Of a DNA stretch of 64,000 nucleotides, positions 1 to 64,000 are shown one piece after another (within the stretch, counting starts at the first letter, position 1; the number at the start of each line of letters is the position of its first letter). This DNA is from Aminobacterium sp. MB27-C1 (GTDB lineage: Bacteria; Synergistota; Synergistia; Synergistales; Aminobacteriaceae), in the NCBI RefSeq assembly GCF_030908405.1, contig NZ_CP133089.1, positions 806,001 through 870,000 on the forward strand. The letters run 5' to 3'. The notes beneath the pieces are model-generated. The model saw only the letters and a list, made by a program, of their open reading frames with translations. It was not told the origin of the DNA and did no database searches. The translations under genes were made by a program, and so were the position numbers.

Positions 1-1
1 C

Positions 2-292
2 ACGCTGAACTATCATTTCACTCTCTTCCGAGTGGCTGGTCGCGGAAAGAGGTTGGGCGTAACTGTCAGTGTTCCGGTTCCTAAAGAAGACCTGGTTATG
101 CCGTCCCTTTTCGATACTATTCCAGGAGTGGAGTACAGCGAGCGGGAAATGCGCGAAATGCTTGGAGTCGATTTTGATGGACTTCAAAATAAAGCCCTTG
201 TATTTCTTCCGGAAGATTGGGATGAGTCTATCAAGCCGTGGCGCAGAGATGAGACAGGTCCTGATGTTGATGACGTTAGGATGCTCTCTTAG
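2..292 (+). CDS. Membrane-bound hydrogenase NuoC/MbhK-like subunit (5' partial)
   Basis: The reading frame is open from base 2, so the gene starts before the window and only its C-terminal 96 residues are seen. These match the conserved end of the 30-kDa NADH dehydrogenase subunit family (NuoC, EchD, MbhK): a PSLFDTIPGVEYSERE stretch, then MLGVDF, then a Leu-Pro-Glu-Asp-Trp motif. In Mbh/Ech-type group 4 hydrogenases this subunit is a peripheral scaffold next to the catalytic subunit. The stop codon lies 12 bases before the large-subunit ATG, so the two genes are surely co-transcribed. An internal GTG at 32 is not the real start. Confidence 0.85.
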   Translation, partial: TLNYHFTLFRVAGRGKRLGVTVSVPVPKEDLVMPSLFDTIPGVEYSEREMREMLGVDFDGLQNKALVFLPEDWDESIKPWRRDETGPDVDDVRMLS

Positions 293-304
293 GAGGAGAC
301 AACA

Positions 305-1543
305 ATGGCGAGCGAAAAAACTCATACATATAAAGTTCCTATAGGCCCTGTCCATGTCGGTTTGAAAGAACCTATCACGGCATGGCTCGACCTTGACGGC
401 GAAAAAATAGTTGATGCACGGGTCCGTCCCGGTGCAATTCACCGCGGAATCGAATATATGGCACGGGATCGCAACCCTATTCAGGTCATCTATCTTTCAG
501 AGCGTATATGTGGAATATGCTCCTTCAGCCACATCACAGCTTTCTTGAGAGCTGTTGAAGATGCGGCTCAGATAGAGGTGCCACCGCGTGCCCAGTACAT
601 CCGATCTCTCGTGCTTGAACTCGAAAGAATTCACTCTCACGCCCTGTGGGCCGGAGTGGCATGTTATTCCATAGGTTTCGACTCGGCCTTCCATCTTGGA
701 ATGCTGTTGCGCGAAAAAGTTATGGATGTACTTGAATCCTATACAGGAAACCGCGTCAATTATGGTGTTGGAACAGTCGGTGGCGTTCGCTGGGACCTCA
801 CTCCCGAAACAATCAACGTCATTAAAGACATGATCCAATATTACAGAAACGAACTTGGCGCATTCTACGACGTAGTAACAGAGGATCCAGTTGCAAAGGC
901 CAGAATGCGACACGTTGGCGTTCTGACATACGACGAGGCCATGCGCTACTGTGCCCTCGGTCCTACAGCCCGTGCCAGCGGCGTACGTTGCGACCTTCGC
1001 TGGTCAGCACCTTACGAAGCCTATGCAGATCTCGACGTAAAACCCATCGTTCCTCAGGATTACTTTGGAAAGGCATATGGTGACGTATTCGATCGTTTCC
1101 TGGTACGAGTTCTTGAACTCTATCAATCACTCGATATTATTGAAAAAATCATCGAAGGATTGCCTGAAGGAGACATTGTCTTCGAAAAGAATCTGGTCAA
1201 AGTGCTGAACGTCTTAAAGGCGGCAGATGGAGAAGGCTGGGGATGCATTGAGGCTCCTCGCGGTGACGATACTCACGTCATTCGTCTCAAAGGCGGAGAC
1301 GAGCACGTCTACTGGTGGAAAGTGCGAGCCCCGACTTATTCCAATGCCATCTCATGGCCGTTGATGTTCAGGAATAATGAGTTGGCAGATGCCCCTCTGA
1401 TTATTAACAGCGTTGACCCCTGTATATCATGTATGGAAAGAACCCTGATTACAGGCAATAGCGATAAGGCTGGAGAAGTCTACTCGAAAAATCAACTGTT
1501 GGAAATGAGCAGAGAGAAGACGAGGAGGCTGAGAAAGGCATGA
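305..1543 (+). CDS. Group 4 [NiFe]-hydrogenase large (catalytic) subunit, MbhL-like
   Basis: This is the 412-residue catalytic subunit of a ferredoxin-linked, membrane-bound proton-reducing hydrogenase. Both nickel-binding motifs are intact: RICGIC at residues 67-72 (Cys69, Cys72) and DPCISC at residues 371-376 (Cys373, Cys376). This separates it from the complex I NuoD subunit, which has lost these cysteines. A tail of about 36 residues follows the last cysteine; I cannot say whether it is cleaved during maturation. An AGGAGG ribosome site precedes the ATG. The gene order (NuoC-, large-, NuoH- and ferredoxin-like) fits archaeal mbhK-L-M-N better than the usual echA-F order. Mbh-type is inferred from order only; Ech-type remains possible. 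Confidence 0.9.
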   Translation: MASEKTHTYKVPIGPVHVGLKEPITAWLDLDGEKIVDARVRPGAIHRGIEYMARDRNPIQVIYLSERICGICSFSHITAFLRAVEDAAQIEVPPRAQYIRSLVLELERIHSHALWAGVACYSIGFDSAFHLGMLLREKVMDVLESYTGNRVNYGVGTVGGVRWDLTPETINVIKDMIQYYRNELGAFYDVVTEDPVAKARMRHVGVLTYDEAMRYCALGPTARASGVRCDLRWSAPYEAYADLDVKPIVPQDYFGKAYGDVFDRFLVRVLELYQSLDIIEKIIEGLPEGDIVFEKNLVKVLNVLKAADGEGWGCIEAPRGDDTHVIRLKGGDEHVYWWKVRAPTYSNAISWPLMFRNNELADAPLIINSVDPCISCMERTLITGNSDKAGEVYSKNQLLEMSREKTRRLRKA

Positions 1544-2535
1544 TTATCAATATGGTAATGAAACTGGTGGCAGGCATAGCCCTTATGTTGCTTGTATCGG
1601 TAGTAGCCGTTCTCTTCGACGGAGCTGACCGTGTTATTCATGCCAAAATGCAGCGACGGTGGGGACCTCCGCTCTTTCAGCCTTTCTACGATATTCTGAA
1701 GCTTCTGGGGAAAGAGAACATCGTTCCCCGACGAGCTGTAAAATGGGCTTTCAACGGAGCTCCATGGGTTGCCATGGCGACCATGCTGTTGCTCTTCCTT
1801 TATATTCCTATCGGATCTTTGCCGCCCATTCTTGGCACTGAAGGCGATATGATTCTCATCATTTACCTTCTCAGCCTTTCAGGCGTGGCTATGGCCGTAG
1901 GTGGTTTCTCCAGCGGAAACCCAATTGCAAACGTCGGCGCTCAGCGTGAGATGATCCTCATGATGAGCTACGAGCTGCCCCTTGCCGTTGTTATTTCCAC
2001 AATGGCCTGGGTGGCCTATAAACATGGCGTACCAGGACAACCCTTTAGCCTTGAGACTTTCATCGGAATGCCCATGTGGAATGTTGTAGGCAAGATGGGT
2101 ATTCTCGGTCTTCTCTGCCTCTTTGCGGCGTTGCTCATGGTCGTTCCAGGTGAGACGGGAAAAGGATTTATGGATATTCCAGAGGCCAAAACGGAGATAC
2201 TCGAAGGTATTATCATCGAGTATTCGGGAACGAACTTGGCCATGTTCAAGATCACCTTTGCTCTGAGAGCTTTGGCCATGTCTGCCATTATTGTGGCGCT
2301 CTTTGTTCCTTTCTCTCTCGGCAAACTCTTGAATCTGAACGGAACCATGCTCTTTGTCGTGGATTTCCTCTGGTTCTGGGTAAAGGTCTTCGTCATGCAG
2401 GTCTTCGGCGTTACCTTTATACGAACAGCTTTTGGACGATTGAAGATCTGGCAGGCGTCTCAGTTCTACTGGATTAAAATTGCCGGACTTTCTTTGGCAG
2501 GCATGATTCTCATGTCTATAGATGTATTGCTTTAG
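1540..2535 (+). CDS. Membrane-bound hydrogenase NuoH/MbhM-like membrane subunit
   Basis: This 331-residue integral membrane protein has about eight hydrophobic segments. It belongs to the NuoH/EchB/MbhM family, which anchors the hydrogenase module and links it to ion translocation. A conserved family segment is visible near residues 60-70 (KENIVPRRA), as is a cytoplasmic loop with ETGKGFMDIPEAKTEILEG near residue 205, containing acidic residues typical of the family. Its ATG overlaps the stop of the large-subunit gene by four bases (ATGA), implying translational coupling. The next gene follows after 14 bases with a GGGGGAGG-like ribosome site. Confidence 0.88.
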   Translation: MIINMVMKLVAGIALMLLVSVVAVLFDGADRVIHAKMQRRWGPPLFQPFYDILKLLGKENIVPRRAVKWAFNGAPWVAMATMLLLFLYIPIGSLPPILGTEGDMILIIYLLSLSGVAMAVGGFSSGNPIANVGAQREMILMMSYELPLAVVISTMAWVAYKHGVPGQPFSLETFIGMPMWNVVGKMGILGLLCLFAALLMVVPGETGKGFMDIPEAKTEILEGIIIEYSGTNLAMFKITFALRALAMSAIIVALFVPFSLGKLLNLNGTMLFVVDFLWFWVKVFVMQVFGVTFIRTAFGRLKIWQASQFYWIKIAGLSLAGMILMSIDVLL

Positions 2536-2549
2536 GAAGGGGGAGGACG

Positions 2550-3377
2550 ATGCTTAACCGAATGTCTTTGCAGCTTTTGCGTCAATGGGTTACTAAGGTC
2601 TTTACCAATCCCTTTCCTGTGCCATCTATGCCAGACTCTCTGACTGATGCCCTCAAAGCGGCAGAAGAGGGAAAAATACAACTTCATCCTCCAGTGGAGC
2701 CGAAGGGCTATTTCAGGGGCCGAATCGATTATGACAAAGAGCGTTGTATTGGCTGCAAACTTTGTGTACGAGTGTGCCCTGCGAATGCCATAACTTACCT
2801 TGAGGATGAAAAGAAGATACAGATTCATGTCGATCGTTGCTGTTTCTGTGCTCAGTGTACGGAAATCTGCCCTGTGAAGTGTCTTACTGAATCTGACGCA
2901 TTCCTGCTCTCTTCTTACGATAGAAAGGCCCAGGTCGTTGTCGATTCTGGTACGAAGAAGAAAGAAGACGAAGTGGAAGAAACTCCTGTGAAATATGAGG
3001 TCGACGAGGAAAAGTGCATTGGCTGCACAAAGTGTGCTCGCAATTGCCCCGTCAACGCTATCTCTGGCGAGTTGAAGAAACCTCATGTTATCGACAAGGA
3101 TAAATGTGTAGGCTGTGGCAAGTGTGCTGAACTCTGCCCGAAGCAGGCGATTCATCAGGCTGAGGCATCTTCTGCGCCGGTTACTCCGAAAGAGGAGAAA
3201 AAGGTAGAGGAGAAACCTACAGAGAAACCTGTCGAAAAACAGGAAGCTGCCCCTCAGAAAGAAGCTGCCGAAAGCAAAAAGGGCAGCAAGAAAAACGGCG
3301 GCAAGAACGGCAACAAAAATGGTAACAAGAAAAAGAACGGTAACGGAAACAACAAGAAAAACGGCAAGAAAAAATAA
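2550..3377 (+). CDS. Four-cluster ferredoxin-like hydrogenase subunit (MbhN-like) with Lys/Asn/Gly-rich tail
   Basis: This 275-residue protein is the last gene of the hydrogenase operon. Residues 60-111 form the two-cluster domain expected of NuoI/EchF/MbhN (Cys66-69-72-76 and Cys97-100-103-107). A charged linker leads to a second two-cluster domain (Cys156-159-162-166 and Cys186-189-192-196). From about residue 205 the chain is low complexity, first Lys/Glu/Pro-rich and then, over the last 30 residues, built almost only of Lys, Asn and Gly. The usual subunit has two clusters and no such tail. The extra domain may dock a soluble ferredoxin or another redox partner (inference). The antisense strand has a long frame here that is only a shadow of the Lys-rich codons. 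Confidence 0.88.
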   Translation: MLNRMSLQLLRQWVTKVFTNPFPVPSMPDSLTDALKAAEEGKIQLHPPVEPKGYFRGRIDYDKERCIGCKLCVRVCPANAITYLEDEKKIQIHVDRCCFCAQCTEICPVKCLTESDAFLLSSYDRKAQVVVDSGTKKKEDEVEETPVKYEVDEEKCIGCTKCARNCPVNAISGELKKPHVIDKDKCVGCGKCAELCPKQAIHQAEASSAPVTPKEEKKVEEKPTEKPVEKQEAAPQKEAAESKKGSKKNGGKNGNKNGNKKKNGNGNNKKNGKKK

Positions 3378-3440
3378 CGAGGCACAGTGAAAATAAAGCT
3401 GTGTAGTTGCGCAGCTCGTTGCCATAACAGAACAAATAAA

Positions 3441-3475
3441 AAGATGGGGTTTCTAGAAGAAACCCCATCTTTTTT
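3441..3475. terminator. Bidirectional intrinsic terminator between hydrogenase operon and gltX
   Basis: A perfect 13-bp stem (AAGATGGGGTTTC with GAAACCCCATCTT, 5-base loop) is followed by a T-run and preceded by an A-run. It can therefore stop both the rightward hydrogenase operon and the leftward gltX transcript. Confidence 0.85.
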
Positions 3476-3513
3476 ATGCTCTTATTTTTAACGCCACGAA
3501 GTTGTTGTAGCTC

Positions 3514-4833
3514 TTACGCTTCTACAAGACCGTAGTGAGCCAGACGCTGACGCACTTCGTCGCGTCCGAGATATTCAGCTACCTCAAAGATCCCCGGGCT
3601 TACCTTCACGCCAGTCAGTGCCCAACGCAGAGGCATAGCCAGCTTCTTCATTTTCACGTCTTTTTCAGCAGCCCAATTGCGTGCTAATTCCTCCATAGGC
3701 TCGGCTTCCCATGGATCTATCTTCAAGAGTTCTCCGAAGAAAGAACGAAGCATATCCTTGTCTTCCTCGGGAACATCGCTACCGTTGTAGCGTGCCTTTA
3801 CAGGCTCGAAAGAAACGAAGTAATCGGAATACTCAGCGAGTTCCTTCGCTGTACGACCTCGTCCGCCCATAAGCTCCAGGGCTCCAGCAAGAAATTCTCG
3901 CGTATGTTCCTCGACAGGAAGCTGAGCTTCCTTCCAGAAAGGCTCGACCATATCGAGGCGAACCATGGGATCAAGCTCTTTAAGATGTTCCTGGTTAATA
4001 TAGTTGAGCTTGTCCATATCAAAGACGGCTGCACGTCTGTTAACCCGCTTCAAATCAAAACATTTCGTGGCTTCCTCGCGGGAGAAAACCTCGCGATCGT
4101 CTCCAATTGACCAACCTAAAATGGCCAGGAAGTTAAAGACGGAGTCGGGCATATATCCCATATCTCTATATTCGTAAACGCTTGTAGCACCATGACGTTT
4201 CGAAAGCTTCTTCTTGTCTTTGCCGAGAATCATGGGAAGGTGGGCAAACTGAGGGGGCTCCCATCCGAGAGCCTTGTAGAGAAGCAACTGCTTGGGAGTA
4301 TTGGAAATATGATCCTCTCCCCGAATAACGTAATTAATGCCCATGGTGTAGTCGTCGATAACTACCGCATAGTTGTAAGCTGGCATACCGTCACTCTTGA
4401 TCATAACGATATCTTTAAGGGTTTCGCTCTTGACCTCAATATGACCATATACGATATCATCAAAAGCAAGAGTGATTCCTTCAGGAACCTTGTAAATAAT
4501 GGCAGGACCGTCCATATAGGCCTTTCCTTCTTCAAGAAGCTGTTCAGCATACTTGCGATAGATGTCAAGGCGTTCAGACTGACGATAGGGGCCTACAGGG
4601 CCACCAATATCCGGCCCCTCGTCCCAATCAAGACCTAGCCACGTCATTCCAGACATAATTGTCTCTTCGTATTCTTTCGTGGAACGTTCTCTGTCTGTGT
4701 CTTCAATTCGGAGAATAAACTTTCCGCCTGTATGTCTGGCCCAAAGCCAGTTAAACAACGCCGTATGTCCGCCTCCTATGTGCAAAGCACCTGTAGGACT
4801 TGGTGCAAAACGGACACGTACTTCTTTGTCCAT
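3514..4833 (-). CDS. gltX: Glutamyl-tRNA synthetase
   Basis: This is a class I aminoacyl-tRNA synthetase that charges tRNA-Glu (possibly also tRNA-Gln if the organism uses the amidotransferase route). The N-terminus carries RFAPSPTGALHIGG, with the HIGH-like nucleotide motif. The KMSKS-like loop reads KKLSKRHGA near residue 210. At 439 residues it is shorter than the usual 465-490, with a compact C-terminal anticodon-binding part. It reads leftward, convergent with the hydrogenase operon, and is monocistronic as far as can be seen. A GAGGAGG-like ribosome site lies just upstream of the ATG. Confidence 0.92.
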   Translation of the reverse strand: MDKEVRVRFAPSPTGALHIGGGHTALFNWLWARHTGGKFILRIEDTDRERSTKEYEETIMSGMTWLGLDWDEGPDIGGPVGPYRQSERLDIYRKYAEQLLEEGKAYMDGPAIIYKVPEGITLAFDDIVYGHIEVKSETLKDIVMIKSDGMPAYNYAVVIDDYTMGINYVIRGEDHISNTPKQLLLYKALGWEPPQFAHLPMILGKDKKKLSKRHGATSVYEYRDMGYMPDSVFNFLAILGWSIGDDREVFSREEATKCFDLKRVNRRAAVFDMDKLNYINQEHLKELDPMVRLDMVEPFWKEAQLPVEEHTREFLAGALELMGGRGRTAKELAEYSDYFVSFEPVKARYNGSDVPEEDKDMLRSFFGELLKIDPWEAEPMEELARNWAAEKDVKMKKLAMPLRWALTGVKVSPGIFEVAEYLGRDEVRQRLAHYGLVEA

Positions 4834-4975
4834 TGAAAATGCCTCCTCGTATCAAATATCAGCCAACCTTGATATTATACATGCTCTCTAAATATTTCTC
4901 TCAAACTTCTTCCTAATAATATAATATAAATAATGTAAAGGGTGTAATCTCCCCTTTCGCAGAAGGAGGTTTCGA

Positions 4976-6598
4976 ATGAAAACAGTCTACATATTGGGGC
5001 ACGTCAATCCCGATACCGATTCTATCTGCTCGGCCATTGCTTACAGTCATTATAAAAGTGCCGTCTCTAAAAATAACCGCTATATTCCTGTCCGCCTTGG
5101 TGTGCCTAATAATGAAACCAAATTCGTTCTCGATTATTTCAAGGAACCCACGCCAATCATGCTCGAAAACATTTACACACAGCTTTCAGACATACCTTTC
5201 GATGAGCCAGTAAATGTAAAAATGAAAACTCCTCTCTCTGACGTGTGGAATCTTATGTCAAAGAGTAGTATAAAGACAGTTAATGTGGTGGATGAAAAAA
5301 ACCTCTTTTTGGGACTTGTCACCTTAGGTGACATAGCGAAGGCAAGCCTTGAGATGGGCGATACCTTCTCAGATGTTCAAATTCCTTTAAAAAATATAGT
5401 AAAGACGTTGAGTGGAGAATTACTTTTTGCTTGCAACATGAGTTTCAATGGCAGGGTTGTTGTAGCCGGAATGGAGTCTGAAACGCTCAAAAGGCATCTT
5501 GACAGAAAGACTCTCGTCATTGTCGGTGACAGAAAAGAAATTCAAATCCAGGCTCTGCAAAGCAAAATTCACACCCTTGTCATTGCCGATGGAGCTGCTG
5601 TTTCAGACGAAATTTCATTGCTGGCCCGAGAGAAAAAAGTCAATCTCATAACGGTTCCCTACGATCTCTATTCGACAGTAAAACGCATTGCGCGAAGCGT
5701 TCCGGTGGAGTATATTGCCAGAACTGACAAGGTGGTTACCTTTGCGCTCCATGAGGAACTCGACGATATAAAAGATTCGTTGCTGAAACATAAATATCGC
5801 CATTTCCCCATTCTGCATAACAAAGTTCCTGTGGGAATGCTCTCCCGTCGCCATCTTCTTACGGCCACGGGTAAAAATGTCATTTTGGTGGATCATAACG
5901 AAAAAACACAATCCATAGAAGGGCTCGAACAGGCGCAGATACTTGAAATAATAGATCATCATCGTATCGGCAGCATTGAAACCTTTCAGCCCATTGTCTT
6001 CATCAATCGTCCTGTAGGGTGTACGGCTACCATTATATATAGCCTCTATAAAGACTCTGGTGTCGAGCTTCCTTCATCTATTGCCGGACTCATGTGCGCT
6101 GCCATTCTCTCAGACACACTCGTGTTCAAATCTCCCACATGCAGTAGTGAAGACATGGAGGCAGCGGAGGAATTGGCAGATCTGGCTAACATAGACATAG
6201 ACTCATTTTCCCGCTCCATGTTCGAAGCTGGAACCTCTCTGCGCGGAAAGACGGCGGAAGAGATATTCTTCACCGACTATAAGAGTTTCAACGTGGCGGA
6301 CTTTAAAATAGGCGTTAGCCAGGTTTTCTTTTACAATACACAGCGGGACTTCGATAAAAAAAGCCTTCTTGATTTTATGCAGGAATATAAAACGCGTGGT
6401 GGCTATGATATGCTTTTACTTATGTTAACGGATATTATTAATGAGGGATCCGAGTTTCTCTTTGTAGGAAACCGCGAAGAACTCATCTCCCGAGCTTTTG
6501 ATATAGAAATACATGGAGAAAGCTTCTATCTCCCCCATGTGATTTCGAGGAAAAAGCAAGTGATACCCCAGTTGATAGAGTCAATTAAAAGGAGTTGA
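4976..6598 (+). CDS. Family II inorganic pyrophosphatase with regulatory CBS-DRTGG insert
   Basis: This 540-residue DHH-family enzyme hydrolyses pyrophosphate using manganese or cobalt. The N-terminal GHVNPDTDS and the later VDHNE and DHH motifs (around residues 310-335) are the metal-binding signatures. Between them lie about 240 inserted residues containing two CBS-like segments (LSDVWNLM... and LDDIKDSLLKHKYRHFP) and a DRTGG-like region. This is the layout of nucleotide-regulated CBS-PPases, inhibited by AMP/ADP and activated by ATP or diadenosine polyphosphates in characterised members. Plain family II enzymes are about 310 residues. It has an AGAAGGAGG ribosome site and overlaps the start of polA. 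Confidence 0.9.
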   Translation: MKTVYILGHVNPDTDSICSAIAYSHYKSAVSKNNRYIPVRLGVPNNETKFVLDYFKEPTPIMLENIYTQLSDIPFDEPVNVKMKTPLSDVWNLMSKSSIKTVNVVDEKNLFLGLVTLGDIAKASLEMGDTFSDVQIPLKNIVKTLSGELLFACNMSFNGRVVVAGMESETLKRHLDRKTLVIVGDRKEIQIQALQSKIHTLVIADGAAVSDEISLLAREKKVNLITVPYDLYSTVKRIARSVPVEYIARTDKVVTFALHEELDDIKDSLLKHKYRHFPILHNKVPVGMLSRRHLLTATGKNVILVDHNEKTQSIEGLEQAQILEIIDHHRIGSIETFQPIVFINRPVGCTATIIYSLYKDSGVELPSSIAGLMCAAILSDTLVFKSPTCSSEDMEAAEELADLANIDIDSFSRSMFEAGTSLRGKTAEEIFFTDYKSFNVADFKIGVSQVFFYNTQRDFDKKSLLDFMQEYKTRGGYDMLLLMLTDIINEGSEFLFVGNREELISRAFDIEIHGESFYLPHVISRKKQVIPQLIESIKRS

Positions 6599-9156
6599 AT
6601 ACCCTGAAAAATAAAACGATTTTACTTGTTGATGGGCACGCTCTGGCTTTCAGAGCCTTTTACGCCCTTCCAGAACTTACGGCACCAGACGGAACGCCTA
6701 CAAACGCCATTTTGGGCTTTGTCAATATGATGTTCAAAACCATTGATGAATGCCATCCCGACATGACAGCGGTTATCTTTGACGCTCCTGGCAAAACCTT
6801 TCGACACGATGTCTATCCGGAATACAAAATGGGACGTCGCCCTACGCCTGAAGAGTATAAGATACAGGTTCCCATTCTGCTGGAATTACTCCGAGCTATG
6901 GGTATAAAAGTTGTTGTCAAAGATGGGGTGGAGGCTGATGACGTTATTGCTTCCGCTGCCTGTGGCGCTACGCGCCTGGGCGTTAATGTCGTTGCACTGA
7001 CATCGGATAAAGACATACTCCAGGTGCTTCAGCCTGGCGTTCGCGTCATCCGGCCTAAAAAAGGAATTACCATCTTTACCGAATATAACGAAATAACCTT
7101 TGAAGAGGAGTGGGGGTTCGCGCCGACGGCAATGCCCGACTATCTGGCACTGCTTGGAGACAGTGTCGATAACATTCCAGGGGTTCCCGGAGTGGGAGAA
7201 AAAACGGCTAAAAAGCTTCTCTCTCAATATAAATCCCTTGAAGATATTTACGATCATATAGAAGAGCTCAAACCAGGCTTGCAGAAGAAATTCTCTACGT
7301 CGAAAGAGTTGGCCTTCAAAAGCCGCGAACTCATACGCCTCAAATGCGATTTGCCTTTGACAGTTGAAGAGTTTGTTCAGACCGATGTAGATTTCGAAAC
7401 CTTTGAAAACATGTGCCGTCAGTTGGGCCTGAACAAAATATTGGAGCGAGTAAGGAATTCAACGCACCACGAATCAGAAGAGCAGCCGCAACTTGAAATA
7501 GGAGAGGCTGTGGAAGGCGATCTCGAAAAGGTTCTTCAGGAAAAAGAACTCGCTCTCTACTGCGCGGCAGAAGGATCCTATCCCATGGATCTTAATAGAG
7601 CTCTCATTGTCTTGCGGGCCCAGAATGGACACTTCTGGCGAGGAGTCGTCGAGGCTCAGCATATTCCTGATTCCCTCTCGAAATGGTTGAAAACAGGCAA
7701 TGTAATTACCTCAGACTATAAAACGACACAGGCATTCTTCAAAGAAGAGGTTCCATTACACGACCATGTCTGGGACGCCCAGGTTGCTCACTACCTTCTT
7801 CATCCTGACGCCAAAAGCCACGGACCGGAGCAGTGGGCGGCAGAGGCTGTTTCTGACCCAGTTGACGTTGCGGGGCAGCTCTGGAGGGTTCAAAATGAGC
7901 TTGGAAACGCTATCTCTCACTACAGTGGCCTGGAAGACCTTATGCGTCAGGTTGAGCTGCCTATCGTTCCCGTATTGTGGAAAATGGAGACGTGGGGCAT
8001 TGGCCTTGAGAAAAAAACCTTTGAAGGTCTGGATACAGATTTAGAAGAACGAATTGCAGACATTGAAAATACCATCGCTGAAAAGGGCGGGGAGCGTATC
8101 AATCTCAACTCTCCCAAACAGGTAGCGTGGCTTCTCTTCGAGAAATTGCAGATGCCGCCTATCAAAGAAACAAAAACAGGCTATTCCACAGATGTTACGG
8201 TTCTTGAAGAGCTTGTAAAGATGGATCTTCCCGAGAAAATCGTGCCAGAACTTATTCTGGAACATCGCGAACTCTCTAAAATGCGCTCAGGTTTTGTCCA
8301 TCCCCTCATGAGTGCCGTAAATGAAAAGACAGGATTGATTCACGGCACCTTTGAATCCACATCGACGGGAACAGGGCGGCTGAGCAGCAGAGACCCCAAC
8401 CTTCAGAATCTCCCTGCTTTTGGGCAATGGTCAACTCGACTCAAGGAAGGCCTGGTTCCTCGGCATGAAGGGAATGTCTATGTTGCGGCAGACTATTCAC
8501 AGGTTGAACTACGTGTATTGGCCCATCTTTGCGATGAGAAGCGATTGAAATCGGCCTTTGAGGATCATCGGGATGTTCATACAGAAACGGCATCGTGGGT
8601 CTTTAACGTCGAACCGGAACTTGTTACTCCTGAACTTCGCCGTTTTGCCAAAGTTATAAATTTTGGTATTCTTTACGGTATGAGTTCCTACGGTTTGGCG
8701 GCTCGTTTGGGAATAGGGCAGCAGGAGGCGGGAGATATTATCAATAAATACTTCAAGGCCCTTCCTAAAGTAAAAGACTACGTTGAAGAAAGCTATAAAG
8801 AAGCTAGACAACGTGGATATGCCATGACCAGTTTCGGCAGAATACGGCCACTCAACGAAGTCTCTGTCAATCCGAGAGACCGGGGAGCCTTGAAGCGCAT
8901 AGCCGTAAACACTCCCATACAGGGAACAGCGGCTGATATTGCCCGAATGGCTATGATCAAGTTTTTCCATCATTTCGAGGGACGCAAAAACGTTCATCTC
9001 GTATTGCAGATTCATGACTCTCTTGTGTGCGAATGCGCTGCAGAGGAACGGGAAGGCATAGAAAAAGAGCTTGCAAATGTAATGGAATCTGCGGCTAAAC
9101 TTTCTGTGCCATTGAAGGTAGAGACCAAGTGGGGAAAATCCCTCGCTAATGTCTAG
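6595..9156 (+). CDS. polA: DNA polymerase I
   Basis: This 853-residue family A polymerase has three parts. The N-terminal 5' nuclease runs from LLVDGHALAFRAF through GDSVDNIPGVPGVGEKTA. The middle domain sits where the 3'-5' exonuclease should be but lacks the DxE and other acidic residues, so proofreading is probably absent. The C-terminal polymerase carries motif A (DYSQVELR), motif B (RRFAKVINFGILYG) and motif C (QIHDS). The start is uncertain. A TTG at 6595 overlaps the pyrophosphatase stop, but the AAGGAG ribosome site is only 1-2 bases away. A CTG at 6604 has ideal spacing and gives the expected N-terminus (Met-Lys-Asn-Lys-Thr-Ile-Leu-Leu-Val-Asp). Confidence 0.93.
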   Translation: MNTLKNKTILLVDGHALAFRAFYALPELTAPDGTPTNAILGFVNMMFKTIDECHPDMTAVIFDAPGKTFRHDVYPEYKMGRRPTPEEYKIQVPILLELLRAMGIKVVVKDGVEADDVIASAACGATRLGVNVVALTSDKDILQVLQPGVRVIRPKKGITIFTEYNEITFEEEWGFAPTAMPDYLALLGDSVDNIPGVPGVGEKTAKKLLSQYKSLEDIYDHIEELKPGLQKKFSTSKELAFKSRELIRLKCDLPLTVEEFVQTDVDFETFENMCRQLGLNKILERVRNSTHHESEEQPQLEIGEAVEGDLEKVLQEKELALYCAAEGSYPMDLNRALIVLRAQNGHFWRGVVEAQHIPDSLSKWLKTGNVITSDYKTTQAFFKEEVPLHDHVWDAQVAHYLLHPDAKSHGPEQWAAEAVSDPVDVAGQLWRVQNELGNAISHYSGLEDLMRQVELPIVPVLWKMETWGIGLEKKTFEGLDTDLEERIADIENTIAEKGGERINLNSPKQVAWLLFEKLQMPPIKETKTGYSTDVTVLEELVKMDLPEKIVPELILEHRELSKMRSGFVHPLMSAVNEKTGLIHGTFESTSTGTGRLSSRDPNLQNLPAFGQWSTRLKEGLVPRHEGNVYVAADYSQVELRVLAHLCDEKRLKSAFEDHRDVHTETASWVFNVEPELVTPELRRFAKVINFGILYGMSSYGLAARLGIGQQEAGDIINKYFKALPKVKDYVEESYKEARQRGYAMTSFGRIRPLNEVSVNPRDRGALKRIAVNTPIQGTAADIARMAMIKFFHHFEGRKNVHLVLQIHDSLVCECAAEEREGIEKELANVMESAAKLSVPLKVETKWGKSLANV

Positions 9157-9244
9157 GTTTTTACGTAGCCTACGGGCTTGATTTTATGATAGAATACGCC
9201 GTTAGCATTTAGCATCGGTATATGTCAAGGGAGGCAGATTCGCT

Positions 9245-10351
9245 TTGATAATGCGTTCATTACGAGAAAATATGCGTTGGATCCTGATGGGTTTTGTGGT
9301 TGTTTTTGTGCTGTCGATTTTTGGAATGTACGGTTTCGGCGGTCGTCGTGAGTCTTCGAAAGAAGAAGGAATACGCGACTATGCGGTGGCAGAGATTAGC
9401 GGTAAAAAAGTAATGCGTTCCGCACTAGAAGCAAACGTGCGGGATTATGTAGAAAGAAATAATATAAAAGAAATTTCGTCTAACGATCTTATGGCTATTC
9501 GTCAGGCTGTTGTAGACAACATGGCCATTCAGACAGAACTTGCCAAGGCTGTGGAGAAGAGCGGCGTAAAAGCTTCCGATCAGGAAGTTGAAGACGTTGT
9601 TAAGCAGATAAGCACGCAGTTTCCCACAAAAGAGGCGTTCCAGAAACATCTTGATGATAATGGCATAAAACTTGATGCATTGAAGGCCAGCATTCAGACA
9701 CAGCTTTCTCAGCAGAAACTTATTGAGCAGTCTGCTGGTTCCATAGTTGTAACTCCTGAAGAGGTTAAAGATTTTTATGACAAGGGCAAAACCGTTTTCT
9801 TTACACGTCCTGCAGGCAAAAAAGTTGTCTTTGCCCGTTTCGCCAACAAAGAATCGGCTGAAAAGGTGTACGAAGGACTGAAGAGCGACAGCAGCAAGTG
9901 GGATGCTCTTCTTAAAGACGTAGCCTCAGAAGATGTTAAAGAGAGCGTTCCTTATGATGCTCCTATCTTCCTTGCCGAATCGAATCTGAGAGATAAAATG
10001 GAGGGAATTAAAGACCTTCCTGTCGGTGGTGTAGCTACCCCAATAGAGATAACCAGCAACGACGTTATGGTTGTTCTCAACAAAGAGAGCATGGAAAAGA
10101 GCACCCTTTCCTTCGACGAAGTGAGCAAAGATATTAAAGCTTTACTTACGAATCAGAAAAAAGAAGAAGGACAGATGAAATATATCAACAGCCTTAAAGA
10201 AGGGGCTACCATCAAAATACTTGATCCGTCTATATTCCCACAACCAGTAGAGGAAAAGGCGGCTGAAGAAGTAACAAAGCCTGCTTCTGGCGATGAAAAT
10301 GCAAGCAAAACCGAGTCTCAGACCGAAACAGAGGCAGATAAAAAGAACTAA
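9245..10351 (+). CDS. Membrane-anchored SurA/PpiD-like periplasmic foldase
   Basis: This 368-residue protein has one N-terminal membrane segment (about residues 12-30, WILMGFVVVFVLSIFGMYGF). A SurA_N-type helical chaperone domain follows (about 45-180, with VTPEEVKDFYDKGK). A degenerate parvulin-like region comes next, and the protein ends in an acidic, Lys/Glu/Thr-rich tail. This matches PpiD/SurA-type chaperones that escort outer-membrane and periplasmic proteins. Only weak PPIase signature remains (KDLPVGGVATPIEI), so isomerase activity is doubtful. The start may be the TTG at 9245 (10 bases after GGGAGG) or the ATG at 9251. A promoter and tRNA-Ser follow. Confidence 0.75.
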   Translation: MIMRSLRENMRWILMGFVVVFVLSIFGMYGFGGRRESSKEEGIRDYAVAEISGKKVMRSALEANVRDYVERNNIKEISSNDLMAIRQAVVDNMAIQTELAKAVEKSGVKASDQEVEDVVKQISTQFPTKEAFQKHLDDNGIKLDALKASIQTQLSQQKLIEQSAGSIVVTPEEVKDFYDKGKTVFFTRPAGKKVVFARFANKESAEKVYEGLKSDSSKWDALLKDVASEDVKESVPYDAPIFLAESNLRDKMEGIKDLPVGGVATPIEITSNDVMVVLNKESMEKSTLSFDEVSKDIKALLTNQKKEEGQMKYINSLKEGATIKILDPSIFPQPVEEKAAEEVTKPASGDENASKTESQTETEADKKN

Positions 10352-10384
10352 GGCGAAAAGCTGAAATAAATGAGTTTTAAAAAG

Positions 10385-10413
10385 CTTGACAGAACCTGGT
10401 TCCCTTAATAGAA
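10385..10413 (+). promoter_or_regulatory. Sigma-70-type promoter of tRNA-Ser(GCU)
   Basis: TTGACA at 10385-10390 and TAGAAT at 10408-10413 are separated by 17 bases. They lie 16 bases before the tRNA 5' end. Confidence 0.8.
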
Positions 10414-10428
10414 TAGACCCCGCAGTCT

Positions 10429-10519
10429 TGGAGAGATGGCCGAGTGGTCGAAGGCGCTCGCCTGCTAAGTGAGTGGGGCTTTACCGCCCCCGAGGGTTCG
10501 AATCCCTCTCTCTCCGCCA
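10429..10519 (+). tRNA. tRNA-Ser(GCU)
   Basis: The 91-base cloverleaf has the long variable arm typical of serine tRNAs. The anticodon stem-loop has GCT in the loop (CTGCTAA). The TTCGAAT T-loop is present and CCA is encoded. The acceptor GGAGAGA pairs with TCTCTCC. Confidence 0.95.
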
Positions 10520-10531
10520 TTAGATAACGTA

Positions 10532-10563
10532 GAGCCCAGATAATTTATCTGGGTTCTTTTTTT
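10532..10563 (+). terminator. Intrinsic terminator after tRNA-Ser(GCU)
   Basis: A 12-bp stem (GAGCCCAGATAA with TTATCTGGGTTC, one G-U pair) is followed by seven T residues. Confidence 0.85.
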
Positions 10564-10639
10564 ATGCTTGAACAATATGTATCTTTATTTATGGTAACAT
10601 GTAGTATATGTAACATAAACATGCAAAAAGCATGAATAT

Positions 10640-10812
10640 ATGGCGAAAAATACTAGAAGAAGTTTAGAAAAAGGGCTGTAAATGATCATTTGCAGTTTCA
10701 AAGAAGATCCGGTCTTTGGGTAAAACGAGATACCGAAGCTGGACGCTTTTTAGATTTAATAGATGACAAAAATAAGTTTAAAGGTGTTTCTCGTAACGAC
10801 TCAAATAATTAA
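10640..10812 (+). pseudogene. Frameshifted remnant of a small VKRDTEAGRF-type protein
   Basis: Starting at ATG 10640, frame one reads Met-Ala-Lys-Asn-Thr-Arg-Arg and stops at about 10679. A second, +1-shifted frame then continues with QRRSGLWVKRDTEAGRFLD, then FKGVSRND, and ends at TAA 10810. Small widespread bacterial proteins of 50-60 residues show the same layout: MAKNT-type start, WVKRDTETGRF core, FKGVRKE-type end. I therefore read this as a decayed copy with one frameshift near 10670-10685. The function of the intact family is unknown to me. No good ribosome site is seen. Confidence 0.6.
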
Positions 10813-10868
10813 AATTAGCTTATAAGGTGTGAATTCTTCTAACTAAAATGATTCTCAGTTGAAATATG

Positions 10869-11600
10869 TTATTTTTTTTGTATATCTACCCATTTCTTTT
10901 TTTGCATTTCTAACCACGAAAGTGAATTCTCATATTTTTGTATATCTCTTTGGCGTTTGCTTTTGCATTCTCTTTTCATATTATTTATATAATTAAAAAT
11001 GTAGTTACCCAGGGTGTCATCTGCAGAATATGTAAAGGCGTAAACGATACCTTTTCTTAAATTGTTGTCAGAGTATATCTTATTTTTTAAGTCAGCTGGG
11101 ATAGGTGCATATTTCAATAGTTTTTGGGGGGCTATTCCGACTTTTTGCATTTTGTCAGTTGTATTAGGGGTAAAAACGTAATTTAACCACTGTTGATTTT
11201 CGGTATATTGATATGCATCTATAAGTGCTTGCCCAATGTAAATAGATTGAGCTTTATCGGCATAAAAAGGTCCATAACCAATAGCTCCACGAACGGGGAC
11301 CATATTCTCTAAAAGGCCTGTAAAAAAACAAAAGGTAGCTTTTTCAAGGTTGCAAAAACAGTGCTCATCATTATTCTCTGACCAAATCAAGAATGTATCG
11401 GAAAACCAACAATAATCTAAAATCTTCTTTTTCCTAAGGTTTTGGTTTTCTGAAGTATCTAGTTCTTTAAGAACATCATTATAAATTTCCAAAATAAACT
11501 GAGGATCTTTTTTGTGATCATTCAGTAAATTTTTAAAACCAAGTAAATCAAAATAGGCAACCCATCTTTCTGGATATTTATCTATATTAACCATGTTCAT
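10869..11600 (-). CDS. Class III nucleotide cyclase-like protein of unknown function
   Basis: This 243-residue protein is AT-rich compared with its neighbours. Near the N-terminus it reads WVAYFDLLGFKNLL, an Asp in the position of the first metal ligand of class III cyclases. It then has a central WFSDTFLIW (second Asp) and VRGAIGYGPFY followed by GQALIDAYQ, which resemble the cyclase core fold. No transmembrane or sensor domain is visible. The C-terminal 50 residues are Lys-rich and probably helical. Many hypothetical proteins share this pattern; real cyclase activity is not established. The gene stands alone between two tRNAs, beside gene remnants, which suggests acquired DNA. A GGAGATCGG-like ribosome site lies upstream. 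Confidence 0.5.
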   Translation of the reverse strand: MNMVNIDKYPERWVAYFDLLGFKNLLNDHKKDPQFILEIYNDVLKELDTSENQNLRKKKILDYCWFSDTFLIWSENNDEHCFCNLEKATFCFFTGLLENMVPVRGAIGYGPFYADKAQSIYIGQALIDAYQYTENQQWLNYVFTPNTTDKMQKVGIAPQKLLKYAPIPADLKNKIYSDNNLRKGIVYAFTYSADDTLGNYIFNYINNMKRECKSKRQRDIQKYENSLSWLEMQKKKWVDIQKK

Positions 11601-11723
11601 AGTAACCGATCTCCTTCTTAGATTTTATTTTGAGTTAACGATTAAAAAATTCCATCTTTATTGCTTTATATATGAATCGTAGTCTTGGAATACTAGAAAT
11701 ATTAACGTAATTCATAGTAATAA

Positions 11724-11930
11724 ACAGTCAAAATTTTAGATTATTTTTGTCAATTATATTACAAGGATGTTTATTGGGCTGATAACTATAGAGGTGATGT
11801 GGAGTTATTTCAAAGAAAAGCAGAAGAATATATAGAAAATACGAAACATGGTCTTAAGCGAATTCATGAAGCAATATATAAAGTTAATGGCGTTATTGGT
11901 AAGTATAAGAATTTTGTTCAATCAACATGA
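11724..11930 (+). pseudogene. Start-less open frame, likely 3' remnant of a lost gene
   Basis: An open frame of 68 codons runs from just after a TAA (11721) to TGA 11928-11930, with no ATG, GTG or TTG start. The translation is protein-like and charged (DVYWADNYRGDVELFQRKAE, then RIHEAIYKVNGVIGKY). I do not recognise the family. Lack of a start and the position in a decayed inter-tRNA stretch suggest the tail of a deleted gene. Confidence 0.4.
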
Positions 11931-12034
11931 CAATGAGAAAATTAGCAACTATTTTAAGGAATAGCGGCAGCAAAAAACATGACGAATAAAACCTAGAAAA
12001 AAGAACAAAAAATATAAAAGAGACCTTTTAAAGG

Positions 12035-12063
12035 TTGCATGAATGCTCGTTCCGTGGTAATAT
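12035..12063 (+). promoter_or_regulatory. Promoter of tRNA-Arg(ACG)
   Basis: TTGCAT at 12035-12040 and TAATAT at 12058-12063 are separated by 17 bases, with the tRNA 5' end 21 bases downstream. Confidence 0.65.
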
Positions 12064-12083
12064 TTCCTGCGTTCGAGATAAAC

Positions 12084-12160
<77 letters not shown>

Positions 12161-12171
12161 TTTGCGTATTA

Positions 12172-12200
12172 CCGCTCTTCATGCGAAGAGCGGTTTTTTT
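12172..12200 (+). terminator. Intrinsic terminator after tRNA-Arg
   Basis: A perfect 9-bp stem (CCGCTCTTC with GAAGAGCGG, ATGC loop) is followed by seven T residues. Confidence 0.9.
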
Positions 12201-12374
12201 GTTCCTTAAAACAGCCACATTAATTCTACAAACACACGTTTGACAGTTTTCTTCTCATCCCTCTATAATGTTTGCGTTCATTAAATTTCCACCTTCACGA
12301 CGTTCATTCCGTACTTTTCTAGCGTCTGTACGCATGTTGATTCACCAACTTGACTATGCCATGGAGGCGATGGA

Positions 12375-13043
12375 ATGAGTAATTATTATGCAGAAAAGCT
12401 CAATTCTATGAAATTGTTCCAAGTCTACGATACCAAGATCGACAGGGTAAAACAGTATTTTCGAGAAGAGTTGAACTTTGTTCGCCGTGATTTACATGGT
12501 TATGAACGAGTTCTGGAATTAGGGTGCGGTTACGGAAGAGTCATGAAAGAGCTTGCTCCGAATGTAGGAACCCTCGTCGGTATCGACATTTCCCCAGATT
12601 CCGTCAGATTAGGAGAAGAGTACCTGAAAGATTGCCCCAATTGCGAAATAAAGGTGATGGATGCCCACAATCTTCAGTTCGACGAGCCTTTCGATATTGT
12701 CCTTTGCCTCCAGAATGGCATTTCCGCCTTAAAGGGAAAGGAAAAAAATCTTATAGATCAGAGTCTTAAAGTTCTCGTCCCAGGAGGAAAGGCGTATTTT
12801 AGCACATACAGTGCGAAGTTCTGGAATCATAGGGTGGCTTGGTTCCAAGAGCAGGCCGATAAGGGATTGCTTGGTGAGCTTGATATGGAAAAGACGAAAA
12901 ACGGCCATATTGAATGTAAAGATGGATTCGTAGCCAACACATATACGTTCGAAGATTTTCAACGTTTTGCCGAAGAGAGCGGTTGCAGATACAAAATTGA
13001 AGAAGTCGATGAATCTAGCCTTTTCCTCGTGCTTCAAAAGTAG
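12375..13043 (+). CDS. Class I SAM-dependent methyltransferase
   Basis: This 222-residue soluble protein has the SAM-binding motif I VLELGCGYGRVMKEL near residue 52 and an acidic residue in LVGIDISPDS ending strand two. A motif IV-like segment FDIVLCLQNGI follows. The substrate cannot be read from the sequence; similar proteins are annotated only as methyltransferase domain 25/11. A GGAGGCG ribosome site precedes the ATG. The nicotinamidase gene follows after 36 bases, so the two may be co-transcribed. Confidence 0.8.
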   Translation: MSNYYAEKLNSMKLFQVYDTKIDRVKQYFREELNFVRRDLHGYERVLELGCGYGRVMKELAPNVGTLVGIDISPDSVRLGEEYLKDCPNCEIKVMDAHNLQFDEPFDIVLCLQNGISALKGKEKNLIDQSLKVLVPGGKAYFSTYSAKFWNHRVAWFQEQADKGLLGELDMEKTKNGHIECKDGFVANTYTFEDFQRFAEESGCRYKIEEVDESSLFLVLQK

Positions 13044-13079
13044 AAGGGTTTTATAATAGCCGCTAAAGGTGGTGGTTAT

Positions 13080-13661
13080 ATGTCTTTAACTACAGGAGAC
13101 GCACTCATAATTGTTGATGTGCAAAATGATTTTTGTGAAGGAGGAGCATTGGCCGTTTCTGGTGGCGACGATGTTGTTCCTGTTATAAATGCCCTCTCTC
13201 GTTACTGCGAAAATCGGCATATTCCTGTGTACTTTTCCAGAGATTGGCACCCGTCAGATCATGTGAGTTTTAAGGCGCAGGGTGGCCCGTGGCCTCCCCA
13301 TTGCGTTCAGAGCGAGAGGGGAGCAGCCTTCCATCCTGATTTATATATTCCTGAAAGAGCGGTCATTGTAAGTAAAGGAACCGCACCAGATAAAGACGCC
13401 TATTCAGCCTTTGAAGGAACCGATCTGCTTCATAAGCTTCGAGAGCAGTCTATATTGAGAGTATTTGTATGTGGCCTGGCTACAGACTATTGTGTAAAGA
13501 GTACGGCTCTCGACGCTTTGAACGAAGGTTTTGAGGTCTTTGTTATTACAGATGGCATGAGAGGCGTTAACGTACAGCCAGATGATAGTCGACATGCCTT
13601 TGAAGAGCTTGAAAATAAGGGAGCTTTCCTCACTACAAGTTACGAAGTAGTGGAGTCATAA
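13080..13661 (+). CDS. pncA: Nicotinamidase (isochorismatase-family hydrolase)
   Basis: This 193-residue enzyme should convert nicotinamide to nicotinate for NAD salvage. The catalytic triad is visible: Asp in VDVQNDF, Lys in VSKGT, and Cys in GLATDYCVKSTA. The metal site DWHPSDH and the HCVQ motif typical of PncA are also present. Length matches bacterial PncA. The ATG at 13080 has a GGTGG ribosome site. A long hairpin follows the stop. Confidence 0.88.
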   Translation: MSLTTGDALIIVDVQNDFCEGGALAVSGGDDVVPVINALSRYCENRHIPVYFSRDWHPSDHVSFKAQGGPWPPHCVQSERGAAFHPDLYIPERAVIVSKGTAPDKDAYSAFEGTDLLHKLREQSILRVFVCGLATDYCVKSTALDALNEGFEVFVITDGMRGVNVQPDDSRHAFEELENKGAFLTTSYEVVES

Positions 13662-13672
13662 AATCGAAAGAT

Positions 13673-13708
13673 AGCAGAAAAGACCTCACTATGGAGGTCT
13701 TTTCTGCT
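13673..13708 (+). terminator. Long hairpin after pncA
   Basis: A perfect 15-bp stem (AGCAGAAAAGACCTC with GAGGTCTTTTCTGCT) lies just after the pncA stop. The T-tract is internal to the stem rather than strictly downstream, so it is a probable but not canonical terminator. Confidence 0.6.
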
Positions 13709-13785
13709 TGTTTCTATATCGCTGGTTTTAAGGGAAATGTGGTTTTGAACGCCACACGTGGGGACAAATTTTATTCCCGAATTTA

Positions 13786-15813
13786 TTAAAAGCCTAATAG
13801 TCGTCCGACCTGATAAACGAGAACAGATGCGCCATAGGCGATGAGAGTAGTGTACCCGACCATGAAAAAGGTCCATTTCCAACTATTAGTTTCCCTTTTG
13901 AAAGCGGCAACAGCTGCTACACATGGTACGTAAAGCAATGTCATTACAAGAAAAGCATAGGCACTTAGCGGAGTGAAAAGGGTAGGCAAAACAGCAGCTA
14001 ATCCTTCTTCGCCGCCAGCTAAGAGAGTGCCCAGTGTTCCTACAACAATTTCTTTTGCTAAAAATCCAAAGAAGAGCGCTACGCCAGCTTGCCAGAAACC
14101 AAAGCCTGCAGGAGACAAAATTGGAGCAATGACGTCACCTATTTGACCAATGATGCTTTCATGAGATCCGTATTCCACCCCAAAGGGCAGACTTCCAAGT
14201 ATCCAGACAAGAACAACGGCTCCGAAGATAATGGTTCCTGCCTTTTTTAAGAAGAGACCGGCCCGTTCCCATGCGCTTATTGCAACAGCTCTAACTTGGG
14301 GCAGGTGATAGGGCGGCAATTCCATAACAAATTGAGAAGATTCACCTTTAAAGAGGGTGCTTCCCAGTATCTTCGCAGAGATGATTGCAATAACGATTCC
14401 CAACACGTAGAGCGAAAACACGACTGTTCCTGCGTGGGAACCAAAGAATGCCCCTGCTATAAGTAAGTAGACAGGAAGTCGGGCAGAGCAGCTCATAAAG
14501 GGTAATACTAAAAGAGTAATCATGCGGTCTCGAGGACGTTCCAGAACTCGGGTTGCCATAATGGAGGGGACATTACAGCCAAAACCCATTAACATCGGTA
14601 TAAAACTCTTTCCGTGTAACCCTATAGCTCTCATGATTCTGTCCATAACGAAAGCTCCACGAGCCATATAGCCAGAATCTTCGAGAATAGCGATAAAGGC
14701 AAAGAGGATCAGGATGTGAGGAAAAAACACGATGACTGACCCTACGCCTCCAATAACGCCGTCTGCCACGAAACTTCCTGCAAGAGATGGTAATCCGGCA
14801 TTTTGCATGAGGAAAGTTACCTTTTCTCCAAACATGGCAATAGCTCCGCCAAGATAATCCGCAATGGGATCGCCAATAGCATAGGTAAAGCGGAACATAA
14901 ACCAGGTTATAAGAAGAAATATCGGCAGTCCCCATATTTTGTGAGTTACTATTCGATCTATTTTGTCCGAGAGAGAGAGCTCATTTTTAAGGGAAATGTC
15001 TCGCTCTACTATTTTCTGAGTGAGTGTGGAAATAAAGTTCCAGCGTCGTTCTATCACTGCTGTTAAAAGATCGTAGCCAAGCTCCTGTTCAAGTCGTTCG
15101 TTTTCTTCATCGAGAAGAGTGCGAATATGTTCGGCCTCACCGCATTTTTCAAGTACGGAAAGAATAACAGCATCTCCTTCAGCTAGTCGAAGGGCGGCCA
15201 GTTGCCGGCTCATTCCCGTCTCTCTCAACGCTACAGAGCTTATTGCCTTCGCTAGCTTTTCAAGTGATTGGTTAACAGTTTCTCCGTAGGGTATCATCAA
15301 GGGGGCTTCAGATTCCTTGGCGTCAACACGTTTCTTTACAGTCTTTATCAGGTCGTTAATTCCCTTTTTTTCTCTCGCCACAGTTGAAACTACAGGTACG
15401 CCGAGAGCTTCTTCAAGTTTCTTATGATCGATGCGAATACCTTTGTTCATAGCGATATCCGACATATTTAAGGCCACGACGAGAGATTGTCCGGCTTCGA
15501 GCATCTGTAAAACAAGATATAAGCTTCTTTCCAGATTTGAAGCGTCAACAACGGTGATAGTCAGCTTGGGTTTTGCCGTCATAAGGAATTCAGAGGCTAC
15601 CTGTTCATCGATGGAAGCGGCTCCCAGACTGTAAATGCCAGGCAGGTCGACGAGTGTGAAATCCATCCCATCGTAGCTAAAGAACCCTTCCTTGCGTTCT
15701 ACAGTGACTCCTGGCCAATTCCCTACATGCTGCTTTGATCCAGTTATTAAGTTAAAAAGACTTGTTTTCCCCGTATTGGGATTCCCCGCAAGTGCAAGCG
15801 TCGTGCTTCCCAT
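13786..15813 (-). CDS. feoB: Ferrous iron transporter FeoB
   Basis: This 675-residue inner-membrane Fe(II) transporter has an N-terminal G domain: G1 GNPNTGKTS at about residues 9-17, G3 DLPG near 58, G4 NMSD near 122. A helical GDI-like region follows, then about eight membrane segments with Gate motifs ([12 protein letters not shown] and [16 protein letters not shown]). It is slightly shorter than E. coli FeoB (773). Its ATG lies 3 bases after the stop of the FeoA-like gene, so the two are translated together. Iron regulation through the upstream DtxR-FeoA protein is likely (inference). Confidence 0.93.
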
Positions 15814-15816
15814 CGT

Positions 15817-16107
15817 CTAATGGCACCCCCAGCAAGATCCACAATTTCCGCCACATTCACCGCAACCGGCTTTTTTCACTAAAATTGTTTCAGCTTCGTA
15901 AACACGCAGACTCAGCTCATAGCCCCGAAATGAAATGGATATAGGATCATTCAGAGGCGCTTTTCTTCGAATCATCAAGGGGGTTCCCGGAACTAACCCC
16001 ATTTCGAGCACCTTCCGTTTCAGTTCGGCACTTCCTTCCACCTTAGAAACAACAGCAAGACTGCCAGCTGGCAATTCACTTAAGGGAAGTATTTCTGGTT
16101 TACTCAA
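15817..16107 (-). CDS. feoA: FeoA-domain protein with Cys-rich C-terminal tail
   Basis: This protein of about 96 residues has an SH3-like FeoA core (VSKVEG...ELKRKVLEMGLVPGTPLMIRRKAP...ISFRGYELSLR) and ends in a five-cysteine tail (residues GCGECGGNCGSCWGCH). FeoA normally stops after the core. The tail resembles small FeoB-associated Cys-rich proteins and could bind Fe or an Fe-S cluster. A GTG at 16116 is possible, but it overlaps the GAGGTG ribosome site; the TTG at 16107 has better spacing. It lies directly upstream of feoB and downstream of a terminator, so the pair likely has its own promoter in 16117-16150. Confidence 0.82.
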   Translation of the reverse strand: MSKPEILPLSELPAGSLAVVSKVEGSAELKRKVLEMGLVPGTPLMIRRKAPLNDPISISFRGYELSLRVYEAETILVKKAGCGECGGNCGSCWGCH

Positions 16108-16151
16108 ATTCCCCACCTCTTTGTTTGATTAATAAAACTTAAAAAAGGAGC

Positions 16152-16173
16152 AAAAAAAAGGAGCATTGCTCCT
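16152..16173 (-). terminator. Intrinsic terminator closing the DtxR-FeoA/feoA transcript
   Basis: On the minus strand, AGGAGCAATGCTCCT forms a short hairpin followed by a run of eight T residues. Confidence 0.7.
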
Positions 16174-16211
16174 AGCTTAGAAATAAATACCTAATGTCTG
16201 TTGCCCTTTAC

Positions 16212-16433
16212 TTACACTTCTCTGACGAAAATGCGGTTTCCAACACCTTGTCCAAGGGCGAGACGAGTTTCTCCCACCTTCAATAAGAAGGGACCGCCTC
16301 CCGTACGGAGAACCGTAAATGTAGCGCCAGGCAGTAATCCCAATTCGGCCATTCTTTTTCTGAAAGACATTCCACCTGCCATGTTTTCAATACGCACCAC
16401 CGCGCCTTCATGAACGAAATTAAGTGGCATCAT
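16212..16433 (-). CDS. feoA: Stand-alone FeoA-domain protein
   Basis: A 73-residue FeoA protein (GAVVRIENMAGG...FRKRMAELGLLPGATFTVLRTGGGPFLLKVGETRLALG). FeoA binds FeoB and is needed for iron uptake in enteric bacteria. I start it at the ATG pair 16433/16430, nine bases after the AGGAGG found in the tail of the DtxR-FeoA gene. Longer forms would overlap that gene needlessly. It is co-transcribed with the regulator upstream and ends at the terminator at 16152-16173. Two FeoA genes plus a third FeoA domain in the regulator are therefore present side by side. Confidence 0.82.
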   Translation of the reverse strand: MMPLNFVHEGAVVRIENMAGGMSFRKRMAELGLLPGATFTVLRTGGGPFLLKVGETRLALGQGVGNRIFVREV

Positions 16434-16434
16434 C

Positions 16435-17109
16435 TCATTCATCCTCCTTCTTGCGTCGTACCCACACTGTAGCAGCTTCGCTGCGACGTAGAGCAATATT
16501 CATGCCTCGCGTTTCAAACTCTATAGGGTCTCCCAGGGGAGAAGACTTTACCATTTCTATTTCTGATCCAGGAACCAGCCCCATTTCAAGCAATCGCTTG
16601 CGGAGAGATCCTTCAGATGTAACTCTGTTGATAATACCCTTCATGCCGGGCTTGAGCGTGACAAGGGGACACGGAAGACGGGAAGGGTCATCCATTTCAC
16701 TTTGCAGCTCTTTGAGCCATGTAGCACCTTCACGCTGCGCCCGGCAGAAGAAATCTGTTAAGGCCAGCAATCGGCCGTCGGTTTCGTCGTCCATTTCATG
16801 TTCCATAATGCATGCCAGATCCCATGCTTTATCTTTTCCAAAACCGAGCAGCTCGGTAAATAGAAAATAGAGATGGGTATGACGCCTATACACGCTTAAA
16901 GCACGCTCTCTTCCTGTTTCAGTAAGAGCTACGGCGCCATAAGGCTCATGGTCGAGCATGTCTGCTTCGACAAGCTTTTTCACAGCAGAAACAACAGTGC
17001 CTTTCGTTACCTTCAATCGTTCGGCAAGCTCTGTCACTGTGGCTTCATGCCCATGAATTTCAAGAGAAAAAATTACTTCAAGATAATCTTCTATTCGAGC
17101 GGAGACTAT
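16435..17109 (-). CDS. DtxR/MntR-family iron regulator fused to a FeoA domain, probable AUA start
   Basis: The N-terminal winged helix (TELAERLKVTKGTVVSAVKKLVEADML), the metal-binding dimerisation domain (HTHLYFLFTELLGF...EHEMDDET) and the C-terminal FeoA/SH3 domain identify a DtxR-type metal-dependent repressor. The first conventional start, GTG 17037, would remove the first helix and has no ribosome site. The frame stays open upstream and encodes the conserved SARIEDYLEVIFSLE helix. The only good site is GGGAGGG (17118-17124) nine bases before an ATA codon at 17107-17109, giving 224 residues starting Met-Val-Ser-Ala-Arg-Ile-Glu-Asp. ATC at 17115 is too close. The gene is divergent from the TSUP gene. 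Confidence 0.8.
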   Translation of the reverse strand: MVSARIEDYLEVIFSLEIHGHEATVTELAERLKVTKGTVVSAVKKLVEADMLDHEPYGAVALTETGRERALSVYRRHTHLYFLFTELLGFGKDKAWDLACIMEHEMDDETDGRLLALTDFFCRAQREGATWLKELQSEMDDPSRLPCPLVTLKPGMKGIINRVTSEGSLRKRLLEMGLVPGSEIEMVKSSPLGDPIEFETRGMNIALRRSEAATVWVRRKKEDE

Positions 17110-17241
17110 TTTGATCGCCCTCCCTGTTATTTCTAAAAAAGTTTATTCCATCAAACATTATTTGTCAAGGGAATCTTATTACTTTAGTAGTGTATCAGAA
17201 AAAGCGTCCTTTTTAGAAAATATCAACATAAAATTGTGATA

Positions 17242-17270
17242 TTGACAATAATGTTGAATTCGGATACAGT
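17242..17270 (+). promoter_or_regulatory. Promoter of the TSUP-OCD operon
   Basis: TTGACA (17242-17247) and TACAGT (17265-17270) have a 17-base spacer. The -35 box lies inside a small inverted repeat TATTG-A-CAATA (17240-17250), a possible operator. Confidence 0.65.
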
Positions 17271-17329
17271 GTCTTGTGAACGTGATAGATATAACTATCT
17301 GTCGAACCAATCGAAAGGGAGTGAACGTA

Positions 17330-18217
17330 GTGGTTAAGGTATTACTCGTATTAATCGCACTTGTGAATGGTCTTTATGCTTTTCGATTTGCTTCAGACTT
17401 TTTGAAGCATAGAAAAGAAGCATGGGCAGAGCCTGGAAACAATCTCTTTCTAGCTGTCTGGGGGGCAGTGGTGTTCTTTCTTTCTACTTTTGGCATTTCC
17501 GATTTTGCTCTTTCGACAATTTTGTATCGTGCAAAAAAATTCGTTAGTGATACGAAGTTGCCGGGAACCCTTAATACTCAGTGCGCTATACCTGTAGCTG
17601 TTATGGCTCTTGCATATATTTCGACAATTCGCGTTGACACAATAACTCTCGTATCGTGTATTGTCGCTCAAATGATTGGCGCCTATGTGGGGCCACGATT
17701 TGTTGTCAAACTTCCCGCTGGCACAATCAGAAAGTTTATGGGAGCTGGTCTTGTTGTAGCAGCTATGTTTATTCTTGCCGGTAAATTTAATCTTGTTCCT
17801 TCTGGTGGCGATGCCGTTGGACTTACTGGTTCCAAGTTGATAATCGCCGTTGTCCTTCTCTTCATTTATGGGGCTTTAAATAATGTAGGTATTGGTTCCT
17901 ATGCTCCTACGATGGCTACTATTTACGCACTTGGAGTCAATCCTGCAGTAGCTTTCCCCATTATGATGGGAGCATGCACATTCTCAGTTCCTATGGGTGC
18001 TATGGAGTTTGTTCGCCTTGGACAGTACGGACGTAAAATTACGTTTTTCTCCAGCGTTTTCGGAATCATAGGAGTCTTGGCAGCAGTCTTTATTGTAAAA
18101 AGTCTCAATCTTTCCATGATCCAGTGGGTTGTTGCAGCAGTAGTTCTTTATTCTGGCGGAAGTATGTTGTACGAAGAATTATTTAAAGTTAAGAAACTGT
18201 GTGAAAGCGAAGCATAG
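17330..18217 (+). CDS. TSUP-family (TauE/SafE-like) membrane transporter
   Basis: This 295-residue protein has about eight membrane segments in two repeats, each with a proline/glycine-rich motif (SDTKLPGTLNTQCAIPVA and a matching half near GLTGSKLIIAVV). It is a member of the TauE/SafE/TSUP family, which exports or imports sulfite, sulfoacetate and other organic anions. The substrate cannot be assigned. The GTG at 17330 has an AAGGGAG ribosome site eight bases upstream; an ATG-like longer form has none. The OCD-family gene follows after 14 bases with a GGGGAGGGG site, so they form an operon. Confidence 0.75.
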   Translation: MVKVLLVLIALVNGLYAFRFASDFLKHRKEAWAEPGNNLFLAVWGAVVFFLSTFGISDFALSTILYRAKKFVSDTKLPGTLNTQCAIPVAVMALAYISTIRVDTITLVSCIVAQMIGAYVGPRFVVKLPAGTIRKFMGAGLVVAAMFILAGKFNLVPSGGDAVGLTGSKLIIAVVLLFIYGALNNVGIGSYAPTMATIYALGVNPAVAFPIMMGACTFSVPMGAMEFVRLGQYGRKITFFSSVFGIIGVLAAVFIVKSLNLSMIQWVVAAVVLYSGGSMLYEELFKVKKLCESEA

Positions 18218-18231
18218 GGGAGGGGTTTCGT

Positions 18232-19215
18232 ATGTTATTGATTTCTCACGAGGATATTTTAAAAGTATTTACAATGCGTGATGCCATCGAGGCAGATAAA
18301 CAGGCTTTCGTAACTCACTATAAAGGCATGAGTGATGTGCCTCTGCGAACAAATTTTTCGTTGAAAGATGGTCAGAGTCTTTTCATGTCTGCTTATGCTA
18401 AGGATATTAATGCCTGTGGGGTTAAGATTGTCTCTGTCTATCCTGAAAATAGTAAAAAAGGTTTACCGGCAGTTCCTGCAACTATGGTATTGCTTGATGG
18501 AGAGACAGGTCTTGTTTCAGCTATTATTGAAGGAACCACTCTTACCCAGATGAGAACAGGCGCTATTGCCGGTGCTGCTACAGAACTCCTTTCGAGAGAA
18601 GATTCTACTGTAGGTGCCTTGTTTGGAACAGGCGGACAGGCTGCTTCTCAATTGGAAGCTCTGTTAACAGTTCGTCCTTTAAAAGAAGTGAGGGTATTCG
18701 ATATTGATATAGACCGCTCGCAGGCTTTTGTTGATGCTCAGAAGGCTTTATCCGAAAGATTCAATGCGAAGATCAGAGTTGCTAAATCTCCCGACGAAGC
18801 TGTTGAAGATGCTGATGTTATTACTGCTGTTACAACATCTAGGCACCCTGTTTTTGACGGTAAAAAGATAAAAGAAGGTGCCCATGTCAACGGTGTAGGT
18901 GCATATACGCCAGAAATGCAAGAACTCGATTCTGCTCTTATCGAGAGAGCCGATAAAATTTTTGTTGATAATAAAGAGGCTGTTTTGGCAGAAGCTGGAG
19001 ATTTTATCATCCCAACGAGGGAAGGTAAATTTTCAGAAGACAGAATTCACGGAGAACTTGGTGCCCTTATAGAAAATGACGTGAAAGGGCGAGAAAGCAA
19101 TAGCGAAATCACGCTCTTTAAAACTGTTGGTTTTGCAACACTTGATGTTGTAGCTGCCTATACAATTTATCAAAGGGCAAAAGAAGCCGGAGTTGGTCAA
19201 GAAATACGTTTGTAA
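18232..19215 (+). CDS. Ornithine cyclodeaminase / mu-crystallin family NAD(P)-dependent enzyme
   Basis: This 327-residue enzyme has a Rossmann motif (GALFGTGGQAASQLEALL near residues 127-145) and the substrate segments MRTGAIAGAATELLSRED and AHVNGVGAYTPEMQELD typical of the family. Members include ornithine cyclodeaminase, alanine dehydrogenase, pyrroline-carboxylate reductase and DauB (L-arginine dehydrogenase of the Pseudomonas D-arginine pathway). The reaction here is not decided by sequence alone. Its neighbour at 19311 is a DauR-like regulator, which echoes the dauBAR arrangement. It is co-transcribed with the TSUP transporter and closed by the terminator at 19258. Confidence 0.78.
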   Translation: MLLISHEDILKVFTMRDAIEADKQAFVTHYKGMSDVPLRTNFSLKDGQSLFMSAYAKDINACGVKIVSVYPENSKKGLPAVPATMVLLDGETGLVSAIIEGTTLTQMRTGAIAGAATELLSREDSTVGALFGTGGQAASQLEALLTVRPLKEVRVFDIDIDRSQAFVDAQKALSERFNAKIRVAKSPDEAVEDADVITAVTTSRHPVFDGKKIKEGAHVNGVGAYTPEMQELDSALIERADKIFVDNKEAVLAEAGDFIIPTREGKFSEDRIHGELGALIENDVKGRESNSEITLFKTVGFATLDVVAAYTIYQRAKEAGVGQEIRL

Positions 19216-19257
19216 AAAAGAAGCAGACTATGATAAGAAACGTATCGTGATAAAATG

Positions 19258-19286
19258 AAAGAGCGGAGAAATCCGCTCTTTTTTTG
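19258..19286 (+). terminator. Intrinsic terminator after the OCD-family gene
   Basis: A stem AAGAGCGGA / TCCGCTCTT with GAAA loop is followed by a run of T residues. Confidence 0.85.
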
Positions 19287-19310
19287 TTTAGTAGAGAGGA
19301 TCGGTGTGTA

Positions 19311-19970
19311 ATGAATAAAAAATGTCATCCCCTTTTAGTTCCATTCATTCCGCTAGTAAAAATGTTAGAACAGACTTTAGGTTCTGACTATGAAGTGGTT
19401 CTCCATGATGTATCAGAGGGTGAACACAAAATAATTGCCATAGCCCACGGGGAACTGACAGGACGAACAGCGGATTCTCCTCTTACTGACTTTGGTGAGT
19501 ATCTGCTTGAAAGCAGCGACTATAATAACGTTGATTTTATTTCGAATTACCCCTCTCATGCCCCTGATGGACGTGCTATGCGTTCGAGTGTAAGTATTAT
19601 TCGGGATGATAATACTAAAATAATAGGCTTTTTATGCATAAACTACGATATGACGCGGGCAAGAATGCTCAAAAGCCTTTTTGAAGAACTCACGTGTACA
19701 ACAGCCTTGTCGTCGCCGAGCATTCAGTCTGAAACCTTTGTGCCTTCTTCTGAGTCTCTGCTTAAAGAAATGTTAGAAGAAACTCGGGCTCAACGTGGAG
19801 GAAGACCGTTACGATATACGACGAAGCAGGAAAAACTTGAAATTTTACAGTCTCTCGAAGAAAAGGGATTCTTTAGTCTTAAGGGCGCTGTGGAAACGCT
19901 CTGCAAAGAACTTGGGAAGAGCCGTTTTACCGTTTATGGTTATCTACGGGAGATTCGCAATAACAAATAA
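19311..19970 (+). CDS. YheO/DauR-like transcriptional regulator
   Basis: This 219-residue protein has an N-terminal PAS-like YheO domain (residues about 8-120, SDYEVVLHDVSEG...GFLCINYDMT) and a C-terminal helix-turn-helix (LEILQSLEEKGFFSLKGAVETLCKELGKSRFTVYGYLREIR). Characterised relatives include DauR, the repressor of D-arginine catabolism in Pseudomonas, and TfoR/YheO proteins. The ligand is likely an amino acid or derivative (inference from family). I choose ATG 19311 over the TTG at 19284 because the GAGAGGATC site fits better. It may control the OCD operon upstream or the reductase operon downstream. Confidence 0.78.
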   Translation: MNKKCHPLLVPFIPLVKMLEQTLGSDYEVVLHDVSEGEHKIIAIAHGELTGRTADSPLTDFGEYLLESSDYNNVDFISNYPSHAPDGRAMRSSVSIIRDDNTKIIGFLCINYDMTRARMLKSLFEELTCTTALSSPSIQSETFVPSSESLLKEMLEETRAQRGGRPLRYTTKQEKLEILQSLEEKGFFSLKGAVETLCKELGKSRFTVYGYLREIRNNK

Positions 19971-20049
19971 AAGCGGAACATTTCACCTCGTTTCGCTCTC
20001 AATACATTTACACTACAATTGGCTTTTTAAAGACTAAGGAGGAAGTTTC

Positions 20050-21213
20050 TTGAAAGGGCGAACATTACAAGAAGTATGGGAGCAGTGCCAAAATACATGT
20101 CCTTCCTGTGCTCATCTCTATAAACATATAGAAAATCAATATCATAGAGTTTTAGAGAATCTATTTGAACCCTTTGCTCTTTATCAGATTGTTTATGACG
20201 ATGAGGGGATTCCTATAGATGCTAAATTCTTGCATGTTAATCCAGTATATGAAGAGTATTTTCGTTTCCCGAGAGAATATCTTATTGGCAAAACGTTTAA
20301 AGAGATATGGAGCGCCTCTGGAGATTGGCTAAAAAACATTCTTGATGCAGCTGTATCGAAGGAAACATGTTGCTGTGAGGGATTCAGCGAGGAGTGCTCC
20401 AGCCATATGAGGGGTATTGCCTTTCCCGTTTTGCCCGATAAGGTGGCCGTTCTTTTTTGGGATCTCTCTGATCTAAAAAAGTCGGAAAAAGCTCTTGCTT
20501 TTAGTAAAGATCGACTTCATCAATATCGTGAAGAACTAAGACAGCTTGTAATACAGCTTTCTCTTTCAGAGGCGTTAACCAGAAGAAAAATAGCTTCTGA
20601 AATTCACGATAAAATGGGCTATTCCTTTGTAAATCTCATTCAGCATTTTGAGAAGATGAAGCCGTTGCTTTCTTCAAAAGAAGCAGAAGATGAGTTGAAT
20701 GCAGCTACTGTCCTTGTTGAAAATGTTCTTCACGAAATGAGAAATCTTACCTTCCAGATAAGCTCGCCAGTACTTTATGAAGTAGGATTAGGAGCAGCTT
20801 TGAAAGCATTAGGAGAGTCTATTTTTGAAAATCACAATATCCACTTTTCCTACGATGGAAAGCTTTCTGATCAGGGTATCGATGATAATGTATGTGTTCT
20901 TCTTTACCAGATGGTTAAAGAACTTTTCGTCAATGTTATAAAGCATGCAAAGGCTCAGAATGTAAGTGTATTACTTCGTAGAGGACGCGAAATGGTGCGT
21001 GTGATCGTAGAAGATGACGGCATTGGGTTTTCTCACCCATTTAGCAAGCACAGAAACGACCCCCATCATTTTGGCCTTTTCAGCATACGAGAGAGGTTGA
21101 AATATATTGGTGGGAGTATAGAAATTTATTCGGAGCCAGATAAAGGGAGCACCATATATATGACGGCTCCCATTTCTCTTCCAGAAAATACACAGTCGAT
21201 ATGGGACGTATAA
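20050..21213 (+). CDS. PAS-containing sensor histidine kinase (NarX-type HisKA_3)
   Basis: This soluble sensor kinase of 387 residues has a short N-terminal Cys-containing segment (CQNTCPSC, a possible metal or redox site). A PAS domain covers about residues 35-135, and HisKA_3 dimerisation (RRKIASEIHDKMGYSFVNL, phospho-acceptor His in EIHDKMG) is followed by a GHKL ATPase (LFVNVIKHAKAQN, EDDGIGFS, GLFSIRERLKYIGG). No membrane segment is visible, so it senses a cytoplasmic signal. The start is TTG 20050 after AGGAGGAAG. The response regulator follows one base after its stop. The pair sits just upstream of the GrdE/GrdB-like genes and may induce them (inference). Confidence 0.88.
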   Translation: MKGRTLQEVWEQCQNTCPSCAHLYKHIENQYHRVLENLFEPFALYQIVYDDEGIPIDAKFLHVNPVYEEYFRFPREYLIGKTFKEIWSASGDWLKNILDAAVSKETCCCEGFSEECSSHMRGIAFPVLPDKVAVLFWDLSDLKKSEKALAFSKDRLHQYREELRQLVIQLSLSEALTRRKIASEIHDKMGYSFVNLIQHFEKMKPLLSSKEAEDELNAATVLVENVLHEMRNLTFQISSPVLYEVGLGAALKALGESIFENHNIHFSYDGKLSDQGIDDNVCVLLYQMVKELFVNVIKHAKAQNVSVLLRRGREMVRVIVEDDGIGFSHPFSKHRNDPHHFGLFSIRERLKYIGGSIEIYSEPDKGSTIYMTAPISLPENTQSIWDV

Positions 21214-21214
21214 A

Positions 21215-21868
21215 ATGATAAATATTTTTCTTGTCGATGATCATAAAATTTTTCTTGATGGCCTCCAGGTTCTTATTTCCAATGAACCGGATATGCACGT
21301 TTTAGGAGTGGCCTATTCAGGGCCGCAAGCTCTTGAAATGTTAAAAAATATGGAGGCGCCGGATGTTATTGTTCTCGATATTGCCATGCCTGGTATGAAA
21401 GGTGTGGATTTAGCTCGAATTATTCTAAAAGAACGTCCGGCTACAAAAGTAATGGCTCTTTCAATGTATGCCAATAATTACATTATTTCTGAAATGATTA
21501 GTGTAGGGGTAAAGGGATATGTTTTAAAAGATTGCACTTCAAAAGATCTTCTTTTGGCTATTCGTGCAATTTCTTCTGGTGGAATGTTTTTCTGCGAGGA
21601 AGTCAGTAAGATAATTTCTAAGGATTACACACAGATCATGCAGCAGGGGCCTACTTCTTCAGAAGTAACTTTGACAGAGAGAGAGTTAGATGTTTTAAAG
21701 TTGCTTGTTGATGGAAAGAGTGTGAACGAAATCAGTCAAATTTTACACATAAGTAAAAATACAGTTAACTCTCATCGTACCAATATTATGGTGAAGTTGA
21801 ATTGTGAAACGATAGTTGATCTCATTCGATACTCGATACGCAAGGGGTTTTTCGAATTCGACAAGTAA
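21215..21868 (+). CDS. NarL/LuxR-type response regulator
   Basis: This 217-residue protein has a receiver domain with the acidic pocket DD (residues 8-9), phospho-acceptor Asp in VIVLDIAMPG, and Lys in GYVLKD. A C-terminal LuxR-type helix-turn-helix follows (LTERELDVLKLLVDGKSVNE...ISKNTVNSHRTNIMVKL). It pairs with the HisKA_3 kinase directly upstream. A leaderless-like short gap of one base indicates coupling. Its likely target is the reductase operon starting at 22022, whose 153-base upstream region contains no obvious sigma-70 site, suggesting activator dependence (inference). Confidence 0.9.
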   Translation: MINIFLVDDHKIFLDGLQVLISNEPDMHVLGVAYSGPQALEMLKNMEAPDVIVLDIAMPGMKGVDLARIILKERPATKVMALSMYANNYIISEMISVGVKGYVLKDCTSKDLLLAIRAISSGGMFFCEEVSKIISKDYTQIMQQGPTSSEVTLTERELDVLKLLVDGKSVNEISQILHISKNTVNSHRTNIMVKLNCETIVDLIRYSIRKGFFEFDK

Positions 21869-22021
21869 AAGCTATCCGATTTTTCATCTAGCATTTTCTG
21901 CTACTCCATAAATCGCATTTTTTGCTATCTATAAAACGTTGTTACTGCGATGTTAATACGATAACAAACCTCCTATTCTTATAAGCAAGTTTTGGAAACA
22001 GAATAGGAGGGACGTACTCTA

Positions 22022-23299
22022 ATGCTGGAATTAGTCAGTAATATCTATGAAGTACGCAGTATTGCTTTTGGAGATAGTACCTTTTATAAAGAAGGGGTAT
22101 TGTCAATTAACCGTGCAGAAGTCGAAGCTCTCATTCGAGAAGACGAAAATGTGGGAGAAATTACTCTTTCTTTGACCAAACCCGGAGATTCTGCACGAAT
22201 AGTTCATGTTTGGGACGTTATTGAACCTAGAACAAAAGTAGATGGCCCGGGTGCGATATTCCCTGGTTGGCTCGATGCCCCCATTAGTTATGCCGAAGGA
22301 ACAATGAACAGGATGCCTGGCGCTGCAGTCGTTACATGTACAGAGTATTCCCCTGATAGTGATGCTTATACAGTCCAATGTGAAAGTATCATCGATATGA
22401 GTGGTCCTGCCGCAGAAATTTGCCCATATTCTCAGACTAATAATTTAGTTATGGAAATATTACCTCGCGATAAGATGTCAATCCCTGAGCACAACAAAAT
22501 GGTTACCAAGGCAGGTTTAAAGATTGCCAAATATCTTGCAGATGTCACAATTGGCCAGGTTCCTTCAAAAACCGAAACGTATGCCCTCGGTAAAAAAAAT
22601 CCTAACCTACCTAATGTGGCTCTGTTACTTGTCGTTTCAGGTTCGACTGCTGCCCTTGATACGTATATCAACGGATTCAGCTGTGTTGGAATAATGCCCA
22701 CCCTTATTCATCCCAATGAAATTTTGCAGGGGTCTCTTGTTGCAAGTACTGCCCTTGTCGCTTCAATTAAAAACTTTACATACGATTATCAGAATAATGC
22801 TCTTATTAATGAACTCTTCAAAGATAACGGAGTTAAACACAACTTCGTAGGTGTTGTTGTTGAGCGAGGCTATGCCTATGAATACGACGATAAAGTTCGC
22901 TTAAGTTCCCATGCAGCAAACCTTATACGCCACCTTGAAGCCGATGGAGTCATTATTACCAGTGAAGGTGGTGGCAATATATTGTTGGAAACCATGCTTG
23001 CATGTCGTGAGTGTGAGGAGAGAGGCATTAAAACAGCTATTGTTATGTCAGAGTTCTGTGGCCATCAAGGAACTGGTTCTCCCTTCGTAGACTCGGTTCC
23101 CGAAGCTGATTTGATCGTAAGCACGGGAAACACGGAAGAGCTTATGGAATTCCCCGAAATGGAAGTTGCATATGGCGGAAAAACATGGATAGCTACTGAT
23201 GTCCCCAGTAATAAAGCAATTAAACGTAGTATTTACGACACTGTAGCAAGCGCTAACTCCATGTTGGGACATGCCAAACTCAAGGCCTACGACTATTAG
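22022..23299 (+). CDS. GrdE-like component B proprotein of a glycine/sarcosine/betaine reductase-type enzyme
   Basis: This 425-residue protein belongs to the GrdE/GrdG/GrdI family, the pyruvoyl-forming partner of the selenoprotein GrdB. Known members are cleaved at an internal cysteine to create a pyruvoyl group that binds the substrate amine. Cysteines here fall at about 106, 120, 134 and 221, and later in ACREC and EFCGHQG; Cys221 (NGFSCVG) is one candidate cleavage site, which I cannot prove. The C-terminal part with EGGGNILLETMLACRECEERGIK and SEFCGHQG is typical. An AGGAGG site lies about 12 bases before the ATG. GrdB follows after 37 bases. Substrate specificity is not known. Confidence 0.82.
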   Translation: MLELVSNIYEVRSIAFGDSTFYKEGVLSINRAEVEALIREDENVGEITLSLTKPGDSARIVHVWDVIEPRTKVDGPGAIFPGWLDAPISYAEGTMNRMPGAAVVTCTEYSPDSDAYTVQCESIIDMSGPAAEICPYSQTNNLVMEILPRDKMSIPEHNKMVTKAGLKIAKYLADVTIGQVPSKTETYALGKKNPNLPNVALLLVVSGSTAALDTYINGFSCVGIMPTLIHPNEILQGSLVASTALVASIKNFTYDYQNNALINELFKDNGVKHNFVGVVVERGYAYEYDDKVRLSSHAANLIRHLEADGVIITSEGGGNILLETMLACRECEERGIKTAIVMSEFCGHQGTGSPFVDSVPEADLIVSTGNTEELMEFPEMEVAYGGKTWIATDVPSNKAIKRSIYDTVASANSMLGHAKLKAYDY

Positions 23300-23336
23300 T
23301 TTAAAAACAAATATTAACAATAAGGAGCTGTAAAAT

Positions 23337-24620
23337 ATGGCTGATCAGATAAAAGTTGTTTTCTATATGAACCAGTTTTTTGCTGGAATTGGCGGAGAAG
23401 AGAAGGCTGACCAGATTCCTATCGAACTTGAAGAATTGAAAGGACCTGCGTTAGCTTTATCGCAAGTTATAAAAGAGAGTAATGCTGAGGTAGTCAAGAC
23501 AGTCGTATGCGGAGATAGCTTTTTTGGTGAGAATGAGGAGCAGGCAAAAAAAGAGCTTCTTGGCATGATAAAAGCGGCTTCTCCTGATATTTTCTTGGCT
23601 AGCCCTGCCTTTGGTTCTGGCAGGAATGGTGTTGCTACTGCGTCAATTTGTAGTGCTGTCACCCAAGAATTGGGAATTCCTGCCGTAACGGCTATGTATC
23701 CCGATAACCCTGGTTCGGAGCTTGTATATCCTGCCTATGCTTTGCCCACATCGAATAGAGCAGAAAAGATGATTAACGTTTTGGAGGATATGTGGAATTT
23801 CGCCTTAAAGGTGAAAGACGGTGAAGTGAGAGGGAGCGCTGCACGTGAAAATTACATTCCCCGTGGCGTAAGAAAAAATGAAGTTGATGAGTCTACTGCC
23901 GCAGAGAGGGTTCTTCCCCTTTTGCTTTCTAAGATTAAAGGAGAAGCTTATGTAACTGAGGTTGCTCTTCCCAAACATGACGCAGTTGAAGCTCCTAAGC
24001 CAGTGACCAACATGAAGAAAGCAACTTTGGCTCTGGTAACAGAAGGAAGTCTGGTTCCTTTCGGTAACCCTGATAAACTTGAATCCTGGTGGGGAGAACA
24101 CTGGTACAAATATTCCATTGAAGGCTTGGATGATTTCGAGAAAGGAAAATACGAGACTATACATGCCGGTTTTGAAAATGCCAATATTGACGATGATCCA
24201 GACAGATTACTTCCCCTTGACGTGGCCCGTATAGCAGAGAAGGAAGGCCGCATTGGCAAACTATTTGACATTTATCTCACTACAACAGGTATGGAAACGG
24301 CTACGAGTTCCGCTAAAAGAATGGGCCGCGAGATGGCAGAATTTTTGAGATCTGAAGGTGTAGATGCAGCTATTGTAACTGGAACCTGAGGAACTGGTAC
24401 GCGTTGTGGATCAACGCTTGCAAAAGAAATTGAGCGCGTAGGAATTCCTACAGTTATGATAACAGCCATGCCTGGGATCGCAGAAAGAATAGGCTGTCAT
24501 AGAGTTGTAAAGGGTGTTGCCATAAATAACCCGACAGGAGATGCACGTCTTGCACGCGAAGAAGAACTTGTACAGAGAAAGAAGATTTTAGACGCATCTT
24601 TAGAGCTACTCGAAAAATAG
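23337..24620 (+). CDS. GrdB-like selenoprotein (reductase component B), selenocysteine at codon 351
   Basis: Translation stops at TGA 24387-24389, but the same frame continues for 76 more codons to TAG 24618-24620. The full product is 427 residues with selenocysteine at position 351, in the context VTGT-U-GTGTRCG. GrdB-type proteins of glycine, sarcosine and betaine reductases have this length and a Sec near position 350, where it attacks the substrate bound by the pyruvoyl subunit. The downstream part (GIPTVMITAMPGIAERIGCHRVV) is clearly homologous family sequence, so the TGA is not the true end. A SECIS-like hairpin sits 11 bases after the TGA. The AAGGAGCTG ribosome site fits ATG 23337. 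Confidence 0.92.
24401..24417 (+). promoter_or_regulatory. Candidate bacterial SECIS hairpin
   Basis: GCGTTG (24401-24406) pairs perfectly with CAACGC (24412-24417) around a TGGAT loop, starting 11 bases after the UGA. Bacterial SECIS elements sit at this distance inside the coding sequence and are bound by SelB. Confidence 0.7.
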
Positions 24621-24631
24621 GAGGCTTCAAA

Positions 24632-24781
24632 ATGTCGACGGTATGTGGAATACCAAGCAGTATCTTTTGGATAATGCTTTTAGGAGGGCCTGGCGCGATT
24701 CTTTTCTCTTTAGTACTTATTAACTCTACATGGTGGAAAAAGCTTGTAAATAAGTATTATACGATTGACATGAAAGATTAA
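24632..24781 (+). CDS. 49-residue single-span membrane peptide between grdB-like gene and SSS symporter
   Basis: This is an ORF too short for many gene callers. ATG 24632 lies 8 bases after AGGAGG, and the stop is at 24779-24781. One hydrophobic helix covers about residues 11-31 (IFWIMLLGGPGAILFSLVLI), followed by a basic and aromatic end (WWKKLVNKYY). The symporter gene follows after 23 bases with its own GGAGGTGA site. Several solute:sodium symporters are encoded beside tiny one- or two-helix partners, so this may be an accessory subunit of the transporter (inference). Confidence 0.75.
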   Translation: MSTVCGIPSSIFWIMLLGGPGAILFSLVLINSTWWKKLVNKYYTIDMKD

Positions 24782-24804
24782 CTTTCTGAAGGAGGTGACA
24801 AGAA

Positions 24805-26268
24805 ATGGCAATTCAATGGCCTATTGTAGCTGCTGTTGCTTGCTTCCTTATGTTACTCGCAGGAGTAGGTGTTTTTGTAAAAAAGAAAGTAACGACAGAT
24901 GAAGACTATCTTGTCGGAGGAAGAAGCGTAGGTCCTGTATTTACAGCAGTCTCTTTTTGTGTTGCCTACTATAGCACCGTTGCCGTTATTGGATGCCCTG
25001 CAATGTACTATCTTTACGGAATGGGGTACGCCTCGCTTGAACTTTTAGCAAATACATGGATTGTTGGAATCTTGTTATTTGTTGTTTTAGGACTCCGGAT
25101 GAGAGTTGTTTCAGAAAGGGCCAACGTAGTGTCTCTCCCTGGGTTTCTGGCTGTTCGTTTTGAATCTGAGACATTACGTTTAGTGAGTGCGTGTATTATC
25201 GCCATTTTTGTAATTCCATATGGAGTAGCTGTTTTGAAAGGTATAGGAGATGCTCTAAAAATTCTTGCGGGTATTCCTTATCTTTTGACAGTTGTAGTTA
25301 TATGTATAACGGCTTTGATTTATATGGTGACAAGTGGATATTGGGGGGTTGTTTGGACAGACCTCATCCAAGGAAGCGTTATAATGGCTGCTTTGCTTTG
25401 CACAATTCCACTTGTTTTTAAAAGCTTAGGTGGAGTTGGTCAGGCTTTAGAAGTAGCCAAAACGATTGATCCTGACTTATTGGGTATACCCGGACCTTTG
25501 CCGTGGGGACTTCTTTTCAGTTACTCTTTTGTATGGGGGCTTGTTGCTTTTGGGCAACCCCAATTAGTAACGAAATTTATTGCCCTGAAAGATGCAAAAT
25601 CTGTAGGTATGACGATTTTTATTAGTACTGTATGGATGTCGCTCTTTTTGATTGCAGCTACGGTAATAGGGTTTGGAGGCCGTTTAATATTTGGAGATCA
25701 ATTTATTAATAATCCTGACTTGGTCAGCCCTTCCGTTGCTAAGTTGGGGCCCAAATTTATCGTAATGCTCTTCAGTTGTGGAGTTGTAGCAGCAGGGCTA
25801 ACGTCGTTAGCAGCTCTTGTTTTGACTTCTGCTACGGCAATTTCCAGAGATTTTTATGAAGATGGTTGGCTTCGCAGACAAAAGAATGCATCTTCTCGTA
25901 AGATTAATTCGGTAAAAGTGCACAGACTTTCTGTAGGAGCGATTATTATTATCACTCTTCTTTTATCCATCCGTCCATGGTCTTTTGTCTGGCAGCTATC
26001 TGTAGCTGGAGCAGGGAGTATGGCCGCTGCCTTCACAGCTCCGTTGCTTATAGGAATATATTGGAAAAGGGCAACAAAAGAAGGGTGCCTAGCTTCAATC
26101 CTTGGCGGAACAATAGTTACAACTCTTTGGTATCTTTTGAAACTCGAGTATTTCCATCCATATATACCAGGAATGATTGTTTCTATAGTTCTTTTCATCG
26201 TAGTTTCTCTTATGACAACACCGCCATCAGAGGCAACGATAAAGAAGATGTTCCCTTTTAAGGCTTAA
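24805..26268 (+). CDS. Sodium:solute symporter (SSS family)
   Basis: This 487-residue transporter has about 13 membrane segments. The N-terminus has the typical SSS start (DEDYLVGGRSVGPVFTAVSFCVAYYSTVAVIG). The central sodium-site region contains GLVAFGQPQLVTKFIALKD, and a later AAGLTSLAALVLTSATAISRDFYED is characteristic of the family (PutP, PanF-like). The substrate is most likely the one reduced by the adjacent GrdE/GrdB component B (inference from the operon). GGAGGTGA lies upstream of the ATG. A terminator shared with the opposing chemoreceptor gene follows. Confidence 0.88.
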   Translation: MAIQWPIVAAVACFLMLLAGVGVFVKKKVTTDEDYLVGGRSVGPVFTAVSFCVAYYSTVAVIGCPAMYYLYGMGYASLELLANTWIVGILLFVVLGLRMRVVSERANVVSLPGFLAVRFESETLRLVSACIIAIFVIPYGVAVLKGIGDALKILAGIPYLLTVVVICITALIYMVTSGYWGVVWTDLIQGSVIMAALLCTIPLVFKSLGGVGQALEVAKTIDPDLLGIPGPLPWGLLFSYSFVWGLVAFGQPQLVTKFIALKDAKSVGMTIFISTVWMSLFLIAATVIGFGGRLIFGDQFINNPDLVSPSVAKLGPKFIVMLFSCGVVAAGLTSLAALVLTSATAISRDFYEDGWLRRQKNASSRKINSVKVHRLSVGAIIIITLLLSIRPWSFVWQLSVAGAGSMAAAFTAPLLIGIYWKRATKEGCLASILGGTIVTTLWYLLKLEYFHPYIPGMIVSIVLFIVVSLMTTPPSEATIKKMFPFKA

Positions 26269-26286
26269 CGTTTAACGATGATGAAA

Positions 26287-26323
26287 AAAGAGAGACGTAT
26301 CTGTTTTTAATACGTCTCTCTTT
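26287..26323. terminator. Bidirectional terminator between SSS symporter and chemoreceptor
   Basis: A stem of about 14 bp (AAAGAGAGACGTAT with ATACGTCTCTCTTT) has A-rich and T-rich flanks and serves both convergent genes. Confidence 0.8.
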
Positions 26324-26334
26324 ACCTTTCTTAG

Positions 26335-28518
26335 CTATTCAGCTATCTTGCTCAGTGCTTTTGTTGTGTTTCTTTTATCGACCTTGAATTTTGCCATAGT
26401 GGCCTTCAAACGCTCAGCCCCTTCTGAAAGGCCTTGAGATTCTGTAGCTACTTGTTCTCCAGCCTTGGCAGTCTCTTCAGATGACTGGCGAATCGCTTCT
26501 ACCGACTGCACAATCTGAACAGTGGATTGCGTAACCTGGTCAATCCCCGCAGCCATTTCTTCAGAGGATGCCGCCTGTTCCTGGGCTGTTGCCGCAATGC
26601 TTTGCATAATATCGTTAACCTGAGCGATTTCCCTCATGGCTTCCTGAAGCTGGGCTTTTGCCTTTTCAGATCGTGTAATGGTCTGTTCCACAACGCCATC
26701 GACTTTTCCCATGGAAGTGAGAGCATTCTTTGTTTGAGATTGCAAGTTGCTGATAAGTGTTTCAACTTCTCCCGCCGCTTTACTGGATTCTTCAGCCAGT
26801 TTTCGAACCTCTTCAGCGACCACGGCAAATCCGCGACCGGCATCTCCAGCTCTGGCTGCTTCAATGGCAGCATTGAGGGCAAGCAGGTTCGTCTGATCAG
26901 CGATTGTTTGGATAGTAGTGACAAATCGAGTAATTGTTTCAACCGCTTCTGAGACGGCGTTCATACTTGCAGCGGTTTCCTTTGATTGAAGTCCGATATT
27001 GCGTATCTCTTCAACGGCTATATTGACTTCCTGCGTTGCTTGTTCACTTCTCTGTGTTGTCCGAGCAGTGGCTTCGGCACCTTCTGTCGCAGATTTAGCC
27101 GCACTGGAAGCGCTGGAGCTGACTTCCTCAACACCTGCATTTGTTTCTTCTACAGCTGCACTGGTTGTCTCTGATAGGGTAGCAACCTGATCGACAGAAG
27201 CCTTGACTTCTTCCATGGACGCCACAGACTCTTCTGAAAGAGCGGCAAGAGCTTCTGCGCTTGATCCAAAGTTTTCCGCTTCTTCTTGAAGATTCTCAAC
27301 CATGGCCGTTAAATTGCTTTGAAGGCTTGCCATGGAGTGGAGCATTTCGGCGATCTCGTCTTTGGATTTCGTCATGTAGCGTTCCAGCCATATAAGGGAT
27401 GTGTCTTTCGTAAAGTCAAGGTTACCGAACTGTTGTAGCATTTTAGATACGCCGTTGATTGGCCTGACGATGGAACGGGTAATCCATAGAATGATAACGG
27501 CCAATAAGAGCATTCCGATTGCAGCTGCAATAATCATATTGCGAACCATAACGATAGCTGCTTTTTGTACGTGAGACATGGGAACGAGAATATTGAGGCT
27601 CCAAGCTGTAGTGGAAGCACCAAACTTGATGGGAGAGTAAATCTTATAGGCTTCTTCTCCAAGTGCCGCGGAGTGCCCAACTGTCGCCATGAATTGTCCC
27701 TTTTTTATACTCTCTGCTATAGATCCCATATTTTCAAGGTCATTACGCATTGCCATATTTTTACCAATGAGGTTTGCATCTTTATGATATACGGTAGTTC
27801 CATCATTAGCGTATAAGGAAGCCACGCCATTCCCAACGATTTTTAAGTTCTTGACGATATTTTGAACAGCGGCCAGATCAATATCCATACCGACGACGCC
27901 TGCCACCCTGCCATCTATAAAAATAGGAGTTGCTAGGCTGGTTATGAACTCTTCGTCGTTTTTCTGTCCAGTATAGTTATAATAGTAAGGGTTCATAATT
28001 TCAGATTTCCCAGATCGTTTCGGGAGCAGGTAAAAATCACCATTACCTTCAGTGCTTAACATACTTTCAGTCATATCATATGACCGTTGCACCTGATTTC
28101 CTCTTTTTACAAGAGTAGCCATAAAACGACCTGTTTCATGGAATCCATCTCTTTCTATATACATGGCGTCCATTCCATCAAAAGCGTTAGGTTCGAAGGC
28201 AACCCATGTAGTAAACGCCAAGGGGGTTTCCTCAAGAACGCATTCAATCATTTTCAGCAGGTTTTGACGGGCATTCGGTGATTGACGATCCATTCCGGAA
28301 ATGATCTTTGCAAGCGCCTCTGTTGTAATAAGGCCTTCATCAATTTCAGCAGAAATGGCATAAGCCGCAGATTGTGCCGTTTCTTCCACAAGAGATTTTG
28401 TTCCATCAAGTGTTGCTTGATGAACCTTAAAGGCAATGAAAGAAATCAGAGAAGCAAAAATGAGCGTGACGGTACCTAGTGTGAGTAAAAGTATTTTCCC
28501 TTGGAGCTTAAGTTTCAA
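26335..28518 (-). CDS. Methyl-accepting chemotaxis protein with Cache sensor
   Basis: This 727-residue chemoreceptor has a membrane helix at about residues 8-30, then an extracytoplasmic double-Cache domain (about 35-325, with [16 protein letters not shown] and [13 protein letters not shown]). A second helix (about 330-350) and HAMP ([13 protein letters not shown]) follow. The long signalling coiled coil has the hairpin tip [18 protein letters not shown] and the upstream [20 protein letters not shown]. dCache receptors commonly bind amino acids, amines or carboxylates. Its position opposite the reductase/symporter operon hints at a related ligand, but this is only proximity. Confidence 0.92.
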
Positions 28519-28758
28519 AGTGTAATCCCCCTTAACTATTTTATAATATTGGTCTTTTTGTTTTAAATTAACATTAATAATAATTAATAAATCTCGATTA
28601 TTGTTAAGGTTTTTATTAAAAGAGATGTAGATTCATTTATAAGGCAAAATAGCTAAATATCCATGAGTATTCAGAATTATGTATACGGGGTACAAGGTGC
28701 CTTTTTAATCAGGATAATTGCCTGGTTTTATGAAAATCTCAGTAAGGAGGGGCGTATA

Positions 28759-29262
28759 TTGAGGAGTCCAACATGGGGTCGTTTATCATTAGATGAAAGT
28801 ATTGCCAAGATTATGAAATTCGTAAGTGCAGACAATCATTCTCAGTATCGATTTATAATAGGTACGGATTCCCAGGTGTATAAAAAACAGAGAGTGGTCT
28901 TTGTCTCTACCATAATCGTTCATCGTATAGGGTTCGGAGCTATTTGTTTTTATGAGAAAAAAGTAAAAATCAAGAAATATTCTCTACGCGAGAGGATGTT
29001 TACAGAGGTTTTTTTAAGCCTTGATCTGGCAACCCGTTTTTTAAATGCAATTAAGGAACACCATTGCGCGTTATACAATGCTATGGATGACCTTGAAATT
29101 CACGTTGATGTAGGGGAGCATGGAGCTACTCGTGACCTTATAAATGCCGTGACAGGTATGGTTAAAGGATGTGGTTTCCTATGTTGCACCAAACCTGATG
29201 CATGTGGAGCCAGTTCTGTTGCTGATCGTTTCGCTAAAATATCTGGTCCTCTTACTGCCTGA
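28759..29262 (+). CDS. YkuK-like RNase H-fold protein (DUF458)
   Basis: This protein of about 167 residues has the pattern of the YkuK family: SPTWGRLSLDESIAKIM, then FIIGTDSQVY (first Asp), a central LRERMFTEVFLSLDLA, EIHVDVGEHGATRDLIN and a C-terminal KPDACGASSVADRF. The fold is RNase H-like with several Asp residues; the cellular role is unknown. I start at TTG 28759, nine bases after AAGGAGGGG, because the upstream ATG at 28663 has no ribosome site and adds 32 unrelated residues. The 240 bases between the chemoreceptor and this gene hold only AT-rich promoter-like sequence. Confidence 0.8.
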   Translation: MRSPTWGRLSLDESIAKIMKFVSADNHSQYRFIIGTDSQVYKKQRVVFVSTIIVHRIGFGAICFYEKKVKIKKYSLRERMFTEVFLSLDLATRFLNAIKEHHCALYNAMDDLEIHVDVGEHGATRDLINAVTGMVKGCGFLCCTKPDACGASSVADRFAKISGPLTA

Positions 29263-29298
29263 TCTTTAGATCTTTAACGATGAAAGGAGTCGTCGTAC

Positions 29299-30681
29299 AT
29301 GAATAAAAATGAAGTATGGAGCTGGATTGACTCAAATCAGGATAATTTCGTTGATATGGCTCGTTCCATTTGGGAGAACCCGGAATTAGGGTACAAAGAA
29401 ACCTTTGCGTCAGAACTCCAAAAGAAGTTCCTTTCAAAAGAGGCATTTACTATCCGCCCCGTTGAAGACATGCCAACCGCTTTTATTGCAGAATGGGGCA
29501 GTGGTTCGCCTATAGTTGGACTGCTTGGCGAATTTGATGCCTTAGATGGCTTGTCTCAAAAAATCGGTACACAAAGGGAACCTGTACAAGAAGGCGCTCC
29601 TGGGCACGGATGCGGACATAACCTTCTGGGAGTGGCTTCCCTTGCTGCAGCCTGTTCTATCAAAAAAGCTATGGAAAATGGAGAAGTAAAAGGAACGATA
29701 CGTTACTATGGATGTCCTGCTGAAGAGCTGCTTTCTGGCAAGGTCTTTATGGCTGAACATGGAGTCTTTGACGATCTTGATGTGTGTCTTGCATGGCATC
29801 CAGGTTCGATAAATACTGTTATAGGTTCCACCTTGTCAGCGATGGCCTCTGTACGCTTCTCTTTTAAAGGAGTCTCTGCCCATGCTGCCGGAGCCCCTGA
29901 AGCTGGGCGAAGTGCTCTTGATGCTGTAGAACTCATGAATGTAGGGGCCAATTATCTTCGAGAGCACTTAATTGATGGAACGCGGTTGCATTATGTAATA
30001 ACTGATGGCGGGAAAATGCCGAATATCGTTCCTGACAGAGCCTCGGTCTGGTATTACCTTCGAGGGCCTCGAAAAAGTGATGTTGAGCATATCTGGAAAC
30101 GTCTTCTCAATATAGGTAAAGGTGCAGCTCTTATGACGGAAACAGAAATTTCATACGTCGTGGAAGCTGGCTGTTATGATACAGTCCCCAACAAGACCCT
30201 TAATCAGCTTTTAGAGAAAAATCTCATGACGATCGGTGGTATCGATTTCGATGCGGAGGAGAAGGAATTGGCCAAAACCTTGTTTTACTCAATTCCCGAG
30301 GGCCAAAGAGAAACAAGCTTGAGACAGTGTCCTCAAACTCTTCGCGATAATAAATTCCTTTGTGAAGAAGCTGTTGAATGTTTCGATGAAGGCAGACAGA
30401 TTATGGGGTCTACCGATGTCGGTGATGTAAGTTATATTGCCCCCACATCTATGCTTTCTGCAGCAACTTGGCCTCTTGCCACTCCGGCTCATTCTTGGCA
30501 GGCTGCCTCAGCATCCGGTTCTTCTTTGGGAATGAAAGGAATGCTTCTTGCCGCAAAAGTATTGGCAGGTGCTGCTTTCGACCTTATGTCAGATGGCGGC
30601 TCACTCGTTGAGGAAGCCCAAACAGAATTTAAAAAACTTGAATTAGACGCATATAAGCCACTCTATAAAGCATTGCATTAG
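29299..30681 (+). CDS. M20-family amidohydrolase (AbgB-like)
   Basis: This 460-residue metal-dependent amidohydrolase has DALDG and GHGCGHNLLGVA, both metal-binding motifs, and EELLSGKVFMAEHG with the catalytic Glu. A lid/dimerisation domain contains KGVSAHAAGAPEAGRSALD. The family includes aminobenzoyl-glutamate hydrolase AbgB and N-acyl-amino-acid hydrolases; the exact substrate is unknown. GAAAGGAG precedes the ATG. It lies in a rightward gene set with a UxaA-type lyase and a glycerate kinase, possibly one transcription unit. Confidence 0.85.
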   Translation: MNKNEVWSWIDSNQDNFVDMARSIWENPELGYKETFASELQKKFLSKEAFTIRPVEDMPTAFIAEWGSGSPIVGLLGEFDALDGLSQKIGTQREPVQEGAPGHGCGHNLLGVASLAAACSIKKAMENGEVKGTIRYYGCPAEELLSGKVFMAEHGVFDDLDVCLAWHPGSINTVIGSTLSAMASVRFSFKGVSAHAAGAPEAGRSALDAVELMNVGANYLREHLIDGTRLHYVITDGGKMPNIVPDRASVWYYLRGPRKSDVEHIWKRLLNIGKGAALMTETEISYVVEAGCYDTVPNKTLNQLLEKNLMTIGGIDFDAEEKELAKTLFYSIPEGQRETSLRQCPQTLRDNKFLCEEAVECFDEGRQIMGSTDVGDVSYIAPTSMLSAATWPLATPAHSWQAASASGSSLGMKGMLLAAKVLAGAAFDLMSDGGSLVEEAQTEFKKLELDAYKPLYKALH

Positions 30682-30724
30682 TAAACATTCCGGTATCCTG
30701 TGCGCGGGTCATAGTGAAGGAGTG

Positions 30725-31039
30725 ATGGTTGTGAAAGATCACGTGAAAAACGCTTTGGTTATCAAAGAATTTGATAATGTAGCTACAGCTTTACAAAACC
30801 TGAGCGAGGGCGACACTGCCTGTTATGAAGTGGATGGCGTTCTTCGAACCCTGCGCTTGAAACAAAATATTTCTTTCGGGCATAAATTTGCTATACGGCA
30901 AATTGAAGAGGGAGAAGGAGTTGTGAAGTATAGCGAAGTTATTGGCAGAGCTACTCAGAGAATTGAAGCGGGGGAGCATGTTCACATACACAACCTGGAA
31001 AGCCTCAGAGGCCGTGGCGATTGGGAGGTGCAAGCATGA
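30725..31039 (+). CDS. UxaA/SuyA-type dehydratase small subunit (SAF domain)
   Basis: This protein of about 104 residues has the SAF fold of the N-terminal part of altronate hydrolase (UxaA) and SuyA, with the conserved NISFGHKFAIRQIEEGEGVVKYSEVIGRATQRIEAGEHVH-like region (start and end of this motif near residues 45 and 85) and a final HIHNLESLRGRG. In UxaA the two domains are one chain; here they are separate genes, as in sulfolactate sulfo-lyase SuyAB and split galactarate or altronate dehydratases. Its TGA overlaps the ATG of the large subunit (ATGA). Start could also be GTG 30731, which has better spacing from GAAGGAG. Confidence 0.85.
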   Translation: MVVKDHVKNALVIKEFDNVATALQNLSEGDTACYEVDGVLRTLRLKQNISFGHKFAIRQIEEGEGVVKYSEVIGRATQRIEAGEHVHIHNLESLRGRGDWEVQA

Positions 31040-32193
31040 ACATTCAAGGGTATAGACGTAAAAATGGAGACGTAGGAATCCGTAACCATATAGCGGTTAT
31101 CCCTGCATCTGTTTGTGCCAGCACTGTAGCTCAACGAATAGCGAGTCAGGTTGAGGGAGCCATTGCCTTGCCGAACCAACATGGCTGCGCTCAGATTAAA
31201 CCGGACCTTGAAATAACGGCTAGAACTCTTGCGGGGCTTGGAAAAAACGGAAATGTTGCTGCGGTTTTAGTTGTGGGGTTAGGGTGCGAAGGCCTTCAGG
31301 CCGACTGGTTAGCCGAGGAAATAGCTAAGACAGGCAAACCTGTTGAGTCTCTAATTATACAAAAATGTGGTGGAACCCTTAAAGCTCAGGAACAGGGATT
31401 GCGTATAGCAAGAGCTATATCACAAGAAGTTTCTCTCTATAAAAAAGAAGACATTCCTGTGAGTTCGCTTATTTTAGGCTTGGAATGCGGAGGATCAGAC
31501 GCTACTTCGGGGCTGGCTGCCAACCCTGTTCATGGCTATGTCTCCGACAGACTTATCTCTATGGGAGGAACATCAATTCTTTCTGAAACAACAGAACTTA
31601 TTGGTGCCGAACACATTCTGGTCAAGAGAGCAGTTTCTCCAGAAGTAGCAAAAAAGCTTCTTCATATTGTGGCCCGATGTGAAGCAAGAGCTAAAACTAT
31701 GGGCGTTGATCTACGGGGAAGCCAGCCGACTCCCGGAAATATTGAGGGTGGTCTGACTACTATTGAAGAGAAATCTCTTGGCTGCATCTATAAAGGTGGA
31801 ACAAGCCCCTTACAAGGTGTTCTTGAATATGCGGAAAGCCCTACAGGCCGAGGACTTTACGTAATGGATACTCCCGGTCAGGATGTTGAGTCTATTACTG
31901 GCATGGTGGCAGGTGGAGCTCATATTGTTATCTTTTCTACCGGACGGGGTACCCCCACTGGATTCCCCCTTGCTCCTGTTATCAAAATTACAGGGAATCC
32001 TCATACCTATCTCATGATGGAAGAAAACATCGATATTAATGCAGGAACAATTATTACTGGTAATGAAAGCATTTCTGATGTTGGAGAAAGGGTCTGGAAG
32101 GAAATAGTTCAGGTATGTGACGGAAAACGTACGAAAGCAGAGGCTTTACAACATATGGAATTTGGAATATATAAGCTTACTTCAACATTTTAA
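31036..32193 (+). CDS. UxaA/SuyB-type dehydratase large subunit
   Basis: This 385-residue partner of the preceding SAF protein shows the family opening YRRKNGDVGIRNHIAVIPASVCA and the cysteine-containing segments GLGCEG, QKCGGT and LECGGSDATSGLAANP. The C-terminal part has FSTGRGTPTGFPLAPVIKITGN. These enzymes remove water or sulfite from hydroxy acids using an iron cofactor. Candidate substrates are altronate, galactarate, sulfolactate or a related acid; sequence reading alone does not decide. The glycerate 2-kinase downstream suggests that a C3 product reaches glycolysis (inference). Confidence 0.82.
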   Translation: MNIQGYRRKNGDVGIRNHIAVIPASVCASTVAQRIASQVEGAIALPNQHGCAQIKPDLEITARTLAGLGKNGNVAAVLVVGLGCEGLQADWLAEEIAKTGKPVESLIIQKCGGTLKAQEQGLRIARAISQEVSLYKKEDIPVSSLILGLECGGSDATSGLAANPVHGYVSDRLISMGGTSILSETTELIGAEHILVKRAVSPEVAKKLLHIVARCEARAKTMGVDLRGSQPTPGNIEGGLTTIEEKSLGCIYKGGTSPLQGVLEYAESPTGRGLYVMDTPGQDVESITGMVAGGAHIVIFSTGRGTPTGFPLAPVIKITGNPHTYLMMEENIDINAGTIITGNESISDVGERVWKEIVQVCDGKRTKAEALQHMEFGIYKLTSTF

Positions 32194-32260
32194 AACTAAA
32201 AACTCGATGGCAAAAAATCAATAAAGAGAAGCATCACCTATTTACAACAGGGGGTTAACT

Positions 32261-33511
32261 ATGACACTTCGCGATGATGCTCATGAAATTATTAAATATG
32301 CTATAGATGCAGTATTACCTGAATATGCCGTTCAGGAGCAGCTTCGAAAGAAGCCGTGTAAAGGCAGGGTAATTCTTGTCTCCATAGGAAAAGCGGCGTG
32401 GAGAATGGCGAAGGCCGCAGTAGATATATTGGGCGATCAGGTGGTGCAGGGTATAGTCATCACCAAATACAATCACAGTCAAGGCCCCATTCCCCATCTT
32501 GTTGTACGAGAAGCAGGACACCCCCTGCTTGATGAAAATTCATTGGAAGCTACATCGGAAGCCCTTCAGATGACACAGAATCTTACTGCCAATGATGAGG
32601 TTCTTTTTTTAGTCTCAGGTGGAGGTTCGGCACTTTTCGAAAAGCCTAAAGAGGGCGTATGTCTCGGAGATTTCGTTGATATTACAGATCAAATGCTTCG
32701 TTGTGGAGCTAACATCGTTGAGATCAATATGATCCGCAAACGACTTTCCGCCGTAAAGGGTGGTCAGTTTGCCAAATGGGTGGCTCCAGCTACAATTTAT
32801 TCTATTGTTCTTTCAGACGTTTTGGGCGATCGGCTCGATAGCATAGCATCCGGACCAGCCTATCCCGATTCCACAACGTCAGCACAGGCGCTAGAGATTA
32901 TCTCTCGCTACAAAATTGATGTAAAACCTGAATTAATCGAAATACTGAAAGAAGAAACGCCGAAAGTTATAGATAACGTAGAGACATTTATTACGGGAAG
33001 TGTCAGAACACTTTGCGACAAGGCAGCTGAAAAAGCTACAGAGTTGGGCTATCAGTCGTATATACTTACCACAACCCTCCAGTGCGAGGCCAAAGAGGCA
33101 GGTAGTTTTTTGGCATCAATAGCCGTGGAAGAAAGTGAATTCTGCCGCCCTGTAAAGCTTCCATGTGCCATTATTCTGGGAGGAGAAACAGTTGTACATC
33201 TAAAGGGAAAGGGAAAAGGTGGACGAAATCAGGAGATGGCTCTTGCTGCCGCTTTAAACATTCAGGGTATGTCGAATATTGTGTTTGCTTCTGTTGGATC
33301 TGATGGCACAGATGGCCCTACAGATGCGGCAGGAGGCATTGTTGATGGCCAAACTGTTCAAAAAATACGTGAAAGCGGAGGGAATCCTTACGCTCTTCTT
33401 GAAAACAATGATGCTTATAATGCTTTAGAAATGTGTAACTCGCTCATAAAGACAGGGCCTACAGGCACAAATGTGAACGATCTTACGGTCCTTTTAGTGA
33501 AAGATGTATAA
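32261..33511 (+). CDS. Glycerate 2-kinase (MOFRL/GckA family)
   Basis: This 416-residue enzyme should phosphorylate glycerate to 2-phosphoglycerate. The N-terminal DUF4147 domain holds VSIGKAAWRMAKAA, VSGGGSALFEKP and the VKGGQFAKW segment. The C-terminal MOFRL domain holds GGETVVHLKGKGKGGRNQEMALAAAL and SDGTDGPTDAAGG. Length and motifs match GckA/GarK2-type class II kinases. A GGGGG ribosome site precedes ATG 32261. Its place behind the UxaA-type lyase supports a role in hydroxy-acid or serine-derived carbon catabolism. Confidence 0.88.
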   Translation: MTLRDDAHEIIKYAIDAVLPEYAVQEQLRKKPCKGRVILVSIGKAAWRMAKAAVDILGDQVVQGIVITKYNHSQGPIPHLVVREAGHPLLDENSLEATSEALQMTQNLTANDEVLFLVSGGGSALFEKPKEGVCLGDFVDITDQMLRCGANIVEINMIRKRLSAVKGGQFAKWVAPATIYSIVLSDVLGDRLDSIASGPAYPDSTTSAQALEIISRYKIDVKPELIEILKEETPKVIDNVETFITGSVRTLCDKAAEKATELGYQSYILTTTLQCEAKEAGSFLASIAVEESEFCRPVKLPCAIILGGETVVHLKGKGKGGRNQEMALAAALNIQGMSNIVFASVGSDGTDGPTDAAGGIVDGQTVQKIRESGGNPYALLENNDAYNALEMCNSLIKTGPTGTNVNDLTVLLVKDV

Positions 33512-33550
33512 TAAACGGTATTATTTTGTCTAAAGCGGGAGGCATTACGT

Positions 33551-34981
33551 GTGAAAAACCGAGATGTAGAAGCTAAATATCGGGAAAAGGGTTTTTATTC
33601 TTTCTCCAGTGCCTGGGAAAAGATTCAGGAAGAAGAGAGAAAACAGGTTTTCGCTTTAGCCGAAGACTATAAGCTCTTCCTTGACAATGGAAAAATCGAA
33701 CGGGAATGTGTAGAACAGATTGTTTCTATGGCCCGGGTGGCTGGATTTGTCGACCTTGAAGAAATGATTCAGGCTGGTAGACGTCTGGAGCCGGGCATAA
33801 AAGTAATGGTGGTAAATCGCAACAAGGCCGTGGCGCTCTTTGTCATAGGTAAAAAGTCGCTTTCAGAAGGGCTCTACATTGTGGGCAGTCACATAGATTC
33901 GCCTCGCCTTGACCTGAAACCTCAGCCTCTTTATGAAGATTCAGGACTAGCTTTACTGAAAACCCATTACTATGGTGGAATCAAGAAGTACCAATGGGCA
34001 ACACTTCCTTTGGCAATTCATGGCGTCTTTGCCAAAAAAGATGGAAGCATCGTTCATCTCAATATTGGAGAGAGGGAAGACGATCCCTTGTTTGTTATTA
34101 GCGATATACTTCCTCATCTGGGCAAAGCTCAGGCCTCCAAAACAATGAGCGAAGGCATTTCCGGTGAAAATTTGAATGTAATTCTTGGTCATATTCCTGT
34201 AAAAGACGATGATATTAAAGAAAAGGTAAAACTCGGAGTACTCCAGATATTGACGGCAAAATACGGAGTGGATGAAGCCGATTTTACCTCTGCCGAAATA
34301 GAAATAGTTCCGGCTGGCAGATCTCGTGATGCAGGGCTTGATCGTGGCTTGATCTTAGCCTATGGTCACGACGACAGGTCATGTGCCTTTGCTTCTTTAC
34401 GAGCTATCCTCGATGTTGAACATCCTGTATATACGGCATCGGCTCTTTTTGTAGATAAAGAGGAAATTGGCAGTATGGGAAGCACTGGTATGGAATCTGT
34501 CTTTTATGAAAACACAGTGGCAGAACTTCTGGCTTTGGAAGGAGAAGGGTATTCAGAGATCAATCTTCGCCGTGCCTTCAGCCACAGCAGAGTTCTCTCT
34601 GCCGATGTAGATGGAGCTTTTGACCCCACCTATCCGGAACCCTTCGACAAGCGCAACGCTTCTTTTATGGGAAATGGAGTCGTTGTGCAGAAATACACAG
34701 GAAGTCGGGGCAAATATGGATCTAACGATGCCAGTGCAGAATTCGTAGCCTCTATTCGGGCGTTATACGATGAAAATAATGTGGTCTGGCAGACAGGGGA
34801 ACTGGGAAAGGTTGATGAGGGTGGCGGTGGCACAATTGCCTACATTCTTGCAAACAGAGGAGCAGATGTTATCGACTGCGGCGTTCCCGTTCTATCTATG
34901 CACGCTCCGTGGGAACTCATAAGCAAGGTCGACCTTTACATGGCCTGGAAGGGATATAGAGCTTTTTTACAATCGAAATAA
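33551..34981 (+). CDS. M18-family aminopeptidase
   Basis: This 476-residue zinc aminopeptidase has HIDSPRLDLKPQPL (first metal His/Asp), GHDDRSCAFASL (bridging Asp), DKEEIGSMGSTGMES (catalytic Glu pair) and a final VPVLSMHAPWELISKVD (His ligand). This is the aspartyl-aminopeptidase layout of ApeB and clostridial homologues. It likely trims acidic N-terminal residues from peptides taken up as growth substrates. The start is GTG 33551 with GGGAGG upstream. A terminator follows directly. Confidence 0.88.
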   Translation: MKNRDVEAKYREKGFYSFSSAWEKIQEEERKQVFALAEDYKLFLDNGKIERECVEQIVSMARVAGFVDLEEMIQAGRRLEPGIKVMVVNRNKAVALFVIGKKSLSEGLYIVGSHIDSPRLDLKPQPLYEDSGLALLKTHYYGGIKKYQWATLPLAIHGVFAKKDGSIVHLNIGEREDDPLFVISDILPHLGKAQASKTMSEGISGENLNVILGHIPVKDDDIKEKVKLGVLQILTAKYGVDEADFTSAEIEIVPAGRSRDAGLDRGLILAYGHDDRSCAFASLRAILDVEHPVYTASALFVDKEEIGSMGSTGMESVFYENTVAELLALEGEGYSEINLRRAFSHSRVLSADVDGAFDPTYPEPFDKRNASFMGNGVVVQKYTGSRGKYGSNDASAEFVASIRALYDENNVVWQTGELGKVDEGGGGTIAYILANRGADVIDCGVPVLSMHAPWELISKVDLYMAWKGYRAFLQSK

Positions 34982-34987
34982 TAACAT

Positions 34988-35012
34988 GCCCGGTGAAAGC
35001 CGGGCTTTTTTT
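34988..35012 (+). terminator. Intrinsic terminator after M18 aminopeptidase
   Basis: GCCCGG and CCGGGC form a short GC-rich stem around TGAAAG, followed by eight T residues. Confidence 0.85.
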
Positions 35013-35086
35013 GTAACCTCTTGATATACTCTATATGGGTATGCTAGAATTAATATATTAAGTTGTCTGATCATTGCGGAGGTGAA

Positions 35087-36529
35087 ATGATGCTTACATT
35101 AAAGAAAAGAGTACTGATTATCGGAGGGGGCCCGGGTGGAAGGTTTTCATATATAGCACTTCGACGTATGGGTGAAAAGAGCCTTTCCATTGTGATGAAC
35201 GAGGATCCTACTGTAATTTGTTCACTTCCTTATGGTGTTGGGAGAAAGCTTGTTCCAGGTGGCCCCGAAGAAGAAGTGGTTGATTTGGCGAACTCTGATC
35301 GTTTGCCGCCTGAGATTGTTGAAGATGCTATTCGCGGCGTCGTCACCGAACTTGATGCAGAGAATCATATCGCAAGGGGAACGAGTACAGGTGGTCCCTT
35401 TGAAATCCATTTTGAGAAAGTATTGCTTGCACCCGGTGCAGTTCCCTGGCTTCCTTCAGTAAAGGGCCTTTTATTAGATTCAGATAGAGAAGGGCAGAAA
35501 CGAGACCTGACGGAAATTATGGTTGGACGTGAATATGTTTCTAAAGAAAGATTGGCAGAAAATATCTTTGTTATGCGTGGAGCAGACGATGCCCGTGCAC
35601 TTGATGTCTTTGCAGAAAAAAGCGACAAAGCAGTCGTTGTTGGCAGTGGAGCTATAGGATTAGAAGTTGTGGAGGCTCTTCACGATAGAGGACTAACTGT
35701 TACATTGGTTGAAGCTTTGCCGCACCTTATCGCGGCCATGGATAAAGATATGGCCGAAAAAGTCAGTAATCGCCTTTCTGAATCAGGTGTTTCTGTTTAT
35801 AGAAATATGCAGCTGACAGAAGTCAAATCAGACAGGGTTGTACTCTCTGATGGCACGGAGATAGAGACTGATGGCGTTATTTTTGCAACAGGTGTTCGTC
35901 CTAACATTAAGTTGGCTCAAAGTGCAGGATTATCTATTGAGCGGGGTATCGTAGTCAACGAAAATATGCAGTCGTCCCATCCCAATATATATGTTGTTGG
36001 TGACGCCGCTCAAATCAGCGATGCTGTTACAGAACGTCCTATATTGCCTCTTATTGGAACTCTTGCTATGCGTCAGGGGCTTGTTGCCTCTGCTAATATT
36101 ATGGGGAAAAACATGTCTTTGCCACCTGCAACAGTCTGGGGGCTAAGTGCCATTTTCGATCTTCATTGGGGAAGTGTGGGGTGGACTGAGGAATTGGCTA
36201 ACGCGTCGGATATTCCGGTATTTTCTCTCACTTTGCCATATCGCACACGAGAAAAAGCTATGCCCAACGGGAAAGAAGGACTCTGGAAAGTTGTCGTTTC
36301 CGCATCTGACGAAAAAGGACTGAAAAAAGGACAGATTATTGGTTTCCAGATTGTCATTGACGGGGAATCCCCTCTCTTTTTAACGGAACGTTTTATCGAT
36401 ATTATTACCCGAAGGGAAACTATTACTGATTTATTTTCTCACTATTTCGTCCATTCTCCTTATCATAATACAGTTGAAGATCCTTACCTTATGCTGCTCT
36501 TTACTGCTCAGGAAGCGATGACTCATTAA
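35087..36529 (+). CDS. FAD-dependent CoA-disulfide reductase / NADH oxidase-like protein
   Basis: This protein of about 480 residues belongs to the pyridine-nucleotide-disulfide oxidoreductase class with a single redox Cys: the FAD motif VLIIGGGPGGRFSYIALRR is followed by VICSLPYGVG (Cys in the CoADR/Nox position). A second nucleotide motif VVVGSGAIGLEVVEAL and the FAD-binding VGDAAQ complete the layout. Relatives reduce CoA disulfide, persulfides or oxygen. A dimerisation domain ends the chain. ATG 35087 has GCGGAGGTG upstream; the TTG at 35063 is rejected. It begins a possible operon with a tautomerase, an unknown protein and an ArsA-like ATPase. Confidence 0.82.
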   Translation: MMLTLKKRVLIIGGGPGGRFSYIALRRMGEKSLSIVMNEDPTVICSLPYGVGRKLVPGGPEEEVVDLANSDRLPPEIVEDAIRGVVTELDAENHIARGTSTGGPFEIHFEKVLLAPGAVPWLPSVKGLLLDSDREGQKRDLTEIMVGREYVSKERLAENIFVMRGADDARALDVFAEKSDKAVVVGSGAIGLEVVEALHDRGLTVTLVEALPHLIAAMDKDMAEKVSNRLSESGVSVYRNMQLTEVKSDRVVLSDGTEIETDGVIFATGVRPNIKLAQSAGLSIERGIVVNENMQSSHPNIYVVGDAAQISDAVTERPILPLIGTLAMRQGLVASANIMGKNMSLPPATVWGLSAIFDLHWGSVGWTEELANASDIPVFSLTLPYRTREKAMPNGKEGLWKVVVSASDEKGLKKGQIIGFQIVIDGESPLFLTERFIDIITRRETITDLFSHYFVHSPYHNTVEDPYLMLLFTAQEAMTH

Positions 36530-36584
36530 AAAAGAGTATAATACATAATAGTTAGACTTTTACATAAAGTAAGGGGGATTTATC

Positions 36585-36776
36585 ATGCCAATAGTGAACG
36601 TTCATATTCTTGAAGGACGAACAGTAGAGCAAAAGCGACGACTTGTAAATGAAATGACTCAGACGATATGTTCGTGTCTTGATGTGCCGGCTGAAAAGGT
36701 TCGTATCATAATAACAGACATGAAAAAATCTGACTTTGCTGTAGCAGGAGTATTGGCCTCAGATAGAGATAAGTAA
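36585..36776 (+). CDS. 4-oxalocrotonate tautomerase-family protein
   Basis: This 63-residue protein starts Met-Pro-Ile-Val-Asn-Val-His, giving the N-terminal catalytic Pro1 of the family after Met removal. The conserved KRRLVNEMTQTICSCLDVPAEKVRI segment follows. Such proteins form hexamers and keto-enolise small acids; the substrate here is unknown. A GGGGG ribosome site is present. It is a small gene in a rightward set with the CoADR-like and ArsA-like genes. Confidence 0.82.
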   Translation: MPIVNVHILEGRTVEQKRRLVNEMTQTICSCLDVPAEKVRIIITDMKKSDFAVAGVLASDRDK

Positions 36777-36803
36777 TCTTTAATTAAAATAGAGGTGTCT
36801 ATA

Positions 36804-37112
36804 ATGTTTAGCGAAGAAGACGAAAGAAAACAAGAAACTTTTCTTTCGAAAGTCCTTTTTTGGTCAAAAGCTTTTACTCACGGAACATTTGTTGATAAAA
36901 GAATGGCTGTTGTCAGAAAAGAGGCTTTTGACGTCAATGACAATTTGATGTTGCTCTTGTTTGGCGATTTTTTGGGAATTCCCAATCCCATTTCATACTA
37001 TATGCTCGAAATACTTCCTTACTTTGCTGAAGACCTCGTTGCATGGGAACGTAGAATGCAAAATCGTAAGTTTATTATTGCTGAAAAAGCATCGCAATAT
37101 GACTTCGACTAA
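36804..37112 (+). CDS. Hypothetical 102-residue protein upstream of ArsA-like ATPase
   Basis: I do not recognise this family. The protein is rich in aromatic and acidic residues, with no signal peptide. A moderately hydrophobic stretch (LMLLLFGDFLGIPNPISYYMLEILPYF, about residues 49-75) could be a buried helical pair rather than a membrane segment. It sits 17 bases before the ArsA-like gene, so it is likely a partner or substrate of that ATPase (inference). ATG 36804 has a GAGGTG site; a GTG at 36795 is the alternative. Confidence 0.7.
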   Translation: MFSEEDERKQETFLSKVLFWSKAFTHGTFVDKRMAVVRKEAFDVNDNLMLLLFGDFLGIPNPISYYMLEILPYFAEDLVAWERRMQNRKFIIAEKASQYDFD

Positions 37113-37129
37113 GGGAGGCTTCTCTTTCA

Positions 37130-38086
37130 ATGGTCTATCGTGTAAAGCGACAGTTTATATTTTTTGGCGGAAAAGGTGGAACAGGGAAAACCACATGTGC
37201 GGCGGCATACGCTTACGCCCTTTCTCAACAGGGGGTAAAAACCCTGGTTGTTTCTACTGATCCTGCTCATTCTCTTGCTGATGCCTTCGATCACCCCATA
37301 GGTCTGGATGTTGTTCGTATCGAAGAAAATCTTTGGGGTATTGAAATAGATGCGGAAGAAGAAGCCAAAAAATATATGAAAGCGATTCAAGATAAAATGC
37401 TTCATATTGTCAGTGCTGTTATTGTCGACGAAATAAAGCGTCAGATAGAAATAGCCTATATGTCCCCAGGGGCAGAAGAAGCTGCCATATTTGACAAGTT
37501 TATAGAGCTTATGGAATCCATCGGGAAACCTTACGATGCAATTGTTTTTGATACGGCTCCTACAGGGCATACCTTGCGGCTCCTTACGTTGCCCGAAATA
37601 TTAGGAGTCTGGATCGAGCATCTTATAGAAAAACGGGCCAATGCCATGGAACTCATGAAGGTCGCTGCTAAATACGACAAAGAATTGCAAGAAAAAATAA
37701 AAGAAGATCCCATAATAGAAACCCTGCAAAAGCGACGGGATAAATTTACCTTAGCTCGAAAAATCTTGACTGATCGTGAAAATACGGCTTTTTACTTTGT
37801 GCTCAATGCAGAAAAACTTCCGATTATAGAGACGAAGAGGGCCATAGAAATATTGCAAAAGCACAATATTGGTATTGGCGGTGTTGTCGTTAACAAGGTT
37901 ATACCGGAAGAAGCGGGGCCTTTTTTTGAAAAACGCCGCATTGCTCAGGAACAGTATCTTCTCCAAATAGATGAATTATTTGGATCTTTGGGGGTAACCC
38001 ACGTACCTATGCTTGATTCGGATATTCAAGGTCTTGAACAGCTTAATCAGATAGGTCCGTTTATTCTCAAGCTCGATGAAATATAA
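37130..38086 (+). CDS. ArsA/Get3-family ATPase
   Basis: This 318-residue single-domain ATPase has the deviant Walker A motif FFGGKGGTGKTTCAAA, switch I STDPAHSLADAF and switch II FDTAPTGHTLRLL. A C-terminal half contains VVNKVIPEE. Bacterial single-copy members may handle arsenite, tail-anchored membrane proteins or metallocluster assembly. No ArsB, ArsC or ArsR is nearby, so arsenite export is not supported. The upstream small protein is its probable partner. No terminator separates it from the convergent gene at 38096. Confidence 0.85.
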   Translation: MVYRVKRQFIFFGGKGGTGKTTCAAAYAYALSQQGVKTLVVSTDPAHSLADAFDHPIGLDVVRIEENLWGIEIDAEEEAKKYMKAIQDKMLHIVSAVIVDEIKRQIEIAYMSPGAEEAAIFDKFIELMESIGKPYDAIVFDTAPTGHTLRLLTLPEILGVWIEHLIEKRANAMELMKVAAKYDKELQEKIKEDPIIETLQKRRDKFTLARKILTDRENTAFYFVLNAEKLPIIETKRAIEILQKHNIGIGGVVVNKVIPEEAGPFFEKRRIAQEQYLLQIDELFGSLGVTHVPMLDSDIQGLEQLNQIGPFILKLDEI

Positions 38087-38095
38087 TAGAAATTG

Positions 38096-38608
38096 CTATG
38101 ATTTGATGTAAGATAAAGCCAGTTCTTTTAATTCGGGGATGATTTTAGATATCCATTGATCGTCGATATGTTTATCAAACGAATCGACTTCAATTACTCG
38201 TCCCCAATGGTAAGGTGCATCTGTAGCGGGAAGCATGGATCCGTTATAGATGACATAATCCTGATAGATAAGCCATGTTAAAGATTGATTCTCAATAATT
38301 CCGCCATCGACCTTATTGAGATTTTCATCATATTTTTCCCAACGCTCTGGCCCATAGGTATTTCCGAGAAAAATAAAGGCGCTTCCATCTTCTTTTAGAG
38401 CGATAAGAGAATGTTTTAGATTTGAATCTATAAAAATATGGTGAATTCCCCAAAAGGGAGGATTAAAAACAGTGAGCCTCTTAGCGCGGCTCCACTCGGT
38501 GACTTTATGTGCATCACGTGCTCTTCTGACAATGTCACTTGCTGAGAGGGGAACAGTAGATTTCTTTTGAATTCCAAAGATACGAAGCAGTTTAGATAGC
38601 ATAAGCAA
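38096..38608 (-). CDS. Hypothetical 170-residue protein
   Basis: I do not recognise this protein. It has a basic N-terminus (KLLRIFGIQKKS), then a region rich in Trp, Tyr and Asn (FNPPFWGIHHIFIDSN, FIFLGNTYGPERWEKYDENL). The C-terminus is helical. No membrane segment, signal peptide or catalytic motif is evident. It reads leftward alone, divergent from the YhcH-family gene, and its start may be Met1 or Met3 (both near a GGAGCG site). Confidence 0.6.
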   Translation of the reverse strand: MLMLSKLLRIFGIQKKSTVPLSASDIVRRARDAHKVTEWSRAKRLTVFNPPFWGIHHIFIDSNLKHSLIALKEDGSAFIFLGNTYGPERWEKYDENLNKVDGGIIENQSLTWLIYQDYVIYNGSMLPATDAPYHWGRVIEVDSFDKHIDDQWISKIIPELKELALSYIKS

Positions 38609-38682
38609 CGCTCCTTTCTTCTTTTTTCGGGGGATATTGTAACATTTTTAAAAGAATAAGGGACAGATGGGGAGTGGTAGAG

Positions 38683-39135
38683 ATGATATTTGATACTTTA
38701 AGTAATGCGTCGACATATTTTTGTTTGGGAGAACGTTTCAAAAAAGCTTTTGATTTCCTCGAAGATTTAAAGGTCGTTGCTCTTGAAGATGGGAAGTATG
38801 AAATTGAGGGAACGTCTATATTTGCTATTATTCAGTCTTCCACGACAAAGCCTAAAGAAGCTCAAGTATGGGAAGCCCATAAAAAATATGCAGACATTCA
38901 ATGCCTTCTTTCCGGTTCGGAATGGTTAGGCTATGCTCCAATAGAGACAATGAAATTAGCTCTCCCTTATGATGACGTGCGGGATTTTGCCTTGTTTGAT
39001 GGGGAAGGGGCCTATTTTCAGACTCACCCCGGTTGGTTTTCACTCTTTTTCCCCCATGACGTACACAAAGGATGTGTTGCTCTCAAAACCCCGAGTCGCA
39101 TTAGGAAAATAGTTGTAAAAGTCGAGATGGGGTAA
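38683..39135 (+). CDS. YhcH/YjgK/YiaL-family protein
   Basis: This protein of about 150 residues is of the DUF386 cupin-like family (YhcH, YiaL, EbgC). The central EAHKKYADIQCLLSGSEWLGYAP and the FFPHDVHKGCVAL histidine motif support a metal-bound beta-barrel. Members have been linked to sugar or sialic-acid metabolism and biofilm formation, but the reaction is usually unknown. ATG 38683 follows GGGGAG; an in-frame GTG at 38674 is less likely. Confidence 0.8.
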   Translation: MIFDTLSNASTYFCLGERFKKAFDFLEDLKVVALEDGKYEIEGTSIFAIIQSSTTKPKEAQVWEAHKKYADIQCLLSGSEWLGYAPIETMKLALPYDDVRDFALFDGEGAYFQTHPGWFSLFFPHDVHKGCVALKTPSRIRKIVVKVEMG

Positions 39136-39168
39136 AAGAAGAGGAGTAAAGACAAAGGAGGGAAGACT

Positions 39169-40743
39169 ATGTTTCGTGTTGCCTGCGTGCAGATGGACGC
39201 TCGAAATGTGAGCCAATACGAGCAGACAGAACGAGAAATACTACAATGGATCGATAGTCTGTGTAGTGAAGAGGATGTTGATCTTATCGTCTTTCCTGAA
39301 TGTACTTGGCCCGCCTATTATCTTGGCGAAAACGAGGAAGCCGCTGCATTGGCCTTAAAGCATACTCATGCAGTGATAGAAGAAGTGGCGAAACGAGCAG
39401 TTCATTATGGCGTCCACATAGCCATGGGACTCTACGTGGAAGAAGAGGGAACTTTGCGAAATGCTGGAATTCTTTGGGGGCCGGAAGGTGAAGAGCTAGG
39501 ACGGGTTTATAAATCAAATCTTTGGCACTTCGACGAGAAATATGTCAAAGCAGGAACAACTTTCCCTGTCATGAAAACTCCCTTAGGAAATTTGGGAATG
39601 ATGATATGTGCCGATGGAAGAGCTCCTGAAATAGCGCGTATAATGACTGAAAAAGGTGCGAATGTCATCATCGATATGGCAAATCTCATGTCTTCAGCCT
39701 CCGACCCGGCCCTTTTGAATAATCCTCAAATCGAGTATATGCTTCCGACACGAGCGTTTGAAAATGGAGTTTGGATTATTCTATGCGATAAAGCAGGCCT
39801 TGAATCTTACACAGCCATGAATACGGGCAGAAGCTGCGTTATCAATCCGTTGGGGCACATTGTCGGAGAATCTCCATCAGACACGAGTGAAGCTCTTATT
39901 GCCGTAATAGATACGGAAATGGCGTCATTTCCTCTTCCAGAGAAAGGAAACAGGTGTTTTTCAAGATTAATAGACCCAACGGAAGATTTGCCAGTTACTG
40001 CATATATGAAAGAACCTGTATGTTTGCCTGATTCTGGCATCCTTTCTTCTGTGGCGTATTTTTCAGCAGAAAATATGGAACACTATATTGCCACAGCTTC
40101 ACGAATGATTCGCATTTTACAAGATCAGGGTTCATCTCTTATTTTGCTGCCATGTTGTGGAAAAAATGAAGATGTAGATAATATAACTCGCCAAATTCGA
40201 CCTTTGCTGAATCCAGATGTGGTTGTATGTGTAAGTGGCTCTTTAGATGCAGACGGCCACAAAAAAAAGGCAGCTGTAGCTTTTTCGCAAAACAACACGT
40301 ATGGTCCGGTTTTCTTGGATAATTCATGCCGCCCTGATATTTTTTCTACAGAAGTGGGACGTTTAGGCCTCCTTATTGGAGATGAAATGTTTCTTCCTGA
40401 AGTTGCAAGGTGCATGATGTTGGATGGGGCCCAGATGCTTCTCTGGTGCGATTCAAGACGTTATGCCATGACTGAAAAAGTGGCACGTTGTCGTGCTGCC
40501 GAGAATAGGGTTTTCCTCATGCGTTCAGGAACAGGAGAAGATGAAGATAACTCTTTTATTGTATTGCCGACAGGAGCGATTAGTGCCGCTACTGTTCCAA
40601 AAGTAGAACAGGCAGTCTCAACATATTGCCTTTTGGCAGAGGCATACAGCAAAACGGTAGTGCCGGGCACAGATGTTGTAAGAGGAAGAATACCTTACGT
40701 ATATAAAGAATTGAAAAATACGCACCGAAAGGAAGATTTATAG
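39169..40743 (+). CDS. Tandem nitrilase-superfamily protein with degenerate second domain
   Basis: This 524-residue protein contains two carbon-nitrogen hydrolase domains in one chain. The first (about 1-275) has the full triad: Glu in IVFPECTWPAY, Lys in RVYKSNLWHF and Cys in GMMICADGRAPE. The second (about 285-515) keeps the fold pattern, but the Glu site reads LLPCCGKN and the Cys site reads LLIGDEMFLPE, so it should be inactive. Normal nitrilases are 260-330 residues and form dimers; here the fused copy may act as a structural partner or a ligand-binding half. It overlaps closely with tadA downstream. Substrate unknown, probably an amide. Confidence 0.82.
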   Translation: MFRVACVQMDARNVSQYEQTEREILQWIDSLCSEEDVDLIVFPECTWPAYYLGENEEAAALALKHTHAVIEEVAKRAVHYGVHIAMGLYVEEEGTLRNAGILWGPEGEELGRVYKSNLWHFDEKYVKAGTTFPVMKTPLGNLGMMICADGRAPEIARIMTEKGANVIIDMANLMSSASDPALLNNPQIEYMLPTRAFENGVWIILCDKAGLESYTAMNTGRSCVINPLGHIVGESPSDTSEALIAVIDTEMASFPLPEKGNRCFSRLIDPTEDLPVTAYMKEPVCLPDSGILSSVAYFSAENMEHYIATASRMIRILQDQGSSLILLPCCGKNEDVDNITRQIRPLLNPDVVVCVSGSLDADGHKKKAAVAFSQNNTYGPVFLDNSCRPDIFSTEVGRLGLLIGDEMFLPEVARCMMLDGAQMLLWCDSRRYAMTEKVARCRAAENRVFLMRSGTGEDEDNSFIVLPTGAISAATVPKVEQAVSTYCLLAEAYSKTVVPGTDVVRGRIPYVYKELKNTHRKEDL

Positions 40744-40744
40744 A

Positions 40745-41221
40745 TTGCACTTCGATGATCCTGACATTTATTTTATGAAGCAAGCTCTCGAGGAAGCCAG
40801 AAAGGGCGCTGAAAATGGAGAAGTTCCAGTAGCAGCTCTTGTAGTTTATGAAGGCCGCATTATAGGTATAGGAAAAAATTACAAACATATAGATCCTACG
40901 GCACATGCGGAGATACTTGCTATGCGTGAAGCCTCTCAACATTTGAAACGGTGGAATTTGAACGGCTGTACTCTCTATGTAACCTTGGAACCGTGCCCCA
41001 TGTGTGCCGGAGCCATTGTATTAGCGCGTATTCAACGTTTGGTTTATGGTGCCTCCGATCCCCGTGCTGGAGCGTGTGGAACGCTATACAATATCGTTCA
41101 GGATTCTCGGCTCAATCATAGATGTGACATAAGAAAGGGAGTACTTGCTGAAGAAAGTTCTGAACTCCTTTGGGAGTATTTCAAGAAGAGGAGAAATAAT
41201 TCTAATAAAGTAAACTCATAA
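40745..41221 (+). CDS. tadA: tRNA-specific adenosine deaminase
   Basis: This 158-residue zinc deaminase converts A34 to inosine in tRNA-Arg(ACG), which is encoded at 12084. The active site HAEILAMREA (Glu proton shuttle) and PCPMCAGAIVLARI zinc motif are intact. The start is TTG 40745, with GAAAGGAAG upstream, one base after the stop of the nitrilase gene. An internal ATG at 40775 would delete the first helix. Confidence 0.9.
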   Translation: MHFDDPDIYFMKQALEEARKGAENGEVPVAALVVYEGRIIGIGKNYKHIDPTAHAEILAMREASQHLKRWNLNGCTLYVTLEPCPMCAGAIVLARIQRLVYGASDPRAGACGTLYNIVQDSRLNHRCDIRKGVLAEESSELLWEYFKKRRNNSNKVNS

Positions 41222-41281
41222 TCTTCCTTGCCTGCATACCATACCTGCCATTGTACTATGATATATTCGCAGTATTAGAGT

Positions 41282-41310
41282 TTGAATTAACTATAAGCAT
41301 ATTGTATAAT
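41282..41310 (+). promoter_or_regulatory. Promoter of rubrerythrin gene
   Basis: TTGAAT (41282-41287) and TATAAT (41305-41310) are separated by 17 bases, about 47 bases before the ATG. Confidence 0.7.
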
Positions 41311-41356
41311 ATATGTGCTTGATTAATTTTAATGTTACATAGAAGGAGGACTTACT

Positions 41357-41893
41357 ATGGACTTGAAAGGTTCTAAAACCGAAGCTAACTTGAGAGAAGC
41401 ATTTGCAGGAGAGTCACAGGCTAGAAACAAGTACACCTACTATGCCTCTAAAGCCAAAAAAGAGGGACTCAACCAAATAGCAGCCCTTTTTGAAGAGACG
41501 GCTAACAATGAAAAAGAACACGCCAAAATTTGGTTCAAATTGTTGCACGACGGAATCCCCACGACAGATGAGAATTTAAAAGATGCTGCTGCCGGAGAAA
41601 ATTACGAATGGACCGAAATGTATGAGAGCTTTGCTAAAGATGCAGAAGAAGAGGGCTTTACAAAAATTGCATATCTTTTCAAAGCTGTTGCTCAGATAGA
41701 GAAAGAGCACGAAGAGCGCTACTTGCATTTACTTAAAAACCTTGAAGAGGGGAAAGTTTTTGTAAGAGAAGATAAAAAGGCATGGAAATGTGCTAATTGT
41801 GGCCATATCTATTATGGAGAAAAAGCGCCAGAAGTTTGCCCCGTTTGTGACCATCCCCAGGCTTATTTTGAAATAAAAGCTGAAAATTATTAG
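41357..41893 (+). CDS. rbr: Rubrerythrin
   Basis: This 178-residue non-haem iron protein reduces peroxide in anaerobes. The N-terminal four-helix domain has the di-iron ligands in [29 protein letters not shown] and [13 protein letters not shown]. The C-terminal rubredoxin-like site is [23 protein letters not shown]. The GAAGGAGG ribosome site is strong and the gene is monocistronic between its promoter and terminator, consistent with high expression. Confidence 0.95.
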
Positions 41894-41904
41894 AAAAAAT
41901 AGAG

Positions 41905-41938
41905 AAGAGGCTCTTGAAAAAAGAGCCTCTTTCTTTTT
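41905..41938 (+). terminator. Intrinsic terminator after rubrerythrin
   Basis: AAGAGGCTCTT and AAGAGCCTCTT form an 11-bp stem with GAAAA loop, followed by a T-rich tract. Confidence 0.85.
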
Positions 41939-42035
41939 CATGTACGGTCCAACATGATGAGCGTTATCTCTTTCACTTTACCTGAGTAAACGGAACAAAA
42001 CTCTGGCTCATCTACTTATGAATCCTTTCATTCCC

Positions 42036-42064
42036 TAGACATCTACATCTAAAATCGCTATAAT
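42036..42064 (+). promoter_or_regulatory. Promoter of tRNA-Ser(CGA)
   Basis: TAGACA (42036-42041) and TATAAT (42059-42064) have a 17-base spacer, with the tRNA starting 18 bases downstream. Confidence 0.75.
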
Positions 42065-42081
42065 GCTCACGTTACGTATCT

Positions 42082-42174
42082 GGAGGGGTGGCCGAGTGGT
42101 CGAAGGCGATCGACTCGAAATCGATTAGGCGGCTAATACCTGCCTCGTGGGTTCAAATCCCACCCTCTCCGCCA
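42082..42174 (+). tRNA. tRNA-Ser(CGA)
   Basis: The 93-base cloverleaf has a long variable arm. The anticodon loop CTCGAAA contains CGA, the T-loop is TTCAAAT, and CCA is encoded. Confidence 0.95.
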
Positions 42175-42184
42175 GAAAATTATA

Positions 42185-42220
42185 AGAGAACTCCTGTTTA
42201 GACGGGGTTCTCTTTTTTTT
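42185..42220 (+). terminator. Intrinsic terminator after tRNA-Ser(CGA)
   Basis: AGAGAACTCC pairs with GGGGTTCTCT (G-U tolerated), followed by eight T residues. Confidence 0.8.
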
Positions 42221-42223
42221 AAC

Positions 42224-42252
42224 TTGACGGATATGTGGAAAAGTGGTAATCT
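42224..42252 (+). promoter_or_regulatory. Promoter of the aromatic leader/permease operon
   Basis: TTGACG (42224-42229) and TAATCT (42247-42252) are separated by 17 bases. The expected transcript start, around 42258-42261, is at or just before the leader ATG 42261. Confidence 0.75.
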
Positions 42253-42260
42253 TCCCTATC

Positions 42261-42353
42261 ATGAAGAAAACAAAGAAAATTCAAGAAATGCTTACAAGCT
42301 GTTTCTTTTATTATTGGTTTAGCGTGGGTCCCTCTCCGGGGGTCGACGCTTAA
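42261..42353 (+). CDS. Aromatic-residue leader peptide (transcription attenuator)
   Basis: A 30-codon ORF contains the run Cys-Phe-Phe-Tyr-Tyr-Trp-Phe at codons 14-20 (42300-42320). A strong promoter precedes it. A GC-rich terminator hairpin follows 20 bases after its stop, before the permease gene. This is the classic layout of a ribosome-mediated attenuator that responds to charged tRNA-Phe, -Tyr and -Trp. The promoter position would make ATG 42261 leaderless; the internal ATG 42288 (codon 10), preceded by a purine-rich stretch, could be the true start and still includes all control codons. Confidence 0.75.
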   Translation: MKKTKKIQEMLTSCFFYYWFSVGPSPGVDA

Positions 42354-42412
42354 TTGCGTTGATCTTTTAGGGCAGGGCCCCTTTCTTACAGAGAGAGGGG
42401 CCCTGTTTTTTT
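42321..42412 (+). terminator. Attenuator: alternative hairpins and intrinsic terminator
   Basis: The terminator has a perfect 10-bp stem, CAGGGCCCCT (42373-42382) with AGGGGCCCTG (42396-42405), then seven T residues. Upstream, AGCGT (42321-42325) can pair with ACGCT (42346-42350), exclusive with CGACGC/GCGTTG (42344-42349 with 42356-42361). GGGTCC (42326-42331) can also pair with GGGCCC (42375-42380), which would break the terminator. The exact switch is inferred, not folded by program. Confidence 0.75.
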
Positions 42413-42496
42413 ATACTTTTAGAGCGAGAAAAGAGGGTAGGTATTGAGCTCACAGCAATACGTTAACTAATTTACTTGATGAGGACGGTGAAAAGG

Positions 42497-43702
42497 ATGA
42501 AAAAGGATGCCCAAGGGGGTTCTATCATCTCTCAACTTTTAGATATTACGCAGGTTAAATGGTTTAGTCGTTGGCTCATGATCGGTTTTATTTGTCAGTC
42601 TGTTCTTATTGGTGGCGGTTATGCCACAGGACGAGAACTGGTTGAATTCTTTATGATGAATGGCCTTAAGCAGGGACTATATGGAATGGCTGTTTCCACA
42701 GTTTGTTTTGCCCTCGTAGGTATCCTGACCTTTGATTATGCACGAAAGTTCAGACTTTACAATTACCGAAGCTTCTTCCAGAGCCTCTTCCCGGGTGCGA
42801 CCTGGCTTGTTTTTGAGGTAGGCTATATCTTTCTTGTTGTTCTGGTTGGAGGAATTCTTTCTTCTGCAGCTGGTACCATTCTTCAGCAATGGTTTGGTGT
42901 TTCTTACTGGGTTGGAGTCTCCGTTCTTCTTGTAGGAACCTCCCTTCTGCTTTTTGCCGGAGGAAAAGTTATTTCCACCATTCTTTCATACTGGTCTTTC
43001 TTCCTTTACGCTGTTATGTTCATTTTCCTCTATTCTACTGTTCGTCATTTTGGTATGGACGGAGTGTTCGGCAGCTTAACGAGAGATCACGGAGTAGCTG
43101 CAAACTCGAATTGGATTATGGGAGGAATAAAGTATACCCTTTACAATATGGTGTCATTTGTTCTTGTTCTTTATGCATTAAAAGATACAATTAAAACAAG
43201 ACGAGACGCAGTAATTAATGGCATTGTCGCCTCTATACTCATGATGATCCCCGCTGTTGTAGAGTACTTGGCTATGGCTCCTACCTATCCATCCGTTTTG
43301 CAGGAATCGGTTCCCGTTTTCGGCATCCTTAAAAATGATCTTGGCGGAGGGGTATTACTTTCTGCTTATGTATTGATGCTTTTCGGAACAAGTATTGAAA
43401 CCATAACAGGTTTTGTCCATGGACTTAATGAACGAATCAATTCTGTCTACCAGGAAAAAGGACGAGAGATGTCTCATCGTATGAGAGGCGTAGTCGGGTT
43501 CGTTATATTGATTGTTTGTTTCATTTGTGCAAAAGCAGGGCTCGTTGCACTTATCGCTCGCGGCTATTCCATTATGGCATGGTATTTCCTCGTGGTTATG
43601 GTTTTGCCCTTGGCCACAGTTGGACTTATGCGTTTGCGTGGAAAAGAGTTGCCATCTGTTTCTGAAAATATAGAGGAGGCGAAGATCCATGTGGAACCCT
43701 AA
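42497..43702 (+). CDS. YkvI-family membrane transporter, probably for an aromatic amino acid or derivative
   Basis: This membrane protein of about 401 residues has 10-11 hydrophobic segments and resembles YkvI-type proteins of the amino-acid/polyamine/organocation superfamily (QSVLIGGGYATGRELVEFF near the first helix; GTSIETITGFVHGLNER near the tenth). A specific substrate is not known for the family. The aromatic leader upstream and the coupled aminotransferase suggest an aromatic amino acid or its keto acid. Starts at TTG 42476 or ATG 42479 lack a ribosome site; ATG 42497 has TGAGGACG upstream. Its end overlaps the aminotransferase by 14 bases. Confidence 0.7.
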   Translation: MKKDAQGGSIISQLLDITQVKWFSRWLMIGFICQSVLIGGGYATGRELVEFFMMNGLKQGLYGMAVSTVCFALVGILTFDYARKFRLYNYRSFFQSLFPGATWLVFEVGYIFLVVLVGGILSSAAGTILQQWFGVSYWVGVSVLLVGTSLLLFAGGKVISTILSYWSFFLYAVMFIFLYSTVRHFGMDGVFGSLTRDHGVAANSNWIMGGIKYTLYNMVSFVLVLYALKDTIKTRRDAVINGIVASILMMIPAVVEYLAMAPTYPSVLQESVPVFGILKNDLGGGVLLSAYVLMLFGTSIETITGFVHGLNERINSVYQEKGREMSHRMRGVVGFVILIVCFICAKAGLVALIARGYSIMAWYFLVVMVLPLATVGLMRLRGKELPSVSENIEEAKIHVEP

Positions 43703-44780
43703 AGTACGTGCTCATCTTCAAGACTTTGACAGAGAGAGTTATATTCACGAATCACACTGTCCCATAGTTTTGAACTGCAACGGACTTGAATCGACGTTGC
43801 CCCATGCTCCTGAAGTTGAGGCTTTTATAAAAAATTATGATTGGGTTTCAAATATGTGGAAAACGGGAGATACCTCATATAAAGCCTTGACTGAAGAAAT
43901 CTGTAATTACTGGAAAGACTTCGCAGACATTAGTGAAGAACAGATAAAAATAGGCTACGGTTCAATGCAGGTTCTTGAGCGGATTAATAAAGTCTTTCTT
44001 GATGAGCATGCAACGGTCTTGGGCTATGTGCCACAGTTCGTGGAATATATTACCGAAGTCAGAGTTTCCGGAGCACGTTTTGAAGGCATTGCCATGAGCC
44101 CTGAAGATAACTTTACGTTCCATGCCGATTCCCTTCTTGATGCTCTGAACGAGCGTCATACGTTGCTATATATAGATAATCCCAACAATCCAACGGGCCA
44201 GCTTATTCCTCTTGATGAAATTGAGGCGCTTGTTTCCAGAGCTCACGAATTAGGTGTTGTAGTTATCGTAGATGAGGCCTATGGCGATTATGCTCCTAAA
44301 GAAGCTTCGGCGGTACAGCTTCTACCTCGCTATGAAAATATTATTGTTACGCGAACGTTGACAAAGGGATTCCATTTTGCAGCAACCAGAATTGGGTATG
44401 GCATTTTCAGCGGAAGGCTTGGAGAATTTTATGATAAAGGAAACCTCCCCTTTGCGGTTCCGTCGGTAAGCGCTCTTTTGGCACGTGAGGCTCTTCGCGG
44501 GGGCTCTGTTTTAGACACTGTTCGCCAGATGATAAAGAAAGAGAAGGAAAGTCTTATCCCTGAGCTTGAAAAGAGAGGGTTTTCCGTGGCTTCCACCTAT
44601 ACATGTTGTCCCATATCTCTTGTCTCTGTAGAAGATCGAGATGTGGATTTGGCCCACCTTTTGGCAGAGAAGGGGATAGAGGTGCGTTCTGGCAAAGATT
44701 ACCCTCATTTAGGGAAAAATTATGTCAGAATTGCAACTCCGAAAAAAGCGTTAGATTTCTTTGCTTGCCTGGATCGGTAG
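43689..44780 (+). CDS. Class I/II aminotransferase (HisC-like fold)
   Basis: This 363-residue PLP enzyme has NPNNPTGQLIP for cofactor contact, VVIVDEAYGDYAP (Asp to pyridine nitrogen) and the Schiff-base lysine in TRTLTKGFHFAATRIGYG. A final NYVRIATP holds the carboxylate-binding Arg. It resembles histidinol-phosphate aminotransferases, many of which use aromatic amino acids. Its coupling to the permease (14-base overlap, GAGGAGGCG site) and to a Phe/Tyr/Trp attenuator supports aromatic transamination (inference). No other his genes are nearby. Confidence 0.82.
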   Translation: MWNPKVRAHLQDFDRESYIHESHCPIVLNCNGLESTLPHAPEVEAFIKNYDWVSNMWKTGDTSYKALTEEICNYWKDFADISEEQIKIGYGSMQVLERINKVFLDEHATVLGYVPQFVEYITEVRVSGARFEGIAMSPEDNFTFHADSLLDALNERHTLLYIDNPNNPTGQLIPLDEIEALVSRAHELGVVVIVDEAYGDYAPKEASAVQLLPRYENIIVTRTLTKGFHFAATRIGYGIFSGRLGEFYDKGNLPFAVPSVSALLAREALRGGSVLDTVRQMIKKEKESLIPELEKRGFSVASTYTCCPISLVSVEDRDVDLAHLLAEKGIEVRSGKDYPHLGKNYVRIATPKKALDFFACLDR

Positions 44781-44845
44781 TGGGATAAAACGCAACTCCT
44801 TAAGATTAACTTTTGGCTAATGTCGAAATTCTTTTTATTTTACAC

Positions 44846-44874
44846 TTTACAAAATTTTAAAGGTTTGATAACAT
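44846..44874 (+). promoter_or_regulatory. Promoter of the branched-chain leader/lactate-permease operon
   Basis: TTTACA (44846-44851) and TAACAT (44869-44874) are separated by 17 bases, about 50 bases before the leader GTG. Confidence 0.7.
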
Positions 44875-44924
44875 TCCGAGCCAACAGTAGAAAAAAGTTT
44901 ATAGAACTTGAGGAGGGACAGACG

Positions 44925-45014
44925 GTGTGTAACGTAGAGGCTATAGTTGCTCTTATTCTTATACTTGCGCTCATTATTAGATGTCGGTCCTATCCTCGGG
45001 CGACAGTTCTGTAA
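44925..45014 (+). CDS. Branched-chain leader peptide (transcription attenuator)
   Basis: A 29-residue ORF begins at GTG 44925, seven bases after a strong AGGAGGG site, and ends at TAA 45012-45014. Codons 6-18 encode Ala-Ile-Val-Ala-Leu-Ile-Leu-Ile-Leu-Ala-Leu-Ile-Ile: five Ile, four Leu and one Val in thirteen codons. A terminator follows. This matches ilv/leu-type leaders that sense charged branched-chain tRNAs. The hydrophobic run could also suggest a tiny membrane peptide, but the promoter, terminator and alternative pairing favour attenuation. Confidence 0.78.
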   Translation: MCNVEAIVALILILALIIRCRSYPRATVL

Positions 45015-45064
45015 CGTATGGGCTGTACAGAGGTCGGGACCTTAAGGTTCCGACCTCTTTTTTT
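45008..45064 (+). terminator. Attenuator terminator with competing antiterminator stem
   Basis: AGAGGTCGGGACC (45029-45041) pairs with GGTTCCGACCTCT (45046-45058), one G-U pair, TTAA loop, then a T-run. TCTGTA (45008-45013) pairs perfectly with TACAGA (45026-45031), overlapping the terminator base. GGTCCT (44986-44991) could also pair with the GGGACC inside the terminator stem. Stalled ribosomes in the leader would therefore change terminator formation (inference). Confidence 0.78.
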
Positions 45065-45147
45065 ATATCCATATATCCCGGGAAGATATAAGGAGTACTC
45101 CGTAGCTCAGATCACACATATCAAAACATGTCTGGAGGAAGCATTCG

Positions 45148-46638
45148 ATGAACTTTTTGCTTGCGTTGTTGCCCATTGCAATAATTGTTGTCGGAATGGC
45201 AGGATTTAATTACCCATCAAAGGTTGTTGCGCCGATAAGCTGGATTGTAGCTCTCTTTTTCGGAAATGTTGTTTTTAAAACGCCTCTTATGAATTTGGCG
45301 CAGACGAGTTGGAATGGTTTTTTGGACGGAGTTCGTATTGTATGGCTTATTTTTGCCGCCTTTACTCTTCTCATCGTTATGGTGGATTCAACGGCTATGG
45401 ATTCCATAAAACGTGGTCTTTCAAAGGTTACAAGAGATAAAAGACTTATGGTCTTATTTTTAGCTATTCCCTTCGGAACCTTTCTTGAAGGAGCGGCAGG
45501 AGCAGGGGCTCCAGCTGCGTTGGCGGCTCCTTTTCTCGTTGGACTTGGTATGAACCCTGTCATTGCTGCGGCAGCCTGTCTTATCGGGAATTCATGTCCT
45601 GTAAGCTGGGGTGGAGCTGGTGTAACCACCGTTGTCGGATCTGGTGCGGCCGGCCTTGATTTCGTGCCAGTTTCCGTTATGACTGGTAAAATGATGTCGT
45701 TGGGATATATATTGCTCCCAATCCTGATCATTGGTTTTGTTTTTGGGAAAAAGGCTTTTAGAGGCATATGGAAAGACGTACTTGTTATGGGATTTGTTAT
45801 GGGGAGCATAAACTTTACGATGAGCAACGTCTTTATTCCCGTTACAGAACTCACAAGCCTAATCGGTGGAATGGCAGGAACTTTTGTCTTTGGAGCGTAT
45901 CTTTGGCTTCGAAAAAATGCTTCAGTTCCACAAGAATATGCGTTCTCTTCTCCAGACAACGATGAAACGTTACAAAATCCTCGTTTTAGTTTTCTTCGGT
46001 CTTTGTTGCCATACTTTATCTTAAGTATTTTGCTTGTAGTTGTACGGCTTTCTTTCTCATTAAAAACTCTCGTATCCTTCGGAGGCGGGTACACAGTTTG
46101 GGTGGGCTGTGTTGTTTTAACAAGCGCTTTCTTAGCATCTATACTATTGGGATACAGTAAGTTTTTCTTGGCATCTGCTCTTAAAGCTTTTAAGCGGGTA
46201 ATCCCTGCTCTCATTTCAATGGGCTTGCTTTTGGCCATGGTCAATTGCATGAAACTTTCTGGGCAAATCAGCACTCTTGCTGTGACTTTTGCTACGATTG
46301 GCAGTTTGTTCTACCCTGCAGTTGCCGTACTTATCGGTCAAATAGGAAGTTTTGTTACAGGAACAAACCTCGGGTCAAATCTTATGTTTAATCCGTTGCA
46401 TGTGGAAGCTGCAAAAAATCTTTCCATAAATGTGTTGCCTGTTGTAGCAGCTCAAAACACAGGTGGAGCTATTGGAAACATGATATGCCCAAATAACGTG
46501 GTGGCAGTGTGTGCATGTGTGGCTATATTGGGAAGGGAAGGAGAAGTTATGCGAAAAACACTTCTTCCATCTATCTGCTTTCTCTTTTTCTTTGGTTTCT
46601 TAGCCATGGTGTACACCTACGTAATTTTTCCTGCATGA
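45148..46638 (+). CDS. L-lactate permease (LctP)-family transporter
   Basis: This 496-residue transporter has about 12-14 membrane segments. Family signatures include FGTFLEGAAGAGAPAALAAPFLVGLG, IGNSCPVSWGGAGVTTVVGSGAA and the late GQIGSFVTGTNLGSNLMF and QNTGGAIGNMICPNNVVA. LctP members carry lactate, glycolate and related 2-hydroxyacids. The GGAGGA site fits ATG 45148. It is expressed only if the branched-chain attenuator is passed. The LarA-like racemase follows after 12 bases. Confidence 0.88.
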   Translation: MNFLLALLPIAIIVVGMAGFNYPSKVVAPISWIVALFFGNVVFKTPLMNLAQTSWNGFLDGVRIVWLIFAAFTLLIVMVDSTAMDSIKRGLSKVTRDKRLMVLFLAIPFGTFLEGAAGAGAPAALAAPFLVGLGMNPVIAAAACLIGNSCPVSWGGAGVTTVVGSGAAGLDFVPVSVMTGKMMSLGYILLPILIIGFVFGKKAFRGIWKDVLVMGFVMGSINFTMSNVFIPVTELTSLIGGMAGTFVFGAYLWLRKNASVPQEYAFSSPDNDETLQNPRFSFLRSLLPYFILSILLVVVRLSFSLKTLVSFGGGYTVWVGCVVLTSAFLASILLGYSKFFLASALKAFKRVIPALISMGLLLAMVNCMKLSGQISTLAVTFATIGSLFYPAVAVLIGQIGSFVTGTNLGSNLMFNPLHVEAAKNLSINVLPVVAAQNTGGAIGNMICPNNVVAVCACVAILGREGEVMRKTLLPSICFLFFFGFLAMVYTYVIFPA

Positions 46639-46650
46639 GGAGGAGTATCA

Positions 46651-47940
46651 ATGTATTCGTATACCATGAAATACGGAAAGGGGAACATCGATTTTTCTAT
46701 CCCGCAGAAAAATCTTCTGGGGATTATCGATAGCGAACCAATCGAAAGTATCGGTTCTGAAGAGGAAATCATCGTTCAGGCTCTTGAAAATCCTATTGGA
46801 TCTCCAAAACTTGGCGAACTCGTAAAACCTGGAGAGACAGTATGTATTATTGTTTCTGACATTACACGGGCTTGGCAGCGAATGTGGGTATATTTGCCCT
46901 TTATAGTCAAAGAACTTCGTAATGCAGGCATTCGCGACGAAGACATACTTTTTTTGAGCTCTACGGGAACTCATCGGGAACAAACTCAGGAGGAACACGC
47001 TCTTTTACTTGGCGAGGAACTTTCGAAAACGTTCGAGGTTGTCGATCATAAATGTCTAGATCATGACGATATGGTTCATATTGGAACGACTTCCTACGGG
47101 ACTCCTGTAAAGGTGAATAAAAGGGCTCTAGAATGCGATCATATCATTGTTACTGGTGCCATTATTTATCACTTTATGGCTGGATGGGGAGGCGGTCGAA
47201 AAGGAATTTTACCCGGAATTTCTTCTTATGAAACCGTTATGGCCAATCACGCTTTGGCGTTAGATCCTGTTCCTGGTAATGGCCGAAATATGAACAGCAG
47301 ACCAGGGAATTTTGAAAACAACCTTATGCATCTTGATATGATGGAAGCAGCGGCAATGGTCAAGCCAACGTTTATGTTTAACGTTATTCCTGGTAACGAT
47401 GGAAAGATAGGTTTCGCCGTGGCCGGAGATTGGGAAAAAGCTTTCTACGAAGGGGCTAAGATTGTAGATAAGAAAGATGGCGTCGTTATTTCAGAATTGG
47501 GAGACCTTGTTATAGCGACAGCTGGTGGATATCCCAAAGATATCAACTTTTACCAGACATCGAAAACTATTTTTAATGCCATGGAAGCGGTTCCTCAAGG
47601 GGGATCTATTATCGTATTAAGTGCGTGCAATGAAGGATATGGTAACGATGAAGTCCAATTCATGCTCCAGAAGTTTCCAAATACAGCGGAACGAGAAAAG
47701 GAAGTTCGTCGAGAATTTACTATTGCCAAATATGTTGGCTACACCATTGGTTATGTTGCTGAAAATTGGGATTTCTATTTGGTTTCAGAAATGTCGCCTA
47801 CAGAATTTGAAGGTACAGGTATTACTGTGGTTAAAAGCCTTGATGAAGCTCTTAACCAGGTTTATGATAAGCATGGTAATCAACTTAAGACATGGTTTAT
47901 GCCTCACGGAGCAAATACCCTGCCAAAACTAAAAAAATAA
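46651..47940 (+). CDS. LarA-family nickel-pincer 2-hydroxyacid racemase
   Basis: This 429-residue enzyme keeps the residues known from Lactobacillus plantarum LarA at the same numbering: His108 (SSTGTHRE), His174 and the pincer lysine Lys184 (YHFMAGWGGGRKGILPG), and His200. The NAD-like pincer cofactor and nickel should therefore bind. Family members racemise lactate, malate, phenyllactate or aliphatic 2-hydroxyacids. The adjacent permease and branched-chain leader suggest a branched-chain or lactate-type substrate, but this is not provable by reading. No larB, larC or larE is in the window, so cofactor synthesis must be elsewhere. GGAGGAG precedes ATG. Confidence 0.88.
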   Translation: MYSYTMKYGKGNIDFSIPQKNLLGIIDSEPIESIGSEEEIIVQALENPIGSPKLGELVKPGETVCIIVSDITRAWQRMWVYLPFIVKELRNAGIRDEDILFLSSTGTHREQTQEEHALLLGEELSKTFEVVDHKCLDHDDMVHIGTTSYGTPVKVNKRALECDHIIVTGAIIYHFMAGWGGGRKGILPGISSYETVMANHALALDPVPGNGRNMNSRPGNFENNLMHLDMMEAAAMVKPTFMFNVIPGNDGKIGFAVAGDWEKAFYEGAKIVDKKDGVVISELGDLVIATAGGYPKDINFYQTSKTIFNAMEAVPQGGSIIVLSACNEGYGNDEVQFMLQKFPNTAEREKEVRREFTIAKYVGYTIGYVAENWDFYLVSEMSPTEFEGTGITVVKSLDEALNQVYDKHGNQLKTWFMPHGANTLPKLKK

Positions 47941-47946
47941 GAACAT

Positions 47947-47985
47947 AAGAGGAGGCTACTGTTCTCATAAAGCCTCCTCTTATTG
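47947..47985 (+). terminator. Hairpin after LarA-like gene
   Basis: AAGAGGAGGCT and AGCCTCCTCTT form a perfect 11-bp stem with a 13-base loop. The T-tract is short (TTATT), so termination may be weak. Confidence 0.6.
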
Positions 47986-48056
47986 TATGCATGAAGGAAA
48001 GTTTAATCTTTAGTGTATAATAAAAATACAAGGGAAGTAGCAGGGAGGTCTTATAA

Positions 48057-49571
48057 ATGGACTTGAGATCCGTGAATCTGGATTCTCTCGTTGAACAAAT
48101 AAAAAACTATCTCTCAAATCTTGAAGATCAACCCTTTGAAGTTGTTGAGGCTCAAGATGCGAGTTATTGTATTCGTATAACTCCAGATATGTTGAAAGTC
48201 TACCTCGATTTATATCCCCCTTTAGGGAGTGGTTTACCTCTGAATCCCGAGGATGTTGTTAATGCATTACAGCAAGAAGGGATCCCGATTAATTCATACG
48301 ATATGATTTATGAGCGTATAAAAAAATGCAACGAATCTGATATATGTTATGAAAACGACCTTCTCATTGCGGAAGGAACCCCTCCAACACCACCAACTCC
48401 AGGTAAGATAGAATTCCTTAAACCTATAGAAAGAGTACGACGCTACGATGAAGATGATCCTGCTGCGATAGATTGGAAAAAGCTCTGGGAGCTCCCAACT
48501 GTTGATGAAGGTGAGGAATTTGCACTAATTTCTCCTCCACATAGCGGAACTCACGGTATTGATATATATGGAAGAGAAATTCCACCAGAACCAGTAGAAG
48601 TGCTTCGATATTCCCTTCTTGATGGAGTGAGGGGAGAGATTGATGATAGCGGTATAATTCATGTTTTCGCTACTCGAAGTGGGCAACCATTCTTTGATGG
48701 TGTTAATTTTGATGTTCTACCTATTTTGAATATACCTGGGAATGTGGATTTGCAGACTGGCGATATTGATTTTAAAGGGTCAATTGTAATACAGGGAATC
48801 ATTAATGAGGGATTTAGTGTCCGTTGTTCAGGGGATCTTGTGATCTGTAACGGAATTTATAACGGACGTATTAATTCACTTGGACAGTGTATTGTCAGGA
48901 ATGGAATTGTAGGTGAGAATTGCGTCGTTCGCGCTAAAGGTATAGTCCAGGCTGGCTATGTTGAGTATGCGACTGTTATTTCTGCGGAAGATATAGAAAT
49001 TGCAGGTTATTCTCTTTTTTCGACTCTTAAAGCAAAGAATAAAATCATAGTAAAGGGTAAACGTTATCGTGGAATAATAGGAGGTACTGCCCACGCAGGG
49101 AGTGGCATAGATACAATTTCCGTGGGGTCTGTTATGGAGCCATATACCTATCTTCAGGTGGGAGTAGATCCTATTCTGGTAGAAGAACGAGAACGGAAAG
49201 ATAAAAAGATAGAGGAGCTTTTATGGTTTAGAAATAGAATTGAACAGGCAATTTTATCTTTTACGTCGAATGATACCTCATTTGATATAGAAAATTTGTC
49301 TGAAAAAGAACGTCAAAAGCTTTTCATGCTCATACGGCAGATGAAAAGACTAGAGGAAACAGCAGAACAATTAAAAGTTTCAGTAGCAGAAATAAGTAAG
49401 GTACTGGATAGCGAAAGACAACATAATCCGCGTATCAAAGTTAGAAATGTAATTTACCCCAATGTAACAATTGGCATTTGGGAATCAGTTTTTAAAATCC
49501 AAAAAATAGATTCTTACTGTTCATTCTTTTATAACCGCCAACGTCGTGAAGTTGTTCGGGGAAGTTACTAA
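48057..49571 (+). CDS. FapA (DUF342)-family protein
   Basis: This 504-residue protein has the features of flagellar-assembly protein A/DUF342. There is an N-terminal FapA domain (ITPDMLKVYLDLYPP..., EGTPPTPPTPGK). A middle right-handed beta-helix built from repeated short strands follows (GDIDFKGSIVIQGIINEG, LVICNGIYNGRINSLGQCIVRNGI), and a C-terminal coiled coil ends it. In Vibrio FapA influences flagellar placement or glucose-sensitive motility; in other bacteria the role is unknown. No flagellar gene is nearby, but the chemoreceptor at 26335 shows that chemotaxis exists. Confidence 0.82.
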   Translation: MDLRSVNLDSLVEQIKNYLSNLEDQPFEVVEAQDASYCIRITPDMLKVYLDLYPPLGSGLPLNPEDVVNALQQEGIPINSYDMIYERIKKCNESDICYENDLLIAEGTPPTPPTPGKIEFLKPIERVRRYDEDDPAAIDWKKLWELPTVDEGEEFALISPPHSGTHGIDIYGREIPPEPVEVLRYSLLDGVRGEIDDSGIIHVFATRSGQPFFDGVNFDVLPILNIPGNVDLQTGDIDFKGSIVIQGIINEGFSVRCSGDLVICNGIYNGRINSLGQCIVRNGIVGENCVVRAKGIVQAGYVEYATVISAEDIEIAGYSLFSTLKAKNKIIVKGKRYRGIIGGTAHAGSGIDTISVGSVMEPYTYLQVGVDPILVEERERKDKKIEELLWFRNRIEQAILSFTSNDTSFDIENLSEKERQKLFMLIRQMKRLEETAEQLKVSVAEISKVLDSERQHNPRIKVRNVIYPNVTIGIWESVFKIQKIDSYCSFFYNRQRREVVRGSY

Positions 49572-49602
49572 TATAAAGGATGCAACTTCAAATAACGAAT
49601 CA

Positions 49603-49630
49603 AAAAGGAGGGCAGAAACCCTCCTTTTAT
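49603..49630. terminator. Bidirectional terminator between FapA-like gene and arcA
   Basis: AAAAGGAGGG and CCCTCCTTTT form a perfect 10-bp stem with a CAGAAA loop. The base of the stem overlaps the arcA stop codon. Confidence 0.8.
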
Positions 49631-50880
49631 ATATCATCTCTCCATAGAGGCATAGTAGAACATCGAGGTCCGCCGCCGCCTTTCACAAGCTCGTCAGCTT
49701 CTACAGCGACTACATCAATGCCACCTTTTTCCAATGCCTTTATAGTGGCGATATTGCGATCCCAGATACAGACCTTTCCTGGTTCAAGATTGAAAGTATT
49801 TCCGCCTGAGCCGGCGCGTTGTTCTGCAAAAGCAACGGCTTCACTTTCATCTCCGCCTACTTTTATAATGCGTATTCCATCAAGATTCAATACTTTTTTA
49901 ATAGCTCCGAAAAGTGAACTTTCACGTTTGACTCGAAGATGTCCCTGCTTTCCTCGAGTTATGTGAAGCACTGTAATTTTCTTTTCTATATATGGGAAGA
50001 AAAGAAACGCGTCATGATCTATCATATTTAAGAACATATCAACATGAACAGAAAGACCGATAGAATCGGTGGAGCTTAATCTTGGATTTTCAAACATGAG
50101 AGCAAGCACATCTGTTATTTCTCCATCAGCCATTGTCCGTTGAGCAATTTTTTCTATAGAAACAGGATGTGTTCTTTCGTTAATACCGATAATAAAGACA
50201 TTACGGCTGTAACAATGTACGTTTCCTCCTTCTACAGGTGTTGTATCGTCGGGGCTTTCTCCATACCATGTCTTAAAACTCAATTTTTTAAAATCAGGGT
50301 GATTTTTGAAGATAGCCTGAATACAATATGGTTCTTTGATACGGTCTCGGTTAAACATATTCCCATACACTATTCCATTTCCTAATATGGCAGCAGGATC
50401 TCGGGAATAGAGCACGTTTGACATCGGGAAAAGACACCACTCATTTTTATTATCTACCAGGTCAACAAGAGAAACTTCTCCTGTGGCTTTGTTGAGCTCT
50501 TCCTTTGTCATCCCAAAAAAAAGTTGGTCTACAAGTTTGGAAGCAGAGAGATCTAGAAGGTATTCTTCGAGTACCTCCATTGTTTGTGTCGTAATAAACT
50601 GGTGTTCCGTTTGTACTATTTGAGATACAAGGTCTTTTTTTACTGTTGATATAGAGAGTACTTTGCGTAAAAGATCTTCAAAAAGGTATACCTTTGCTCC
50701 AAAGCTTTCTACAGCAGCTACCCATTTCTTGTGTTCTTCTGCCGCTTTGTGCGGGCTTGGTACAGAGTCCCATGCAAGGGAACCAATATTAAGAGGAGTG
50801 CATCTTTCAATGCCTTTCCCGGGGGGTTGCATAATAACTGCGCGTAGCTTACCAATTTCTGAGTTGACCTGAATTTTCAT
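49627..50880 (-). CDS. arcA: Arginine deiminase
   Basis: This 417-residue enzyme hydrolyses arginine to citrulline and ammonia, the first step of an ATP-yielding fermentation. Visible active-site segments are YSRDPAAI (Asp binding guanidinium), EGGNVHCYS, VHVDMFLNMIDHDAFL and the C-terminal GGGGPRCSTMPLWR with the catalytic Cys. No arcB or arcC is next to it. It reads leftward and is divergent from an M20 gene; the 179-base divergent region holds no palindromic ArgR-like box that I can identify with confidence. Confidence 0.93.
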   Translation of the reverse strand: MKIQVNSEIGKLRAVIMQPPGKGIERCTPLNIGSLAWDSVPSPHKAAEEHKKWVAAVESFGAKVYLFEDLLRKVLSISTVKKDLVSQIVQTEHQFITTQTMEVLEEYLLDLSASKLVDQLFFGMTKEELNKATGEVSLVDLVDNKNEWCLFPMSNVLYSRDPAAILGNGIVYGNMFNRDRIKEPYCIQAIFKNHPDFKKLSFKTWYGESPDDTTPVEGGNVHCYSRNVFIIGINERTHPVSIEKIAQRTMADGEITDVLALMFENPRLSSTDSIGLSVHVDMFLNMIDHDAFLFFPYIEKKITVLHITRGKQGHLRVKRESSLFGAIKKVLNLDGIRIIKVGGDESEAVAFAEQRAGSGGNTFNLEPGKVCIWDRNIATIKALEKGGIDVVAVEADELVKGGGGPRCSTMPLWRDDI

Positions 50881-51059
50881 TCCTGTTATCTCCGTCCCTT
50901 TCTAAATGCTGTCAAAATTGGTGTAAAAATTGATCATGAGAAAGACTACCATTCTTTGTTTTTTTCGGCAATCAGAAAATGAAGCAATTTTATTTATCTT
51001 CATACCGTGGTATCCTTTTAATTTAATTCTATTCCCAAAAGAGGAGGAGGTAATATCTT

Positions 51060-52373
51060 ATGAATCAAGAGCAGCTAAAGAAAGAAGTATGTAAGGCTAT
51101 CGATAAAAGGTCAGAAGAAGTTGTTCGTATAGCTCAAGAAATTCTCAATAATCCTGAGTTGGGTTTTAAAGAGAAGCATACGGCCTCTATTGTAACTCAC
51201 TTTTTTAATTCGCTGAAACTTCCGGTCAAAAGTAATGTCGCTCAGACGGGAGTTATTGCGTCATTAGAAGGAAAGGAAAAGGGACCGAATGTCGCTCTTA
51301 TGGGAGAGCTCGATGCTGTCTCCACATATGGAAGTCCTTACGCCAACCCTGATACGGGCGCTGCTCATACCTGCGGACATCACTTGCAGGTAGCCATTAT
51401 GCTTGCTGTTGCAGCTGCCTTTGTCGATGCTAATATCCAAAATTCTATAGCAGGAACGCTTACGTTTATGGGGGTTCCTGCAGAGGAGTATGTGGAGCTT
51501 GATTGGCGTCTCTCTCAGGTGAAAGAGGGGAAACTCCATTTCCTTGGTGGAAAGCAAGAAATGGTCTATCAAGGAATTTTTGATGACGTCCAAATGGCAA
51601 TTATCACTCATGCTCTTGGAAATATGCCAGAAGCAGCGTTAGGCGTATGTAACGGATCGAACGGTTTTGTAGGAAAAACGATTCACTATATAGGGAAAGC
51701 GGCACATGCTGCGGCAACTCCCCATGAAGGAATCAACGCTCTTAATGCAGCCATGTTGGGATTAATGGGGGTACATGCTCTACGTGAAACATTCCGTGAC
51801 GAGGATCATATCAGAGTACATCCCATCATTACCAAAGGTGGCGATACTGTAAACAATGTTCCTGCAGATGTTCGTCTTGAAGCTTATGTTCGAGGAAGAA
51901 CTCCTGAGAGTATTGAAGACGCTCACAAAAAAGTAGACAGAGCCCTTCGAGCTGGAGGTGACGCCGTTGGCGCAAAAACAGAAATTCAGACCATCCCGGG
52001 ATATCTTCCACTATCCTGTTCTTCCGAAATGAACGATATCTTTTTAGATAATTCGAGGCAGCTGATCTCGTCAGACAAGGTTTCTAATATAGGAGACTTT
52101 GCAGCATCTACTGATATGGGAGATATTTCTCAACTTATACCTTCCATACATGCCTTTATGGGAGGAGTAGACGGCACTCTCCATACGCCAGACTACAGAG
52201 TTGCCGATTATAACGCTGCCGTAATACTTCCTGCCAAAGCCGTTGCCATGACGATCATCGATTTAATGACAAATGGGGCGGAAAAAGCGGAGGGCATAAT
52301 AGAACGTTTCAAGCCTTCTTTTACTATTGAAGAGTATATAAAACAACAAGAATCCTATTGGAATTGTCAATAA
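51060..52373 (+). CDS. M20-family amidohydrolase
   Basis: This 437-residue dinuclear metal hydrolase is related to AbgB/indole-acetyl-amino-acid hydrolases. It has GELDAVSTYG and AAHTCGHHLQVAIM for metal binding, VPAEEYVE with the catalytic Glu, and GKAAHAAATPHEGINALNA in the dimerisation domain. It differs clearly from the paralogue at 29299. The DUF3100 transporter immediately downstream (36-base gap) probably imports its substrate, an N-acylated or dipeptide-like amino acid (inference). A GAGGAGGAGG site precedes ATG. Confidence 0.85.
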   Translation: MNQEQLKKEVCKAIDKRSEEVVRIAQEILNNPELGFKEKHTASIVTHFFNSLKLPVKSNVAQTGVIASLEGKEKGPNVALMGELDAVSTYGSPYANPDTGAAHTCGHHLQVAIMLAVAAAFVDANIQNSIAGTLTFMGVPAEEYVELDWRLSQVKEGKLHFLGGKQEMVYQGIFDDVQMAIITHALGNMPEAALGVCNGSNGFVGKTIHYIGKAAHAAATPHEGINALNAAMLGLMGVHALRETFRDEDHIRVHPIITKGGDTVNNVPADVRLEAYVRGRTPESIEDAHKKVDRALRAGGDAVGAKTEIQTIPGYLPLSCSSEMNDIFLDNSRQLISSDKVSNIGDFAASTDMGDISQLIPSIHAFMGGVDGTLHTPDYRVADYNAAVILPAKAVAMTIIDLMTNGAEKAEGIIERFKPSFTIEEYIKQQESYWNCQ

Positions 52374-52409
52374 AGAATTAATTTTACTTTTTAAGGAGAA
52401 AACGTCACC

Positions 52410-53711
52410 ATGAGAAACGTCAAAAATTACATTATCGCAATAATCCTCATTGTCATTGCTGAACGTATGGGCATAAAAGTATTACAGTTTGGCCCAGGGA
52501 AAGTAGTTCTTCTCCCAATGTTATATGCACTTGTTTTAGGTGGGCTCCTTGGGCCTAAGTTTTTTAAAACTCTTAACAACAAAGATATGAACGATGCAAC
52601 GCCTTTTATTAGCTGGGGGCTTATGATTCTCATGGCTGAGTATGGTACTTTTGTGGGGCCAAGCATTCCTAAAATTATTCAGGCTGGTCCCGCTCTGCTT
52701 TTACAGGAGTTAGGTAATTTAGGAACAGTGTTATTTGCTGTTCCCATTGCAGTGCTCTTAGGTTTGAAAAGAGAAACAATAGGCGCTTCGCACTCTATAG
52801 CGAGAGAAGGAAACCTTGCCCTTATCGCTGATGTTTATGGCATGGATGGTCCTGAAGGTAGGGGTGTCATGGGCGTATATCTTACAGGAACATTACTTGG
52901 AACCATAATATTCAGTCTCATGGCCTCTCTTTCTATTGCCTTTCTTCCTCTTCATCCCAAAGCTTTAGCTATGGCTTCTGGAGTAGGTAGCAGCAGTATG
53001 ATGGCCGCTGCGTCTGGAACGCTCAAAGCGATATTCCCTAACATGGGAGACGAACTTCTCGCTCTTGGCGCTACCAGCAATATGTTGACAAGCCTTGATG
53101 GAATGTATATTTCACTCTTCGTTGCATTGCCCTTTGCAGAGTGGCTCTATAGAAAGATGTACTACGTTCGTTACGGGGTGTTGCTCGAAAAAAAGCACAT
53201 ATTGACGTCTACTAACGATAGTGAAAACGGGGCATCTTCTAAAAAAGGACTGAAAGGATTAGGCAAAGAACTCGCAGTTGCATTCCCTGGTTTGCTCATT
53301 ATGGGGTGTATGGCTCTTATAGGAAATAGAGTAGGTTTTTCTCATTCAATTATCACGGCATTCCCTGGAATGTTGATTTTTGTCTTTATTGCTATGGCAG
53401 GTATTATCGTTGCTCGCCTTATTCCCGGGAAAATTCCTAGTGTAGCCTTCATGGTGCTCATTGGTTGCATCTTGACGATTCCTGGAGTTCCTACCGCTGA
53501 TTTTATCTTCAACTTCACCAAACATGTTAACTTTCTTTCGATGACAACGCCAATTCTTGCTTTTATGGGACTCGCTGTTGGCAAAGATCTGGATTCCTTT
53601 AAGAAGACTGGTTGGAGATTAGTTGTCGTCAGTGTTTTTGTGTTTATGGGAACATACTTTGGCTCAGCCATGATCGCTCATATTATTTTAAAGGTGATAG
53701 GACAAATTTAA
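52410..53711 (+). CDS. DUF3100-family membrane transporter
   Basis: This 433-residue protein has about 11-12 membrane segments and matches the DUF3100 pattern, with an internal pseudo-repeat (GLLGPKFFKTLNNKDMNDATPFISWGL; AMASGVGSSSMMAAASGTLKAIFP). The central loop is hydrophilic and Ser/Lys-rich (about 268-290). DUF3100 genes frequently neighbour M20 hydrolases, which supports uptake of the hydrolase substrate. A GGAGAA site precedes ATG 52410. Confidence 0.78.
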   Translation: MRNVKNYIIAIILIVIAERMGIKVLQFGPGKVVLLPMLYALVLGGLLGPKFFKTLNNKDMNDATPFISWGLMILMAEYGTFVGPSIPKIIQAGPALLLQELGNLGTVLFAVPIAVLLGLKRETIGASHSIAREGNLALIADVYGMDGPEGRGVMGVYLTGTLLGTIIFSLMASLSIAFLPLHPKALAMASGVGSSSMMAAASGTLKAIFPNMGDELLALGATSNMLTSLDGMYISLFVALPFAEWLYRKMYYVRYGVLLEKKHILTSTNDSENGASSKKGLKGLGKELAVAFPGLLIMGCMALIGNRVGFSHSIITAFPGMLIFVFIAMAGIIVARLIPGKIPSVAFMVLIGCILTIPGVPTADFIFNFTKHVNFLSMTTPILAFMGLAVGKDLDSFKKTGWRLVVVSVFVFMGTYFGSAMIAHIILKVIGQI

Positions 53712-53784
53712 TAAGTATACATCATTGCAATTTTCTGTATATTTGGTCTATAATGTATCTGTACAACGAAAGGGGGAGTGATGT

Positions 53785-54243
53785 ATGAAAAAAGCTTTGG
53801 TAGCGATTGACCAGAGTCAAAATAGTCAGTTTCTTATTAGTTACGCCTTTCGTTTTGCAGAGAAAAATAGTATAGAGCGCTTGGATTTTATTCATGTTGT
53901 AACTCGGATCGATCTTTCTATTCCAGGTTATGTAGACTATCCGCCCCACTATAATGAGGAATCTATTCGTCAGTCATTCCTCAATATGATTGAGAAAGGG
54001 ATGAGAGAGTCTGGAGTTACAGCTACGCCCTTTGAGTTCGTATTATCGACGGGGACACCTTATGAAGAAATCATCAAGATGGCCGAGAAAAACAGATATG
54101 AGCTAATTCTTATTGGACATCGTGGACTTAGTAATCTTGAACGTTTCTTTATCGGTAGCGTTGCGGCTAAAGTTGTTCGCCATGCCCCATGCACAGTTCT
54201 CGTGCATCTGCCGAGAGAAACGGAGGAAGCTGCACAAACATGA
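53785..54243 (+). CDS. Universal stress protein (UspA family)
   Basis: This 152-residue protein has the Usp fold. The ATP-binding signature of the MJ0577 subgroup is present near the C-terminus: LIGHRGLSNLERFFIGSVAAKVVRHAPCTVLVH. The N-terminal KKALVAIDQSQNSQFL supplies the acidic contact. It likely senses ATP or stress state. The stop overlaps the cupin ATG by four bases. Its promoter is probably in the 70 bases after the DUF3100 gene, where TATAAT-like TATAATG is seen at 53749. Confidence 0.88.
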   Translation: MKKALVAIDQSQNSQFLISYAFRFAEKNSIERLDFIHVVTRIDLSIPGYVDYPPHYNEESIRQSFLNMIEKGMRESGVTATPFEFVLSTGTPYEEIIKMAEKNRYELILIGHRGLSNLERFFIGSVAAKVVRHAPCTVLVHLPRETEEAAQT

Positions 54244-54596
54244 TTATTCGATCGAGCCAGATAGAAGATCTTGAAAGCCACCCCCTTTTTGGGGTTCTTG
54301 ACGGGGTATCGAGTCGCTCTATTAACCCAGATGATTTTTATGAAGAGAGTGCTTTTCACGAAATTAACTGGGTTGAAATGGAACCGCGGTCTCTCATTCC
54401 AGAACATGAGCATGAGGGATGCGAAGAAATAAAAATAATAGTCTATGGCATAGGAATATATTCGGAAGACAAACAAAAAGAGCGCGTTGGCGCTGGGGAT
54501 GTAATCCTAACGGAAAAAGGCTTAAAACATTCCCTTGAAAATATAGGGAATTACCCGTTGGTTTATATAGCTATTTCTTCGAAGTGTATGAAGTGA
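54240..54596 (+). CDS. Small cupin-domain protein
   Basis: This 118-residue protein has a cupin core: PRSLIPEHEHEGCEEIKIIVYGIGIYS (His/His/Glu metal motif) and GDVILTEKGLKHSLENIG for the second motif. It is translationally coupled to the Usp gene through ATGA. The enzyme or binding role is unknown. A longer in-frame start at 54189 would overlap the Usp gene by 55 bases and has no support. Confidence 0.8.
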   Translation: MIIRSSQIEDLESHPLFGVLDGVSSRSINPDDFYEESAFHEINWVEMEPRSLIPEHEHEGCEEIKIIVYGIGIYSEDKQKERVGAGDVILTEKGLKHSLENIGNYPLVYIAISSKCMK

Positions 54597-54616
54597 GCAC
54601 CCCCTCCATTCAGCTT

Positions 54617-54652
54617 GGGCAGTCGGCGGCAGGGCCGAACTGCCCTTTTTTT
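54617..54652 (+). terminator. Intrinsic terminator after the cupin gene
   Basis: GGGCAGT-CGGC pairs with GCCG-ACTGCCC around GGCAGG, followed by seven T residues. Confidence 0.85.
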
Positions 54653-54711
54653 ATGAAAAAGGACTAGCCAAAAATAGAAGAAGTTGTTATAATACCGAGC
54701 GTTGCAGGTAA

Positions 54712-54799
54712 GGAGAAGTGGCCGAGTGGTCGAAGGCGGGCGCTTGGAGAGCGTCTGAACCGCGAGGTTCCGTGAGTTCGAATCTCACCTTCTCCGCCA
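54712..54799 (+). tRNA. tRNA-Ser(GGA)
   Basis: The 88-base cloverleaf has a long variable arm. The anticodon loop TTGGAGA contains GGA, the T-loop is TTCGAAT, and CCA is encoded. A TATAAT box lies at 54688-54693. Confidence 0.95.
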
Positions 54800-54808
54800 T
54801 GAATATTT

Positions 54809-54835
54809 AAGCTGCCCTTTGGGGCAGCTTTTTTT
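54809..54835 (+). terminator. Intrinsic terminator after tRNA-Ser(GGA)
   Basis: AAGCTGCCC pairs with GGGCAGCTT, short TTTG loop, then a T-run. Nearly the same hairpin ends the autotransporter gene at 57177. Confidence 0.9.
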
Positions 54836-54978
54836 GTGCCCTTTTACTTTTGATAAATTTTACTTCTTTATTCCCCTAAAATTGTGCTCATTTATGTTTT
54901 GAAAAAAATAGACATCTTTTTAATTTTGTTGTATGTTCAATATTGAATAAAAATAAGATATTTCATATAGGAGGCATT

Positions 54979-57108
54979 ATGTCAAAACAATTAATTAATA
55001 GGTTATTGTTTTGGGGTGTAGTTTATGTGTTGACGATGACTTTGACACCGTTTTTTGCATATGCAGATACAGGAACATTATTTTTTGATGATGGGCAATC
55101 TCACTTGGTTAGAGACAATATTGTTACGAATGTTGATAGTGGACTTAAGGTTTTTGGAGAAAATACTATCGCTGTCATGAATGACTTATCGATTACTACA
55201 AGTGGCGGTTCATATTTCAGAGCGGCACATGCTTTATATAAAGGAAATATTGTTTTAAATAGAATTTGTATTAAGACATTAGGATCCTATGGACATGGCC
55301 TCGGTAGTTACGGAGGTGGCAATATCGTTATGAATGGTGGAAACATTGCTACTTGGGGGGCTGGTGGTGATGGTGCTCACCTTGAAGGTAGTTTATCTTT
55401 AATTACATTAAATGATGTTTCTATCGTTATTAATGAGAATAATTATTTTAGTAATGCTCTCTCTACTGGAGAAGGTAAACTTATAATGAATAGAGGTAAT
55501 ATTATTTCCCGAGGGGAGGCATCAGAAAGTATCATTGCATATTATAATGGAGAAATAATGTTGAATGACGTTACAATTCAAGCAGAGGGCGTAGCTTTAC
55601 GTGCGCGTTCTTCAGGTAAAATTAATGTAAATCTCTCTAGTCAAAACATTATTGGGCATAAAAAACTCTTTCGAGCATATGATTTCGGATTTATTGATAT
55701 AGTTGCTAGTAATGGTAGCCAACTCTACGGCAAAACAGATCTAGAAGACGATTCAGGAACAGGCAACATTACTCTCAACAGCAACGCCACATGGACAACC
55801 CCAGGCGACTCCAACCTTACAAATCTCATCTTCGGTTCCGGTCATTTCCGCTTTACTGCCCCAACCGGAGACACGTACCGAACACTGACAGTCCGCAACC
55901 TTTTCGGTAACAACGGCACCTTCCACCTCAACTCCGACCTACATGCCGGCACTTCTGACCGTGTCTATATTGAAAACAGTGCCAGTGGCAATCACTATGT
56001 GGCTGTGAACAACAGCGAGGGGAATAGTGGTGTTGTAAAGGTTGTCGACATCGGAGACAGTGCTACCAACACGGCTACCTTTGACGGAGGCAGTGATATC
56101 GGTATCTATCGTTTCGGTGTGGCACAAGGTTCGGCCTTGTCTTCTACTCATAGTGGGTTAGATGAGAGAGACTATTATCTCTACAATACCTATGCGCCAT
56201 CGACGCCGGTTCGTGGCCTTATGAACGAAAGTGCGGCCATTCATTCTCTTTGGTACAGCGAAATGAATGACATCAAGAAGCGTATGGGTGAACTTCGCAT
56301 GGGAAGTCAGAACAGCGGCGATATCTGGGCACGGACCTACGCAACGAAATACAGTGTAAGCCCATCTGGAGGAACAGACTACGATCAGAAGATTCATGGC
56401 ATAGAAGTGGGGAAGGACCGTCCCCGAAGTTACAAAAATGGAAAGAGCTTTACCGGTTTTGTTTTGGGATATGCCGAAGCAGATAACAGCTTTACCAGCG
56501 GAGGTTCAGGAGATACAGAAAGCATCTATGCCGGGCTCTACCAGAGCTGGCTTCGAGATGACGGTTTCTATCTCGATATTATCGGCAAATACAACAGCTT
56601 CGATCATAGTTTTACCACCCCGGTACTTGGCGGCTCTTACGATAAAGGTTCTTTTAAGAACAGGGGATTCGGACTCTCAGCAGAAGTTGGCAGACACATC
56701 GATACGCGAGATGGTTACTTTGTGGAACCGCAGATGGAGGTCTCAGGCTTTTGGGCGGGAAGCGCCGATTACATCAGCGAGAATGGTCTTCATGTAGAGG
56801 CAGATCGAAGCCGTTCCCTTCAGCTTCGAGTTGGTGGCGTCTTCGGTAGACAGAGAGCCTGCAAATCAGGAGGCAGCCAGCAGCTATACGGGAAGGTGAG
56901 CTGGATACAGGAATTCGAGGGAGACAGCACGGTTCGGGTGGATGGCACAGGTTTTGAGACGACTCTTGAAGGAGACCAGGTGGTAGCGGGTTTTGGATTT
57001 GTAAAGGACACGCCGAATTACCAGATCTACCTCGATGCCGAAAGATCGTGGGGCGACACCACCAGTAAGGATTGGGGAGTCTCCCTAGGCTGTCGATGGA
57101 GGTTTTAG
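54979..57108 (+). CDS. Autotransporter (type Va) with beta-helix passenger
   Basis: This protein of about 709 residues has a signal peptide (LLFWGVVYVLTMTLTPFFAYA, about residues 10-30). A passenger of repeated short beta strands follows (NIVLN, NIVMNGG, KLIMNRGN, EIMLNDVTIQ), then a pertactin-like linker (GHFRFTAPTGDTYRTLTVRNLFGNNGTFHL), and a C-terminal autotransporter beta-barrel (from about residue 445, ending in aromatic WRF). The passenger is displayed at the outer surface. ATG 54979 follows TAGGAGG; the upstream ATG 54943 has no site. Base use changes near 55735: AT-rich before, GC-rich after. Confidence 0.88.
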   Translation: MSKQLINRLLFWGVVYVLTMTLTPFFAYADTGTLFFDDGQSHLVRDNIVTNVDSGLKVFGENTIAVMNDLSITTSGGSYFRAAHALYKGNIVLNRICIKTLGSYGHGLGSYGGGNIVMNGGNIATWGAGGDGAHLEGSLSLITLNDVSIVINENNYFSNALSTGEGKLIMNRGNIISRGEASESIIAYYNGEIMLNDVTIQAEGVALRARSSGKINVNLSSQNIIGHKKLFRAYDFGFIDIVASNGSQLYGKTDLEDDSGTGNITLNSNATWTTPGDSNLTNLIFGSGHFRFTAPTGDTYRTLTVRNLFGNNGTFHLNSDLHAGTSDRVYIENSASGNHYVAVNNSEGNSGVVKVVDIGDSATNTATFDGGSDIGIYRFGVAQGSALSSTHSGLDERDYYLYNTYAPSTPVRGLMNESAAIHSLWYSEMNDIKKRMGELRMGSQNSGDIWARTYATKYSVSPSGGTDYDQKIHGIEVGKDRPRSYKNGKSFTGFVLGYAEADNSFTSGGSGDTESIYAGLYQSWLRDDGFYLDIIGKYNSFDHSFTTPVLGGSYDKGSFKNRGFGLSAEVGRHIDTRDGYFVEPQMEVSGFWAGSADYISENGLHVEADRSRSLQLRVGGVFGRQRACKSGGSQQLYGKVSWIQEFEGDSTVRVDGTGFETTLEGDQVVAGFGFVKDTPNYQIYLDAERSWGDTTSKDWGVSLGCRWRF

Positions 57109-57176
57109 TCAAATAATTTTTACTGAATAGGAATTGGATATATGCATCTTCTAAATCTATATTGTTAAGTAAATTT

Positions 57177-57202
57177 AAAGCTGCCCTTAAAGGCAGCTTT
57201 TT
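57177..57202 (+). terminator. Intrinsic terminator after autotransporter
   Basis: AAAGCTGCC and GGCAGCTTT form a 9-bp stem with CTTAAA loop and T-run. Confidence 0.8.
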
Positions 57203-57311
57203 GAGTGTTATTATATTAAAATAATATTATGAGCAATATTGCAAGTGATAATAATTAAACATTTTTATAAGTTCCTTTCTGTTTCGAAATTTCGTTAAAA
57301 ATACGAGGTGA

Positions 57312-59396
57312 TTGAAAATAGCATTTCAAGTTGATCGTCCTAAAAAGACTCCGAGAGACGATTTATTTGGTTATTCCTTTTTTGCTAAGCATTTTTCGCA
57401 GATAATTAACAATTATTCGGAAGAAGATGGATTAGTTTTAGCTCTTTATGGAGGATGGGGATCAGGTAAAACGACAATACTTAATTATATTAAGTATTAT
57501 TTGAATCTCGATCAAGAGAGCAACAAACACGAAGAGAGTATAGTTATTGTCGATTTTAATCCTTGGTGGTTTTCCGGGCGTGAAGATATTACGCGCATTT
57601 TCTTTAAATGTCTTGAAGATGAGCTTGGAAAAAGGGATAAGTTAAAAGGTATAGCCCAAAATATGGGGAAATATGCTGACGTTATAACAAGCTTCATTGA
57701 GCCCTTTATCTCTGAAAAAATAAAAGTTTTCTTAAATAAAATAACGGAGTTTATATTTAAGGGAAGAAATGACATTCCAGAACTCAAAAAAGAAATAGAA
57801 AAAGAACTAATAAAAGCTAAAGTTCGAATTCTTGTTGTCATAGATGATATAGATCGTTTAGAGAATGAGGAGATATGGGAAGTTTTTAGAATTATTAAAG
57901 CTTTTGGTGATTTTCCCTACATTACCTATTTACTTGCTCTAGATCGTGAAGTAGCCGTAAAAGCTATTGAAAAATATGCGTTACGAGATGAAAAATATTT
58001 AGAGAAAATTATTCAAGTTAGTTTTGACATTCCTCCACTTAATAAAAGCACACTTATTAAAGAATTAGAAAAACAAGTCAAGCAGATCGTGAAGAATAAT
58101 GATGAGTTTTTACTTGATGAAAATAAATTGCGAAATATTTTAAATAGGGGTATGAATTGTTTTTTTAGTGTTCCCCGCGATGTTGTTAGATTTTGCAATG
58201 CATTGTCTGTTACTTACCCTGCGGTTGCAAGGGAGGTCTGTCCTACTGATTTTGTAGTTATTGAAGCTATAAGGCTTTTCCTCCCATATTTTTATAACAT
58301 TATAAAAAATAATCAAGAAAAATTAACTTATTCAGATGAAAACTATTACGTAAAAAAAAATAACGAAGAGTCTTTTCTTGAAGCATCTATAAAATGTATT
58401 CAAGAAGATTGGCAGTCTCCTATTCGTTTCTTTATGATGGATCTGTTCCCAAAGTATTTTACTGTTAATGTTGCCATTAGTAAAAAAAAATATAGTGAAA
58501 TGAGACGTTGTTGCCGTATAGGTGTTTCAGATATCTTCCCAGTATATTTTAGATTTTCGTTATTGCCGGGAGATATAAGCAATGTCAAGTTGGGGAAATT
58601 AATTGATCTTCCATGCAAAAATCCAGAAGTATTTAAAAAAACTCTTCTTGAAGCAAGAAAAGAACAAAGTTGGGAAGGGCGGCTTAAAGTGGATGTTATT
58701 ATAGATCGATTAATTGATTGTGTTGATTTTGATATCACAGAAGAAAATGCTCTAGCTATGATTGAGATATTTTTGAATATTGGTGACGAAATAAATTTTG
58801 TTGATGGTAAAAATAATTTATATAGCGAAGATAGAGTTAGTTTTCTTGTATTTTCCTTAGTAAAACATTATGGTTATCTTAAAGCTAAAAGAGTGATAAT
58901 AAATGGTATTCAGAGGGGGAAAGCCGTTTACGTCCAGGGAAGCTTTTTATCTCTACTTGAGTCTGAAAACACGGAGCCTTTGTTGAAAAAAGATATAGAG
59001 TTACTTAAATACAAATGGATTAAAAGAGTACAAAAATTGTTAACTTGTTCTCATCCAAAGTTGTGGAACATCCTTTTTTATTGGCGTAAATGGGGTAGTT
59101 TAGAAGAGGTAAAAAAGTGGTGTTCTGAAGAGACAGCTAACGATGAAAATTTACTTAGTTTTCTTAAGGGATTTCTTATGCCTATAGAAACAAGTTCAGG
59201 GAGATTTTTTCGACCACAAATAGAATTAAGTTTTAGATTTAAGGATTTTAGAACATATCTTGCCCCGTCTACTTGTGCAAGTCGAATAGAGAAACTTACT
59301 CAAGATAGAAGTGTTCCCCCAGATGCCCAATTAGCGGTAAAACAATTCTTGTTAAAATACAAGGAGTATTTATCACTGTCCAATAATTCTGCCTAA
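57312..59396 (+). CDS. KAP-family P-loop NTPase
   Basis: This 694-residue NTPase has Walker A GGWGSGKT (about 47-54), the family-specific FNPWWF (82-87) and Walker B VVIDDIDRL (about 175-183). LLALDREVAVKAIEKYA follows, typical of KAP proteins. The usual membrane insertion inside the P-loop domain is not clear here. The C-terminal 350 residues are charged and unrecognised. The TTG start is very close to GAGGTGA; ATA 57318 would have better spacing. Very AT-rich codon use sets it apart. KAP ATPases occur in anti-phage systems (for example QatA). It precedes the SIR2 and HerA genes by 83 bases. Confidence 0.85.
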   Translation: MKIAFQVDRPKKTPRDDLFGYSFFAKHFSQIINNYSEEDGLVLALYGGWGSGKTTILNYIKYYLNLDQESNKHEESIVIVDFNPWWFSGREDITRIFFKCLEDELGKRDKLKGIAQNMGKYADVITSFIEPFISEKIKVFLNKITEFIFKGRNDIPELKKEIEKELIKAKVRILVVIDDIDRLENEEIWEVFRIIKAFGDFPYITYLLALDREVAVKAIEKYALRDEKYLEKIIQVSFDIPPLNKSTLIKELEKQVKQIVKNNDEFLLDENKLRNILNRGMNCFFSVPRDVVRFCNALSVTYPAVAREVCPTDFVVIEAIRLFLPYFYNIIKNNQEKLTYSDENYYVKKNNEESFLEASIKCIQEDWQSPIRFFMMDLFPKYFTVNVAISKKKYSEMRRCCRIGVSDIFPVYFRFSLLPGDISNVKLGKLIDLPCKNPEVFKKTLLEARKEQSWEGRLKVDVIIDRLIDCVDFDITEENALAMIEIFLNIGDEINFVDGKNNLYSEDRVSFLVFSLVKHYGYLKAKRVIINGIQRGKAVYVQGSFLSLLESENTEPLLKKDIELLKYKWIKRVQKLLTCSHPKLWNILFYWRKWGSLEEVKKWCSEETANDENLLSFLKGFLMPIETSSGRFFRPQIELSFRFKDFRTYLAPSTCASRIEKLTQDRSVPPDAQLAVKQFLLKYKEYLSLSNNSA

Positions 59397-59479
59397 AATT
59401 ATAAGAGAAAATGTAATTTTTTTAGTTATTGTCCAATTTTTTATGATTTTAATCAATAGTTTGAAGGGGAGGTTTTTTG

Positions 59480-60736
59480 ATGGTATGTTCTGAAAATGGT
59501 TTACGATCTGAAAAAATTAGTGAAGAAATTGTCTCCTTTCAATTAGCTGAGGCAAAAGAATGGATGAATATCGCTTGCCAAGAAAATAAAAACGAAGAAG
59601 AAAAAGAAAATATAAAGAGGCTTAAAGATTTTTTGCTTTCGTCAATGCAAATGCAACATGTTATGGTTTTAACAGGCAGCGGTACCTCGCTTGGGGAAAA
59701 GAGTGGTGGCCCTTCAGGTCCTTCGATGCATGATTTATGGGAAAAAGCTACAAGTCCTAGAAACATAGAAAGTAAAAAATTAGATGCAATTTTTAAAAAA
59801 ATAAATTATGAGGAACAAAAAGAGGAGAAAAATATAGAAGATTTTCTATCATCGTGTGAATCATATTTGCAAATATATAAAGATGATTATAAAGTTCGCG
59901 ATTTTTTATCTAAAGCAAAAGAATCTATTGTAGAACGGTGTCGTTTTGAAACATCTAATGAGCAACTTAATGCTCATATAACTTTTTTACACAAAATTTC
60001 CAGAAGACGAGGCCGAGACTCGCGTTTAAAGATTTTTACAACAAATTACGATCTTTGTTTCGAGAGAGCGGCTGGGGCTTTAGGATTTGTCTGTTTAAAC
60101 GGTTTTTCTTTTTCTAATCCGAGAACGTATAACCCTCTCTATTTTGATTACGACATAGTTCGACGAGACAATTTCTCCAATAATGATTCTTCAAATTACT
60201 TGGAAGGAGTTTTTAAGCTTTATAAGCTTCATGGTTCTGTAAATTGGGAACGGGAGAAAAAAAAAGGAAGTGTAGAAATAATTTATGAGAGTGATAAAGC
60301 ACGTGCCCAAAATATATGCATGATTTTCCCAGCTAAGGATAAATATCAACAGTCGTATATCCAGCCTCATTTGGAATTAATGGCGAGATATCTTTCTTCG
60401 CTAAGAACATCTAATACATGTCTTATTATTTGTGGCTTCGGTTTTAATGACGACCATCTATCGGAACCTATTGTTTCTGCAATAAAAACTAACCCACATT
60501 TAAGAGTTATTATAGTAAGTCCTCACGTAAAAGAGCATATAGATGAAGGTTGTTCGAGTGATTCTATATATTGGGAAAAATTCAAGACTCTTGCTGATGA
60601 AAATGAAGATATTACATTTATTAATGCCAATTTTGATAGCTTTGCTAACCTTATTCCTGATCTTCGAGCCCTTAGCGATACTGAAAGATTAGCTCAAAAT
60701 ATAAAAAATTTGGTGAAGTCAAATGATGAAAGGTGA
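59480..60736 (+). CDS. SIR2-like NAD-consuming protein
   Basis: This 418-residue protein has the SIR2 signatures: LTGSGTSLG (about 64-72, variant of GAGxS), FTTNYD (about 186-191), KLHGS with the catalytic His251, and CGFGFNDDH (about 318-326). Defence-type SIR2 proteins degrade NAD or cut DNA on phage infection. The last 14 bases overlap the HerA-like gene, so the two proteins are made together. The N-terminal 60 residues are helical and charged. GGGGAGG precedes ATG 59480. Confidence 0.87.
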   Translation: MVCSENGLRSEKISEEIVSFQLAEAKEWMNIACQENKNEEEKENIKRLKDFLLSSMQMQHVMVLTGSGTSLGEKSGGPSGPSMHDLWEKATSPRNIESKKLDAIFKKINYEEQKEEKNIEDFLSSCESYLQIYKDDYKVRDFLSKAKESIVERCRFETSNEQLNAHITFLHKISRRRGRDSRLKIFTTNYDLCFERAAGALGFVCLNGFSFSNPRTYNPLYFDYDIVRRDNFSNNDSSNYLEGVFKLYKLHGSVNWEREKKKGSVEIIYESDKARAQNICMIFPAKDKYQQSYIQPHLELMARYLSSLRTSNTCLIICGFGFNDDHLSEPIVSAIKTNPHLRVIIVSPHVKEHIDEGCSSDSIYWEKFKTLADENEDITFINANFDSFANLIPDLRALSDTERLAQNIKNLVKSNDER

Positions 60737-62435
60737 GAAAACACTATCTGAATTATTCCCTAAAGGGATTTTAAGGCCGGAGCTTTATATGGGAACAGTT
60801 AATGCTGTAACAACTAATATGTTATGGGTTGATTTTTCTGGTGCTGATACACCAAGTGGTTATCAATATATGGGAAAACGCTACGGGAAAGGGGAAGTTG
60901 GAGAATTTGTTCTCGTTGAAGGTCAACTTAAAATATTATTGGGACGAATTGTTGAGATCAAACTTTCCGATGAAAAGCCGGGACGAAATTCTATAGACGC
61001 TCTGGGAAGAGTCCATTTATTGGGATCTATATCAGTGGATACTCTCAAAATAACAGCTGGTATTTCTGTCTATCCTCGTTTAGGAGATAAAGTTTATGCT
61101 GCTCCTTATAATTTTATTTCACAAATACCCTGTTTAATTGGAAATGAAAAGAAAACAAACATAATGCTACGCTTGGGTACAGTAGGAGAAGGGATGCCAT
61201 GTGACATTAATGTTAGGGTTGAAAAACTTTTTGGTAGGCACTTGGCTATTTTAGGTTCAACTGGAGGAGGAAAAAGTTGGACTATGGCTAGAATAATTGG
61301 GGAGTGTATGAAATTTAAATCTAAAATGATTTTGATAGATGCGACTGGAGAGTACCATACAATGATGTCAAAGGATTGCTGTAGGAGTGTTTATCTTTGT
61401 GATTCGCTTAATGTAAAAGGGGACCAAACTGAAAATATAAAGTGCTCTTTACCTCCTTCTATGTTTCAGGAAAGTGACTTTATTGCTCTTTTTGAACCTG
61501 CAGGGAAAGTGCAGGGACCAAAACTGAAAGAAGCAATTAGAAGTCTTCGTTTGGCGACTCTTTGTCCTACGAAATTTCCAAGTAAATACATTATGAAAAA
61601 AAACCAGTCGAAGAGTATTTACAAAGAAGCTATAAATGAAAATGATAATTTAACTAAAATAGATGATCCTCGTCAAGAATTTGATGTTACTTTATTGCCG
61701 AAGCAAATTGAAGAAGAATGTGTTTGGCCTAATGGTAATAACGATTCTGAGAAGTGGGGGAAAGAAGATAATAGTTTTGGATATTGTTTGTCTTTAATCA
61801 GTAGGATTAATTTAATATTAACGTCTCCAGCATTTAGTTGTATCTTTAAAGACAAAGAAAATCCTCTCAATGAAGAGATAGAAAATTTTATAACTAAAGA
61901 TGATCTTTGTTTATTCAGAATAGACCTTAGCTCTGTCCCTTTTGAGTATAAAGCAAGAGAAATTATATCTAACGTTATTGGACGTTTTTTGCTTGCTAAG
62001 GCGAGAAAGGGAGAATTTATAAAATGTCCTCTTTTAATTTTTTTAGATGAAGCACATAATTTTTTAGGGAAAAATATTGGAGGGGAAGATTCTTATGCTA
62101 AATTGGATGCATTTGAACTCATTGCTAAAGAGGGACGAAAATTTGGGTTAAATATATGTTTAAGTAGCCAGAGGCCCAGAGATATTACTGAAGGGGTCTT
62201 AAGCCAAATAGGGACATTGATTGTTCACCGTCTTACAAATGATCGAGATAGGGATATCGTTGAAAGGGCTTGTGGAGAAATTGACAAGATGGCTTCTTCT
62301 TTTCTACCTAGTTTGGAGCAAGGAGAAGTTGCTATTATCGGTAGTGATTTCCCTATTCCACTGACAGTAAATGTAATGCGTCCTGAAATAGCTCCTGATT
62401 CTTCAGGGCCAGATTATCAGAACTGTTGGCGCTAA
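60723..62435 (+). CDS. HerA-like ATPase (DUF87)
   Basis: This 570-residue ATPase has a HerA-type N-terminal barrel (residues 1-170, YMGTVNAVT..., FVLVEGQLKILLGRIVEI). Walker A GSTGGGKS spans 178-185, Walker B LLIFLDEAHNFLG lies near 440, and a sensor region ICLSSQRPRDITEGVLSQIGTLIVHRLTND follows. HerA forms hexameric translocases. Encoded with a SIR2 partner, it matches the SIR2-HerA (Nezha) defence pair described in other bacteria. It overlaps SIR2 by 14 bases and is followed by a strong terminator. Confidence 0.88.
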   Translation: MMKGEKTLSELFPKGILRPELYMGTVNAVTTNMLWVDFSGADTPSGYQYMGKRYGKGEVGEFVLVEGQLKILLGRIVEIKLSDEKPGRNSIDALGRVHLLGSISVDTLKITAGISVYPRLGDKVYAAPYNFISQIPCLIGNEKKTNIMLRLGTVGEGMPCDINVRVEKLFGRHLAILGSTGGGKSWTMARIIGECMKFKSKMILIDATGEYHTMMSKDCCRSVYLCDSLNVKGDQTENIKCSLPPSMFQESDFIALFEPAGKVQGPKLKEAIRSLRLATLCPTKFPSKYIMKKNQSKSIYKEAINENDNLTKIDDPRQEFDVTLLPKQIEEECVWPNGNNDSEKWGKEDNSFGYCLSLISRINLILTSPAFSCIFKDKENPLNEEIENFITKDDLCLFRIDLSSVPFEYKAREIISNVIGRFLLAKARKGEFIKCPLLIFLDEAHNFLGKNIGGEDSYAKLDAFELIAKEGRKFGLNICLSSQRPRDITEGVLSQIGTLIVHRLTNDRDRDIVERACGEIDKMASSFLPSLEQGEVAIIGSDFPIPLTVNVMRPEIAPDSSGPDYQNCWR

Positions 62436-62449
62436 AAAGTTTTACATTT

Positions 62450-62489
62450 AATAACACCACTATACAATATATTAGTGGTGTTATTTTTT
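62450..62489 (+). terminator. Intrinsic terminator after HerA-like gene
   Basis: A perfect 13-bp stem AATAACACCACTA / TAGTGGTGTTATT with a 10-base loop and T-run. The remaining 218 bases to the CarD-like gene hold AT-rich sequence with no recognised element. Confidence 0.88.
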
Positions 62490-62707
62490 ATTCTATGGAG
62501 TGAAAAAGAAGCAGGAATATCTTGTATGTTTCCAATTTTATATCGCTAAATAATAGTAAGGTTGCCCCTTTGTATGTATTCAGATAAATAGAATAATTTT
62601 CTGCCTACATTTACTTCCAAAAATGTACTAAAATATACTAGAGTTGCTTAATTTTAACGAACGTACCCATCTATGGATAATGAACGGACTTTGGGAGGTA
62701 ATGTGAA

Positions 62708-63241
62708 ATGTATCAGGTAGGAGATTTAATTTTTTATGGCAACACAGGAGTATGTGAAGTTAAGGGTATTACAACACGAGATGCAGGAAAAGCAAACGAT
62801 AAAGAACTCTATTATGTCTTAGAACCCGTGTATCAGAACTGTAAAATATTTATTCCTGTTAATACAACTGAAGTATTTATGCGTCCTGTTATTTCTAAAG
62901 ACGAAGCTAAACAGCTTATTGATACGATTCCTACTCTTCAGGTAGAAACATATGAAGACTATACTTCAAGTCAACTTACAGAATGTTATGAGTCTTTAAT
63001 TAAAACACACGATTGTGCTGACTTAATAGAATTGACGATGTCTATTTATACGAAGAAGCAGCTTGCTGACCAAAAGAAACATAAATTTGGGGCTATTGAC
63101 GATAAATTTATGAAACGTGCAGAAGATCTGCTTTTTGGAGAACTAGCAATAGCTCTTGATATTCCAAAAGAGAAGGTGCCTGAATATATAGCCAAAAGAG
63201 TTGGCAGAAAAAATAGAGCTAATAAAAATGAATATAATTAA
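62708..63241 (+). CDS. CarD-like transcriptional regulator
   Basis: This 177-residue protein has an N-terminal CarD/CdnL-type Tudor-like domain (YQVGDLIFYGNTGVCEVKGI, YYVLEPVYQNCKIFIPVN) that binds the RNA polymerase beta subunit. A helical C-terminal DNA-contacting part follows (KFMKRAEDLLFGELAIALDIP). CarD proteins stabilise open promoter complexes. GGGAGG precedes the ATG. It is the first gene after the presumed defence island and is probably core. Confidence 0.85.
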   Translation: MYQVGDLIFYGNTGVCEVKGITTRDAGKANDKELYYVLEPVYQNCKIFIPVNTTEVFMRPVISKDEAKQLIDTIPTLQVETYEDYTSSQLTECYESLIKTHDCADLIELTMSIYTKKQLADQKKHKFGAIDDKFMKRAEDLLFGELAIALDIPKEKVPEYIAKRVGRKNRANKNEYN

Positions 63242-63253
63242 TTTTCTCTAGTT

Positions 63254-64000
63254 TTACCATGCTATTTTATTTTTCCCTGCATTTTTAGCGTCGTAAAGCA
63301 GCATGTCTGCTCTGTGAATAAGAGATTGTAACGTATCTCCTTTTTGGAGGAATGTTATTCCTCCACTAATGGAGATGGTTTTATCTTTTTCAGCTATATT
63401 CTGTAATATTTTTTCTCTAAATCGCTCTGCTGCCTTTACGGCGTTGCCTAACGGTGTTTCCGGAAAAATAACTAAAAATTCATCGCCTCCATATCTTCCC
63501 AAGAGGTCAGTTTCCCTGAATGTTTGTTTCATTGTTTCCGTCGCTTTTATGATTATTCGGTCTCCTTCCTGGTGTCCGAATGTGTCGTTTATATTTTTGA
63601 AGCCATCCATGTCAAATATTCCCACAGATAAAGGTGTTTTATAGCGATTAGCTCGTCGTATTTCTTCTTCCAACCTTCTACAAATATGTTTATGGTTAAA
63701 AAGATCTGTCATTCCATCTTTAATAGACAGATTTTTGAGTGTCTGAATTTGTTTGTCGATAATTTTCTTATTCATAAAGGTTTTGGTTTTCATTTGATAG
63801 GTCAACCTGGAAATGACAAGAGCCAAAACCAACGCAGCGAAAGAATTAAAAATATGATTTCGCGCAATAACGGGGTTATGCTGAAATTTAGGAAGAAAAG
63901 TGACGAAAATCCATTGAGCTGCACTAAAGATAGCAATCATATGAGGAAATGGGATATAAAAAAAGGACGCAATGCAGAAAAGAACAATTACATATACTGT
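63254..64000 (-). CDS. GGDEF diguanylate cyclase, membrane-anchored (5' partial)
   Basis: The frame is open to the window edge, so the start lies beyond 64000; at least 248 residues are seen. Two hydrophobic segments precede a GGDEF domain with signatures FDMDGFKNINDTFGHQEGD, the intact GRYGGDEFLVIF active site and ADMLLYDAKNAGKN. It should make cyclic di-GMP. No RxxD inhibitory site is obvious just upstream of GGDEF (sequence ETDLLGRYGGDEF). An internal Met at 63940 is not the true start. Confidence 0.88.
   Translation of the reverse strand, partial: TVYVIVLFCIASFFYIPFPHMIAIFSAAQWIFVTFLPKFQHNPVIARNHIFNSFAALVLALVISRLTYQMKTKTFMNKKIIDKQIQTLKNLSIKDGMTDLFNHKHICRRLEEEIRRANRYKTPLSVGIFDMDGFKNINDTFGHQEGDRIIIKATETMKQTFRETDLLGRYGGDEFLVIFPETPLGNAVKAAERFREKILQNIAEKDKTISISGGITFLQKGDTLQSLIHRADMLLYDAKNAGKNKIAW

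Follow-up and report, generated by a model that had tools for sequence, protein, structure and literature searches.

The locus and its leader

The locus studied here raises two questions: how the expression of a permease gene and an adjoining aminotransferase gene is controlled in Aminobacterium sp. MB27-C1, a member of the Synergistota, which are amino acid fermenters, and which compounds the two proteins handle. The original prediction had placed both genes behind an attenuator with a Phe-Tyr-Trp leader peptide. The window analysed in silico is a stretch of 64,000 nucleotides (positions 806001-870000) of the complete 2.43-Mb genome, and the features relevant to these questions are as follows, in window coordinates.

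42082-42174, tRNA-Ser gene, upstream of the promoter, leader and permease gene
42224-42252, + strand, promoter TTGACG (42224-42229), 17-nt spacer, TAATCT (42247-42252)
42261-42353, + strand, leader ORF MKKTKKIQEMLTSCFFYYWFSVGPSPGVDA, 30 codons, stop TAA at 42351-42353, identified from sequence and orthologues
42303-42320, + strand, control codons Phe-Phe-Tyr-Tyr-Trp-Phe, identified from sequence and F/Y/W enrichment in 20 leaders
42326-42337, + strand, S1, putative antiterminator 5' half (GGGTCCCTCTCC), within the 3' end of the leader ORF
42341-42364, + strand, inner hairpin GGTCGACGC/GCGTTGATC, part of the putative antiterminator, its loop containing the stop codon of the leader, kept in both sister species
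42370-42381, + strand, S3 (GGGCAGGGCCCC), putative antiterminator 3' half and also the terminator 5' arm
42369-42412, + strand, intrinsic terminator hairpin (42369-42409) and seven T (42406-42412)
42497-43702, + strand, permease (YkvI-like according to the original prediction), predicted LeuT/APC-type fold
43689-44780, + strand, HisC-like class I/II aminotransferase (PF00155, 134.9 bits), overlapping the permease stop

The predicted 30-codon leader with Cys-Phe-Phe-Tyr-Tyr-Trp-Phe and the predicted GC-rich terminator of 10 bp followed by seven T residues are both present in the sequence. The CFFYYWF codons occupy 42300-42320, the core of the terminator is CAGGGCCCCT/AGGGGCCCTG, and the terminator lies between the leader ORF and the first gene.

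Counted from the -10 hexamer, the A of the leader ATG (42261) is base nine, and this promoter spacing implies a 5' UTR of about 0-3 nt (3 nt for transcription starting at base six, 0 nt for a start at base nine). The spacing is the same in the two sister species (TTGACG-17-TATGGT-8-ATG and TTGACG-17-TAATCT-8-ATG), and no Shine-Dalgarno sequence precedes the permease leader in any of the three species of the genus. A GGAGG-type Shine-Dalgarno sequence is present in sibling leaders, including the other leaders of the same genome as read, and among the leaders read closely only the permease leaders of this genus display the Shine-Dalgarno-less spacing. A simple sigma-70 scan, which needs 9 of 12 matches, did not list the window promoter; the promoter call rests on its sequence and on conservation in three species. 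The proposal of a near-leaderless leader mRNA is thus supported by the conserved promoter-to-ATG spacing. Codon 10 (ATG 42288), the other start that had been proposed, was rejected because it is absent from both sister species (MKNIEKTQETL and MKNREKIHEIL), which makes ATG 42261 the better start.

Conservation of the control codons and of the competing folds

Of 59 relatives, 29 carry a permease orthologue; a search of 185 Synergistota genomes with a stricter threshold detected one in 35 of them. The upstream regions of these orthologues, read in the correct orientation, yielded 20 leaders, among them those of the sister species (RFFLYWFSVGPSPGIDA and GFFYFYFSVGPSPGIDA) and of other relatives (NWFYYFGTPDGSPP, GWFIYFGCSDGTPL, CWFYYFNIHGGIPS and YFYGYFFYFALGSPSWRG). 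Several orthologues have no recognisable leader in the upstream regions read, and one leader ORF (genome G007) lacks a stop before the terminator, as assembled. In the ten codons preceding the RNA motif of the 20 leaders, Phe, Tyr and Trp together make up 41% in frame as compared to 14 and 23% out of frame, and 82 aromatic codons were observed against 38 ± 4.6 after shuffling. The comparison of leaders across related genomes that had been called for thus reveals recurrent in-frame aromatic runs, with a qualification as to their composition. Phe and Tyr are nearly universal; the Cys of the predicted run is not conserved, and Trp occurs in 9 of the 20 leaders when counted by eye, being absent from about half.

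The terminator region of the window folds far better than its shuffles (z -5.35). The alternative fold of S1, inner hairpin and S3, computed for a transcript cut at the terminator loop, has an energy of -31.4 kcal/mol and a z of about -4 against mononucleotide shuffles. The outer S1/S3 pairing of the window alone does not stand out from composition shuffles (fraction 0.15), and the case for the antiterminator is therefore made from comparative evidence. As RNAalifold on the full leader set mixes the two competing folds and mainly finds the terminator, the pairing was tested by permutation. Matched S1/S3 halves have a summed duplex energy of -403 kcal/mol as compared to -351 ± 12 kcal/mol for permuted partners, and 0 of 20000 permutations were as low, a result which is not a clean probability since related leaders are non-independent. 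Orthologous leaders show the same competition between antiterminator and terminator. The competing folds, together with the matched pairing across leaders, support the mutually exclusive hairpins of the original prediction.

These observations bear on the view that there is no regulation: the terminator would be constitutive or non-aromatic, and the aromatic run part of a small hydrophobic protein or of an ORF that arose by chance. A single T-rich stretch can encode Phe and Tyr by chance, and the leader of one relative (G070) lacks aromatic codons, and its antiterminator is weak. This view is nevertheless hardly credible in the face of the in-frame F/Y/W enrichment in 20 leaders and the matched S1/S3 pairing, and also of the codon exchange between two permease copies of one genome and the agreement of sibling codons with their pathways, both described below.

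Sibling leaders with exchanged control codons

One relative (G178) carries two permease copies; the leader of the second has the same RNA scaffold, with VNIIILLS replacing the YFYGYFFYF of the first. Searches with models R1 and R2, built from permease leaders, and with R3, built from sequence alone on 17 leaders of various kinds, detected many more leaders in Synergistota; the E-values of these models are rough, the training leaders match by construction and some of the weaker matches are terminators only. Control peptides and the genes that follow them include the following.

SLSLLLLG, before leuA (2-isopropylmalate synthase)
TITTMTT (same genome as the window) and TTTTTMTT (sister species), before hom (homoserine dehydrogenase)
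MMMCMC, before metN (MetN-type ABC transporter)
LVLVLIS and IIIAIIII, before ilvN (acetolactate synthase small subunit)
IIIIAIII and LALILLVVLIL, before ilvC (ketol-acid reductoisomerase)
VVVVV, before panB and a class IV aminotransferase
FFFSFFF, before the gene of an SBP-like protein and, behind it, those of DAHP synthase and EPSP synthase; chorismate synthase is encoded another 1-2 kb on

The control codons agree with the pathway in every case read that has an identifiable biosynthetic target, in a reading that was not blind and left weak matches with no clear leader ORF unscored. This agreement calibrates the window leader as a putative aromatic-starvation attenuator. The genome of the window has at least nine leaders of this family. 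Six of the matches in it fall outside the training set (2166598, 2156810, 1537792, 1637671, 1605020 and 230776), and the ninth leader, missed by the models, lies within the window at 44925-45014. In seven of the eight R3 leaders of this genome, the ORF end and the 5' arm of the terminator pair with each other, the exception being the leader of leuA.

The same leaders permit an assessment of a TnaC-like mechanism, in which a nascent peptide with a Pro-containing C-terminus would stall the ribosome at high levels of an aromatic compound and so induce catabolism. GSPPG forms the C-terminus of many leaders and could slow ribosomes, and the fermentation of amino acids by Synergistota would suit such a role. 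The conserved GGGnCC motif, however, is found in all three codon frames (15, 4 and 1 of the 20 permease leaders; frames 0, 1 and 2 among other leaders), and its region encodes unrelated peptides such as VGPSPG, SGAPS, GPLWRA and RVLPGV. It thus appears to be conserved as RNA, which argues against an arrest peptide. The control codons, moreover, track the regulated pathway, biosynthetic operons included, as is expected of starvation sensing. An arrest peptide is accordingly considered very unlikely.

The Synergistota leaders together appear to form an undescribed, phylum-wide variant, with a shared RNA scaffold and differing control codons. A link of the element to this permease family everywhere was rejected, as about 70 homologous permease loci of other phyla gave no convincing scaffold match (best E 0.04). 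None of the clostridial loci with permease homologues that were tested showed T-box control.

The permease and the aminotransferase

The longest permease ORF starts at TTG 42476; the start is most likely ATG 42497, which follows GAGGACGGTGAAAAG. Neither Pfam nor NCBIfam models match the protein, a sequence search of solved structures gave no relative, and its plasmid homologues are annotated mainly as hypothetical protein. The AlphaFold2 model is of moderate confidence (pLDDT 72). Foldseek matched it to AdiC (top), BasC, LAT1, MhsT and CodB, with a best E of 6e-5 and TM values of 0.5-0.66, and the permease is thus predicted to be a LeuT/APC-fold transporter.

The aminotransferase ORF overlaps that of the permease at 43689-43702. 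Its described likeness to HisC is borne out in that HisC is its nearest relative. With 180.3 bits against the model TIGR01141 (cut-off 276.55) it scores below the HisC equivalog cut-off, and PF00155 assigns it to the class I/II aminotransferases. The gene stands co-directionally behind the permease only in this genus and a few other relatives. In most of the relatives that have a homologue, it lies on the opposite strand and is convergent with the permease gene; in others, the gene behind the permease encodes a class III aminotransferase. These varied neighbours indicate that the link between permease and aminotransferase is recurrent, and that the leader would control only co-directional genes.

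The leader had been taken to give a direct functional assignment of both genes to aromatic amino acids, a wording that is too strong. Assignment of the permease to aromatic compounds is well supported by the leader sequences, and its exact substrate may be an amino acid or a 2-oxo acid; the assignment does not extend in the same way to the aminotransferase, which is rarely co-directional in relatives. For both genes, the leader speaks strongly for 'aromatic' and weakly for the exact substrate and direction.

Aromatic supply and the proposed mechanism

Chorismate synthase, prephenate dehydratase and TrpA gave no match in the complete genome and were found in 14 of 14 control genomes; chorismate synthase is also absent from both sister species. 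The missing genes suggest that the operon serves uptake or salvage rather than synthesis. Two further aromatic leaders are present in the genome: FYFYFWF precedes the genes of a sodium/solute symporter and an Ldh_2 dehydrogenase, and CFFEYYY precedes a phenylacetate-CoA-ligase-like gene that has a TrpB-like gene nearby. A salvage of aryl acids and indole to Phe, Tyr and Trp fits the missing genes, the enzyme substrates in this scheme being putative. Confinement of the leaders to aromatic auxotrophs was considered and rejected, as they are found in genomes with and without chorismate synthase.

The best overall explanation of the sequence data, and one which we regard as highly probable, is a ribosome-mediated attenuator for aromatic amino acids, controlling an operon that raises aromatic supply. 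Attenuation by a Phe/Tyr/Trp leader, as originally proposed, is supported by the orthologous leaders and by sibling codons that match known pathways. We infer the following course for translation, stalling, starvation response and transport. The transcript would begin with the leader ATG itself or at most about 3 nt from it. A shortage of charged tRNA-Phe, -Tyr or -Trp would make the ribosome stall in FFYYWF and so leave S1 (42326-42337) free to pair with S3 (42370-42381) around the inner hairpin; this antiterminator would block the terminator, and the permease and aminotransferase genes would be transcribed. When aromatics are plentiful, the ribosome would reach the stop codon inside the antiterminator and cover S1, and the terminator would form. 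Antitermination on stalling and termination on run-on are the usual logic of leader-peptide attenuation. The permease would import an aromatic amino acid or its 2-oxo acid, which the aminotransferase may interconvert, and the operon would most likely raise the aromatic amino acid supply of a bacterium unable to make these compounds.

The same attenuator could also govern genes for disposal, that is, export of aromatic amino acids or aryl acids with fermentative transamination. The organism belongs to the amino acid fermenters, and LeuT-fold transporters can act as antiporters, AdiC being the top fold match. Such a role is unlikely, as de-repression on a shortage of charged tRNA would have the wrong sign for it, and sibling leaders precede biosynthetic genes and MetN-type uptake.

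Relation to known leader-peptide systems

The best-described cases of leader-peptide attenuation come from Proteobacteria and Actinobacteria. The window element is, on its sequence features, very probably a real attenuator of this known kind. Like the proteobacterial trp, phe, his, thr and ilv attenuators (trpL, pheL, thrL and ilv leaders), it has a run of control codons, a competing antiterminator with an intrinsic terminator, and a leader ORF just past the promoter. Leaders for several residues are known, as in thr (Thr/Ile) and ilv (Leu/Val/Ile). The window leader differs from the proteobacterial attenuators in that it has all three aromatic residues in one run, in that its putative antiterminator is formed by the 3' end of the leader ORF and the terminator 5' arm around an inner hairpin, and in that it precedes a transporter-aminotransferase operon in an organism without the end of the shikimate pathway. 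In Rfam, no gathering-level match was obtained at the window leader (Phe_leader RF01859 scored 19.7 bits against a cut-off of 55). The T-box RF00230 had no match at 42180-42480, and sub-cut-off T-box matches occur elsewhere in the genome.

Leaderless attenuator mRNAs beginning at the ATG of the leader ORF have been described for S. meliloti trpL (PMC7298713) and for S. lividans trpL1, leuL1 and leuL2 (PMC8079986), whereas the leaderless start in the window is deduced from promoter spacing only. An aromatic attenuator of C. glutamicum (Neshat et al. 2014, as cited in PMC8079986) and uORFC-13-1 before aroF in Acholeplasma (PMC8632094) resemble the window element in having an aromatic-codon leader ORF and a terminator, tied to aromatic supply. 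Unlike it, they have a biosynthetic target, belong to other phyla, use another RNA and have no family with exchangeable codons. Two F/Y uORF candidates with shikimate genes were described by Stav et al. 2019 (PMC6429828), whose main text names no genome for them; that study included the Synergistota species Thermovirga lienii, and these uORFs are possibly a related element and may already have captured part of the present family. In the open-access literature, no report of such a leader family in Synergistota was found.

Implications

We lean slightly towards a wider scheme, in which one ancestral scaffold was copied to many Synergistota operons and retargeted by exchange of control codons; the amino acid handled by each operon, those of orphan transporters included, could then be read from its codon run. 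The aromatic branch of this scheme (the window operon, the PaaK-type ligase, and the SSS symporter with the Ldh_2-type dehydrogenase) would be a salvage regulon through which bacteria that lack the shikimate pathway turn aryl acids into Phe, Tyr and Trp. If this is true, the control codons would predict, from sequence alone, the amino acid of an orphan transporter or enzyme, with leuA, hom, metN, ilvN, ilvC and panB as positive controls in the same genomes. The transporter family would also gain an assignment to aromatic compounds, and the operon would show how an amino-acid fermenter without the end of the shikimate pathway may manage its aromatic supply.

Leader Peptides and T-box-like Elements of the Genome

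Besides the window leader, the genome of Aminobacterium sp. MB27-C1 (G000:C1) has a second Phe/Tyr/Trp leader, L133, and another leader carrying CFFEYYY (L180, L276):
G000:C1:764366-764471, leader L133, peptide MQKNMVLSNSFYFYFWFTDGDSPEVVSL, upstream of genes for a symporter of the SSS family and an Ldh_2 dehydrogenase
G000:C1:1605020-1605106, CFFEYYY leader, upstream of a phenylacetate-CoA-ligase-like gene

Despite a TrpB-like gene near the CFFEYYY leader, no match to TrpA was found in this genome. No leader was recognised at its second permease paralogue (L071; G000:C1:232782-233891; 30% identical), which is followed by a class III aminotransferase, an MMMCMC leader and metN, in that order.

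Five T-box-like Rfam matches (L031-L035; G000:C1 935952, 1533344, 1388950, 2005022 and 2273454) all fall below the cut-off, some just and some well below, the best scoring 92.1 bits against 93; T-boxes may be used here alongside leader peptides.

Duplicated Scaffolds in Relatives

The scaffolds of L060 (G178:C7), upstream of a permease paralogue, and L132 (G179:C211), upstream of an SSS symporter with an N-acyl-amino-acid-deacylase-type amidohydrolase, are nearly identical and share III-LL control codons, a likeness which points to a recent duplication of the attenuator. Elsewhere, one Ile-type leader (L191) stands in two tandem copies before ilvC (G041:C8:513411 and 513651); the second contains a run of N, and the tandem arrangement is possibly an assembly artefact.

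Leu/Ile Leader within the Window

A second leader, with a competing fold (z -2.4), precedes two genes:
44925-45060, +, leader, peptide VCNVEAIVALILILALIIRCRSYPRATVL*, SD GAGGAGGG
45029-45058, +, its terminator
45148-46638, LctP-type permease, directly after the leader
46651-47940, LarAH10-like 2-hydroxyacid racemase

Enzymes of the LarAH10 type have hydrophobic 2-hydroxy acids as their substrates (PMC11770544). The Leu/Ile codons of the leader point to branched-chain 2-hydroxy acids.

Follow-up and report, generated by a model that had tools for sequence, protein, structure and literature searches.

A predicted ilv-type attenuator ahead of a 2-hydroxyacid permease and racemase operon in Aminobacterium

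In Aminobacterium sp. MB27-C1, the genes for an LctP-family permease and a LarA-type racemase lie behind a short leader rich in Ile, Leu and Val codons that, judged from its sequence, is almost certainly an ilv-type ribosome-mediated transcription attenuator. The explanation of the locus that we favor, and consider probable, is that such an attenuator was recruited to an operon for the import and racemisation of branched 2-hydroxyacids and their salvage to branched-chain amino acids (BCAAs). The type of device is known; what is new is its target and the implication for orphan racemases. A search of open-access papers returned no report of attenuation or T-box control of a lactate permease or racemase, a scope that makes this result weak evidence of novelty.

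The leader region of lctP-larA

The gene order in MB27-C1 is tRNA-Ser, a membrane protein that we take to be of the YkvI type (no profile model matched it), a class I/II aminotransferase, the leader, lctP and larA. The features below lie in the window, that is, the whole 64-kb stretch of DNA analysed.

42224-42412, upstream of the YkvI-aminotransferase operon: second attenuator, with leader MKKTKKIQEMLTSCFFYYWFSVGPSPGVDA and stop (Phe-Phe-Tyr-Tyr-Trp-Phe) and a long terminator
44846-44874, plus strand: sigma-70-type promoter TTTACA-17-TGaTAACAT with extended -10 TG, a consensus match only
44910-44917, plus strand: Shine-Dalgarno sequence GAGGAGGG of the leader ORF, as read from the sequence
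44925-45014, plus strand: leader peptide VCNVEAIVALILILALIIRCRSYPRATVL and stop, GTG to TAA, 29 codons, a putative translated ORF (homologue in genome G001, VREATILIVLILILVLIITCRSYPRATVL and stop)
44943-44978, plus strand: control codons ATA GTT GCT CTT ATT CTT ATA CTT GCG CTC ATT ATT
44983-45004, plus strand: pause-type hairpin GUCG.GUCC/GGG.CGAC, -5.9 kcal/mol in the computed fold
44986-45041, plus strand: antiterminator, 44986-44991 and 44994-44997 paired with 45036-45041 and 45030-45033, -25.5 kcal/mol
45029-45065, plus strand: intrinsic terminator, 13-bp stem at 45029-45058 followed by T7, -23.4 kcal/mol
45148-46638, plus strand: LctP-family (Lactate_perm) permease, 496 aa (PF02652, 287 bits, E 3.9e-85)
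46651-47940, plus strand: LarA-type nickel-pincer racemase, 429 aa (PF09861, 259 bits)
47943-47987, plus strand: probable operon-end hairpin, -21.6 kcal/mol over 47940-47990

Sequence and fold agree with most of the original prediction for this region, since its promoter, Shine-Dalgarno sequence, 29-codon leader and terminator are all present. Ile, Leu and Val take up 10 of the 12 codons across 44943-44978, and 10 of 13 when counted by a 13-codon scan. The antiterminator proposed at that time (TCTGTA/TACAGA, 45008-45013 with 45026-45031) did not hold, as it comprises only 6 bp and is lost in G001 (TCTGTG/TTGAGA). The antiterminator listed above encloses an inner stem at 45003-45009/45020-45026 in the computed fold. 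The terminator at 45029-45058 is the strongest in the whole window, and the fold of the 191-nt leader beats 200 of 200 shuffles (z -3.2). An Rfam search of the window matched tRNAs only, with no T-box (RF00230) before lctP-larA, ruling out a T-box or another Rfam element as the identity of the leader.

Sequences were also scanned for short ORFs that combine a Shine-Dalgarno sequence, an Ile/Leu/Val run (scored out of 13 codons) and a terminator. On both strands of the window, the single match scoring at least 8/13 was the leader ORF before lctP. Markov sequence totalling 2.56 Mb contained one match at this threshold and none with at least 10/13 and a terminator; on the latter count, a chance origin of the leader was rejected. 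A background scan of 1.56 Mb on both strands yielded 11 distinct matches of at least 8/13, nine of which precede ilv, lctP, larA or ykvI.

The aromatic leader of the neighbouring operon is conserved in both congeners of MB27-C1 (...RFFLYWFSVGPSPGIDA in G001 and ...GFFYFYFSVGPSPGIDA in G002). Given the different codon content of the two leaders, each of the adjacent operons appears to respond to its own set of amino acids. The aromatic leader also makes it more likely that the aminotransferase is aromatic than branched-chain, and this enzyme is therefore not counted as an amination step below.

Conservation and kinship with ilv leaders

We compared the MB27-C1 genome (G000) with G001, taken as A. 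colombiense, and with the second congener, G002. The promoter at 44846-44874 is kept in both. Genome G001 retains the gene order of MB27-C1, and G002 is without lctP, its larA directly following a shorter leader. In G001, the codon run reaches 13/13 Ile/Leu/Val through substitutions within and towards these residues. The peptides of G000 and G001 differ throughout residues 2-9, whereas the stretch that starts with the Cys codon and ends with the last sense codon shows no base difference, even at third positions. The sequences of the pause hairpin and of the antiterminator 5′ arm are unchanged in G001, and the terminator stem is retained despite changes in its 3′ arm. This pattern indicates that the codons and the RNA structure are conserved, not the protein. 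It also bears on the idea that the short ORF is not a leader but the gene of a functional hydrophobic microprotein, in favor of which its product is plausible as a single membrane helix. We regard this idea as very unlikely, given the divergence of residues 2-9 beside an identical RNA-forming 3′ part, the terminator that follows the ORF in every case and the recurrence of a homologous ORF before ilv operons.

A survey of 188 Synergistota genomes found lctP in eight at E 1e-60, seven of them with an orthologue defined by at least 60% identity. A promoter-like sequence, a leader ORF and a terminator stand before all seven close orthologues. Conservation of the Ile/Leu/Val run upstream of Synergistota lctP, a check proposed with the original prediction, was borne out in six of the seven leaders, which carry runs of 7-10 in 10 (the G118 leader is weak, with 4/10). 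Directly downstream of lctP lies larA in six of the seven loci, G014 being the exception. No such leader was found upstream of the lctP paralogue of G013 (39% identity) or of many Synergistota larA genes of the group to which the MB27-C1 larA is closest, and a search before other larA genes for leaders rich in Phe/Tyr/Trp, Met, Cys, His or Thr found nothing credible.

Leaders of the same type precede ilv operons in G022 (MSNLFVVCNFGLLLVVVIIGLLIRGSSVGVAGA), G018 (MNQRGISMNVVLVIIISLLIRGSSVGVVGV) and G035 (MKATANFNLFVIIIVVVICCGVLPGVTVGV). They also stand before YkvI-type genes, which in G022 are followed by larA and at locus L113 are divergent from it. The lctP, ykvI and ilv leaders are joined by DNA alignment through CTTATTCGCGGGTCCTC and the terminator. 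Since some leaders align with ilv-operon leaders of the phylum, an ilv-type ribosome-mediated attenuator appears to have been recruited to a new target.

Covarying stems, likewise part of the proposed check, were seen in the terminator, where three of nine pairs carry changes on both sides in a small sample of five homologous leaders, but not in the antiterminator. The pairing of the latter is 97% complementary and nearly invariant, so that its support comes from geometry and not from covariation. In the lctP leaders of G000 and G001, and in 12 of 14 leaders folded, the antiterminator 5′ arm is located past the codon run but ahead of the stop codon, in the region that a ribosome halted there would cover; this geometry is absent from the computed folds of the G000 leu leader and of the G062 leader, the latter fold lacking the antiterminator altogether. 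For most single leaders, shuffling the upstream sequence still gives an equal pairing with the terminator arm in 3-64% of trials. The attenuator reading as a whole stands, as relatives share the codon run, the terminator and the switch geometry, and homologous leaders precede ilv operons of the phylum.

We infer the following response to starvation. With Leu-, Ile- and Val-tRNA charged, a ribosome that has translated the leader to its stop codon would cover the antiterminator 5′ arm (44986-44997), and the terminator at 45029-45058 would then stop transcription. If any of these charged tRNAs runs short, the ribosome would stall in the codon run, allowing the antiterminator to form and lctP-larA to be transcribed. 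Such a leader is like the ilvGMEDA and leuABCD attenuators of E. coli in its codon run within a short ORF, its pause hairpin, its intrinsic terminator and an antiterminator 5′ arm that a ribosome halted at the stop would cover. In contrast to these attenuators of biosynthesis, it precedes genes for a 2-hydroxyacid permease and racemase in MB27-C1 and for a YkvI-type transporter elsewhere, and its host, unlike theirs, is without detectable ilvB or ilvC.

The operon and the branched-chain metabolism of its host

Both gene products had been correctly assigned to their families. The permease resembles the LctP lactate/glycolate permeases in scoring well over the PF02652 cut-off, but differs from them in falling below that of TIGR00795 (288 bits against 341). 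The best curated model for LarA is NF052525 (LarAH10, a hydrophobic 2-hydroxyacid racemase, HHR), which at 489 bits, below its cut-off of 540, leads the next model (395 bits) by 94 bits; the lactate racemase model scores 312 bits. Catalytic His108 and His174 and the NPN-binding Lys184 and His200 are intact, as originally stated, and invariant in 13/13 aligned sequences, and a gene for LarC (NPN cofactor synthesis) is present. At the specificity positions, LarA carries F175, M176, Y361 and V362; Tyr occupies the site equivalent to LarA1 W358, and Y/V stand where LarA1 has W/T. Lactate racemases show F, F, W and E/Q at these positions, malate racemases have H/Q at the third and K at the fourth, and HHRs have F/Y at the third (PMC11770544). 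The MB27-C1 enzyme therefore displays the F/Y of HHRs at the W358 position and the residues of neither malate nor lactate racemases.

Characterised HHRs favor linear side chains to branched ones and show a high Km or a low kcat; LarAH10, LarAH52 and LarAH66 all act on 2-hydroxyisovalerate and 2-hydroxyisocaproate, with linear acids preferred, and LarAH10 is inactive on lactate (PMC11770544). According to those who assayed them, the true substrate of LarAH52 and LarAH66 may not yet have been identified (PMC11770544). The MB27-C1 LarA is thus like LarAH10 and other HHRs in its best-matching model, catalytic His and NPN residues and Tyr at the W358 position; it is unlike them in scoring below the model cut-off and in lying behind a predicted RNA switch, since the open-access papers searched yielded no RNA regulation of HHRs.

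Aminobacterium is an anaerobe living on amino acids, and A. colombiense requires yeast extract (PMC3035294). The models for ilvC (TIGR00465) and acetolactate synthase (TIGR00118), positive in 14/14 control genomes, gave only short sub-cut-off matches in three Aminobacterium genomes. No ilvE above cut-off was found, nor was ilvD found in G001. In G000, ilvD lies at 2333 kb beside a TctABC-type transporter and dehydrogenases, and this setting among transport genes suggests that it is perhaps not part of BCAA synthesis. On this genomic evidence, Aminobacterium is predicted to be unable to make valine or isoleucine. Genome G000 nevertheless retains leuACDB, preceded by a separate leader that has four consecutive Leu codons. 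Leu can therefore be formed from 2-oxoisovalerate, but with ilvB and ilvC undetected, 2-oxoisovalerate must have an outside source. This source may be Val, a hydroxy or oxo acid, or isobutyrate carboxylation; salvage from 2-hydroxyisovalerate would fit the missing early pathway, and reductive carboxylation of branched acids could be an alternative supply of 2-oxoacids.

Salvage of branched 2-hydroxyacids is the likely function of the operon. It would most likely import 2-hydroxyisovalerate, 2-hydroxyisocaproate and 2-hydroxy-3-methylvalerate, whose enantiomers LarA would interconvert. A stereospecific dehydrogenase would then yield the 2-oxoacids, and amination would give Val, Leu and Ile, two steps that we infer. 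The branched 2-hydroxyacid role raised in the original prediction fits the racemase subgroup, the pocket Tyr, the missing ilvB and ilvC and the non-use of lactate by A. colombiense, the substrates themselves being candidates.

An attenuator of this kind might instead serve an operon that draws carbon or electrons from lactate (or glycolate) upon amino-acid shortage. Members of the LctP family transport lactate and glycolate, LarA is named for lactate racemase, and, amino acids being the main food of Aminobacterium, their shortage would amount to a starvation signal. We nonetheless consider this use improbable, since the MB27-C1 LarA is closer to LarAH10 than to true lactate racemase by model score and departs from LarA1 in its Y/V, LarAH10 being the enzyme without lactate activity (PMC11770544). 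Moreover, A. colombiense has the operon and the same leader yet does not use lactate, and it oxidises Val, Ile and Leu only with a methanogen, observations that disfavor the carbon-supply role which had also been suggested (PMC3035294).

It is similarly unlikely that the natural substrate is a different hydrophobic 2-hydroxyacid, for example phenyllactate, 2-hydroxybutyrate or 2-hydroxy-4-methylthiobutyrate, with Leu/Ile/Val shortage acting as a mere proxy for amino-acid hunger in general. The promiscuity of characterised relatives and their preference for linear or aromatic side chains (PMC11770544) would suit such acids, as would the aromatic attenuator of the adjacent operon and the Phe specifier of a clostridial SSF-larA locus described below. 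However, six of the seven genomes use Ile, Leu and Val rather than Phe, Tyr or Met as control codons of the lctP leader, and the same bacterium owns a separate leader for aromatic residues. Branched 2-hydroxyacid salvage under an ilv-type attenuator thus remains the explanation we prefer.

T-boxes at Firmicute loci and wider meaning

A comparison with Firmicute T-boxes was drawn from 79 named larA loci. In Intestinimonas (L173), lctP-larA is preceded by a T-box that Rfam scores at 96 bits (cut-off 93) and that has the specifier AUC (Ile) according to the alignment. By the rules of T-box recognition, a UGGU bulge requires discriminator A, and the UGGU bulge of L173 speaks against the registers UCG (Ser) and GAU (Asp). 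In Clostridium thailandense (L147), an SSF transporter and larA follow a T-box whose specifier aligns as UUC (Phe). The T-boxes near larA at L120, L136 and L143 were set aside because other genes intervene. No T-box was found at five SSF-larA or related loci, and no further T-box lctP copies appeared in 295 genomes of the Intestinimonas order at the cut-off used. As only two of some dozens of Firmicute loci are direct cases, no enrichment is claimed; the cases are consistent with amino-acid sensing over hydroxyacid operons. Both devices would sense uncharged tRNA, although the MB27-C1 leader is not itself a T-box.

More generally, and only tentatively, amino-acid-specific RNA sensors, attenuators in Synergistota and T-boxes in Firmicutes, might govern operons of 2-hydroxyacid transporters and LarA-type racemases, marking a little-known salvage route that in anaerobes turns both enantiomers of hydroxy analogues back into amino acids. 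If so, the sensed amino acid would name the native substrate of orphan LarA racemases, namely, that related to Leu/Ile/Val in Synergistota, to Ile in Intestinimonas and to Phe in C. thailandense. The native substrates of hydrophobic LarA-type racemases are a question posed by those who assayed them (PMC11770544), and a leader predicted to sense Leu, Ile and Val before a transporter and a racemase names candidates ahead of any assay. RNA sensors may likewise offer a way to read the substrates of uncharacterised transporters (LctP, YkvI and SSF). For Aminobacterium, the locus would represent an ilv-type attenuator that left a biosynthetic role to control a putative operon for hydroxyacid salvage, the genus having seemingly lost the early BCAA pathway.

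An aromatic leader attenuator before the adjoining operon

The operon adjoining lctP-larA, which encodes a YkvI-type transporter and a HisC-like aminotransferase, is preceded by an attenuator with an aromatic codon run and a long terminator. This attenuator is kept in three Aminobacterium genomes, namely, that of the present strain (G000), G001, and G002.

42224-42412, +, aromatic leader attenuator: promoter, leader ORF, and long terminator
Promoter, +, TTGACG-17-TAATCT
42261-42353, +, leader ORF with codons Phe-Phe-Tyr-Tyr-Trp-Phe
42476-43702, +, YkvI-type membrane protein gene

The leader lacks a Shine-Dalgarno sequence (42247-42263, + strand). In G000, roughly 8 nt separate the -10 box from the leader ATG that follows it, with similar spacing in G001 and G002; on these sequence features, the leader mRNA may be leaderless. 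The YkvI-type protein had no match in Pfam or NCBIfam. A relative (21% identity) in the Synergistota genome G022 adjoins larA and has a BCAA leader upstream.

Transporter and racemase loci in other genomes

L184:2985-4479, region behind the leader-controlled lctP of G014 (Synergistota), read from DNA
L147:368-2234, T-box, SSF transporter, and LarAH10-type gene of Clostridium thailandense

No larA was found in the G014 region, where a 2-oxoacid oxidoreductase-like gene appears to lie downstream of lctP, judging from the DNA reading. In C. thailandense, the T-box upstream of the SSF transporter and LarAH10-type gene has a Phe-like specifier, UUC, and another T-box-like motif occurs further on, at 623.

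Branched-chain genes of G000

L095:5748-10096 (G000 ~2156.7-2161.1 kb), leuACDB and the separate Leu attenuator that precedes it
L091:3609-15927 (G000 ~2323.6-2335.9 kb), ilvD cluster

The leader of the Leu attenuator is MKIGYMNNLTAISSLSLLLLGCWFLSGTPAAL. The operon is carried by a genome in which ilvB and ilvC were undetected. The neighbors of ilvD encode a transporter of the TctABC type, a 2-hydroxyacid dehydrogenase, an SDR, and a protein resembling isopropylmalate synthase; the locus is possibly a cluster for dihydroxyacid catabolism.
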